In this document: piece by piece, positions 1-31,545 of the stretch | How positions within the stretch are numbered: position 1 is the stretch's first letter | Layout of the letters: each line of letters starts with the position of its first letter | From: a virus | Length of the DNA: 31,545 nucleotides | IMG/VR virus record: IMGVR_UViG_3300025168_000374 | Location: 1 to 31,545 of that record | Strand: one strand, 5' to 3' | The notes under the pieces: generated by a model | The model's database searches: none | What the model was told of the DNA's origin: nothing | What the model saw: the letters and a program-made list of their open reading frames with translations, nothing else | Program-made: the position numbers and the translations under genes

Positions 1-365
1 TCGTTTTTGCCAAAAGATACAGTAATATCATTTTTAATAATATCACCTAATCCATTGTCACGAAGCCAGTTAAAAGCAGCTTCTCTATTTGCTATAGTGA
101 TGCTGGCTTTATAATCAGGTTTAACATTTACTGAAGATCCATCCATAAGTTTTAAATGAGACAAACCCATTTCACTCATCATAGTTGGAATAATTTCTAC
201 AGAAACATGTTTTAATTCTTTTTTTGTTTGTTTAATATTTTCTTCTTCTCGTTCAAGTTTTTTCTGCATGTTATTCAATCTTTCAACTTGATCTGCCAAG
301 GATTGAATATTAGTTGTCTTCTGAATAACGTCTTGTTGATCCTTTTCAAAATCTATATTAGTCAT
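1..365 (-). CDS. Conserved phage protein with N-terminal coiled coil (partial)
   Basis: This gene starts with ATG at 365 and runs off the left edge, so its C-terminus is missing; about 121 codons are visible. The first 55 residues are rich in Gln, Glu and Lys with heptad-like spacing and are probably a coiled coil. The second part contains MMSEMGLSHLKLMDGS and then WLRDNGLGDIIKNDI, a pattern I associate with conserved phage proteins of unknown function from short-tailed phages. The start overlaps the stop of the upstream gene by eight bases, so the two are probably translated together. No catalytic motif is visible. A role in replication or DNA binding would fit the neighbouring helicase but is not shown by the sequence. 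Confidence 0.6.
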   Translation of the reverse strand, partial: MTNIDFEKDQQDVIQKTTNIQSLADQVERLNNMQKKLEREEENIKQTKKELKHVSVEIIPTMMSEMGLSHLKLMDGSSVNVKPDYKASITIANREAAFNWLRDNGLGDIIKNDITVSFGKN

Positions 366-747
366 CTATTTTTCCTTTCTCGTGTAGATTAATGTCAATA
401 GAATAATATTTTCTTTCTTGTTTATCCCATTTGAGTACTTGATATTTGCCGTTAGTTATGTCTGAAGCTATAGAACAGGCCACCCCAATAATAGCAGGAT
501 CACCCGTTAATAATAAAAAATCTCTAGGAGTATAATTTTGTAAGCCTTTTCTCAGTTTAAAAATTAATGGACCAGGCGAAAAAATAATTTGAGAAAGTTC
601 AGGCAAAATAAATTTGAAGGTTCCAAATTCAGCTGCTCCCATAATATTTATTTTTGGGCTACCATCTCTTGTTCCCGCAATTTCTTGAATAACGTAAACA
701 ATGGGCTTGGAGGTTTTAATATCTTTATATTCTATATTTTCTTTCAT
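358..747 (-). CDS. Conserved hypothetical phage protein, 129 aa
   Basis: A small soluble protein with no signal peptide or membrane segment. The C-terminal half contains LLTGDPAIIGVACSIASD followed by a KWDKQERKYYSIDI stretch, a combination that I recognise as recurring in marine podovirus-like genomes without an assigned function. I choose ATG at 747; a TTG at 753 is in frame but lies almost at the predicted transcription start. The candidate promoter at 755-783 would place transcript initiation within about one base of ATG 747, so the mRNA may be leaderless, and I see no Shine-Dalgarno sequence. It diverges from the helicase gene and overlaps the next minus-strand gene by eight bases. Confidence 0.6.
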   Translation of the reverse strand: MKENIEYKDIKTSKPIVYVIQEIAGTRDGSPKINIMGAAEFGTFKFILPELSQIIFSPGPLIFKLRKGLQNYTPRDFLLLTGDPAIIGVACSIASDITNGKYQVLKWDKQERKYYSIDINLHEKGKIDD

Positions 748-776
748 TGACAAATGTATAATTTATCCTATATAAG
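747..776 (+). promoter_or_regulatory. Candidate sigma70-type promoter for the helicase
   Basis: A perfect -35 hexamer TTGACA lies at 747-752, followed after 18 bases by TATAAG at 771-776. Transcription would start near 783, leaving a leader of about 12 bases before ATG 795. A purine-rich AGAAAGAAG just upstream of the start is a weak ribosome-binding site. Confidence 0.55.
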
Positions 777-783
777 AAGTCAA
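755..783 (-). promoter_or_regulatory. Candidate sigma70-type promoter for the leftward gene pair
   Basis: Read on the minus strand, TTGACT (778-783) and TATACA (755-760) are separated by exactly 17 bases. The predicted start of transcription, about seven bases past the -10 box, falls next to ATG 747. It overlaps the plus-strand promoter listed separately. Confidence 0.5.
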
Positions 784-794
784 TAGAAAGAAGT

Positions 795-2225
795 ATGAAT
801 TATAAATTTAAAACTAAGCCTTACGAGCATCAGCTTACGGCTTTAGAAAAATCGTGGAATAAAGAAACGTATGCCTATTTTATGGAAATGGGTACGGGTA
901 AAACTAAAGTATTAATTGATAATGCTTCCATGCTTTATGATAAAGGCAAAATAAATGGACTTTTAATTGTTGCACCTAAAGGTGTTGTGGGCACTTGGTA
1001 TAACCAAGAGCTGCCAACACATCTTCCAGACCATGTTGAAAATACGACAATATTGTGGCAAGCAAATATTACAAAAGGTCAACAAGAAAAATTAGATTCT
1101 TTATTTAAAATAGGAGAAGAACTCCATGTTTTAATTATGAATGTTGAAGCATTGAGTACTCCCAAAGGAGTAGATTTTGCATCTAAGTTTTTAGTGTCTC
1201 ATGATACTTTAATGGTTATTGATGAATCAACTACTATAAAGAATCCTAAAGCACGAAGAACTAGAAATATTGTTAGACTTTCCACTCAAGCTAAATATAG
1301 ACGAATAATGACAGGATCTCCTGTCACTAAAAATCCATTGGATTTATTTAGTCAATGTTATTTTTTAGATCCTTTTCATTTAGAACATGAATCTTATTAT
1401 TCATTTAGAACTAGATATGCTATTATGAAGACGGCCCATATATCTGGACGTTCCATTCAATTAGTTTCTGGTTTTAAAAATTTAGAAGAACTATCAGATA
1501 AATTAAAATCTTTTTCTTACCGTGTATTAAAAGAAGACTGTCTTGATCTACCTGATAAAGTTTTTATTAAAAGACAAATTACTTTATCTCCCGATCAAAG
1601 AAAGTTGTATCAACAGATGAGAAAAGAAGCTTTAGCTATTTTAAATGGAAAACAAGTTACCACGGTTAATGCATTAACTCAGTTAATGAGACTTCATCAA
1701 ATTACATGCGGGCATTTTACTGCGGATGATGGAACGACTCAAAGAATTCCAAATAACCGAATTAGTGAGTTAATGGATATATTAGAAGAAACAGAGGGTA
1801 AAGCTATTATATGGGCTCACTACCAATGGGATATAAAAGATATTATTAAAGAAATTAATAAAGTTTATGGTCCAGGATCCGTGGTCGATTATTATGGGTT
1901 AACACCTCAAGATGAAAGACAGCCCAATATTAAGAAATTTCAGTCCGACCCTAAGTGCCGATTCCTTGTAGGAACACCCTCTACGGGCGGCTATGGCATT
2001 ACTTTGACGGCTGCAAACACCGTAATTTACTATTCTAACGGATATGACCTAGAGAAGCGATTACAGTCCGAGGACCGTGCGCATCGAATTGGACAAAAGA
2101 AAGCTGTCACTTATGTAGACATCAATGCGCAAGATACCGTGGATGAAAAAATTGTAAAATCTCTGCGTAAAAAAATTAATATAGCTTCTGAAGTTCTTGG
2201 TGAAGAACTTAGATCATGGATATGA
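795..2225 (+). CDS. SNF2/superfamily 2 DNA helicase or translocase
   Basis: The 476-residue protein carries the helicase motifs in order: a YEHQ element near residue 10, Walker A MGTGKT at 32-37, motif II DEST near 143 followed by IKNP, motif III TGSP at 173-176, and near the C-terminus GYGITLT and the motif VI-like HRIGQ around 430-434, typical of SNF2/Rad54-type enzymes. Such proteins use ATP to move on double-stranded DNA; small phage versions are thought to act in replication, recombination or fork remodelling. It is about the minimum size for two RecA-like lobes with no added domains. It starts the plus-strand transcript and its last codons overlap the following oxygenase gene. A copy of its last seven codons is found again at 2871-2890. 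Confidence 0.88.
   Translation: MNYKFKTKPYEHQLTALEKSWNKETYAYFMEMGTGKTKVLIDNASMLYDKGKINGLLIVAPKGVVGTWYNQELPTHLPDHVENTTILWQANITKGQQEKLDSLFKIGEELHVLIMNVEALSTPKGVDFASKFLVSHDTLMVIDESTTIKNPKARRTRNIVRLSTQAKYRRIMTGSPVTKNPLDLFSQCYFLDPFHLEHESYYSFRTRYAIMKTAHISGRSIQLVSGFKNLEELSDKLKSFSYRVLKEDCLDLPDKVFIKRQITLSPDQRKLYQQMRKEALAILNGKQVTTVNALTQLMRLHQITCGHFTADDGTTQRIPNNRISELMDILEETEGKAIIWAHYQWDIKDIIKEINKVYGPGSVVDYYGLTPQDERQPNIKKFQSDPKCRFLVGTPSTGGYGITLTAANTVIYYSNGYDLEKRLQSEDRAHRIGQKKAVTYVDINAQDTVDEKIVKSLRKKINIASEVLGEELRSWI
2202..2221 (+). repeat. 20-bp direct repeat, copy 1 (helicase 3' end)
   Basis: The sequence gaagaacttagatcatggat is the end of the helicase reading frame (E-E-L-R-S-W and the first two bases of the Ile codon). 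It recurs exactly at 2871-2890, and the match extends to the two G bases three and two positions upstream. The two copies flank the 2OG oxygenase gene, 669 bases apart. Confidence 0.95.
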
Positions 2226-2866
2226 TGGAACAAAATATATATCCGTTATTTGCAAAAGTTTTATACTTCTCTATTTTGGAAGATCTTGATCTTACTAAAA
2301 TCAACAAGCTAGTAGAAAAATTAAATTTTGAAAAAGCTGGAGAAAAAAGTGTTAACGATATTTTTAATATCTCAGATATATCTCTAGATAAACAAATCTT
2401 AAATAATAAATCCTTTAAGTTTCTTAAAAAAATTATTGAAAAAGAATTTAAGGCCTATAAAAATAATGTCTTGCAATATCATAATACTGATTTTAAAATA
2501 ACGACTTCATGGATAGCAAGAAGTCAGCCTGGTCAGGCTTCTAATTATCATAACCATAGTAATTGTTTATACAGTGGTATTTTATATCTTGCTACACCCC
2601 CTAATTGTGGTGGTATTAGTTTTTTAAATTATTTTAATAAGGAAACAATTAAAATAATTCCTACTAAATATACTTTACATAACTCCAAAGAATTTACATT
2701 TCATCCTAAAGCAAAAACGATTTGTTTTTTTCCATCAGATATCCATCATAAAATATTACCTAATCATTCAAAGGAAGTAAGATTTTCTTTAGCATTTAAT
2801 TTTTTTCCTAGTGGAAAACTAGGTCATGACAATATTGATAGTTCTGTAAATATAAAGGTAATGTAA
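2216..2866 (+). CDS. 2OG-Fe(II) oxygenase, putative (216 aa)
   Basis: The C-terminal half has the double-stranded beta-helix pattern of the putative 2OG-Fe(II) oxygenase group often found in marine phages: YHNHSNCLYSGILYL with metal-ligand candidates H112 and/or H114, then FFPSDIHH with distal His 177 or 178, then R189 in EVRFSLAFN, the usual 2-oxoglutarate carboxylate binder. Such enzymes couple oxidation of 2-oxoglutarate to hydroxylation of a substrate, unknown here. ATGs at 2216, 2222 and 2225 are possible; 2222 overlaps the helicase TGA as ATGA. The gene lies between two copies of the helicase 3' end, implying later insertion. It is related in fold to the operon at 15920-21320 but transcribed from the opposite strand. 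Confidence 0.8.
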   Translation: MDMMEQNIYPLFAKVLYFSILEDLDLTKINKLVEKLNFEKAGEKSVNDIFNISDISLDKQILNNKSFKFLKKIIEKEFKAYKNNVLQYHNTDFKITTSWIARSQPGQASNYHNHSNCLYSGILYLATPPNCGGISFLNYFNKETIKIIPTKYTLHNSKEFTFHPKAKTICFFPSDIHHKILPNHSKEVRFSLAFNFFPSGKLGHDNIDSSVNIKVM

Positions 2867-2870
2867 AGGC

Positions 2871-2890
2871 GAAGAACTTAGATCATGGAT
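2871..2890 (+). repeat. 20-bp direct repeat, copy 2 (after the oxygenase)
   Basis: Exact second copy of the helicase 3' end. Read in the helicase frame, this copy would end G-E-E-L-R-S-W-I and then TAG at 2892-2894, so it could be the original end of the helicase gene. Confidence 0.95.
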
Positions 2891-2950
2891 TTAGTAGGAT
2901 ATACACGCGACGCGCGCAGAAATTTTAAAATCCGCGCGCATAAATTTTAA
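2885..2950 (+). other. Possible 21-codon ORF or gene-start remnant
   Basis: ATG 2885 lies at the same place in the second repeat copy as ATG 2216 in the first. The frame runs 21 codons (beginning MDLVGYTRDARRNF) to TAA at 2948-2950 and crosses the 22-bp tandem repeat. It could be a remnant of the gene that originally followed the helicase. No ribosome-binding site is clear and expression is doubtful. Confidence 0.2.
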
Positions 2951-2954
2951 AATC
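2911..2954. repeat. Two tandem 22-bp units, GC/AT block repeat; possible bidirectional terminator
   Basis: Two 22-bp units (2911-2932 and 2933-2954) differ at one base. Each has a self-complementary CGCGCGC block followed by the palindrome ATTTTAAAAT. On either strand the GCGCGC blocks can pair around the AT-rich part to form a GC-rich stem. The element fills the gap between convergent transcripts, next to the hsp20 stop codon at 2956, so a two-way transcription terminator is the most natural reading. There is no long pure U tract. Confidence 0.6.
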
Positions 2955-2955
2955 C

Positions 2956-3363
2956 TTATTTTATAAGAATTTCTTTTGCTCGTTTTTCTTCTGGTGGATT
3001 GTGTTTTAAATTTATTTTTAACATTCCATCTTCTAACTTAGCCCCATTGCATTCTACATACTCAGCTAATTGTAGCTGACGTTTGAATGATCTTTTGGCA
3101 ATGCCTTTATGAACAAAGTCTTCTTTGTCTTCAGAAGAACTTCCTTCAATTGATAACACACCTTCTTGAACATTGACTTTAATATCTGACTTTTTATAGC
3201 CAGCTAATGCCATTTCAAGAGTGTATTTATCTTCTCCAGCTTTCTTTATATTGTAATGCGGAAAGCCTGCATTGATGGTAGGCAAACGGTGAAATCTATC
3301 GAAGAAATCTTCGAAGCCGATTGCATTATTTAGGAAATTGTTTAAGTTTATTAGATCAGTCAT
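2956..3363 (-). CDS. hsp20: Small heat-shock protein, Hsp20/alpha-crystallin family
   Basis: A 135-residue protein of the IbpA/Hsp20 type: a short N-terminal arm, then an alpha-crystallin domain from about residue 36 (YNIKKAGEDKYTLEMALAGYKKSDI), the conserved GVL segment (QEGVLSIEG), and a C-terminal tail ending in EILIK, which resembles the I-x-I/V oligomerisation motif. These proteins hold unfolding proteins in solution without ATP. Hsp20 genes are known in T4-like cyanophages and marine phages, where they are thought to aid capsid or tail assembly. The start at 3363 follows a strong AAGGAGG ribosome-binding site. It is the last gene of the leftward late module and has its own candidate promoter. 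Confidence 0.9.
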   Translation of the reverse strand: MTDLINLNNFLNNAIGFEDFFDRFHRLPTINAGFPHYNIKKAGEDKYTLEMALAGYKKSDIKVNVQEGVLSIEGSSSEDKEDFVHKGIAKRSFKRQLQLAEYVECNGAKLEDGMLKINLKHNPPEEKRAKEILIK

Positions 3364-3422
3364 AATAACCTCCTTGTTAGACAGTTAATAATATAAGAGC
3401 CTCCTAAAGCACTCTTAAGATT

Positions 3423-3451
3423 AATATAACACCTATACAGGTTGATAACAA
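3423..3451 (-). promoter_or_regulatory. Candidate promoter for hsp20
   Basis: On the minus strand TTGTTA (3446-3451), a 17-base spacer and TATATT (3423-3428) sit across the end of the endolysin gene. Transcription would begin near 3416, giving a leader of about 50 bases that contains a weak six-base stem (TAAGAG/CTCTTA). Confidence 0.4.
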
Positions 3452-3891
3452 GTTTTATTATTTTCGTCTCTATAAGCTCTTAAGTATTGTTTTCTGTTGC
3501 TACCATCTGTGTATGAGCAATGGACCCAGCCCGAGTTCGGATCTGATTCTTTCCAGTACTCGAGTATTAATTGATCATAGTCTAGGTTTTCATCGATGTA
3601 GTCTGCGAGTTCTTTATTGGACACGCCAAAGATTTCGAAGTCGCAAGCCTCGCCACGGGCATGCTGACTTTGTGTCGAGCTGCCTATGGCAACACACAAT
3701 TCTGGAGAGCGATATCCGCTAGAAACACTTACAACCTGTCCAAAATGGTCTCTAATTGGCTGTAGGATCATCTCACAGAGCGATTTCAGGTTTTCCTGGT
3801 GCTCAGTACTCGGGGTATTATCTATGCCTTTTCTTTCGGCTGTCTGTGACTTTGTAAGTTCTATTAAACTAAAGTTTTTCGTCAAGCTCAT
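3433..3891 (-). CDS. Endolysin, M15-type peptidase (D-Ala-D-Ala carboxypeptidase-like)
   Basis: The 152-residue protein matches the small M15 peptidase family that cuts cell-wall peptides. It has the SGYRSPELC segment near residues 58-66, the zinc-site motif QHARGEACDFE giving ligands H77 and D84, and a second histidine H124 in GWVHCSY. All three zinc ligands are present, so it should be active. No signal peptide is seen, so release to the wall would need the holin-like gene upstream. It overlaps the preceding coiled-coil gene by 23 bases, completing a compact lysis cassette. An equivalent virion-associated peptidase role cannot be excluded. Confidence 0.85.
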   Translation of the reverse strand: MSLTKNFSLIELTKSQTAERKGIDNTPSTEHQENLKSLCEMILQPIRDHFGQVVSVSSGYRSPELCVAIGSSTQSQHARGEACDFEIFGVSNKELADYIDENLDYDQLILEYWKESDPNSGWVHCSYTDGSNRKQYLRAYRDENNKTCYQPV

Positions 3892-4069
3892 CTGTTTTCT
3901 CCTGTAATTTATCTAAATCGTCTGTTGTATATTCTAACTTTTGTAAGGCTCTTTTCAAGGCTGAGTCTTTGGCCTTGCAGGCATCGGTAAGTTCATTTAC
4001 CTGCTCTTTAAGAACACGAACTTGTTCTTTATATTCGGTTATAATTTCTTGATAATCTGCTTTAGACAT
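3869..4069 (-). CDS. Small coiled-coil protein of the lysis cassette, 66 aa
   Basis: Almost the whole protein is a predicted coiled coil, with charged heptads (ITEYKEQVRVLKEQVNEL and later LDKLQEKTDELDEKL). It has no membrane segment and no lipobox, so it is not an obvious spanin. It lies between the holin-like gene (two bases downstream of its stop) and the endolysin, whose start it overlaps. A helper in lysis, for example an antiholin-like partner for the coiled coil of the upstream protein, is possible but not shown. Confidence 0.65.
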   Translation of the reverse strand: MSKADYQEIITEYKEQVRVLKEQVNELTDACKAKDSALKRALQKLEYTTDDLDKLQEKTDELDEKL

Positions 4070-4071
4070 AT

Positions 4072-4272
4072 TTAAAGAGCGCCGTGGGTGACTAAAGAAA
4101 ATATAACATAAGCCATACCGCTAATTAAGGCGCCAACAGATACTAATAGAATACTTTCGACTCTATTAATTTGTTGCTCTAGTTTAAGAATTTTATCATG
4201 CGTTTGTTTCTGCATAATTCTGCATAACTTTTCATGAGATTCTATTTTTTGTTGAGCATTATATTTATTCAT
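4072..4272 (-). CDS. Holin-like protein with coiled coil and one C-terminal TM segment
   Basis: Sixty-six residues: a hydrophilic, heptad-rich N-terminal part (residues 8-40, with MQKQTHDKILKLEQQINRV) and a single hydrophobic segment at about 41-62 (LLVSVGALISGMAYVIFSLV). This arrangement resembles XhlA-type haemolysin/holin-like proteins that act with a phage endolysin at the inner membrane. Gene order with the M15 endolysin supports a lysis role. The ATG at 4272 overlaps the stop of the large upstream gene by one base. Other small membrane-anchored functions remain possible. Confidence 0.65.
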   Translation of the reverse strand: MNKYNAQQKIESHEKLCRIMQKQTHDKILKLEQQINRVESILLVSVGALISGMAYVIFSLVTHGAL

Positions 4273-7200
4273 TAAGTTCTCCCTGCAATTACTTTTTCTG
4301 TTGGGGATAGTAGTGCTGTTTCAGTCTGTGTCAAGTTCGTAATGGGGTTTTTTTGTGCCATCTCTGCTTGCTTTACAACAGGTGAAGGTGTCTTATCTAG
4401 CGGAGGTGCTTGCGTTTCATATATAGTTTTAACATCTTTTTTCCCTGGTAACATTTCTTTTAGGTTATCCAAGATAGAATCTTTTTTAAATAAAAATTTA
4501 TCTTTATCTATTATATAATCTTTATTTAATTTTTGTTTCTTCAGTCGTTTAATAATTTTTTTGATTCTATTTTTAACTTTTTTGTTTAATGGATTTTCTA
4601 TTTTTTTTCTGTCTGACAGTTCTTTATATTTTTTCTCCATGTTGTCACTAATAGTTAAAGGTTTAAATTTATTTCTCTTAACCATTTTATAAATATCCAT
4701 TCTATTTCTAGCTTTAAATATGTCTTTGATGTCACTTTCTTTAAAATTTAATGTCTTAGCGGCATCATAGTATCTTTTCATTTCATTGAACGCCTCTAAT
4801 CTTTGGTGGTTAGCCCAGATAAATTGTTCTATAATTTTATTATCATCAGTCACAGGATCTCCACTAAGAGTACCAGCGTAAATCAATCCTCTTTCATCCC
4901 TCTCTCTTCCTAAAAATTTTCCAATATTTATTTGCATAGATCTATAAATATCTAAAGGTGCTTTTCTCAAACCAACTAGTCCTAATAATTCATCACTAAC
5001 TTCGTACTCAGTTCCCTTTAAAGTTTTACCCGTGGTAGCAGCATATAATCTTCTCATCTGAATTGCAGAGCCAGGAGCATACAATAACATCAAATGTTTC
5101 ATGGTCTTCCATGCTTTATCTCCAGGTGCATCTTCTTCATTCCATATTTTACTTCCTTTGCTAGTCACTCCACCCCGTGCATACACATCAAAAAATCCAG
5201 ACAAATAAATAGACTCTGAAACAAAGGGTTCAACTAATCTAGCGAATCCTGTCATCATACCTTTGGTCACTGTTGGAAGAATAGGATCATCTTTGTTTGA
5301 CTCTAATGATGTAATAACAGATTGTAGTGGGTTAGTTACAACGTCATAGAAAAAGGCTCTACTAAAATCTATGTATTTATATTTACCATCTTCATAAACT
5401 GGTATAACTGTGGAATCTTTAGAGAACCAGGGTAAGAATTCTTTAATGGCATACAGTTCATCTTTTGTTATACCATACATTTTCATACCACCCCATACAG
5501 CTAGTGGTGGAATCGCTGCCACCGTAAATCCCCAACCAAATAATCTTTCATAACCTATTTGTTTAAATATTGGATTTTTTATGTCAGCCTTAGCCGCCAT
5601 AACAATGTTAGTGTTCGTTCTTATTTGTTCCGCGGTCCATGATACGAAGTTTCCGAAAGGAGATCTTCTACTTGCTTGTACTATCTCACTCACGTAAGCA
5701 TAGTTAGGCATGAATTCTCTTATTTTTTTAGTCGCCATCTTCAGTATTTCTAGGTCAGAAGGAATCTTGTCCGCTGTTATAAGACCTTTTTTTAATGCGG
5801 CTGCGTAAGCATCGTGAATTCTTTGATCCTCAATAAAAAAATTTGCCACCTTCCAAATGTCATCTTCTGCAACGTACATTTGTTGTGCACCTTTTATAAA
5901 AGATTTAGTTCTTCTTCCAAGTTTGCCCCAAATACTTTGTAACCATCCTATCTTTTGAGTATCTTGTATCAGACCTATTACATCTCTATAAATGGCACTT
6001 GAGTTAACCATCCCTTCGTCAAGAAGGAATCTATATAAAGCTTGGCCACCTTTTTTTAATTCTTCAGCGCTTACTTCAGATCCTGCTATATAATTAACAC
6101 CAGGTTTGTTTCTATATAAGATTTGAGGTTGAATTGTATTAAACGATCTTCCCAAAGCTTTAGCAAACACTCCAGGATTAGTTAAAGCATAACGAACATT
6201 ACCCAGCGCCACCATGGTAACAGCTCCCGATGAAAAATTTCTGCCGTGAGTAAAAGGACCACCCACTGTTTTACCAGCTTGAATTAATCCTTTGGGTACC
6301 ATGACTCCTGCCTGGTAGTATATATTTTTAGTGATACTACCTAAATTATTTAAGGCACCATGAATTAAACCCTGTGCAATATTTTCTGTGGTAAACATTC
6401 CATTGATCGGTGGAGTATAAACTGCATCTCCTAATCTATTCGGAAGTTTTAGACCACTACTCATTTCAATAATTTTTTCTCCAGTACCAGCCCATCCTTT
6501 AGCAGCTGCATTGTAGCTTGGATAAACTATGGCTCTTTCACCACGTTTAATTTGATCTTTACCAGCGATCTTTATAATATTATAAAATCTATCTCTTGCA
6601 GAAATTTCTGCAAGATCAGTAGTCACATTTGCAATAACATTCATTGCATTTTTATAACTACCAAATAATTTTTGAAAAGCTAAGAGGTCGGATTCTTTTT
6701 GTATCAATCCTCCAATGTCATCTGGTACAAATCTACCACCCCCTGTAATATTTTTAGCTATTGATTTTGTAACTAATGCCTGCTCGGCGGCCATATCTGC
6801 TGGAGTATATTTAAAGAAAGGTTGCCCTGTTGTAGGATCTAGCTTAACATTTCTAATGACTTGATCTACTTGTAGTCTAGCTGTTTCTTTGGATATTGTT
6901 TTTCCATTTGATGTAGCATTTCGTTGAAATATTTTTGCTACTTCATCTTTAATTTCTCTTGAAACAATGTACCCGTCTACTGGAGATAAACCATTGTCTT
7001 TAAAAATTTTATATTCTGTAGATAAAGTATCTCCTATTCTTTCATTTATTACTTTGGTTAATTCTTTTAAACCTATATTTAAATTTCCACCTTTAGCGAT
7101 AGTGTTTAAGTACTGTGCCCAGTATTGATGGATGTTTCTCATCTCGCCAACAATATTATCTATTTCTTTTTTAGGAATTTTTAATTGGTCCATTGATTTA

Positions 7201-8693
7201 TAGAAAGACTTTAGAGATCTCTCATCAAATCCTCTTATTACAACTTTACCTTGGCTCGTTGCAAACCTACCTGCATTAATAACTTTAACAATAGCTTGAG
7301 AGATTCCCTCAGTAAGACCCGTGGCATTAGATATTACTTGGCTATCTCTCGATATTCTTTTAACAATGTCATCTATGTTTTTTAAAAAATCTTGTGATAA
7401 TAAATCAGCTGATTCTCCTTTACCTCTTAATCTTTGCATCGCTTGGAACTGTTCTTCAGGAAAAGGACCTCTTCCTCTAAAGGGTCTAGCTACAATTTTT
7501 TCTACCATCTTATCAAACTTAGTAACGTTGGCTGCTCTTTTATAAACTCCACTCAAAATACTTTTACCTACTTTACCTGCACCCCAGATAGCAGGAACGA
7601 TGGGAAAACCCATCTCACCTGAAAACTTTAATTTATTATAAAACATTCTCATGGCTTCTTCTTTAGATGTGCTTTTCTTTTTTCTATCTAAAGCTGTTAT
7701 TTCTCCAGACTCAAAACCTAAATCCACAGCCAAGTCTCCAAAAGTACCAATGTTTTCTGCATCATAGACCACCGAACCAGCAACACCTCCACCTACAGCG
7801 ATAGATATAAATTTTTGTTTACGAGATAAATCATTAAATTTTTTAACGTCTTTTAAACCTCTAGTTAAATTAGTATTCTTAGCGGTTCTCACATATTTCC
7901 CACTTTTAATTCCGTCGTATGCTTTGTTAAATATTTTTAAAGCTTTGTCCGTAACTTTAACTCCTTGAGCACCCACTGTTTTCCAGCCACCATACATTTG
8001 AACTATGACTTCAGTAAGTTTACCCAATGCATTTTCTCGTGCTTTTTCTTCACTATAATTCATCAGGTTTCCAAAATAAGTTTGTTCAAACCATCTATCT
8101 AATTGAGCTACGGCACTTTGATTCACTGGTATGTTTTCTTTTCTACCAAGGTCTACAAGCATTGCTCCAAGATTCATAAAGCCATAAGGAATTTTAATAG
8201 CTCCAGAGATTATTCCATTAGTAATTGATTCTATTTGACCTACTTCACCTGCAAAGGGGTCGGTCGTACTTTTTGATTTTATAGGGCCCGTGGTTCCATC
8301 TAAAATATAAGAGGCGAACTGAGGTTTAATTTCTTGCTCTTCCCCGTATTTTTCTTCCACTGTTTTAGACTTATCAGTCTTAAACATTTTACCAAAAAAA
8401 GTATTATCCTGCCACTCGTTCCATTCCTTCCACGCTTCGGGATCTTCTTTCTTTTTAGCTTCGCCCCATGCTTTGAAACCATACTTTTCTGTATACTTAA
8501 CTTCTCTAATAGCTTTATCCGCCATAGAAATAGATTCTTTAATAATACTTTTTTTTCTAGAAGCCGCTTCAGCTTCTTCTAAAACTAAATCATATGCTTC
8601 TTGAGCAGATATAACTTCTTTTACTTTCTTTTCTTCGTTTTCTTTTTCCTCGTCGATAAGAGTTTGAGGATCAAATATTAATTTTGATACCAT
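4272..8693 (-). CDS. Very large virion protein, probable DNA-ejection (internal) protein
   Basis: A 1473-residue protein with a charged, helical N-terminus (about 1-115), a long mixed central part with several glycine/alanine-rich hydrophobic stretches (for example SIAVGGGVAGSVVYDA near 300 and FTVAAIPPLAVWGGMKMYGI near 1060), and a lysine-rich C-terminal region. No peptidase, lysozyme or polymerase motif is visible. Its size, its place after the connector and tail genes and before the lysis cassette, and the two helper-like genes just upstream match the internal-core/ejection proteins of short-tailed phages (T7 gp16 is of similar size). The assignment rests on position and size, not on a recognised domain. 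Confidence 0.6.
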   Translation of the reverse strand: MVSKLIFDPQTLIDEEKENEEKKVKEVISAQEAYDLVLEEAEAASRKKSIIKESISMADKAIREVKYTEKYGFKAWGEAKKKEDPEAWKEWNEWQDNTFFGKMFKTDKSKTVEEKYGEEQEIKPQFASYILDGTTGPIKSKSTTDPFAGEVGQIESITNGIISGAIKIPYGFMNLGAMLVDLGRKENIPVNQSAVAQLDRWFEQTYFGNLMNYSEEKARENALGKLTEVIVQMYGGWKTVGAQGVKVTDKALKIFNKAYDGIKSGKYVRTAKNTNLTRGLKDVKKFNDLSRKQKFISIAVGGGVAGSVVYDAENIGTFGDLAVDLGFESGEITALDRKKKSTSKEEAMRMFYNKLKFSGEMGFPIVPAIWGAGKVGKSILSGVYKRAANVTKFDKMVEKIVARPFRGRGPFPEEQFQAMQRLRGKGESADLLSQDFLKNIDDIVKRISRDSQVISNATGLTEGISQAIVKVINAGRFATSQGKVVIRGFDERSLKSFYKSMDQLKIPKKEIDNIVGEMRNIHQYWAQYLNTIAKGGNLNIGLKELTKVINERIGDTLSTEYKIFKDNGLSPVDGYIVSREIKDEVAKIFQRNATSNGKTISKETARLQVDQVIRNVKLDPTTGQPFFKYTPADMAAEQALVTKSIAKNITGGGRFVPDDIGGLIQKESDLLAFQKLFGSYKNAMNVIANVTTDLAEISARDRFYNIIKIAGKDQIKRGERAIVYPSYNAAAKGWAGTGEKIIEMSSGLKLPNRLGDAVYTPPINGMFTTENIAQGLIHGALNNLGSITKNIYYQAGVMVPKGLIQAGKTVGGPFTHGRNFSSGAVTMVALGNVRYALTNPGVFAKALGRSFNTIQPQILYRNKPGVNYIAGSEVSAEELKKGGQALYRFLLDEGMVNSSAIYRDVIGLIQDTQKIGWLQSIWGKLGRRTKSFIKGAQQMYVAEDDIWKVANFFIEDQRIHDAYAAALKKGLITADKIPSDLEILKMATKKIREFMPNYAYVSEIVQASRRSPFGNFVSWTAEQIRTNTNIVMAAKADIKNPIFKQIGYERLFGWGFTVAAIPPLAVWGGMKMYGITKDELYAIKEFLPWFSKDSTVIPVYEDGKYKYIDFSRAFFYDVVTNPLQSVITSLESNKDDPILPTVTKGMMTGFARLVEPFVSESIYLSGFFDVYARGGVTSKGSKIWNEEDAPGDKAWKTMKHLMLLYAPGSAIQMRRLYAATTGKTLKGTEYEVSDELLGLVGLRKAPLDIYRSMQINIGKFLGRERDERGLIYAGTLSGDPVTDDNKIIEQFIWANHQRLEAFNEMKRYYDAAKTLNFKESDIKDIFKARNRMDIYKMVKRNKFKPLTISDNMEKKYKELSDRKKIENPLNKKVKNRIKKIIKRLKKQKLNKDYIIDKDKFLFKKDSILDNLKEMLPGKKDVKTIYETQAPPLDKTPSPVVKQAEMAQKNPITNLTQTETALLSPTEKVIAGRT

Positions 8694-8701
8694 GTGACCT
8701 C

Positions 8702-9607
8702 CTAATTAATCTTAATTTCAGATAAATCAATCTTGATTAGTTCAGTGGATCCTGGACCTACTTGATATACATCTCCTGTAAAACTATCTACATAATAAAG
8801 ACCTTCGTCATATGTTTGTTGTTCATTGGGAGAAATAGCTATGTTTCCTTCAGGACTTAGCCAGTCCTCTTGTGTTTTTCCTGCTTCTGCCCATTCCGTC
8901 CTGATTGCGTTTTTATCTATGAAAGGTGTATCTGCTTCGTATTCCCATTCTTGTGATTCTGCTTGTTTATAAAAATCATATATTTTTTTAGCTTGTTCAT
9001 AAGTAACATAAGATCCTTCTCCAGATAATCCACTTTGAATGGATGCAAGATCTTTATTTTTTTGATCTCTCTCGTATTCTCCTTCTTGTCTTGTTTCATC
9101 TTCAGGACTCATTGATTTTCTATATTTAGGCATCGCTCGAGCTAATGCTTCCTCTTTACTTAAATCATGTTCATTCATTAAGTAATTTATTTCTTTTTGC
9201 AAAGCAATTTTGTCATCATCAGTCATGGCTTTATAAATTTCTAATTGAAATTGTCTTTCATTTTGACCATGTTTATATTTAAGTAGGTCTTCTTGAGATC
9301 TTTGTTGTTGAAATTTTGCCAAAGGTTCTTTACCTGCGGTACCTAAAGTTTGTAAGATTGGTTTTCCACCAGGTTGAGCTAAAATATTTGTTCCAAGGTT
9401 TAACCAGAAGTCTGCTCCTGCTGTGCTTTTAGGAAGTTCAGGTGGCTGCGTAATATATTGACCCATATTGAACTCTTCATCACCTTGATATCCACCAGGT
9501 TCTACGACTCTTCCTCTTTTGTATCCTTGTCTAGTTAAGCCTGACGTAATACCTTCTCCAGTACTGCCGCCTCTTCTAAACATAGGTCTGTGTAAAAATT
9601 TACTCAT
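8702..9607 (-). CDS. Virion-associated protein, possible internal/ejection protein, 301 aa
   Basis: The N-terminus begins MSKFLHRPMFRRGGSTGEG; the RPMFRRGG element resembles the start of marine phage virion proteins. The middle (about 105-200) is charged and helical, likely coiled coil, and the C-terminal 60 residues look beta-rich (YYVDSFTGDVYQVG). It lies eight bases upstream of the 1473-residue gene, and its ATG shares a base with the preceding stop (TAATG). By position it may correspond to the middle member of a three-protein ejection set. No enzyme motif is seen. Confidence 0.6.
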   Translation of the reverse strand: MSKFLHRPMFRRGGSTGEGITSGLTRQGYKRGRVVEPGGYQGDEEFNMGQYITQPPELPKSTAGADFWLNLGTNILAQPGGKPILQTLGTAGKEPLAKFQQQRSQEDLLKYKHGQNERQFQLEIYKAMTDDDKIALQKEINYLMNEHDLSKEEALARAMPKYRKSMSPEDETRQEGEYERDQKNKDLASIQSGLSGEGSYVTYEQAKKIYDFYKQAESQEWEYEADTPFIDKNAIRTEWAEAGKTQEDWLSPEGNIAISPNEQQTYDEGLYYVDSFTGDVYQVGPGSTELIKIDLSEIKIN

Positions 9608-10428
9608 TATCTATTAAACGATTGATACGCTCCGATTCCTGTTCCTAGTATTCCCATCGCCTGCTGCAACGCTGACTGGTTAGGTTGTACTGTTGTTTGA
9701 TACTGACCTTGCATTCCTCCTAGAACATTTCCAATACCTGCTCCCATATATCCTAGTCGTTCGTAAGGTTCATAAGCTGCCAGTCTATTTGCTTCTCTTT
9801 GTGCATCTAAAGTAGCTTGTGTTTGCGCTTGTTGGATCGCGCCCGCTGATCCTAAATTTGTAATGTCTTGACCTTGAAATTGTGGTGCAGCTTGGGCCAT
9901 TTGCATTTGTTGAGTGTAAGCTTGTCCTCTTTGTTGTTGTGCGTTATCGAATCCTTGTGATTGTAATTTAGCCATTAACAATGCTCTTTGTAAATCTGAA
10001 TCTGTTTGATACTCTGATCGCATCACACCTTCACGTCCACCACCTAAGTTTCCAGACTTAGCAGCAAGTAAACCTATTCCTGATAAACCTTTTTGTGCTT
10101 GAATATCATATTGATTCATTGTGGCATCTATAACTTGTTGTTGATACGGAGACATGAACTCAGAAATAGATCCTGCTCCAGTACCTCCTCCAGGTCCTGA
10201 GTACGCTCCAGCTTGAGTAAGGTAAGGTTGGTAAGCACCGATCCCTTGTCCTTGTGTCGTTGCTCTTGTGTAAGCGTCTATTTGTGCTTGATCCTGGCCT
10301 GCAACCGAAGGTGCATAGCCAGCTGTTGGCATTGCCTTAGCAGTTAAGGCTGTTAAATCTTTTCCGTACTGTTCACCTAGGGCCTCAATATAGGGGGCTG
10401 GTCTAGCTATTGTTGTTTCTGTTGCCAT
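9607..10428 (-). CDS. Gln/Ala/Gly-rich virion protein, possible ejection-set protein, 273 aa
   Basis: A low-charge protein rich in Gln, Ala and Gly with long helical stretches (EFMSPYQQQVIDATMNQYDI near 90-110; AQQQRGQAYTQQMQMAQAA near 160-180) and a glycine-rich C-terminus (GYMGAGIGNVLGGMQGQ). This makeup is like T7 gp14-type internal virion proteins that form channels in the cell envelope, and the order small, medium, very large protein agrees with that. Start and stop junctions on both sides are TAATG overlaps, so it is translated together with its neighbours. Function is inferred from composition and order. Confidence 0.6.
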   Translation of the reverse strand: MATETTIARPAPYIEALGEQYGKDLTALTAKAMPTAGYAPSVAGQDQAQIDAYTRATTQGQGIGAYQPYLTQAGAYSGPGGGTGAGSISEFMSPYQQQVIDATMNQYDIQAQKGLSGIGLLAAKSGNLGGGREGVMRSEYQTDSDLQRALLMAKLQSQGFDNAQQQRGQAYTQQMQMAQAAPQFQGQDITNLGSAGAIQQAQTQATLDAQREANRLAAYEPYERLGYMGAGIGNVLGGMQGQYQTTVQPNQSALQQAMGILGTGIGAYQSFNR

Positions 10429-12521
10429 TATATTACTTCTCCTATTCTCTCTGATACATCAAACATCTCTTGAGCGCCACCTAAACCTTGCGTCTCTTCA
10501 GATATTTGTCCACCTTGTTCTAAATTTGTCATCATGTTTTCCATTATTTCTGCGCCTTTGTCAATGTCTCCACCGCCTGCGCCTCTTACAGCATCAGCTG
10601 TAAATACAAATTCATTTCTACTTAGTCTTGCGGGTACGTCATCAGCTTTTTCTTCTCCGCCGATAGGCACAAAGCCACCATCATTTCTATAATCTTTTTC
10701 CATGCCACCCATATCCATGAGTCCGCCTTCGTCAGCTCCTATTCTTCCGCCTTGAGCCATATACATTTGACCTACATCGCCTTGACGAGCTAGATCCGCT
10801 CGTTTCATAACATCGGTGATGCCACCCATTTTATCTTGCATAGAAGATTTTCTTGCATCTTCTATAGTATAAGGAGATGGAATAGATTGACCACCTGCGT
10901 AGTAGCCTGCTCTTCCTCCTTCAGCTCCCGTGTATATATAATCTGAGGGTAAGTAACTAAATTCATTTGGATCTAAACTTCCAGCATTCACACCTCTTTT
11001 AATGTTCATAAGTTGTTGTGTATATTTATTTTTTAATAAATCGTAATCAACACCCTTGTCATCCTCGTCTTCTTCTGGACCACCCATGAAGAATGGTGCT
11101 GCTGTAGCTCCTAGTATTCCTAGTTTCGCTAAACTAAGTCCTCCATATTTCGCCGCTGCATCTTTTGCAGCTATATTTTTTCTAAATAAAGGAGCAAGAA
11201 AGCTATCTTTACCGAGCCAACCCATTTGATTAGCACCATAAATACTTCCCCCTATCAAAGCAGCCTTACCTATCGGACTCTTTAAAACTTTACCCGCAGC
11301 TTTTTTAATACTTTTAAATATACTTCCTAAACCGTAAGCTCTTCTTCCTGTTGATCTATCCATGATACCACCAAACGCTGCTGAAATTCTACCACCGTCC
11401 GCTGCATAAGATGTTCGGCCCATGGTTCGTGGGTCGACGTTCATTTGTTTTCCCCATGCTAAATTTGATGCTAGTGGATTGTCTCCTGCATAATAATCAG
11501 GAGTATCGGCTGTACCTGTAAGTGATGCTTGAAAATCTCTATTGAAATCATATTCAGGTCCAACTTCAATTCCACCTACACCTTGATTTTGTGCTCCTAA
11601 CAATTCTTCATAGTTAGGATAACGTTGGTATCTTGGTAATCCTTCACCATCTTGAGGTATAACAGGTGGACCTTTTGGTCCAAAAAAAATTGTTGAAAAA
11701 TCGCCGCCTTCCTCGATTCCTCCTGAAAGTCTTCTTATGTCATCTCTTTCGGCTTGGGATACTTTACCTTTAACTGAACCCAAGATAGCTTCCATTTGCA
11801 TCGGATTCATAGTTTTAAAATCTTCATAACTTACACCATAAGCTTTTTCAAATTCTTCATCACTTATTGGTCCTTTTAATGCGTCTAGCATTGCAAGCGC
11901 TGGTGGCGTAAGGGGACTTCCTTTTATTTTACGAAGTATTAAGTTCTTATAAGATCTTTTTTCTAGCTTTGTTCTAAGCTTTTCTTTAGCTTTAGCTTTT
12001 TTCTTTTCTATTAGTTTTGCTTTTTCTTTTGCTTTAATATCATCTGCTCTAGCTTTTCTATTTCGGTCATACTCTTGTTGAGCTTTTCTATCTGTAACTC
12101 TATATTCACCTGTTCCTCTATCTGTTCTTCCTGAAACATCGTTATCAGATCTGTTTCCACCACCTCCTTCAAAGCCTCCAGGATTATTTCCACCAGGTCC
12201 AAAATCTCCTTGTAAAGATGGTATGCCACCAGGTCCTCTGTTTGGTTTACCTTTTAATGATCCGTGTAAATTTTTCTTTAAAAGTAAATCTTGTTCTTTA
12301 TCTGTAATATAGGCTAGGTGTGCTTTAACATGTTCAGGTGAAGATTTAGCTTCTACTGGAACGTCAACCATTTTCGATGGGAGATAGTTTGTAACTCCAG
12401 CTTGAGTTATTCCACCATCATTTTTCTTAATTCTACTTCCATAGGTATCCGCCCAATCTCTTGCGATCTTAGGTTCGTTCGCCCATAGGTATCTTCTTTG
12501 CTTTTCTGATTGGAAAGGCAC
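10428..12521 (-). CDS. Glycine-motif virion structural protein, 697 aa (GTG start)
   Basis: The protein opens with MPFQSEKQRRYLWANEP, a recurrent start in marine phage structural proteins, followed by a Gly-rich linker and a very basic Lys/Arg helix at about 145-200. The C-terminal half is scattered with DGG/GGRI motifs (ADGGRISAAFGG, GGRAGYYAGG, AQGGRIGADEGG) and ends with DDVPARLSRNEFVFTADAVR and GGGDIDKGAEIMENMM, a block I recognise from many marine phage virion genes. Two hydrophobic stretches near 415-435 and 463-480 may meet a membrane. The start is GTG at 12521, sharing bases with the upstream TAG (TAGTG) and preceded by a strong AGGAGG. Confidence 0.65.
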   Translation of the reverse strand: MPFQSEKQRRYLWANEPKIARDWADTYGSRIKKNDGGITQAGVTNYLPSKMVDVPVEAKSSPEHVKAHLAYITDKEQDLLLKKNLHGSLKGKPNRGPGGIPSLQGDFGPGGNNPGGFEGGGGNRSDNDVSGRTDRGTGEYRVTDRKAQQEYDRNRKARADDIKAKEKAKLIEKKKAKAKEKLRTKLEKRSYKNLILRKIKGSPLTPPALAMLDALKGPISDEEFEKAYGVSYEDFKTMNPMQMEAILGSVKGKVSQAERDDIRRLSGGIEEGGDFSTIFFGPKGPPVIPQDGEGLPRYQRYPNYEELLGAQNQGVGGIEVGPEYDFNRDFQASLTGTADTPDYYAGDNPLASNLAWGKQMNVDPRTMGRTSYAADGGRISAAFGGIMDRSTGRRAYGLGSIFKSIKKAAGKVLKSPIGKAALIGGSIYGANQMGWLGKDSFLAPLFRKNIAAKDAAAKYGGLSLAKLGILGATAAPFFMGGPEEDEDDKGVDYDLLKNKYTQQLMNIKRGVNAGSLDPNEFSYLPSDYIYTGAEGGRAGYYAGGQSIPSPYTIEDARKSSMQDKMGGITDVMKRADLARQGDVGQMYMAQGGRIGADEGGLMDMGGMEKDYRNDGGFVPIGGEEKADDVPARLSRNEFVFTADAVRGAGGGDIDKGAEIMENMMTNLEQGGQISEETQGLGGAQEMFDVSERIGEVI

Positions 12522-12892
12522 TAGATACCTCCTCTTAAACTTCCAATCCCGCTGCCCACAGGTACCCCATAAGCATCTTCAACTTCCATGTCTGTTGTAG
12601 CTCGATCCATAATGCCAGGAGAACCTTGATTAGGTCCAAGACCCGCGATTCCTTGTCCTTGGTCCGCTTGCATTTGTTGTAGAATTTGTTTCCAAATTCC
12701 ACTTTGAAAAAATTGTTCAAAGCTTTGAAACTGACCTTGTTGTTCAGGATTTAGAGCTTCCCATATCTGTTGAGCAACCTGCATTTCTTGTTGCTGTTGC
12801 TGATTATTCTGAGGACCTTCGTTCCCTGTATATTTAATAGAAGGAGCGTCTGTTTGTAATTGTTCTGAAATATTAATATCTGTTATAGCCAT
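12521..12892 (-). CDS. Gln-rich conserved virion-region protein, 123 aa
   Basis: A glutamine-rich protein: residues 28-45 include NNQQQQQEMQVAQQ and the middle has FQSFEQFFQSGIWKQIL. The C-terminus is glycine-rich. No known domain is recognised. It begins with MAITDINISEQL and PSIKYTGNEGP, which looks like a conserved opening in this marine phage gene order. The ATG at 12892 opens a run of four overlapping genes through the ejection set. It may be a small virion or assembly protein. Confidence 0.6.
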   Translation of the reverse strand: MAITDINISEQLQTDAPSIKYTGNEGPQNNQQQQQEMQVAQQIWEALNPEQQGQFQSFEQFFQSGIWKQILQQMQADQGQGIAGLGPNQGSPGIMDRATTDMEVEDAYGVPVGSGIGSLRGGI

Positions 12893-12946
12893 AATTATCC
12901 ATGTGTTTAATGTTGAAAAGCAGGTATTTCTCCTGGTGATTTTATA

Positions 12947-13117
12947 CTACTTTGTTTTCGAAAACAAATCAAGGGGTGGCATGATAACTCTAACATCTCT
13001 TTGCACGTCCTCCTCTGGGATATTAGCAGCTTTTAAAGCTTCTTCATCCTTATATTTTTCTCCTGTTTTCTTGTTAGAAAGGGTCGTTATTATTTCTTTG
13101 GGTGTTAATATGTGCAT
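12947..13117 (-). CDS. Small conserved protein, 56 aa
   Basis: The frame begins MHILTPKEIITTLSNKKTGE and ends DVRVIMPPLDLFSKTK, with a stop at 12947-12949. Its ATG shares one base with the stop codon of the gene at 13117-13452 (TAATG), and AAAGAGGT lies at good ribosome-binding distance. The middle (KYKDEEALKAANIPEEDVQ) is helical. It has no membrane segment or catalytic motif. The tight coupling and good binding site make a real gene likely even though it is short. Confidence 0.6.
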   Translation of the reverse strand: MHILTPKEIITTLSNKKTGEKYKDEEALKAANIPEEDVQRDVRVIMPPLDLFSKTK

Positions 13118-13452
13118 TATGTTGTTACCTCTTTTTTGATGTTTAAATAGCTGACCGCAAAATCAAACGAGTCTGCGCTGCCTGCTTTAATGGTAAGGGT
13201 TTTACCCCCTACTACTATTAACGGTTGAGTTAATAATTCCTTTGTAACATTTGCTGTTAAAGCCACTGTTTTAATTGCAGTAATAGCATTGTTAGTCACC
13301 GTGACGCTTGGAGTCCCAGCTGATGTTACTAAAATAGATTTAATCACATAGGTCTCGCTGACTAAAGGAAACCCTGCACCAAAAGGATTAAGTTCTCCAT
13401 TGGTGGTGTTATTATCGATGCCTACAAAGTCGTATTGGTTTACTACTGCCAT
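13117..13452 (-). CDS. Small beta-rich virion protein, 111 aa
   Basis: Composition is rich in Thr, Val and Ala, with alternating beta strands (TYVIKSILVTSAGTPSVTVT, IKTVALTANVTK, KTLTIKAGSADSF) that suggest an Ig-like or jelly-roll fold such as those of capsid or tail accessory proteins. No recognised family. It sits in a chain of TAATG-coupled genes between the tail hub candidate and the Gln-rich proteins, which points to a virion part. Confidence 0.6.
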   Translation of the reverse strand: MAVVNQYDFVGIDNNTTNGELNPFGAGFPLVSETYVIKSILVTSAGTPSVTVTNNAITAIKTVALTANVTKELLTQPLIVVGGKTLTIKAGSADSFDFAVSYLNIKKEVTT

Positions 13453-13616
13453 TAATCTAAAAAGAAGCTTCTAGCTTCTATCTCTTGTTTTAATTCTTCT
13501 TGAAACGTTGTGTTTAATTTCTCTAATACCGCATCTAAATCTCTTACTAAAGATTGCGATACGTCTACGCTATACTCATCGCTTGCTCGAGTTAAGGATT
13601 GAACTATCTTTGCCAT
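13452..13616 (-). CDS. Small helical protein, 54 aa
   Basis: The frame starts MAKIVQSLTRASDEYSV and ends EELKQEIEARSFFLD, stopping at 13452-13454. It is predicted to be helical throughout, with no membrane segment. Both ends share bases with neighbouring genes (TAATG on each side), which strongly supports translation. It fills the only gap in an otherwise continuous series of coupled virion genes. Function unknown. Confidence 0.6.
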   Translation of the reverse strand: MAKIVQSLTRASDEYSVDVSQSLVRDLDAVLEKLNTTFQEELKQEIEARSFFLD

Positions 13617-15802
13617 TATCTTCTTCCTCCTGCATGTACATCTAACCTAAAAGTTCCCATTTTCCAATTAGAATCTACTGCCGTGTTTGATATTTTAACA
13701 GCCACCGATCTTCCTCTTGCTCTACAAGATTGATAATTAGTACTCGACGTAATAGTAAAAGGACCTAAACTAGAACTTGCTGCCGTTTGATTAGGGAAAT
13801 TTCTTAAATCTAATTCAACAATGGTATTTCCAGCCTGAGTTATAAAGTCGGGTAAGAATCTACTCACTCTCATAATATGTTCTCCATCTCCTCTGAACGT
13901 AATTCCTTGTTTTTGATCTTGAGTAATATCAAAATCACCCGAAAGAATATTAGCTGCAATCGCGCTTGTCACTCCTCCTTTAATTTGATTCACTCCTGTT
14001 TCGTGTTCATAGTAAATAGTCGTACCATCGGTATTACCCGTGACATCAAAGGACGCATCTGTGCTAGCATCATAATAAGTTGCATGAGGCAAACCAAAAA
14101 TAGCTGAATCAATCCAAGTACTTCTTGGAAAAACTGAACTAGCATTTGTATACCAAATAGGTCGATTGGATGTTGAGTCTAGATAACTATAAACCACACA
14201 TCGATCGACAACGTTAGAAGCAGACGTGGGATAAAACCACATCACTTCACCAAAGAGATTATTAATTCCACAATAAATAAATTGATTTGAAGTGGTATTA
14301 AGGTCATCATAAACATAGTCTTCTACGAAACAATCCATGGATTCCAATTTACCAGTAAATCTAAAGAAACCATTATCTGACATCCAGTAAGCAGCACCAT
14401 CCACTTCAACCGCTGCGTTCTTACCGATCAATCCACAGTTAGTTCCAACCTGTTCATAAGCAAAGGTAAAAGGTTGACCCACAAATCTCATGGTAAATAA
14501 GGAAGTATCGGTCCATACGTAAAGTGCATTTCTACCAAGTTTAGCTCCCATGATCCGTGATCCAGCGGCCAGTCGCTGTGTACCAGCACTATTCGTTGCC
14601 GTAGGTGCCCAAGTATTAATATCCTCTTGAGAAGAAAATCGTATAAACATATCGTCTTGAGTTGTCGTGTCACCAATCGTAGTTTCTGTTCCAAATAAAA
14701 CTAAGTGACGATCGGGAGTAGAGACTAACATATCTCTAGATGCGGTTGGTGCACCCGATACAATCGTAGCTCGTGTTGATGTGGCATTTGATGCATCTGA
14801 ATCCCATTCAAAGACAGCTCCATTAAAAATTAAAGCGAGAAGCGTACTTCCTAAATTGTCCAAGGACCATAAACCAGGTTCAGCAACTTTATCCGTTGTT
14901 GAAGCTGCTTGGTTCCATGCAGAATAATCACTGGTATTGGTTACCGTGGCTCCATTCGAATGAGCAGCTCTAGTTGTACCTCTTACTGCTCTTGTTATTC
15001 CTGTTAGATCACTTCCTGAAACTCCAGTATAAGAAATTTCTTCTGTACCTACTTGAATATAGTTTGTTCCCGTTGTTGGAAATCCAACCACAGAGGTTAG
15101 AGTAATGCTGGTTCCTGATCCTCCAGTTCCATAAACATTATCTCCTAAAGCTCCATTTAAAGTTGTTGTTCTTGGACCAGATACGGTACCACCAAACTGG
15201 GATATACCCCATCCATAAACTCCAACTTGTTCAGCTGGACCCACTGGGTAATACCATTTAACTGAAAGGTCTCCATCAGTAGCCGTTGCACTTGCAGTAG
15301 ATCCCATTGTAATAGTAACTGAAGTAGCATTGACGACTTCAGTTATCATAAATTTTTTATCATCAAAATCAGATGCAGAATAACCCGACCCTGTGGGTGG
15401 TGTAACATTTTCAAGAAGTAAAATATCTCCTGCTGTCATTCCTGCGGTAGTAGATAAAGTAATTGTAAGAACAGCAGATCCGTTGGTAGAAGCTAACTTA
15501 TCTGTTAAAGCTCCAAAATCTGTTTTAATGGGATGAATGTCATAATAGACTCCTCCAGAATAAGCGTATAAAATTCGATTGGTTCCAATGATGGCATATT
15601 TAATACCCTCTTTGTTGACCATTTGATGAAGAGCACGGGCAGCGCCCGTTAAGGCTTTGTCTCCTAATTGAGACCAGCCTCCTATTTTTTCAGGTGTACC
15701 ATATCTAAAACGAACATTTTCCCCTCCAGTCCACTGTGCCTCAGCTCCTGTTGCGGTTAGTTGTTTGTTAAATCCTGGTAAAAAGCCTATCTTTTGTAAC
15801 AT
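13616..15802 (-). CDS. Tail protein, possible gp10-like tail hub/stabilisation protein, 728 aa
   Basis: The N-terminus reads GFLPGFNKQLTATGAEAQW followed by NVRFRYGTPEKIGGW, a signature of large marine phage tail proteins that I compare to the P22 gp10 'phage stabilisation' hub. The rest is beta-rich with repeated short blocks compatible with a beta-propeller, plus an inserted segment (about residues 95-185 and 215-290) containing TGVSGSDLTGITRAVRGT, seen in tail fibre linkers. It is longer than P22 gp10 (about 470 residues), partly through these insertions. It lies directly downstream of the oxygenase/halogenase operon and upstream of the small virion genes. A role at the connector or tail tip is inferred. 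Confidence 0.55.
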   Translation of the reverse strand: MLQKIGFLPGFNKQLTATGAEAQWTGGENVRFRYGTPEKIGGWSQLGDKALTGAARALHQMVNKEGIKYAIIGTNRILYAYSGGVYYDIHPIKTDFGALTDKLASTNGSAVLTITLSTTAGMTAGDILLLENVTPPTGSGYSASDFDDKKFMITEVVNATSVTITMGSTASATATDGDLSVKWYYPVGPAEQVGVYGWGISQFGGTVSGPRTTTLNGALGDNVYGTGGSGTSITLTSVVGFPTTGTNYIQVGTEEISYTGVSGSDLTGITRAVRGTTRAAHSNGATVTNTSDYSAWNQAASTTDKVAEPGLWSLDNLGSTLLALIFNGAVFEWDSDASNATSTRATIVSGAPTASRDMLVSTPDRHLVLFGTETTIGDTTTQDDMFIRFSSQEDINTWAPTATNSAGTQRLAAGSRIMGAKLGRNALYVWTDTSLFTMRFVGQPFTFAYEQVGTNCGLIGKNAAVEVDGAAYWMSDNGFFRFTGKLESMDCFVEDYVYDDLNTTSNQFIYCGINNLFGEVMWFYPTSASNVVDRCVVYSYLDSTSNRPIWYTNASSVFPRSTWIDSAIFGLPHATYYDASTDASFDVTGNTDGTTIYYEHETGVNQIKGGVTSAIAANILSGDFDITQDQKQGITFRGDGEHIMRVSRFLPDFITQAGNTIVELDLRNFPNQTAASSSLGPFTITSSTNYQSCRARGRSVAVKISNTAVDSNWKMGTFRLDVHAGGRR

Positions 15803-15847
15803 AGAAAAATCCGTTTCTATTACAAATATACTATATTTTTGAGGAGA

Positions 15848-15916
15848 TCAACTCATTATAAAAGAGGCGTAGAAGACCTTTGTGGTGGAAAAATCCCCCA
15901 CGCCAGCCTTGACCAT
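15848..15916 (-). other. Intergenic element with 22-codon ORF and imperfect hairpin
   Basis: The 117-base gap 15803-15919 holds a 22-codon ATG frame (starts MVKAGVGDFSTT, ends ASFIMS) beginning four bases after the stop of the oxygenase gene. A second frame here is open without a start codon. The region also has an imperfect stem (15882-15888 with 15895-15901, one mismatch, AT-rich loop), a competing GGCGT/ACGCC pairing (15866-15870 with 15900-15904), and a perfect TATAAT on the minus strand (15855-15860) that has no -35 partner. It may be an end-of-operon or leader structure for the tail gene, or a tiny gene. Confidence 0.3.
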
Positions 15917-15919
15917 ACT

Positions 15920-16564
15920 TTATTTTTTAGGATCAATCAACTTATTAAAATTTTGAAACCAACCTGGAAGTCCTAAATGAGGTCGTCCATCAAAAAGATT
16001 ATGTTTTGCGCCTTTAGTTTTATTATTATTATAGTGTAAAAAAACCTGTGCACATTCTTTACCTTTAAACTTATTTCTCCAATGCTCTAACTCACACCCT
16101 CGATACACCAACATATCTCCTGGTTTTAAATCTACCTTAATTCCTTTTTTTCCATATTTACCCGAAGGTTCAATATAGATACTCCATAGATCTCCCCCTA
16201 AATTCATAGTCGTTGAAATTTCACAACTAAATCTATCTTTGTGGCGCTGAAGAGTATTTCCTTTTTTATATATTCTTGCATAGCTATAGGCTGGATTTAA
16301 TTTTAATTTGGTATTCTTTTCCATAAGGGGGTGTAACTTTAATAACAAAGTTTCCATGGCATTATCGGCATAGTGACAATAGGTGTTTTCCACTTGTTTA
16401 TCACCATACCTACCTATCATTGCTTCATAAGGAGAAATATATCTTTCTTTTAAACAAGTATCATAAACTTGTTTTTTCATTAAAAAATAATTGTAGATAA
16501 AAGTGGCTAAATCTTTTGAGATAGCTTGTCTAAGAACAATATATTTATTTTTTTTAAAACTCAT
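15920..16564 (-). CDS. 2OG-Fe(II) oxygenase, 214 aa
   Basis: A complete small 2-oxoglutarate/Fe(II) oxygenase. The iron-binding HxD is H108/D110 in LQRHKDRFSCEISTT, and the distal His is H161 in CELEHWRNKF, preceded by PGDMLVYRG, the usual strand before the distal ligand. The carboxylate-binding residue is less clear; R163 or a residue in AQVFLHY are candidates. The N-terminal 90 residues are helical and lysine/tyrosine-rich. It is the last gene of the eight-gene operon, and its ATG overlaps the preceding TGA (ATGA). Substrate unknown; prolyl or other peptidyl hydroxylation and small-molecule hydroxylation are all possible in this fold. Confidence 0.82.
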   Translation of the reverse strand: MSFKKNKYIVLRQAISKDLATFIYNYFLMKKQVYDTCLKERYISPYEAMIGRYGDKQVENTYCHYADNAMETLLLKLHPLMEKNTKLKLNPAYSYARIYKKGNTLQRHKDRFSCEISTTMNLGGDLWSIYIEPSGKYGKKGIKVDLKPGDMLVYRGCELEHWRNKFKGKECAQVFLHYNNNKTKGAKHNLFDGRPHLGLPGWFQNFNKLIDPKK

Positions 16565-17070
16565 AATCCAAAAATATCTTTTTCGTTTTCCTCACATCTT
16601 AATTCTAAATTTAAAGAGATTCGTTGTTGAGTACTGGAAGTCATTGGTCGATGACTTAAAAATCCAGGGAAAATTAACATGTCAAAATTTTTAGGTTCGA
16701 CATACCAAGCTTGTTGATAGAGTTCAAATTCAACTCCATAATCCTTGATGGTTTGTAAATAAATAACGCAATTAATGTTCGCCGTCTTTGTATGACTATG
16801 CCACAACGTTCTATGATCAGCAGGCCCGCTAAAATAACACCATACCTTAAAATTTTTATCCTTAAAGGTAAAAGGATTTAATATTTTTTTACTTTCTTTA
16901 ATAAATAAATCATATAGATAATCTTTATATTTTGTAAAGAGTCTAAAATTGTATCCCGATCCCGTGTCTTTATGTTTAGAATTTAAAATATCTTTTATGA
17001 GCTCTTCTTTTTTATTTTTTAATTGTTTTTTTAAATTTAATTTATAGACGGGTCTAGATTTATTAAGCAT
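16561..17070 (-). CDS. 2OG-Fe(II) oxygenase-like protein, 169 aa
   Basis: The beta-helix core has TLWHSHTKTANINCVIYL (candidate ligands H91, H93), FDMLIFPGFLSHRP (distal H140) and QQRISLNLEL (R150, probable 2OG binder), the pattern of the putative 2OG-Fe(II) oxygenase group that uses HxH-like spacing rather than HxD. I start it at ATG 17070, which overlaps the upstream stop by eight bases; an in-frame upstream extension to 17154 lies wholly inside the preceding gene and has membrane-like residues that do not belong to this fold. It is shorter at the N-terminus than its paralogue at 17063-17695 and quite diverged from it. Confidence 0.75.
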   Translation of the reverse strand: MLNKSRPVYKLNLKKQLKNKKEELIKDILNSKHKDTGSGYNFRLFTKYKDYLYDLFIKESKKILNPFTFKDKNFKVWCYFSGPADHRTLWHSHTKTANINCVIYLQTIKDYGVEFELYQQAWYVEPKNFDMLIFPGFLSHRPMTSSTQQRISLNLELRCEENEKDIFGL

Positions 17071-17695
17071 CTTTAACGATCCCTTTAGGTACAGCCATGA
17101 TATTCCAATGAATAAATCGAAAAGGTTCAATTCCAGGATCCACGGAAAACCCATGTTCTAAATAACCTGGAAAAATAATTAACCTACCAGGAGCTGCTTT
17201 ATAATGAATGACATCAGTGCCGTGATAAATTCCTTTTAAAGAACGGTCCAAGTTTAAGTTAGTTGCTCGAGCTCCAGTTCGTGGATCATAAAAAATAGGA
17301 TAAGAAGTTTTTTCACTGGCTTTTAAAAAATAGAGTCCTGCGACGTGTTGATTCCCATGTATGTGTGCTGTATGATGACCTCCTCCTTTTTGAGAAAATT
17401 CTTGAACCCACATTTCAGAGAAGAGAGTAGTATATGCTTTCATATTATACCCATGCTCCTCTAAAAACTCCCAAGATTTTTGACCTACATATTTTCTAAA
17501 ATCTATAAAATCATTATCTTTAAGTAAGGGGGGAGAATGATGAGATGTGCCAAAATCTTTCGTAGTTTGAATGTTTTTTTTATCTCTAGTTCTTGCCTTT
17601 TTAATATATTTATTACAAGCTTTGTTTAAAGATTTAACAAACTCTGTTTTGTCTTCGGACCATACAGGGGTTCTAAAATATTCATCTTTGAGCAT
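17063..17695 (-). CDS. 2OG-Fe(II) oxygenase, putative (210 aa)
   Basis: This is a full-length member of the putative 2OG-Fe(II) oxygenase family: HTAHIHGNQHVAGLYFL (H111, H113), IFYDPRTGA, then GRLIIFPGYLEHGFS (distal H181) and PFRFIHWNIMAVP (R193). The FYDPR element after the first ligand strand and the length are typical of the family. The gene begins inside the last 14 bases of the halogenase gene, so the two are coupled in translation. Such a close partner may act on the same substrate as the halogenase. Confidence 0.83.
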   Translation of the reverse strand: MLKDEYFRTPVWSEDKTEFVKSLNKACNKYIKKARTRDKKNIQTTKDFGTSHHSPPLLKDNDFIDFRKYVGQKSWEFLEEHGYNMKAYTTLFSEMWVQEFSQKGGGHHTAHIHGNQHVAGLYFLKASEKTSYPIFYDPRTGARATNLNLDRSLKGIYHGTDVIHYKAAPGRLIIFPGYLEHGFSVDPGIEPFRFIHWNIMAVPKGIVKDA

Positions 17696-19166
17696 TTTTT
17701 AAAATTGTAAAAATTGTTTTTTCTTTTTTAACTAATTTTTTACAAACTTCCTTTCTTTGTTGGAGTTGATTAACGGGACTCACAAAAGATTTTTTAATAT
17801 CTTCTATGTCTTCGGTGCTATTAACAGTTAGACTAGGAATATCCGTTGGAGCCCAATGCATGCCCGCTGCTATACAATGGAGACCTCCGCTAACTGGGAA
17901 TGAAAAATCTTCACTTTGATTTAAAGCTGCAACTTGAAAACCATGAACATATTCAGGTTTTAAATTAATAAGAGATTCACTCCAATTTTTATTTAAACAA
18001 GATCTCCAATAAGGAGTATCATCTCTATGGGATAAAGCATAGTGTAAAGCCACAAACTCTGCCCAGGATCTAAACATTCTTTTACAACTGTGATTAAAAA
18101 TATCTTTGTCCCATTGAGAAACCTTGTTCCTTTGTAAATTTCTAACTAAACTTATTAAAAACTCATGAACAGAAAATAAACCATTACTTTCAAGAGGTTC
18201 AATAAAACCAGCAGAGAGACCAATTGCAACTACATTCTTAACCCATACTCTATTATGAAGTCCCACTCTCATTTTTATATTTTTAAACTCTAAATCTTTT
18301 TGTTTTAAATGTTTTTTAAATTCTTTAAGCGCGGTAGCGTCATCAACAAATTTACTTGAATATACATATCCAGTTCCTATTCTAGACCATAAAGGTATAT
18401 TCCACACCCAACCATTTTCTATGGCTGTACAATTAGTATAAGGCACCAACTCTTTCTGTTTATTTTTATATTTAATGCGCGTGACCCAAGCAGAATCGTT
18501 GGGTAAAATATCAGCATAAGATTCAAAAGGTTCTTTTAAAGATTTGTCTAAGAGTAAAGATTTGAAACCAGTGCAATCTATATATAAATCTGCTTTATAT
18601 TTTTTATTAAGAGATACAATCCCATTTTTATTTTGTTCTACAGACACAACGTCATCTATGATGTGTTTAACTTTTTTACAGTAATAATCTTTTAACCATA
18701 TTCCAAATTTAGTAGCATCAAAATGATAGGCATAATCTAATTTATGACTAAATTTATTTTCATTAACATAAGCCATCTGAAGAGGATAATTACAATCGGC
18801 ATAATCCGAATAAGGTGTTTTAGGAAACAATATTTTTTTAAACCACCAATCATTTAAAAAATATTTATTCCCCTCCGTTACAGGAGATCCAAAAGGATAG
18901 TGAAAAAATTCTCCTTTTTTATAAAAATCTGTAAATCTTATACTTAGTTTATAACTTCCATCTACATGTTTTAAAAAATCTTCATCTTTGATTTTTAATA
19001 ATTTCATCCATCTCTGTATCGGCAGAATGGTACTTTCCCCTACTCCTATGGTAGGAATATTTTTTGATTCAATTAAAGAAATAGAGTGTTGTGGAAATTG
19101 GGATTCTAAAGTAGCTGCCGTCATCCACCCCGCACTGCCTCCTCCTACTATTATAATTTTAGTCAT
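17682..19166 (-). CDS. Flavin-dependent tryptophan-halogenase-type enzyme, 494 aa
   Basis: The protein has the three hallmark features of flavin halogenases: the FAD-binding GGGSAG at 8-13 (IIVGGGSAGWMTAATL), the GWVWNIP motif at 252-258 that separates these enzymes from monooxygenases, and a lysine K73 in GSYKLSIRF at the position of the catalytic lysine. EPLESNGL (about 323-330) carries the Glu usually placed near the chlorinating site, and YHFDATKFGIWL also fits. Length is normal, so it is probably functional. It would use reduced FAD, oxygen and halide to halogenate an electron-rich ring, possibly tryptophan or an indole/phenol. ATG 19166 is chosen because it overlaps the previous stop by eight bases. 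No flavin reductase gene is visible. A marine viral halogenase (VirX1 of cyanophage Syn10) is known. Confidence 0.9.
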   Translation of the reverse strand: MTKIIIVGGGSAGWMTAATLESQFPQHSISLIESKNIPTIGVGESTILPIQRWMKLLKIKDEDFLKHVDGSYKLSIRFTDFYKKGEFFHYPFGSPVTEGNKYFLNDWWFKKILFPKTPYSDYADCNYPLQMAYVNENKFSHKLDYAYHFDATKFGIWLKDYYCKKVKHIIDDVVSVEQNKNGIVSLNKKYKADLYIDCTGFKSLLLDKSLKEPFESYADILPNDSAWVTRIKYKNKQKELVPYTNCTAIENGWVWNIPLWSRIGTGYVYSSKFVDDATALKEFKKHLKQKDLEFKNIKMRVGLHNRVWVKNVVAIGLSAGFIEPLESNGLFSVHEFLISLVRNLQRNKVSQWDKDIFNHSCKRMFRSWAEFVALHYALSHRDDTPYWRSCLNKNWSESLINLKPEYVHGFQVAALNQSEDFSFPVSGGLHCIAAGMHWAPTDIPSLTVNSTEDIEDIKKSFVSPVNQLQQRKEVCKKLVKKEKTIFTILKNAQR

Positions 19167-19659
19167 CGGTAAAATAATTAAAGTTAATAACATATCGTAT
19201 GGGTTCTGTTTGAGATGTTATAGCTCTATGTAAAACATCACTATCAAAAACCAACATTTTATTAGCAACGGCTTTTATAAAAATAATTTTATTATTAATC
19301 TTGAGTTCTGTTCCTCCGTCACAATTATTTAAATAAAGAATGGCAGCTTTACATTTTAAATTGCTATCTCTATGCCATTTTGATTTATTAAATAATTTAC
19401 TGATTAGTAAATTAGCCTGTACTCTTAAAGGAGCTGTGGCTTTTAATTGGTTTAATATAGGAAGTATTAAAGGTGCATAAAGGTGAGACGCAATGTTCAA
19501 TCGCTGGTAAAAACCATAACTAAAAAATATCTGAGTATCTTTTTTAGCTCCTGTAAAAGAGTCTCTTCTTCTCCAGGGAAAGTCTTGGTCAAGAATAGTT
19601 TGTTTAAGCTTATTAAAAAAGTCTTTATCTAAAAAGTGGGTATAAGTTTGATAACTCAT
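19159..19659 (-). CDS. 2OG-Fe(II) oxygenase, prolyl 4-hydroxylase-like, 166 aa
   Basis: A short 2OG-Fe(II) oxygenase with all expected residues: H96 and D98 in SKWHRDSN, GGTELKINN on the following strand, distal H144 in SDVLHRAI and R155 in PIRYVINFNY. It is near the minimal length for the fold. The gene directly precedes the halogenase and overlaps its start by eight bases, while its own ATG overlaps the previous gene as ATGA. Such spacing argues for a joint product. Substrate is not predictable from sequence. Confidence 0.82.
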   Translation of the reverse strand: MSYQTYTHFLDKDFFNKLKQTILDQDFPWRRRDSFTGAKKDTQIFFSYGFYQRLNIASHLYAPLILPILNQLKATAPLRVQANLLISKLFNKSKWHRDSNLKCKAAILYLNNCDGGTELKINNKIIFIKAVANKMLVFDSDVLHRAITSQTEPIRYVINFNYFTDD

Positions 19660-20288
19660 TTAAACGGATCTCCAACATGCCATGAGACCAGCGAGTACCG
19701 AACTCCTTGTCTTACAGGTTTAACTCGATGCCAAACAAAACTTGGAAAAACAATGATACTTCCTTTAGGTAATATTTCTATTGCTTTTTTTAAATGTTGA
19801 GATTCATCTCTTAGAGGTGGATCATAGTCTCTAAAATCAAATTCTAGTTCCCCACCTTTATATTCTGAACCATCCGTTAATTGACACGTCATAGATAATT
19901 TTCTAACCGTACCATCGGAATTAGGTTCACCAAAACTGTCACAATGCCAATCATAGTATTGGTTTAATTTATATTTAGTAAATTGACATGCTTGTGAATA
20001 TTTAATTTGAAAATTCCAACCCGACTCTTTATTTGCTGCCTTAAGATAAGGGTGTATTTCTTTATAAATCCAGCGATCGTCTAACCAAGTTACATTTGAA
20101 TTTCGTTTATATTTTAAATCTCTAATTTCGTCTTTATTAAGAGGTTCTTTATTAAAATTTCTTCCTTTGCCAAACCTACCCGTAAGAGCCATAGATTCTT
20201 TTTTTTCTGAAGCATATTTAATAACTTCATCACAAAATCGTGGTGTCAGTGCAGATTTAAAATACCAAAAATAATGAGATAAATTCAT
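19656..20288 (-). CDS. 2OG-Fe(II) oxygenase, PKHD/prolyl 4-hydroxylase type, 210 aa
   Basis: The clearest oxygenase of the set. It has YYDWHCDSFGEP (H115, D117), RKLSMTCQLTDGSEYKGGEL, KGSIIVFPSFVWHRVKPV (H187) and GVRYSLVSWHVGDP (R197), the order and spacing of PKHD-type hydroxylases such as YbiX. The WHxD and FPSFVWHRV blocks are fully conserved, so it should bind iron and 2-oxoglutarate. These proteins are common in marine T4-like phages. Overlaps on both sides are four bases (ATGA). Confidence 0.88.
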   Translation of the reverse strand: MNLSHYFWYFKSALTPRFCDEVIKYASEKKESMALTGRFGKGRNFNKEPLNKDEIRDLKYKRNSNVTWLDDRWIYKEIHPYLKAANKESGWNFQIKYSQACQFTKYKLNQYYDWHCDSFGEPNSDGTVRKLSMTCQLTDGSEYKGGELEFDFRDYDPPLRDESQHLKKAIEILPKGSIIVFPSFVWHRVKPVRQGVRYSLVSWHVGDPFK

Positions 20289-20830
20289 ACTAATTCAAAC
20301 CATCCTGTTGCTATGTATTTTTCTTCTGTTGGAGAGATAACACCTTGATGAGGATGTGTGAAAAAACTAGGCCACATATATAAATATCCTTTTTTACTTT
20401 GTAAAGTAACTTCTTGATAAGGAAAATAAGTACCTCCTTTTTTAAGATCATTACAATACAACATATAAACTAGTTCTCTTTTAGAACTAGAAACATCAGT
20501 TCTTTCATAATGTAGTGCAGGAAATCCTTGGCCTTTTTTATAATATTGAATCATATTAATAGTAGAAGTTCTAACGGGACTTTCTAGGTTGTATTTAGCT
20601 AAATACTCTTTTACATATTTACTTAAAATTGAAAAAAATTCTTTTAAACTTTTATTGGTAGTTTCATTATAGAAGAGTACATCGGTAGAATCTTTAATGT
20701 TTTTATTAATAATTCCAGCTCCTATCATTCCAGGAGTTTTATATTCGATATTTTTTTTATGATATTCAATAATATTGTCACATACTTTTAAAGGCACTTT
20801 ATATTTTTCTATAAAATTAAATGTATTCAT
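20285..20830 (-). CDS. 2OG-Fe(II) oxygenase, prolyl 4-hydroxylase-like with HxE, 181 aa
   Basis: The core contains FPALHYERTD with H107 and E109 replacing the usual HxD, VYMLYCNDLKKGGTYFPY (GGxxxFP as in prolyl 4-hydroxylases), GYLYMWPSFFTHPHQG (distal H159 or H161) and EEKYIATGW, where K171 would bind 2-oxoglutarate. HxE is a tolerated variant in this superfamily. The N-terminal half is helical. The start overlaps the preceding gene by 14 bases. Confidence 0.78.
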   Translation of the reverse strand: MNTFNFIEKYKVPLKVCDNIIEYHKKNIEYKTPGMIGAGIINKNIKDSTDVLFYNETTNKSLKEFFSILSKYVKEYLAKYNLESPVRTSTINMIQYYKKGQGFPALHYERTDVSSSKRELVYMLYCNDLKKGGTYFPYQEVTLQSKKGYLYMWPSFFTHPHQGVISPTEEKYIATGWFELV

Positions 20831-21320
20831 AAGTTATAGTTTGTACAAAGTTTAAATCTTCTTTTTGATCATTAGTTAAGTAATAAAGCTGTGTGGAAGG
20901 AAATAAAACAAACTCATTAGTTTTTAAAGGAAGGGTCCAACTACATCCTTTTCTTCTATTATTATCATAATGAATGACAACAGAACAGTTATTGACTTCT
21001 ACACCATATAATAAAGTATAGTCTGGGGAGTTTTTTAAATCGACAGGATTAATATCTAATAAAGGAAGAGTGTTTTGATGAGGTGAATAAATACTACCCC
21101 ATGTTTTTTTATTTACTAGTTTTAAATTATATTTAAGTTGAAGATGTTCACGACAATATATATTTAATGCATCCCATTCTTTTGAAAATAAAAATGTTTG
21201 GTTGTGTATTTTAGAATGTAAAATGTGATGAGCTAATTCACTTCTATTAATTTCAAAACCTTTCGGTGTTGAAACCTTTCCGTAATACAAACTTATTTCT
21301 GTTAATACTTTCTTTTCCAT
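20817..21320 (-). CDS. Divergent double-stranded beta-helix protein lacking the usual iron site
   Basis: A 167-residue protein whose C-terminal half shows the beta-helix pattern of its neighbours (LLYGVEVNNCSVVIHYDNN, WTLPLKTNEFVLFPSTQLYYL, NFVQTITYEYI), but lacks a clear HxD/E...H triad: where the distal His would be, the sequence is STQLYYLTN. An HYD in VVIHYDNN lies at an unusual place. It may be a non-catalytic or differently acting member, or a scaffold for the oxygenases. I choose ATG at 21320; GTG at 21326 is the alternative. It opens the operon just downstream of a candidate promoter, with hardly any leader. Confidence 0.6.
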   Translation of the reverse strand: MEKKVLTEISLYYGKVSTPKGFEINRSELAHHILHSKIHNQTFLFSKEWDALNIYCREHLQLKYNLKLVNKKTWGSIYSPHQNTLPLLDINPVDLKNSPDYTLLYGVEVNNCSVVIHYDNNRRKGCSWTLPLKTNEFVLFPSTQLYYLTNDQKEDLNFVQTITYEYI

Positions 21321-21333
21321 ATCCACCAGCTAT

Positions 21334-21362
21334 GGTATATATAATTTTTTTTAAATTGTCTA
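21334..21362 (-). promoter_or_regulatory. Candidate promoter for the oxygenase/halogenase operon
   Basis: On the minus strand TAGACA (21357-21362) is followed after 17 bases by TATACC (21334-21339), with an alternative TATATA two bases earlier. The spacer is an A tract. Transcription would start about 21327, only a few bases before ATG 21320. It lies in the 49-base gap between the tail gene and the operon. Confidence 0.4.
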
Positions 21363-21369
21363 GGATTTT

Positions 21370-21831
21370 TTAGGAAATGAGATTAGTTAAATCCCAAGAG
21401 GAATTAGATTCATTCCATCTGTAACATTGACTAGCGGCATTTTGGTCGTCTGTTAAAGTAGGAGCATCTCCTATAGGTGAATGCCATTGCGCATCTGTTG
21501 TACTTTTAACCCAAGAAGGATGAGGTTTTGGTCCCCAAAAGATTTGATTGACTTCATCCCATTCTCCACCTGGGACTGCAAAATTTCCTCTAAATGCTTT
21601 AGATTGATCATCGGCTAAGACATCAGTCCCCTCAACACAATATGTATTTCTACGAGTATTGTAGGATGTTTGAATCCATTTATTTGCGGGCCAATTATGA
21701 TGTGTTTCTAAATATTGTTGACCAACACTTTCTTCTTCAACACCTTCATTATTTAAAACATCTTTATTATCTACAGTTAAAACTGTAAGAACTCCGTTAC
21801 CTTCTGATTCTATTTTTGCAAAATGTGCCAT
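21370..21831 (-). CDS. Conserved marine phage tail-associated protein, 153 aa
   Basis: The opening MAHFAKIESEGNGVLTVLTVDN and later WIQTSYNTRRNTYC, then WGPKPHPSWVK and CYRWNESNSSWDL, match a small tail-associated protein I recognise from T4-like cyanophages and other marine phages. It is beta-rich and rich in Trp and Asn. The gene starts two bases after the stop of the glycine-rich fibre gene, so it probably works with that fibre as a chaperone or a fibre part. No catalytic motif is known. Confidence 0.65.
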   Translation of the reverse strand: MAHFAKIESEGNGVLTVLTVDNKDVLNNEGVEEESVGQQYLETHHNWPANKWIQTSYNTRRNTYCVEGTDVLADDQSKAFRGNFAVPGGEWDEVNQIFWGPKPHPSWVKSTTDAQWHSPIGDAPTLTDDQNAASQCYRWNESNSSWDLTNLIS

Positions 21832-21833
21832 GA

Positions 21834-22694
21834 TTATTGAAATTTATACCTTAAAATTACGACTCCACTTCCGCCACCACCAGCGTTACCTCCGCCACCA
21901 CCACCTGTATTTGCGCTTCCAGCGCCACCATTCGTTCCTCCTCCACCAGCTCCTGCTGCTCCAGCTGTATATGGTTGACCATGACTTGGGCCTCCACCAC
22001 CGCCTCCGCCTCCGCCGCCTCTTGCAACGGGACTTCCGCTAATACATGAAGTTGCTCCAGTACCTCCAGCTCCTGCTTGAGATGCGCCTGGAGAACATAC
22101 GATTCCAGGATAACCAACTGTGGCTCCGCCACCGCCGCCGCCTGGATAACCTGGTGTGGCTCCAGTTCCTCTACCACCTGTAGTTCCTTGTGCTGGACTC
22201 ACGGGAGGTGTATTTCCTGCTCCTCCTACGCCTACGTAACCTGCTCCTCCACCTGAACCACCAGCTACACCAGGAAAAGGACATTCTGTTCCGCCATTAC
22301 CACCTGCGGCTGAAGTTATACTTGAAAAAACTGAATTAGCGCCAGCACCACCAACTGTAATTGGATATCCTGTAGCACTTACAGCTATACCTCCACCACT
22401 TTTAGCTATTGGAGATCCTGTCCATGCGCCACCATTAGATTCTCTGTATCCACCAGCACCGCCACCACCAGCATAATTTGGACCAGCAGCTCCTCCTCCA
22501 GCTATGACTAAATAATCAACGGCTGTATCGCCACCACAACCCGCTGTTGAAACACAAAAGGTTCCTGGACCTGTAAATGTATGGACTTTAAAATTTGTAT
22601 CAACAGTTGTTATTGTTCCACCTGAAGCAACCACATATGTTGACGGTATGCCTCCACCAGAGCCAAAACCTAGTACTTGATAACCAAAAGACAT
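21834..22694 (-). CDS. Glycine-rich tail fibre/adhesin-like protein, 286 aa
   Basis: After a short N-terminus, VHTFTGPGTFCVSTAG and DYLVIAGGGAAG lead into a glycine-rich body with many GG to GGGGGGG runs and PGYPGG repeats, ending GSGVVILRYKFQ. This resembles the glycine-rich fibre-tip proteins of phages, in which polyglycine helices pack together (as in T4-like gp38 adhesins). Five Cys (47, 53, 138, 200, 217) are unusual for a tail tip and may form disulphides or bind metal. It is probably the receptor-binding protein. Its Gly/Pro repeats make it a possible substrate of the prolyl-hydroxylase-type enzymes coded next to it. Confidence 0.75.
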   Translation of the reverse strand: MSFGYQVLGFGSGGGIPSTYVVASGGTITTVDTNFKVHTFTGPGTFCVSTAGCGGDTAVDYLVIAGGGAAGPNYAGGGGAGGYRESNGGAWTGSPIAKSGGGIAVSATGYPITVGGAGANSVFSSITSAAGGNGGTECPFPGVAGGSGGGAGYVGVGGAGNTPPVSPAQGTTGGRGTGATPGYPGGGGGGATVGYPGIVCSPGASQAGAGGTGATSCISGSPVARGGGGGGGGGGPSHGQPYTAGAAGAGGGGTNGGAGSANTGGGGGGNAGGGGSGVVILRYKFQ

Positions 22695-22706
22695 ATTCTA
22701 TTTCTC

Positions 22707-23924
22707 CTACGCGTCGTTAGCTGCATCAGTAGTATAGAATATTTTTACTCCGAGAACTCTTGATTCACCAGTAAAAGTATCGCTACCATCTGCTGCATCT
22801 CTATATAATTGAAAGTACGATTGTTGATCGTCTGCAGGGGAACCCGCAATTGTCATTGCACTACTTTCAGCTGTTACTTGTTGATCTTCAACTGTTCCAA
22901 TTCCAGCGTCTGTAACTTCTATTGCTGTTCCAAATGCAACATCAATTGTATCACTATCACCACATGCAACTCCCTGTAATCCAAAAATACAGTTTCCTGT
23001 GTTTGTACTACTTGGAGCCCAAAAAACTTGATAAGTCACCGTTCCTAAATTCCATGATTTAGGCATAGCGATAGCAAATTGTGTATATTGTTTTGTCCCT
23101 GCATCAAAATCGAAAACTTTCATATCAGGTCTTGTTGCTGTAGTTTCCACTTGTTCTGCATCAGCTCCGTTAGTAGTCGCAGCATACATTGCTGCAGCTG
23201 GAACCCATATCGTTTCTTTGCCTGCAATTTTAATTGCAGCAGTTGCTGATTTAAGAACTCCTGACCCTTTAGGGTTAATGTTTATATCAACGTTTGTTTC
23301 ACCTGTTGATGATAAAATTGGACCAGCACCTGAAGCTGCGTTAGCTAATGTAAATTCATTAACTGCTGAACCTGTAGCTGTTAATAAAGCTAATTCATTT
23401 CCGTTAGTATCTAAAATTGAAGTTCCAATTTTAGGACTTGTTAATGTTTTGTTTGTTAAAGTTTGTGTTCCTGTAAGAGTTACGTCTCCAGCTCCAAAGC
23501 CTGCATCCACTATATCTGGATTAGTACCATCATTAGCTGTTGCGTAAATAATTTTTGTTCCTTTATCTGTTGCTGACCAAGCTACAGTACTTCCTGAACC
23601 AGAAGCATATTTAAATGTGACGGTGTATGCACCTGATGAGCCATTTTTAATTATATAAAAATCTTGAACATCTAAAGGAATGGTTACTACAGTAGCTTCA
23701 CCAATTGTTCCTGTAAATTCTATAACTCTGTGTGCAAGGACAGCGCCTGTTGATCCATCTGAAACAGATAAAGTAGTGGGAGTTGATGTTATAGCTTGAG
23801 TGGTATAGCCACCAGCTATTTGTTCTACAATGTTTAAATTCGTATTAGTTTTTGTTCCCCAAGTACCAGCATTTTCGCCAGTTGCCATTAGTTCAACGCC
23901 GAGAGGGGTATATGTGGATGCCAT
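22707..23924 (-). CDS. Tail fibre protein, 405 aa
   Basis: The N-terminus MASTYTPLGVELMATGENAG with GTWGTKTNTNLNIVEQIAGG is the usual opening of marine phage tail fibres, followed by a beta-rich domain and TLTGTQTLTNKTLTSPKIG, a recurrent linker. The middle, FTLANAASGAGPILSSTGE and NINPKGSGVLKS, is also typical. The C-terminal 180 residues (WVPAAAMYAATTNGADAEQ onward) look like a beta-sandwich domain. It has a near-consensus promoter upstream and a good AGGAG ribosome-binding site. It is likely a long or short fibre on the short tail. Confidence 0.75.
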   Translation of the reverse strand: MASTYTPLGVELMATGENAGTWGTKTNTNLNIVEQIAGGYTTQAITSTPTTLSVSDGSTGAVLAHRVIEFTGTIGEATVVTIPLDVQDFYIIKNGSSGAYTVTFKYASGSGSTVAWSATDKGTKIIYATANDGTNPDIVDAGFGAGDVTLTGTQTLTNKTLTSPKIGTSILDTNGNELALLTATGSAVNEFTLANAASGAGPILSSTGETNVDININPKGSGVLKSATAAIKIAGKETIWVPAAAMYAATTNGADAEQVETTATRPDMKVFDFDAGTKQYTQFAIAMPKSWNLGTVTYQVFWAPSSTNTGNCIFGLQGVACGDSDTIDVAFGTAIEVTDAGIGTVEDQQVTAESSAMTIAGSPADDQQSYFQLYRDAADGSDTFTGESRVLGVKIFYTTDAANDA

Positions 23925-23954
23925 AATTTTGTTCTCCTAGTTTGTTTAATTGTT

Positions 23955-23983
23955 TTTATATTTTGTTTTATTCATGTTGTCAA
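23955..23983 (-). promoter_or_regulatory. Near-consensus sigma70 promoter before the tail fibre gene
   Basis: On the minus strand TTGACA (23978-23983), a 17-base spacer and TATAAA (23955-23960) give almost an ideal host sigma70-type promoter. The predicted start is near 23948, leaving a leader of about 24 bases with AGGAG. A perfect six-base inverted repeat with a four-base loop (ACATAG/CTATGT, 23983-23998) abuts the -35 box on its upstream side and could be an operator or a weak end for the preceding gene. Confidence 0.65.
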
Positions 23984-23992
23984 CATAGATTA

Positions 23993-25192
23993 CTATGTAA
24001 CTCTCGTCCAACTACCTGTTTGAGTAGCTGTTTTTTTACTATAATTACCTGTTTGTGCAGCAGTTACACGACCCCATCCAATTGGTGCTACGCCGATAGG
24101 AGACACAGTAACAGTTGCTGACACTCCCGTCAATCCCATTACATCTGCTGGTGCAATCGCTCCCACTGCACCTGTTGCTGAAACTCCTGTTAATCCCATT
24201 GTAATAGAATTAGGAGTAATAGCTCCTACTGAAGCCGTTGCCGAAACTCCTGTTGGTGAAACTGTTGGATTAGATGAAATGCTTATAGCACCTGGAGCAC
24301 TCGTTGCGCCAAGTCCAGTTAATGAAGTAGTATTATCTGATCGTGCAGTTGGAGCACCTACGGCCGCTGTTGCTGAAAGTCCAGTTAAAGGAATTCCTTC
24401 TCCAATAATAATGGCACCTACTGCTGAAGTGGCTCCAAGTCCTGTTAATGTAGTTGTATTATCAACTCGTGCAGTTGGAGCACCTACGGCTCCTGTTGCA
24501 GCAACTCCAGTTAACCCCATTACATCTGCTGGTGCAATTGCACCCACAGCAGCTATTGCTGAAAGTCCTGTTAAAGTTTCTGTAGCTGAGTCAACACTTC
24601 CCCAACCGTTTTCACCCCAATCTAAAGTTCCCCAACCAGGTTTTATTTCAGGTGCAATTGCACCCACAGCAGTTGTTGCTGAAACACCTGTAAGAGAAAC
24701 TACAAGGCCTGATTCGCCCCAATTTTCTGTTCCCCATGTATCCGAACCCCAACCTATTTCATTAAAAGGTGTGACTGTACCAAGAGCTGTTGTTAAAGAT
24801 TGTCCTGTTAGAGATTGTGTAACAGTTGATTGATCATTCCAAGTATTTGATCCCCATGTAAGAAGTCCCCACGTACTAGGATCTACTGTATTTGCTTGCC
24901 CACCCATACCAGAATGAATAGAACAATAATAATATAAAGTGGGTGCTGAGGCAGCAACAGTTATCTGAACTTGTGTGGAACTATTTACTGTTACGCCTGT
25001 TGTGTATTCAGAACCTCCACCATGAGTTCCGTCGCTAGTTGTAGAAAATCTAAAAGGATGAGCTGAAGGATAATTAAATACATAAGTATAACCTTCGCCA
25101 AGATTTAAAGTATCTTGTAAAACTCCGTCTATATAATATTTATTACCAGAACCAGGATTACTTACTGTGACTGTGTAAGTTCTAATAGCCAT
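23993..25192 (-). CDS. Fibre-like protein with cupredoxin-like N-terminal domain and LTG repeats, 399 aa
   Basis: Residues 1-97 look like a small beta-barrel with possible type 1 copper ligands H45 (SAHPFRFS), C90, H93 and M96 (YYYCSIHSGMGG); the Cys-x2-His-x2-Met spacing equals that of amicyanin. The rest is a repeat region: about ten units built on LTGxxATxAVGAI (residues 127-368), interleaved with Trp-Gly blocks such as GWGSDTWGTENWG and GWGTLDWGENGWG. The tail ends SWTRVT. No signal peptide is seen. It is probably a tail fibre whose N-terminal domain binds copper or is only structurally related to cupredoxins. Its start codon lies inside a strong hairpin. Confidence 0.65.
   Translation of the reverse strand: MAIRTYTVTVSNPGSGNKYYIDGVLQDTLNLGEGYTYVFNYPSAHPFRFSTTSDGTHGGGSEYTTGVTVNSSTQVQITVAASAPTLYYYCSIHSGMGGQANTVDPSTWGLLTWGSNTWNDQSTVTQSLTGQSLTTALGTVTPFNEIGWGSDTWGTENWGESGLVVSLTGVSATTAVGAIAPEIKPGWGTLDWGENGWGSVDSATETLTGLSAIAAVGAIAPADVMGLTGVAATGAVGAPTARVDNTTTLTGLGATSAVGAIIIGEGIPLTGLSATAAVGAPTARSDNTTSLTGLGATSAPGAISISSNPTVSPTGVSATASVGAITPNSITMGLTGVSATGAVGAIAPADVMGLTGVSATVTVSPIGVAPIGWGRVTAAQTGNYSKKTATQTGSWTRVT
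24089..24814 (-). repeat. Coding repeat array, LTG(V/L)xAT motif, about ten units
   Basis: Units of 15-23 residues begin with LTGV/LTGL followed by ATxAVGAI or ATxAVGAP. At DNA level several units share stretches, for example two copies each of GTTAATCCCATTACATC-like and GCAGTTGGAGCACCTA blocks on the plus strand. Unequal recombination within it would change fibre length. Confidence 0.8.
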
Positions 25193-25210
25193 AAGGAGTT
25201 CCTCCTTATG
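25190..25210 (-). promoter_or_regulatory. Hairpin hiding the RBS and start codon of the cupredoxin-like fibre gene
   Basis: The minus strand reads a perfect nine-base stem with a three-base loop: CATAAGGAG, GAA, CTCCTTATG. The left arm holds the upstream stop codon TAA (25206-25208) and the Shine-Dalgarno AAGGAG; the right arm ends in the start codon ATG (25190-25192). Ribosomes finishing the upstream gene would open the stem, so translation should depend on the upstream gene. Confidence 0.7.
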
Positions 25211-25646
25211 CTATACCGATAATAGCTGATCCCGCAGAAGCTGCTGGAAATTCTATAGTGAAAGTTCCACTTGTTACAGTTTTATCTCCACCAAAAGCGA
25301 TTGTGCAACATGCTGGATCTCCAGATGCTGAATCATTAAAAATTAAACATCCGTTAGCTGTGAATGAAGCAGATGTCCAAGAGACATTAGCAAAATCACA
25401 AACCGCTGTATCACTTGATAAAACAGGTGTTACACTGGTAAGAGCTTTTCCTTTTGCGGAATAAGCAGAACCTGATGTGTTAGAAATTTCGTTACTTGAA
25501 CTATATGCAGTTGTAGATTTATTAATAGTTGCTGAACTTGTGTATAAAGCTAGATTAAAAGTATTACCACTTGATGCAGTAAAGTTATGTGTTGCTGTTA
25601 AAATCTCAACTTTAAAACTGTTACAAATTGCTGATGTTATTGCCAT
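25206..25646 (-). CDS. Small beta-rich virion protein, 146 aa
   Basis: The sequence begins MAITSAICNSFKVEILTATHNF with NTFNLALYTSSATINKSTTAY, and ends in FTIEFPAASAGSAIIGIA; this is a family I recognise from marine phage tail regions, of unknown exact function. It is rich in Ser, Thr and Ala with four Cys (two adjacent in DPACCTI). It lies between connector genes and fibre genes, and its stop codon forms part of the hairpin controlling the next gene. A tail or fibre-attachment role is likely. Confidence 0.65.
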   Translation of the reverse strand: MAITSAICNSFKVEILTATHNFTASSGNTFNLALYTSSATINKSTTAYSSSNEISNTSGSAYSAKGKALTSVTPVLSSDTAVCDFANVSWTSASFTANGCLIFNDSASGDPACCTIAFGGDKTVTSGTFTIEFPAASAGSAIIGIA

Positions 25647-25660
25647 AAATTTTCTCCTAG

Positions 25661-26416
25661 TTATTGAGGCGGTGACTCGATGGGTATTCTTAATGTTCCA
25701 TCGGTGTAATCGTCTCGTCTTCTTCTACCAATTTGCATTGCTGCAAACTTCTGTAGTTCTTGTGTATACTTTTGCTCATATAATGTCAACATATCTTGTG
25801 GACCTTTTAAAAAACTAAATGCTTCCACTAAACAAGCATATAATAGCCCTTGAGGAAAATAATTGCTCACATATGTATGAGAATTACCGTCGGCTCCTGA
25901 ACCTAATCCTGTTGGCATTGCATTTCCATATATTTTAATAACATAATTAGCGTCTGGAGTAGGAGCCATTAAAATAGATCCTGAAGTAGTATCTGTTAAT
26001 CCTGTTGCTCCTCCAAACATCGCATAATATTTAGGGAGTCCTGTTACATCTGCTCCTGATGCAGTAGAGCCTGAAGGGCCTGTTTTGAAGCCAACATACT
26101 CACTTAAAAAAGTTTGATCTCGTCTCTCTAACCATTGACCTTGTTCATTAGCATTAGCTGTAGAATTAAAAATTTTTACCCCTCTTACAAATTGAAAACC
26201 AGCGGGAACTCTAACCGTATTAACATCTGCAGCAACCGTTCCTTCCCATTCTTGTCTATCCGAGTCCATAGGTATATCAAGATTGATTCTATGTTCTGCA
26301 TTCATGATAAATTGATCTGTAACAGTAGCAGTAAATACCGTTGTATCTACTTCACAGTAATTTTGAATTGCTGTTGTTAGTGTTGTATATGAATAACTTG
26401 TTAATCCGCCTGCCAT
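25661..26416 (-). CDS. Probable head-tail adaptor protein, 251 aa
   Basis: The N-terminal part is helical (SYTTLTTAIQNYCEVDTTVFTA broken by TDQFIMNAEHRINLDIPMD), followed by beta strands (VNTVRVPAGFQFVRGVKIF), a Gly-rich loop and a helical C-terminus containing LLYACLVEAFSFLKGP and YTQELQKFAAMQ. This resembles the adaptor/gatekeeper proteins of short-tailed phages such as the SU10 adaptor or T7 tail tubular A class. Gene position between the gp4-like protein and the fibres agrees. Its start shares one base with the preceding stop (TAATG). Confidence 0.55.
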   Translation of the reverse strand: MAGGLTSYSYTTLTTAIQNYCEVDTTVFTATVTDQFIMNAEHRINLDIPMDSDRQEWEGTVAADVNTVRVPAGFQFVRGVKIFNSTANANEQGQWLERRDQTFLSEYVGFKTGPSGSTASGADVTGLPKYYAMFGGATGLTDTTSGSILMAPTPDANYVIKIYGNAMPTGLGSGADGNSHTYVSNYFPQGLLYACLVEAFSFLKGPQDMLTLYEQKYTQELQKFAAMQIGRRRRDDYTDGTLRIPIESPPQ

Positions 26417-26982
26417 TATGCTTCTATAGTTACCGGTCCAACGGACACTGGATAACCTCCTCCTTCTTTTCCACCTGTTGTAGCTGTATCAGTATTTATA
26501 ACAAAATAAAACCAGTCTGTTGTAAAATCTGTATCTCTTGCACCTGCTACATATTTTCCTGTAACAATAGCATATCCTGCCGCTAAAGCAATTTTAGCTC
26601 CTGTAATTCCATCCCAACTAGCGGGATCTGTATAAGCTCCTGCTGTTGTTGGTGTTCCTCTAAAACGATAAGTGTCTCCATTCGTTAAGCCATGATTTGG
26701 TACATTAACATTTATATAAGCAGATCCTGCACCATATGTTATAAAAGGATTAAAAGGCATTAACTGTGTAACTGCGGGAGCAGTTCTTGAAGGTCTTGCA
26801 TGTTGTAAAGCTTGAGGATCAGCTCCTACTGGATGAGGTTCTAATTGAGGTTGTTTAACTTCAAACTCAGAATTATGAACCCATGCACCCGTCCATTCTT
26901 GAACCATTTCTCTATATGGAAATGCTGCACCAGATCTGTCTGATATTGCAAGTGCTCTACTACCTTTTGAAAATCTAGCCAT
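26416..26982 (-). CDS. Conserved virion-region protein, 188 aa
   Basis: The N-terminus MARFSKGSRALAISDRSGAAF with PYREMVQEWTGAWVH and EFEVKQPQLEPHPVGADP is a recognisable conserved opening in marine phage structural clusters. A following Thr/Gly-rich beta region (PNHGLTNGDTYRFRG) resembles a fibre or attachment domain. There is no known enzymatic motif. Close coupling with the gp4-like and adaptor genes suggests a connector-associated or tail-associated protein. Confidence 0.6.
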   Translation of the reverse strand: MARFSKGSRALAISDRSGAAFPYREMVQEWTGAWVHNSEFEVKQPQLEPHPVGADPQALQHARPSRTAPAVTQLMPFNPFITYGAGSAYINVNVPNHGLTNGDTYRFRGTPTTAGAYTDPASWDGITGAKIALAAGYAIVTGKYVAGARDTDFTTDWFYFVINTDTATTGGKEGGGYPVSVGPVTIEA

Positions 26983-27788
26983 TATATATTTGGATAATAA
27001 GTTTTAGGGGTTATATAAGTACTAGCTGCAGAACCGTCTTCTGCTAATGCTCTAGCAAATTCATCTTCATATAATAATTTCATTTCTTGTGTTCTTTGTG
27101 GCGCAAACTTCATAGATAAATAATAAGCAAGTCCTGAAACCATACAAGGTATAAATCGATAAGGAGTATCTGTTGCATTACTATAAGCTCCCACATCTTG
27201 AATTCTTTTTACATAATAAACATTTATATAATTAGATGCTGCCGTTGAATTAGGTAAAGGATAAAGTGTAATTGTAACTTTATCAATAAATCGTTGAACC
27301 CAAAATTGTGAAGGAGTTCCAAGGGATGCTTTATTTGCTGTGGCAGCATAAGCATCTCTAGCAACTTTAGTTAAACCAGTATCTGATTGAGAAGTTGTAT
27401 TATAATTTTGTCGGTATGTAACATTTAGAATATCGGTAATACCATAAATATTTGCTACAGGAACTGTTGTTGCTTGTGGTGATGCCGCTGCTGCTGCAGC
27501 ACTATCAACTGAATTTCTATAGAAAGTATAGGTTCCAGCACCTTCGTCAGTTGCATCCACATTAGTTGAAGAACCCACTATGATATTAATATTTGTGTTT
27601 CCTACTTCCCAAAAATGAATTCCTCTGTTTCCCCATTCTTGAAAAAGAATATTTAAAGATCTTCGAGCTGTTTTAAGTTGATGACCTGCAGTGCCAACTA
27701 AACCGATACGTTCGTACGCATCTACAATAATTTCATCTATCGAAAAATCCTGATCAAATGTGTATGATGAGGAAGTAGTATTTGCCAT
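26982..27788 (-). CDS. P22 gp4-like tail accessory/head-completion protein, 268 aa
   Basis: The N-terminal block IDEIIVDAYERIGLVGTAGHQ followed by RRSLNILFQEWGNRGIHFWEV is characteristic of the P22 gp4 family, which binds below the portal to seal packaged DNA and receive the tail. The middle is a beta-rich insertion (INIIVGSSTNVDATD), and the C-terminal part returns to helices (LAYYLSMKFAPQRTQEMKLL). It is longer than P22 gp4 (166 residues). Presence of this protein is the best single sign of a short-tailed phage here. Confidence 0.75.
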   Translation of the reverse strand: MANTTSSSYTFDQDFSIDEIIVDAYERIGLVGTAGHQLKTARRSLNILFQEWGNRGIHFWEVGNTNINIIVGSSTNVDATDEGAGTYTFYRNSVDSAAAAAASPQATTVPVANIYGITDILNVTYRQNYNTTSQSDTGLTKVARDAYAATANKASLGTPSQFWVQRFIDKVTITLYPLPNSTAASNYINVYYVKRIQDVGAYSNATDTPYRFIPCMVSGLAYYLSMKFAPQRTQEMKLLYEDEFARALAEDGSAASTYITPKTYYPNI

Positions 27789-27796
27789 TACAATTC

Positions 27797-28102
27797 CTAT
27801 CCATAATAAACAGTTACATGTGTGACTGCTACGTTTGTAACTTTTAAACTGGTATTAGCTCTAATCCCTGTTCCTGGTAATTTTATGTGTCCAGTAACTG
27901 GTGATAAGTATCCTGATACATTTGTAGCTGGTGTATTAACTACCCACATAGCTGTAGTATTATCATTAACTGTTATTGTGCCAGCTGCAACATTCGTAGG
28001 TACCACCCATGAAAGTGCTAATATTCTCGCTGGACCATCAAAGACTGTAGTAGTCGTAGCAGTGGTAATATTAACTGTTTTTATATCTACTGGATATCCC
28101 AT
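27797..28102 (-). CDS. Small beta-rich virion protein, 101 aa
   Basis: I start this at ATG 28102 (MGYPVDIKTVNITTATTTT), preceded by AAGGAG at the right distance; a longer frame to 28141 would read through the hairpin at 28119-28142 and has no binding site. The protein is rich in Thr and Val with repeating strands (TVFDGPARILALSWVV, TITVNDNTTAMWVVN), suggesting a small Ig-like or head-decoration-type fold. Function unknown. Confidence 0.6.
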   Translation of the reverse strand: MGYPVDIKTVNITTATTTTVFDGPARILALSWVVPTNVAAGTITVNDNTTAMWVVNTPATNVSGYLSPVTGHIKLPGTGIRANTSLKVTNVAVTHVTVYYG

Positions 28103-28118
28103 AATTTTTCTCCTTAAG

Positions 28119-28142
28119 TGTGAGCTTCCGAAGAAGCTCACA
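28119..28142 (-). terminator. UUCG-capped hairpin between two virion genes
   Basis: On the minus strand a ten-pair stem (TGTGAGCTTC with GAAGCTCACA) closes on UUCG in the C(UUCG)G arrangement, one of the most stable RNA tetraloops. No U tract follows on the minus strand, where AAGGAG of the next gene comes soon after. On the plus strand a TTATTTTATTT tract follows. It may be an RNA stabiliser, partial terminator or processing site. Confidence 0.6.
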
Positions 28143-28158
28143 TTATTTTATTTAGCTA

Positions 28159-28713
28159 TTAACTCCAAGCAGCTGCGCCTGTGTCTGCAGTCATTGCTGT
28201 TGATAAGTCATGAGCAAAGTTCCAAATGCCTTTTTCAAAACAAGTAAAATACAGATAACAACCATGAGTTAAACTATTAGTTGCTGCGTTCGCAGGTGTG
28301 TACGTTAATACCGTTTCATCTGCTATCGATGTATCTATAGTTTGAACCGCTCCAGTGGCTCTACTTTCCACTTTTGAACCAGTTCTAAAAACATCAGATC
28401 CTGCACATGTAAAAGTAAGAACAGCTGTACCACCAGTTGAATCATCTGATTGAGCATGAACTACATAAGTTCCTACTGTCGCTGAGGGTAAAGTAACAGC
28501 TTGTGTTGCCGCCCCAGTGAAGTTGTTAACCGTAATTACATTAGCTGTATAAGTTAATGTTCCCGCTGTTGCCACTGATGTAGCAGTTAAGCTAGTTAAA
28601 TCAGGTTTCGTTCCTAGAAACCTTGATGTTATAACTCCTGTGCTAGTGGCTTTATTGATCTGTTGAAATCCTTTTTCGGATCTAACTGGACCATTAAACG
28701 ATGTGTTTGCCAT
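28159..28713 (-). CDS. Conserved virion protein, probable head or tail surface protein, 184 aa
   Basis: MANTSFNGPVRSEKGFQQINK and the following beta-rich Ser/Thr/Ala region (TLTYTANVITVNNFTGAATQ, ADETVLTYTPANAATN), ending GIWNFAHDLSTAM, form a family I recognise in marine phage structural clusters near the capsid gene. It has no catalytic motif. It has a long, structured leader and a good AGGAGG ribosome-binding site, suggesting strong expression. A decoration or head-fibre role is possible. Confidence 0.6.
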   Translation of the reverse strand: MANTSFNGPVRSEKGFQQINKATSTGVITSRFLGTKPDLTSLTATSVATAGTLTYTANVITVNNFTGAATQAVTLPSATVGTYVVHAQSDDSTGGTAVLTFTCAGSDVFRTGSKVESRATGAVQTIDTSIADETVLTYTPANAATNSLTHGCYLYFTCFEKGIWNFAHDLSTAMTADTGAAAWS

Positions 28714-28734
28714 GTTATATTCCTCCTAGAATAT

Positions 28735-28781
28735 TTAAATGTAGTCCCTAAGGAATGTCGACTATACGCGTCTACATTTAA
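28735..28781 (-). promoter_or_regulatory. Ten-base inverted repeat in the leader of the 184-aa gene
   Basis: TTAAATGTAG (28735-28744) and CTACATTTAA (28772-28781) are perfectly complementary and separated by 27 bases. The stem would end just before the AGGAGG of the gene at 28159-28713 and could affect mRNA stability or translation. Confidence 0.5.
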
Positions 28782-28811
28782 GTTTTATTATTAAATTTGT
28801 ATAGTAGCTAA

Positions 28812-28840
28812 TCTATACCCCAAATTTAAATTTGGCGCAA
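28812..28840 (-). promoter_or_regulatory. Perfect 16-bp palindrome, possibly in a promoter spacer
   Basis: CCAAATTTAAATTTGG (28820-28835) is an exact palindrome. On the minus strand it fills nearly all of the 17-base space between TTGCGC (28835-28840) and TATAGA (28812-28817). Both hexamers are weak. A repressor binding the palindrome could control the downstream virion genes. Confidence 0.3.
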
Positions 28841-28876
28841 GTGATCCTGTGGGTTTTGTATGATTTTTGATAGCGC

Positions 28877-29086
28877 TTAAGTGGCTATCGAGACTTCAGC
28901 CTTAGATTCTTCAATTTTGTTAACACGGTGAGCAACTCTTGCTTCTTCTAACTTGATCTCAGTGACGATTTCTCTAATCTTGTCGTCAATTTTTACCATG
29001 TTAAGAGTATACCTACCTGATTCATTATACTCCTGTTCCCAATCTAACTCCAAGGACTTCTTGTGTTTGTATAGGTCTTGTGTCAT
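28877..29086 (-). CDS. Small charged helical protein, 69 aa
   Basis: The protein is rich in Glu, Lys and Arg, and mostly helical (VKIDDKIREIVTEIKLEEAR), consistent with a short coiled coil. Its start at 29086 is preceded by GAGGAAG at a fitting distance, and it overlaps the end of the 82-residue gene by 62 bases in another frame. A start at Met 30 (28999) would avoid the overlap. Function unknown; it follows the capsid gene. Confidence 0.55.
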   Translation of the reverse strand: MTQDLYKHKKSLELDWEQEYNESGRYTLNMVKIDDKIREIVTEIKLEEARVAHRVNKIEESKAEVSIAT

Positions 29087-29273
29087 TTATAACTTCCTCA
29101 TAAGTTATCCATTTACGATTTTTTCTCGTAAATCCATCAGACTCGAACAATACCTCATTTTTTCCTATTTTGTCAAGGATAGATTGTTCGATACTTTCAG
29201 CATTATCTTCAGCCATCATAGTGAAGTCTGCATAATAGCCATGGTAGCGGATTTGTACTCGGAAGTTTTTCAT
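29025..29273 (-). CDS. Small conserved phage protein, 82 aa
   Basis: MKNFRVQIRYHGYYADFTMMA with AEDNAESIEQSILDKIGK and later KWITYEEVIND looks like a family of small phage proteins with a beta-alpha core, unknown in function. It lies after the capsid gene and its strong hairpin. The last 20 residues (RPIQTQEVLGVRLGTGV) are coded where the next gene begins in another frame, so that tail may be poorly conserved. Confidence 0.6.
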   Translation of the reverse strand: MKNFRVQIRYHGYYADFTMMAEDNAESIEQSILDKIGKNEVLFESDGFTRKNRKWITYEEVINDTRPIQTQEVLGVRLGTGV

Positions 29274-29300
29274 AGTGTATTTATAACTTTATTTTTTAAA

Positions 29301-29325
29301 TGTGGCGGAACTATGTTCCGCCACA
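29301..29325 (-). terminator. Strong hairpin after the major capsid gene
   Basis: A perfect ten-base stem TGTGGCGGAA/TTCCGCCACA with a five-base loop lies 18 bases beyond the capsid stop codon. On the minus strand it is followed by TTTAAAAAATAAAG, only a short U run, so it may be a partial terminator or an mRNA 3'-end stabiliser lowering expression of downstream genes relative to capsid. Confidence 0.7.
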
Positions 29326-29343
29326 AAATTACTCAGTTATTGC

Positions 29344-30258
29344 TTACGCGCCTTCGCAACCAAAGATACCTCTATAGTCGGATACTCCAAATGAGTATCT
29401 TTCTCTAGCTTTGTATCTAACGTTACCAGTATCAAAGTCTCCTTCCATTGATGTACTCAATGGAGTTCTTGAAAACATTTTCATACCGTTTGGAACGTCT
29501 GTAATGATGTACCAAGAATCAGAGTCAGTTAAGAAATTATTCACTCTATAACCTTGAGGAATCATTCCCATACTGTTGATTGCATTGATGTCATTATCAG
29601 CTGTCTGAGTTCTACCTTGAGATTTCATCAATCTCTCAGCATTGAACTGATTTGCAGAAGGAATTATCATTTTAACTCCTTTAGCTGCAATTCTTAATCC
29701 TCTTTCATCAGTCATAGCAGCGATGTCAATCAGTGCTTGTTCTAATGAAGTTTCGTTAAGATCCGCTTGAGTCGATAAAGTGTTTGCAACATCTGGTCCA
29801 GTTGAGCACGTATGTACTTTACTGAATAATGCTACTCCATCACCAGATTTGAACGTAGCTACCGCTGGTAGACCATTGTTCAAAGGTAATGCCGCTTTAA
29901 CTTCTTTTGCGTTAGACATAGATCTTGCTAATGCTTTTGTATATCTAGAAGCTAGTCTATCGTAGAGATTATCTTCGATAGCTTCTTCAGTTATAGCGAA
30001 AGCAAGCGCGATCGTTTCCATTGTGTAACGTGCAGTGTAGGTTTCTTGCGCTTCATCGTATGAAATGCCTTGACCTTCTGCTTTTACATTAGCGTTCGCA
30101 AAACCAGATAACATAACTTCTTCTTCAAAAGCTCTGTCAGATGATTCTGTAACGTATATTTCAGCGTGTTGATTTTCATAACGCTTGTACTCCAGCCCAA
30201 ATAGTGCATTTAGGCCTGGTTCTAGTTCTTTAACTAGCTGTGCTCGTGATATTGCCAT
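29344..30258 (-). CDS. Major capsid protein, 304 aa
   Basis: The sequence is a typical HK97-fold-type phage capsid subunit: an N-terminal MAISRAQLVKELEPGLNALFG and QHAEIYVTESSDRAFEEEVML region, a spine-like helix (YDRLASRYTKALARSMSNAKEV), then DERGLRIAAKGVKMIIP and FNAERLMKSQ, and a beta-rich C-terminus (WYIITDVPNGMKMFSR, RYSFGVSDYRGIFG). ARYTMETIALAFAITEEAIED is a recurring element of the Mu-type/marine phage capsid group. Length is right for a capsid without an N-terminal scaffold. It has a good GGAG ribosome-binding site and a strong hairpin downstream, as expected for the most expressed gene. Confidence 0.88.
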   Translation of the reverse strand: MAISRAQLVKELEPGLNALFGLEYKRYENQHAEIYVTESSDRAFEEEVMLSGFANANVKAEGQGISYDEAQETYTARYTMETIALAFAITEEAIEDNLYDRLASRYTKALARSMSNAKEVKAALPLNNGLPAVATFKSGDGVALFSKVHTCSTGPDVANTLSTQADLNETSLEQALIDIAAMTDERGLRIAAKGVKMIIPSANQFNAERLMKSQGRTQTADNDINAINSMGMIPQGYRVNNFLTDSDSWYIITDVPNGMKMFSRTPLSTSMEGDFDTGNVRYKARERYSFGVSDYRGIFGCEGA

Positions 30259-30270
30259 GTCTATTTGCTC

Positions 30271-30879
30271 CTATTGCCAAGTGATCCCAGCTGGACCCGT
30301 GCTGATATTTTGTAAGAATTGGTTAAGGTTCTGACAAATGATAACGCTTCTATCTGCTGCGTTTTCATCATTTTCAGGATCCTCAGCCGATCTTATTAAT
30401 CGCCATGAGTTAGCTGTTGCAGACACACCAGCTACTATTACTTCAGAAGATGACTGACCAGAAGTTGTACTTCCGCCAGGATCACCTGTAGTCAAACCAT
30501 ATGTTTTACCATAGTTTGCCTGAGTAACAGCCGCATCGACTCCTGCCATAAAAAGTTGGAAAGGATTGTCGAGAACAAATGCTGTGATGTCTTCACTGTT
30601 TGCTGGAGTAATAGGTTGTGCATAATGGTTTGCCCAAGTAGGTTTTAAAGTTGTAGCGGCATTATAAAAAATACCATTCAATACACCGATTGTTGCATCA
30701 GTAATTGCATTTTGTCCAACTTTCATATACCCGACTTTAGACTGAACCACTGTACCTTGATACAACGACTTATCGTACGCCGCATCAATGTAGTATTTGC
30801 CTTGACCTTGAGTACTTGGCGTTGAGCCAATTGTACCCACTGCGATCAAACCAAAACCAGTAGTGTTTCTATTTGCCAT
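30271..30879 (-). CDS. Conserved capsid-region protein, 202 aa
   Basis: MANRNTTGFGLIAVGTIGSTP with YYIDAAYDKSLYQGTVVQS and GVLNGIFYNAATTLKPTW is a conserved protein coded directly before the capsid gene in marine short-tailed phages as I recall. It is beta-rich with no charged coiled coil, so more like a decoration protein than a scaffold. A GAAA-capped hairpin and TTAAGGAG precede its ATG. It is separated from the capsid start by 12 bases. Confidence 0.6.
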   Translation of the reverse strand: MANRNTTGFGLIAVGTIGSTPSTQGQGKYYIDAAYDKSLYQGTVVQSKVGYMKVGQNAITDATIGVLNGIFYNAATTLKPTWANHYAQPITPANSEDITAFVLDNPFQLFMAGVDAAVTQANYGKTYGLTTGDPGGSTTSGQSSSEVIVAGVSATANSWRLIRSAEDPENDENAADRSVIICQNLNQFLQNISTGPAGITWQ

Positions 30880-30895
30880 AGTATTACTCCTTAAA

Positions 30896-30915
30896 GTTTA
30901 TAGTTTCCTATAAAC
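30896..30915 (-). promoter_or_regulatory. GAAA-tetraloop hairpin before the capsid-region gene
   Basis: On the minus strand a perfect eight-base stem GTTTATAG/CTATAAAC closes on GAAA, a GNRA tetraloop. It lies 16 bases upstream of the ATG at 30879, with AAGGAG between, and could protect the 5' end of the capsid mRNA. Confidence 0.55.
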
Positions 30916-30962
30916 AGGTTAATTAAAAATCGATGATAGGCATTACGCCGTAGAAATAAAAT

Positions 30963-31424
30963 TTACTTCTTTGTACCACCGAAGGTTACGCGAGATTGTC
31001 GATCAATATTGATCGGCATACTCTTATGTTGTTCCCTTAGTAAGTCGTTATCTATAGCTTCGTCTTGACCCTCAGTTTGTTTTCTCTGATAGTCAACTCT
31101 TTGCTGCGCGAGTTCTTCAGGTATCCTAGCCAACAATAGGCCTCCTACTCCAATGATTCCAGCGTATTTTCCGTCTATGACAGTCGGGTAAGATTTGTCA
31201 TCGTATTCGTCAGCTCTCACTAACTCATAACCAGATCTCAATCTACCATGAATACTTTTGGTATCATTGAAACCCATTGACTCTGCTCTTATCCATCTGT
31301 GCCTAAATCCGTCAGGCGCTGGTGGTGCATCCAGAGAGGATGGGGGCTTGTACTCTTTAGGACGTTCAGTTTTTGTCCGAGTTTCCGCCGCACGAGAAGT
31401 TATTTTTTTTTCGTCTTGTTTCAT
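30963..31424 (-). CDS. Conserved head-region protein, 153 aa
   Basis: After a charged N-terminus (MKQDEKKITSRAAETRTKTE), PPSSLDAPPAPDGFRHRWIR and RLRSGYELVRADEYDD lead to GKYAGIIGVGGLLLARIPEEL and a C-terminus VTFGGTKK. I recognise this as a conserved protein coded upstream of the capsid gene in many marine phages. Position and charge would allow a scaffolding or portal-associated role, but no domain proves it. Its ATG is four bases after the stop of the gene at the window edge. Confidence 0.65.
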   Translation of the reverse strand: MKQDEKKITSRAAETRTKTERPKEYKPPSSLDAPPAPDGFRHRWIRAESMGFNDTKSIHGRLRSGYELVRADEYDDKSYPTVIDGKYAGIIGVGGLLLARIPEELAQQRVDYQRKQTEGQDEAIDNDLLREQHKSMPINIDRQSRVTFGGTKK

Positions 31425-31428
31425 ATGC

Positions 31429-31545
31429 TTATGCTCCTTCCGTGAGTTTTAATTGTTTTGCATACTCTTCGAGTGGCACTCCTAATTTTTTTGCAATATG
31501 CACCTGTGAAGAAGTGAGTCTCACAGTTTTGCGTCCTTGTTTTAC
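31429..31545 (-). CDS. Partial conserved phage protein, C-terminal 38 residues
   Basis: The right edge contains the end of a minus-strand gene: QGRKTVRLTSSQVHIAKKLG followed by VPLEEYAKQLKLTEGA and TAA at 31429-31431. The segment looks like a short helix-turn-helix-sized tail seen at the end of a conserved head-region protein in marine phages. The start is outside the window. Stop and next ATG are separated by four bases, so it belongs to the same operon. Confidence 0.6.
   Translation of the reverse strand, partial: VKQGRKTVRLTSSQVHIAKKLGVPLEEYAKQLKLTEGA

Follow-up and report, generated by a model that had tools for sequence, protein, structure and literature searches.

What do a flavin-dependent halogenase and a series of 2OG-Fe(II) oxygenases do side by side in the tail region of a phage genome? 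This question is raised by a locus in the viral record IMGVR_UViG_3300025168_000374, of which the whole stretch of 31,545 nucleotides was analysed (here called the window). The locus bears on what the viral halogenase VirX1 acts on in nature and on what the many 2OG oxygenases of marine phages do, and the adjacent Gly-rich tail-fibre protein offers one answer for both that is testable in cultured phages.

Organization of the gene cluster

The following features were considered:

21834..22694, minus strand: up286, glycine-rich tail-fibre/adhesin-type protein, proposed substrate (phrog_2295)
21370..21831, minus strand: up153, Trp-rich (5.2% W) tail-locus protein (phrog_7759)
20817..21326, minus strand: A1, predicted pseudo-2OG oxygenase of a conserved family, with DSBH fold and lacking iron ligands
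20285..20830, minus strand: A2, putative 2OG-Fe(II) oxygenase, variable module (PF13640, 29.2 bits)
19656..20288, minus strand: A3, putative 2OG-Fe(II) oxygenase, core (PF13640, E=4.9e-15)
19159..19659, minus strand: A4, putative 2OG-Fe(II) oxygenase, variable module (phrog_274, E=1e-33)
17682..19166, minus strand: HAL, predicted flavin-dependent halogenase, optional module (PF04820, E=2.4e-109)
17063..17695, minus strand: A6, putative PF13759-type 2OG oxygenase, core (PF13759, E=2.3e-11)
16561..17070, minus strand: A7, putative PF13759-like 2OG oxygenase, variable module (phrog_81, E=1.4e-10)
15920..16564, minus strand: A8, 2OG-oxygenase-like protein, core (phrog_2954, E=1.4e-49)
15866..15904, minus strand: terminator-like hairpin with T-run, directly 3' of A8 (16 pairs)
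13616..15802, minus strand: dn728, virion structural protein bounding the far side of the cassette (phrog_3287, E=5e-97)

Positions 15920-21326 comprise eight overlapping minus-strand genes. Six of them code for oxygenases of the 2OG-Fe(II) type, one for a relative of these and one for a flavin halogenase. An earlier note on this DNA had placed the operon at 15920-21320; the upper coordinate had to be moved to 21326. The overlaps of 4 to 14 bases given there were recovered when the genes were called again with the most plausible starts (14, 4, 4, 8, 14, 8 and 4 bases from A1 to A8, A1 starting with GTG), while longest-ORF starts lead to overlaps of 35 and 92 bases at two junctions. In relatives, adjacent genes of the cassette overlap at 378 of 431 junctions, with modal values of 14, 4 or 8 bases, so that the tight packing in the window is not due to chance. 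The view that this is a coupled operon within a phage tail module is supported. The hairpin behind A8 is only suggestive of a terminator, as four such sites were found in comparison to 2.2 +/- 1.6 in shuffled sequences.

The product of dn728, which comes after or near A8 in many relatives, shares 43-47% identity with its counterparts in HTVC027P, HTVC023P and 023Pt_psg01. Judged by its structural genes and the synteny with HTVC023P and HTVC027P, the window phage is most probably an HTVC023P-type pelagiphage. Another 2OG gene of the window adjoins a helicase gene distant from the tail genes, an observation which counts against a relation of such enzymes to the tail adhesin.

The halogenase

HAL can be assigned to the flavin-dependent halogenases by its GxGxxG FAD motif, its WxWxIP motif and the putative catalytic Lys and Glu; its best solved relative is VirX1 (6qgm, E=1.1e-95). 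Across 19 halogenases including VirX1, G8-G10, K73, G252-W253, P258 and E323/E326 are invariant and W255 is nearly so, confirming that the key residues pointed out in the earlier note are kept. One of E323 and E326 is presumably the catalytic Glu, judging from PrnA and RebH. In the phylogenetic tree, HAL belongs to a phage-dominated clade of 29 rows that contains VirX1 and lies apart from the bacterial halogenases (support 100/99). The clade also includes a single row that stems from a Myxococcota MAG.

In PrnA, the free amino acid is bound by a C-terminal lid (Y443, Y444, E450). The sequence alignment of the HAL C-terminus with PrnA shows a gap at this lid, and HAL is thus probably not of the free-tryptophan (PrnA/RebH) type; the gap would suit a larger substrate. 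Phage S-B64 carries a related halogenase outside a tail locus, which counts against a tail-adhesin substrate. The phage-derived profiles of the cassette oxygenases, which may miss bacterial enzymes, had no match in 79 bacterial halogenase loci, and a cellular source of the cassette found no support there.

The oxygenases and the pseudo-oxygenase A1

Profile searches of each protein placed A2, A3 and A6 above the Pfam cut-offs for 2OG oxygenases, and A4 (PF13640, E=1.9e-5, 26.0 bits) and A7 (PF13759, E=2.5e-4, 21.8 bits) just below the cut-off of 27 bits. An HxD/E...H iron triad is present in A2 (H107, E109, with H159/H161), A3 (H115xD117, H187, also R197), A4 (H96xD98, H144) and A8 (H108xD110, H161) and conserved in relatives. 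A6 (H111xH113, H181) and A7 (H91xH93, H140, R150) show HxH...H where HxD/E...H is typical; this pattern is invariant in the PF13759-type set and also occurs in the solved structure 3bvc, which together with 2rg4 is nearest to A6. Whether A6 and A7 are active with HxH in place of HxD is uncertain, and this counts against the interpretation as a modification cassette. The distal His accompanies the ligand motif in all six proteins and the motifs are kept in relatives, for A7 in near-identical ones only; a loss of metal binding in most oxygenases, considered beforehand as an objection, was not borne out. Among solved structures, A3 comes nearest to PiuC, a hydroxylase of the PKHD type, and to prolyl 4-hydroxylases (E about 2e-6), and A2 to a bacterial prolyl 4-hydroxylase/procollagen-proline dioxygenase (E=2e-4).

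A8 is usually annotated as 'ferrochelatase', but showed no match to any Pfam family, ferrochelatase included. Neither the best PDB profile match, to a Tet-like dioxygenase with a non-significant E of 0.23, nor a profile-profile comparison with A3 was convincing. It is the HxD...H motif, with H108, D110 and H161 invariant in 16 aligned sequences, that makes A8 2OG-oxygenase-like. 'Ferrochelatase' and 'DNA endonuclease V' are likely annotation errors that shaped published interpretations.

The sequence of A1 had no match in Pfam, PHROG or NCBIfam, and its profile-profile comparison with the oxygenases yielded no convincing match. The AF2 model (pLDDT 82.6) possesses the double-stranded beta-helix fold of 2OG enzymes, with 3bvc as best Foldseek match (E=2e-6), followed by PHD2 and prolyl 4-hydroxylases. 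No conserved HxD/E or distal His was found among A1 relatives; H119-Y-D121 of the window protein is not conserved, and Tyr148 occupies the region of the distal His. According to this predicted structure, A1 is a conserved pseudo-enzyme of the 2OG-oxygenase fold. The 'divergent relative' of the earlier note represents a separate conserved family devoid of iron ligands.

The adjacent tail genes

Up286 reaches 60% glycine within one window of 50 amino acids and shares phrog_2295 with HTVC023P gp62 and a protein of Sf-CH11; the latter two match Pfam Gly_rich_2 (PF21722), while up286 itself has no Pfam match. No solved adhesin resembling this Gly-rich protein by sequence was found. Up153 (AF2 model with pLDDT 92.9) matches phage proteins, including one of S-SM1, and had no significant match in the PDB; a fibre chain of cyanophage Pam3 (E=1.3) was not taken as evidence.

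A Gly-rich gene precedes up153 in 121 of 125 loci (background 252 of 1672 genes overall), and A1 follows directly after up153 in 61 of 66 up153-centred loci. Up153 is also found beside tail genes without oxygenases, and the Trp, Tyr and Pro contents of up153 and the adhesin do not readably track the presence of the halogenase; both points count against a modification of the adhesin. The Trp enrichment of up153 was rejected as a halogenase signature, the Trp content being about 5.8% whether a halogenase is present or absent. Further differences in composition and k-mers of up153 and the adhesin were small, those of the adhesin slightly exceeding the permutation limit, but confounded by ancestry, and were set aside.

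Conserved core and exchangeable modules

The gene order is conserved in other viral genomes, and the second objection considered beforehand, a lack of such conservation, failed as well. The conserved unit, [Gly-rich tail-fibre gene]-[up153]-A1-A3-A6-A8, occurs in most relatives retrieved. It is also present in HTVC023P, an isolated phage of SAR11, in which gp63-gp67 correspond to up153-A1-A3-A6-A8 (identity of A8 74%, of A1 59%) and a halogenase is absent. In 35 of 49 A1-centred loci A6 lies directly after A3, and a halogenase takes this place in 3; none of the 25 up153-centred loci that extend far enough downstream contains one. The halogenase is thus an optional module following A3 and the halogenase-free form is commoner; the earlier idea of a complete pathway with a single halogenase at its centre is not supported. 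On the A3 tree, at least nine gains or losses of the halogenase occurred, as expected of a swappable decoration. Further optional modules are additional oxygenases and, in some relatives, a carbamoyltransferase (E=4.5e-50) and a sulfotransferase (E=1.6e-12).

Proposed function of the cassette

The chances are about even that the cassette is a variable post-translational modification set for a tail-tip protein of the phage itself, most likely the upstream Gly-rich adhesin. Arguments for this are the recurrent order of Gly-rich gene, up153 and A1, the recurrence of halogenase and 2OG genes beside Gly-rich tail-fibre genes in cyanomyoviruses and of a 2OG cluster in S-SM1, the PKHD-type and prolyl 4-hydroxylases nearest to A3 and A2, the tailoring partners in relatives, and the lid gap and frequent gain or loss of the halogenase. 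In addition, the virion proteins of S-SZBM1 named in the available part of the source include the neighbouring fibres, and the halogenase and its 2OG enzymes are absent among them. The Gly-rich proteins were likewise not seen in this part of the list; their placement in the virion therefore rests on annotation, which counts against the proposal. The tail-fibre adjacency may also reflect no more than a favoured insertion site of cargo genes.

As to substrate, modified residues, order of steps and biological benefit, we infer the following. The tail genes, up153 and A1-A8 would be co-expressed late in infection. A1, being non-catalytic, would probably serve in binding, either of the substrate or of its partner enzymes. 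The core enzymes A3, A6 and A8, here together with A2, A4 and A7, might hydroxylate side chains, e.g. of proline, asparagine/aspartate or lysine, consuming 2-oxoglutarate and oxygen. In this variant HAL, with reduced flavin supplied by the host, would put a halogen on an aromatic residue, and in others a carbamoyltransferase or sulfotransferase would cap the new hydroxyls. The enzymes would remain in the cell, and the decorated adhesin would leave on the virion with altered receptor binding, stability or recognition.

Among the alternatives, the production or tailoring of a small molecule or surface glycan (a halogenated, hydroxylated amino acid or sugar) acting on host or competitors is unlikely, although the strongest of them. 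VirX1 reportedly accepts small substrates in vitro, and a carbamoyltransferase also occurs in some relatives of the window cassette. Such a role was predicted for the different halogenase cluster of S-SSM6a (PMC7824862), and prnA alone has been read as antibiotic protection (PMC9964418). However, no NRPS, PKS, aminotransferase or sugar nucleotide enzyme was found among the cassette genes examined, the free-Trp lid of HAL is not aligned, the S-SSM6a halogenase falls outside the HAL clade in a locus without a nearby Gly-rich tail gene, and the persistent linkage to tail-fibre genes would be left unexplained. Somewhat less probable still is a cargo hot spot of unrelated oxygenases with separate roles and no joint product. 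Modulation of 2OG and nitrogen signalling by 2OG drawdown (PMC3037559) and DNA repair (PMC2984593) have been proposed, a uvsY-2OG-uvsW arrangement is found elsewhere and the cassette content is variable, but the fixed order A1-A3-A6-A8, the conserved 14/4/8-base overlaps, the retention of a non-catalytic member and the similar gene neighbourhood in two groups of phages argue against it.

A role of the enzymes in takeover, by modifying proteins or structures of the host (its ribosome, transcription machinery or surface), is improbable: the cassette sits in the tail block linked to a Gly-rich gene, and its enzyme set varies fast, unlike host-conserved targets. It would agree with the hydroxylation of ribosomal proteins by cellular 2OG oxygenases, described in the part of PMC4396695 available, and with the lack of cassette-type enzymes among the S-SZBM1 virion proteins named in the partial list. 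Hypermodification of phage DNA or nucleotides by TET-like oxygenases has hardly any likelihood; the non-significant Tet-like match of A8 is faced by the absence of a DNA methylase, hydroxymethylase or glycosyltransferase from the cassette and by the relationship of A3 and A2 to PKHD and prolyl hydroxylases, and we know of no case of DNA halogenation by a HAL-type enzyme.

Extending the adhesin modification beyond the window is more tentative than for the window alone: different marine phage families would share an evolvable cassette for hydroxylation, and in variants for halogenation, carbamoylation or sulfation, of the Gly-rich tail tip with which they bind their receptors. In the pelagiphage type an oxygenase without catalytic activity would organise it, and VirX1 would belong to it together with many phage 2OG oxygenases that so far lack an explanation. 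If true, phage adhesin chemistry would reach beyond the twenty amino acids and offer a new route to variation of host recognition in very common ocean viruses, and tail-tip decoration would explain the puzzling halogenase VirX1.

Comparison with known systems

The claim that no system of this make-up has been described needs qualification, because phage 2OG gene clusters and halogenases of phages are already published, as is one differently composed halogenase/2OG cluster; nothing published was found on a linkage to the tail adhesin, on the optional place of the halogenase or on the pseudo-oxygenase. RiPP pathways, e.g. MibH/MibO, use a paired halogenase and hydroxylase for tailoring peptides. 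The likeness is one of working, a gene-encoded peptide being halogenated and hydroxylated, whereas a P450 acts as the partner oxygenase there and a secreted peptide is made. For HTVC023P-type phages, the type to which the window phage probably belongs, 2OG oxygenases were noted beside a 'ferrochelatase', here A8, in the same arrangement (Wittmers et al. 2022, PMC9599517). This article treats them as co-located metabolic genes with A8 as ferrochelatase; the word halogenase is absent from its text, and the passages found mention neither a tail-adhesin link nor a pseudo-oxygenase. The jumbo cyanophage S-SSM6a also groups a halogenase, a 2OG oxygenase and a carbamoyltransferase (Iyer et al. 2021, PMC7824862), but this cluster has its own nucleotidyltransferase and HemK-like methylase, no Gly-rich tail gene close by, and a distant halogenase on a long branch outside the clade of HAL. 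As carbamoyltransferase, HemK-like methylase and sugar-activating enzymes are absent among the window proteins scanned, the window cassette is not of the S-SSM6a type.

A similar neighbourhood is seen in ten cyanomyovirus isolates (Sf-CH11, Syn10, S-RIM44, S-CREM1, Sf-FP1, P-TIM40, S-WAM1, S-SZBM1, Sf-FR1 and P-RSM6), in which a close halogenase lies within few genes of Gly-rich tail-fibre genes, recognised by tail-fibre and PF21722 matches, and is followed by 2OG/JmjC/cupin-type genes. Three of the four Gly-rich genes of Syn10 (most of the genome covered) stand just before its two tandem halogenase genes, the second of which matches VirX1 (PDB 6qgm) from end to end (locus L082). VirX1 falls into the same clade as HAL, and its gene adjoins Gly-rich tail-fibre genes and 2OG oxygenases; the Syn10 locus differs in the tandem halogenases, in the small protein phrog_1787 replacing up153 before them and in the lack of A1. 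S-SM1 (GU071094) contains a single run of Gly-rich gene, up153, A2, A3, an A4-like gene and two A8 homologues, without halogenase and A1, and a functional unit was not described there. HTVC023P and S-SM1 with oxygenases only, and Syn9/Syn10, S-CREM1 and S-SZBM1 with the halogenase too, thus provide a natural comparison.

Genomic setting of the cassette

The window, 31,545 bases long, covers one whole IMG/VR virus record and contains the following features:

795–2225, helicase gene (phrog_62)
2216–2866, plus strand, further PF13759-type 2OG oxygenase, far from the cassette and overlapping the helicase gene
13616–15802, dn728, virion structural protein bounding the cassette on the A8 side
15920–21326, minus strand, cassette of eight genes (A1–A4, the flavin halogenase HAL, A6–A8)
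21370–21831, minus strand, up153, Trp-rich tail-locus protein
21834–22694, minus strand, up286, Gly-rich tail-fibre/adhesin-type protein
23993–25192, minus strand, repeat-rich protein of the tail module with many GLSAT..VGAI-type units

The eight overlapping genes described in the earlier note are real, with overlaps of 14, 4, 4, 8, 14, 8 and 4 bases. Upstream, up153 lies at a distance of 43 bases and is preceded by up286, with more tail-type genes beyond; a hairpin 3' of A8 resembles a terminator, for which the shuffle control was only suggestive. The protein dn728 showed 43–47% identity to proteins of HTVC027P, HTVC023P and 023Pt_psg01. Since the structural genes resemble those of HTVC023P-type pelagiphages, SAR11 is the likely host, as judged from sequence. 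The helicase/2OG pair recalls the UvsY-2OG-UvsW order of S-B64.

Identity of the cassette proteins

HAL is a clear member of PF04820, with VirX1 (cyanophage Syn10) as the closest among solved structures. In the alignment to PrnA a gap falls at the PrnA lid, and no sign of a site for free Trp is apparent from the sequence. A2, A3 and A6 scored above the Pfam cut-offs for 2OG oxygenases and A4 and A7 slightly below. A8 has no Pfam match, and its HxD...H motif is invariant in 16 aligned sequences. The HxH of A6 and A7 is conserved across the PF13759-type set and is also present in the solved protein 3bvc. The nearest solved proteins to A2 and A3 are PKHD-type hydroxylases and prolyl 4-hydroxylases.

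A1 had no sequence match in family searches. Its AF2 model (pLDDT 82.6) resembles 2OG enzymes (3bvc, E=2e-6; PHD2; prolyl 4-hydroxylases), yet no iron-ligand motif is common to 36 aligned sequences. A1 is best read as a putative conserved pseudo-oxygenase.

PHROGs 2954 and 3531 ('ferrochelatase') and PHROG 274 ('DNA endonuclease V') contain proteins with 2OG-oxygenase motifs, including those at 15920–16564 and 19159–19659, and their names have been propagated to deposited phage genomes, e.g. HTVC023P, S-SM1 and Sf-FP1.

Gene order in relatives and the halogenase slot

The gene order of the operon, in which the earlier note saw what looks like a complete modification pathway, recurs elsewhere. 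Of 385 relatives from a scan with the halogenase, 80 were retained, and most show the order up153-A1-(A2)-A3-(A4)-HAL-A6-(variable)-A8, with dn728 often coming next (protein identities mostly 40–75%). Six halogenase relatives (L042, L051, L063–L066) have different gene contexts; in L063–L066 close halogenases (71%) lie amid unrelated small genes without cassette oxygenases.

The A1 scan yielded at least 595 relatives, among which up153-A1-A3-A6-A8 is the common order, with extra oxygenases inserted at set positions. Because the locus samples are ordered by how similar they are to the query, fractions such as those for the gene directly after A3 in A1-centred loci (A6 in 35/49, halogenase in 3/49) are not census values. 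A1 is next after up153 in 61 of 66 up153-centred loci, and none of the 25 with at least 3.5 kb downstream contains a halogenase. Where halogenase and A1 occur together, the halogenase directly follows A3 in 54 and A4 in 7 of 61 loci. On the A3 tree, halogenase presence requires about 20 changes, at least 9 of them forced by well-supported branches. Thus, repeated gain or loss at a single slot marks the halogenase as a module.

Other inserted genes mostly encode further 2OG, cupin or JmjC-type proteins. Additionally, a carbamoyltransferase (E=4.5e-50) was found in one relative group and a sulfotransferase (E=1.6e-12) in one locus. Hydroxyl groups could be the target of either enzyme, which would fit the oxygenases as makers of hydroxyls.

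Window and podovirus-type halogenases form one branch (support 100/100) within a phage clade including VirX1 (100/99). One clade member, 53% identical to the window halogenase, comes from a Myxococcota MAG (L183:6001–7416), with no cassette matches among its neighbours. The S-SSM6a, P-SSM2 and HTVC008M halogenases fall outside this clade on long branches. The cassette oxygenase profiles, which are phage-derived, matched no neighbour in 79 bacterial halogenase loci.

Linkage to tail-fibre genes and proposed function

A Gly-rich gene precedes up153 in 121 of 125 loci (background 252 of 1672 genes overall). HTVC023P carries four Gly-rich genes, then up153-A1-A3-A6-A8, without a halogenase. Ten cyanomyovirus isolates have a close halogenase that is no more than a few genes away from Gly-rich genes and is followed by 2OG-type genes; one small protein separates Gly-rich genes and halogenase in nine isolates, and two 2OG genes do so in Sf-CH11. 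Matches to Pfam Gly_rich_2 exist for three Gly-rich proteins of these cyanomyoviruses and for one of those of HTVC023P, and two of the three cyanomyovirus proteins also match PHROG tail-fibre families. In Syn10, of which most of the genome was scanned, three of four Gly-rich genes precede the halogenase pair, whose second member is VirX1 itself. In the T4-like pelagiphage HTVC008M, a Gly-rich gene and up153 adjoin an opposite-strand cluster with A8, A2, A4 and A3 homologues; its distant halogenase is placed elsewhere, adjoining the terminase gene.

The best-supported reading, to which we give an even chance, is that the cassette modifies the phage's own tail adhesin. It is suggested by the constant place beside a Gly-rich gene in two phage groups, the peptidyl-hydroxylase-like nearest relatives, the missing sign of a free-Trp site, the absence of scaffold-building enzymes from the cassette genes examined, and the tailoring partners seen in relatives. 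Furthermore, the virion proteins named in the passages covered of the S-SZBM1 report (PMC9146016) include neighbouring fibre proteins but not cassette-type enzymes; against the reading, the Gly-rich proteins are likewise not in the virion list found there, and composition does not track halogenase presence. A cargo hot spot at the tail locus could produce a similar tail-fibre adjacency.

Comparison with known systems

Many 2OG genes are already known from cyanophages (PMC9602691, PMC3037559), with proposed roles in nitrogen signalling and DNA repair (PMC3037559, PMC2984593); antibiotic protection has been proposed for prnA (PMC9964418). Wittmers et al. 2022 interpreted 2OG oxygenases adjoining 'ferrochelatase' in HTVC023P-type phages as iron-related partners (PMC9599517). 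Iyer et al. 2021 described the S-SSM6a halogenase/2OG/carbamoyltransferase cluster as a system for secondary metabolites or for a capsule (PMC7824862). Phage 2OG clusters and the S-SSM6a cluster are already known; the non-subscription literature searched gave no prior account of the link to the tail adhesin, of an optional slot for the halogenase or of the pseudo-oxygenase. In S-SSM6a and P-SSM2, with their more distant halogenases, and in S-B64, the halogenase lies outside a tail-fibre/2OG setting. S-SM1 differs from the window in having neither halogenase nor A1, and resembles it in its Gly-rich gene, up153, A2, A3, an A4-like gene and two A8 homologues.
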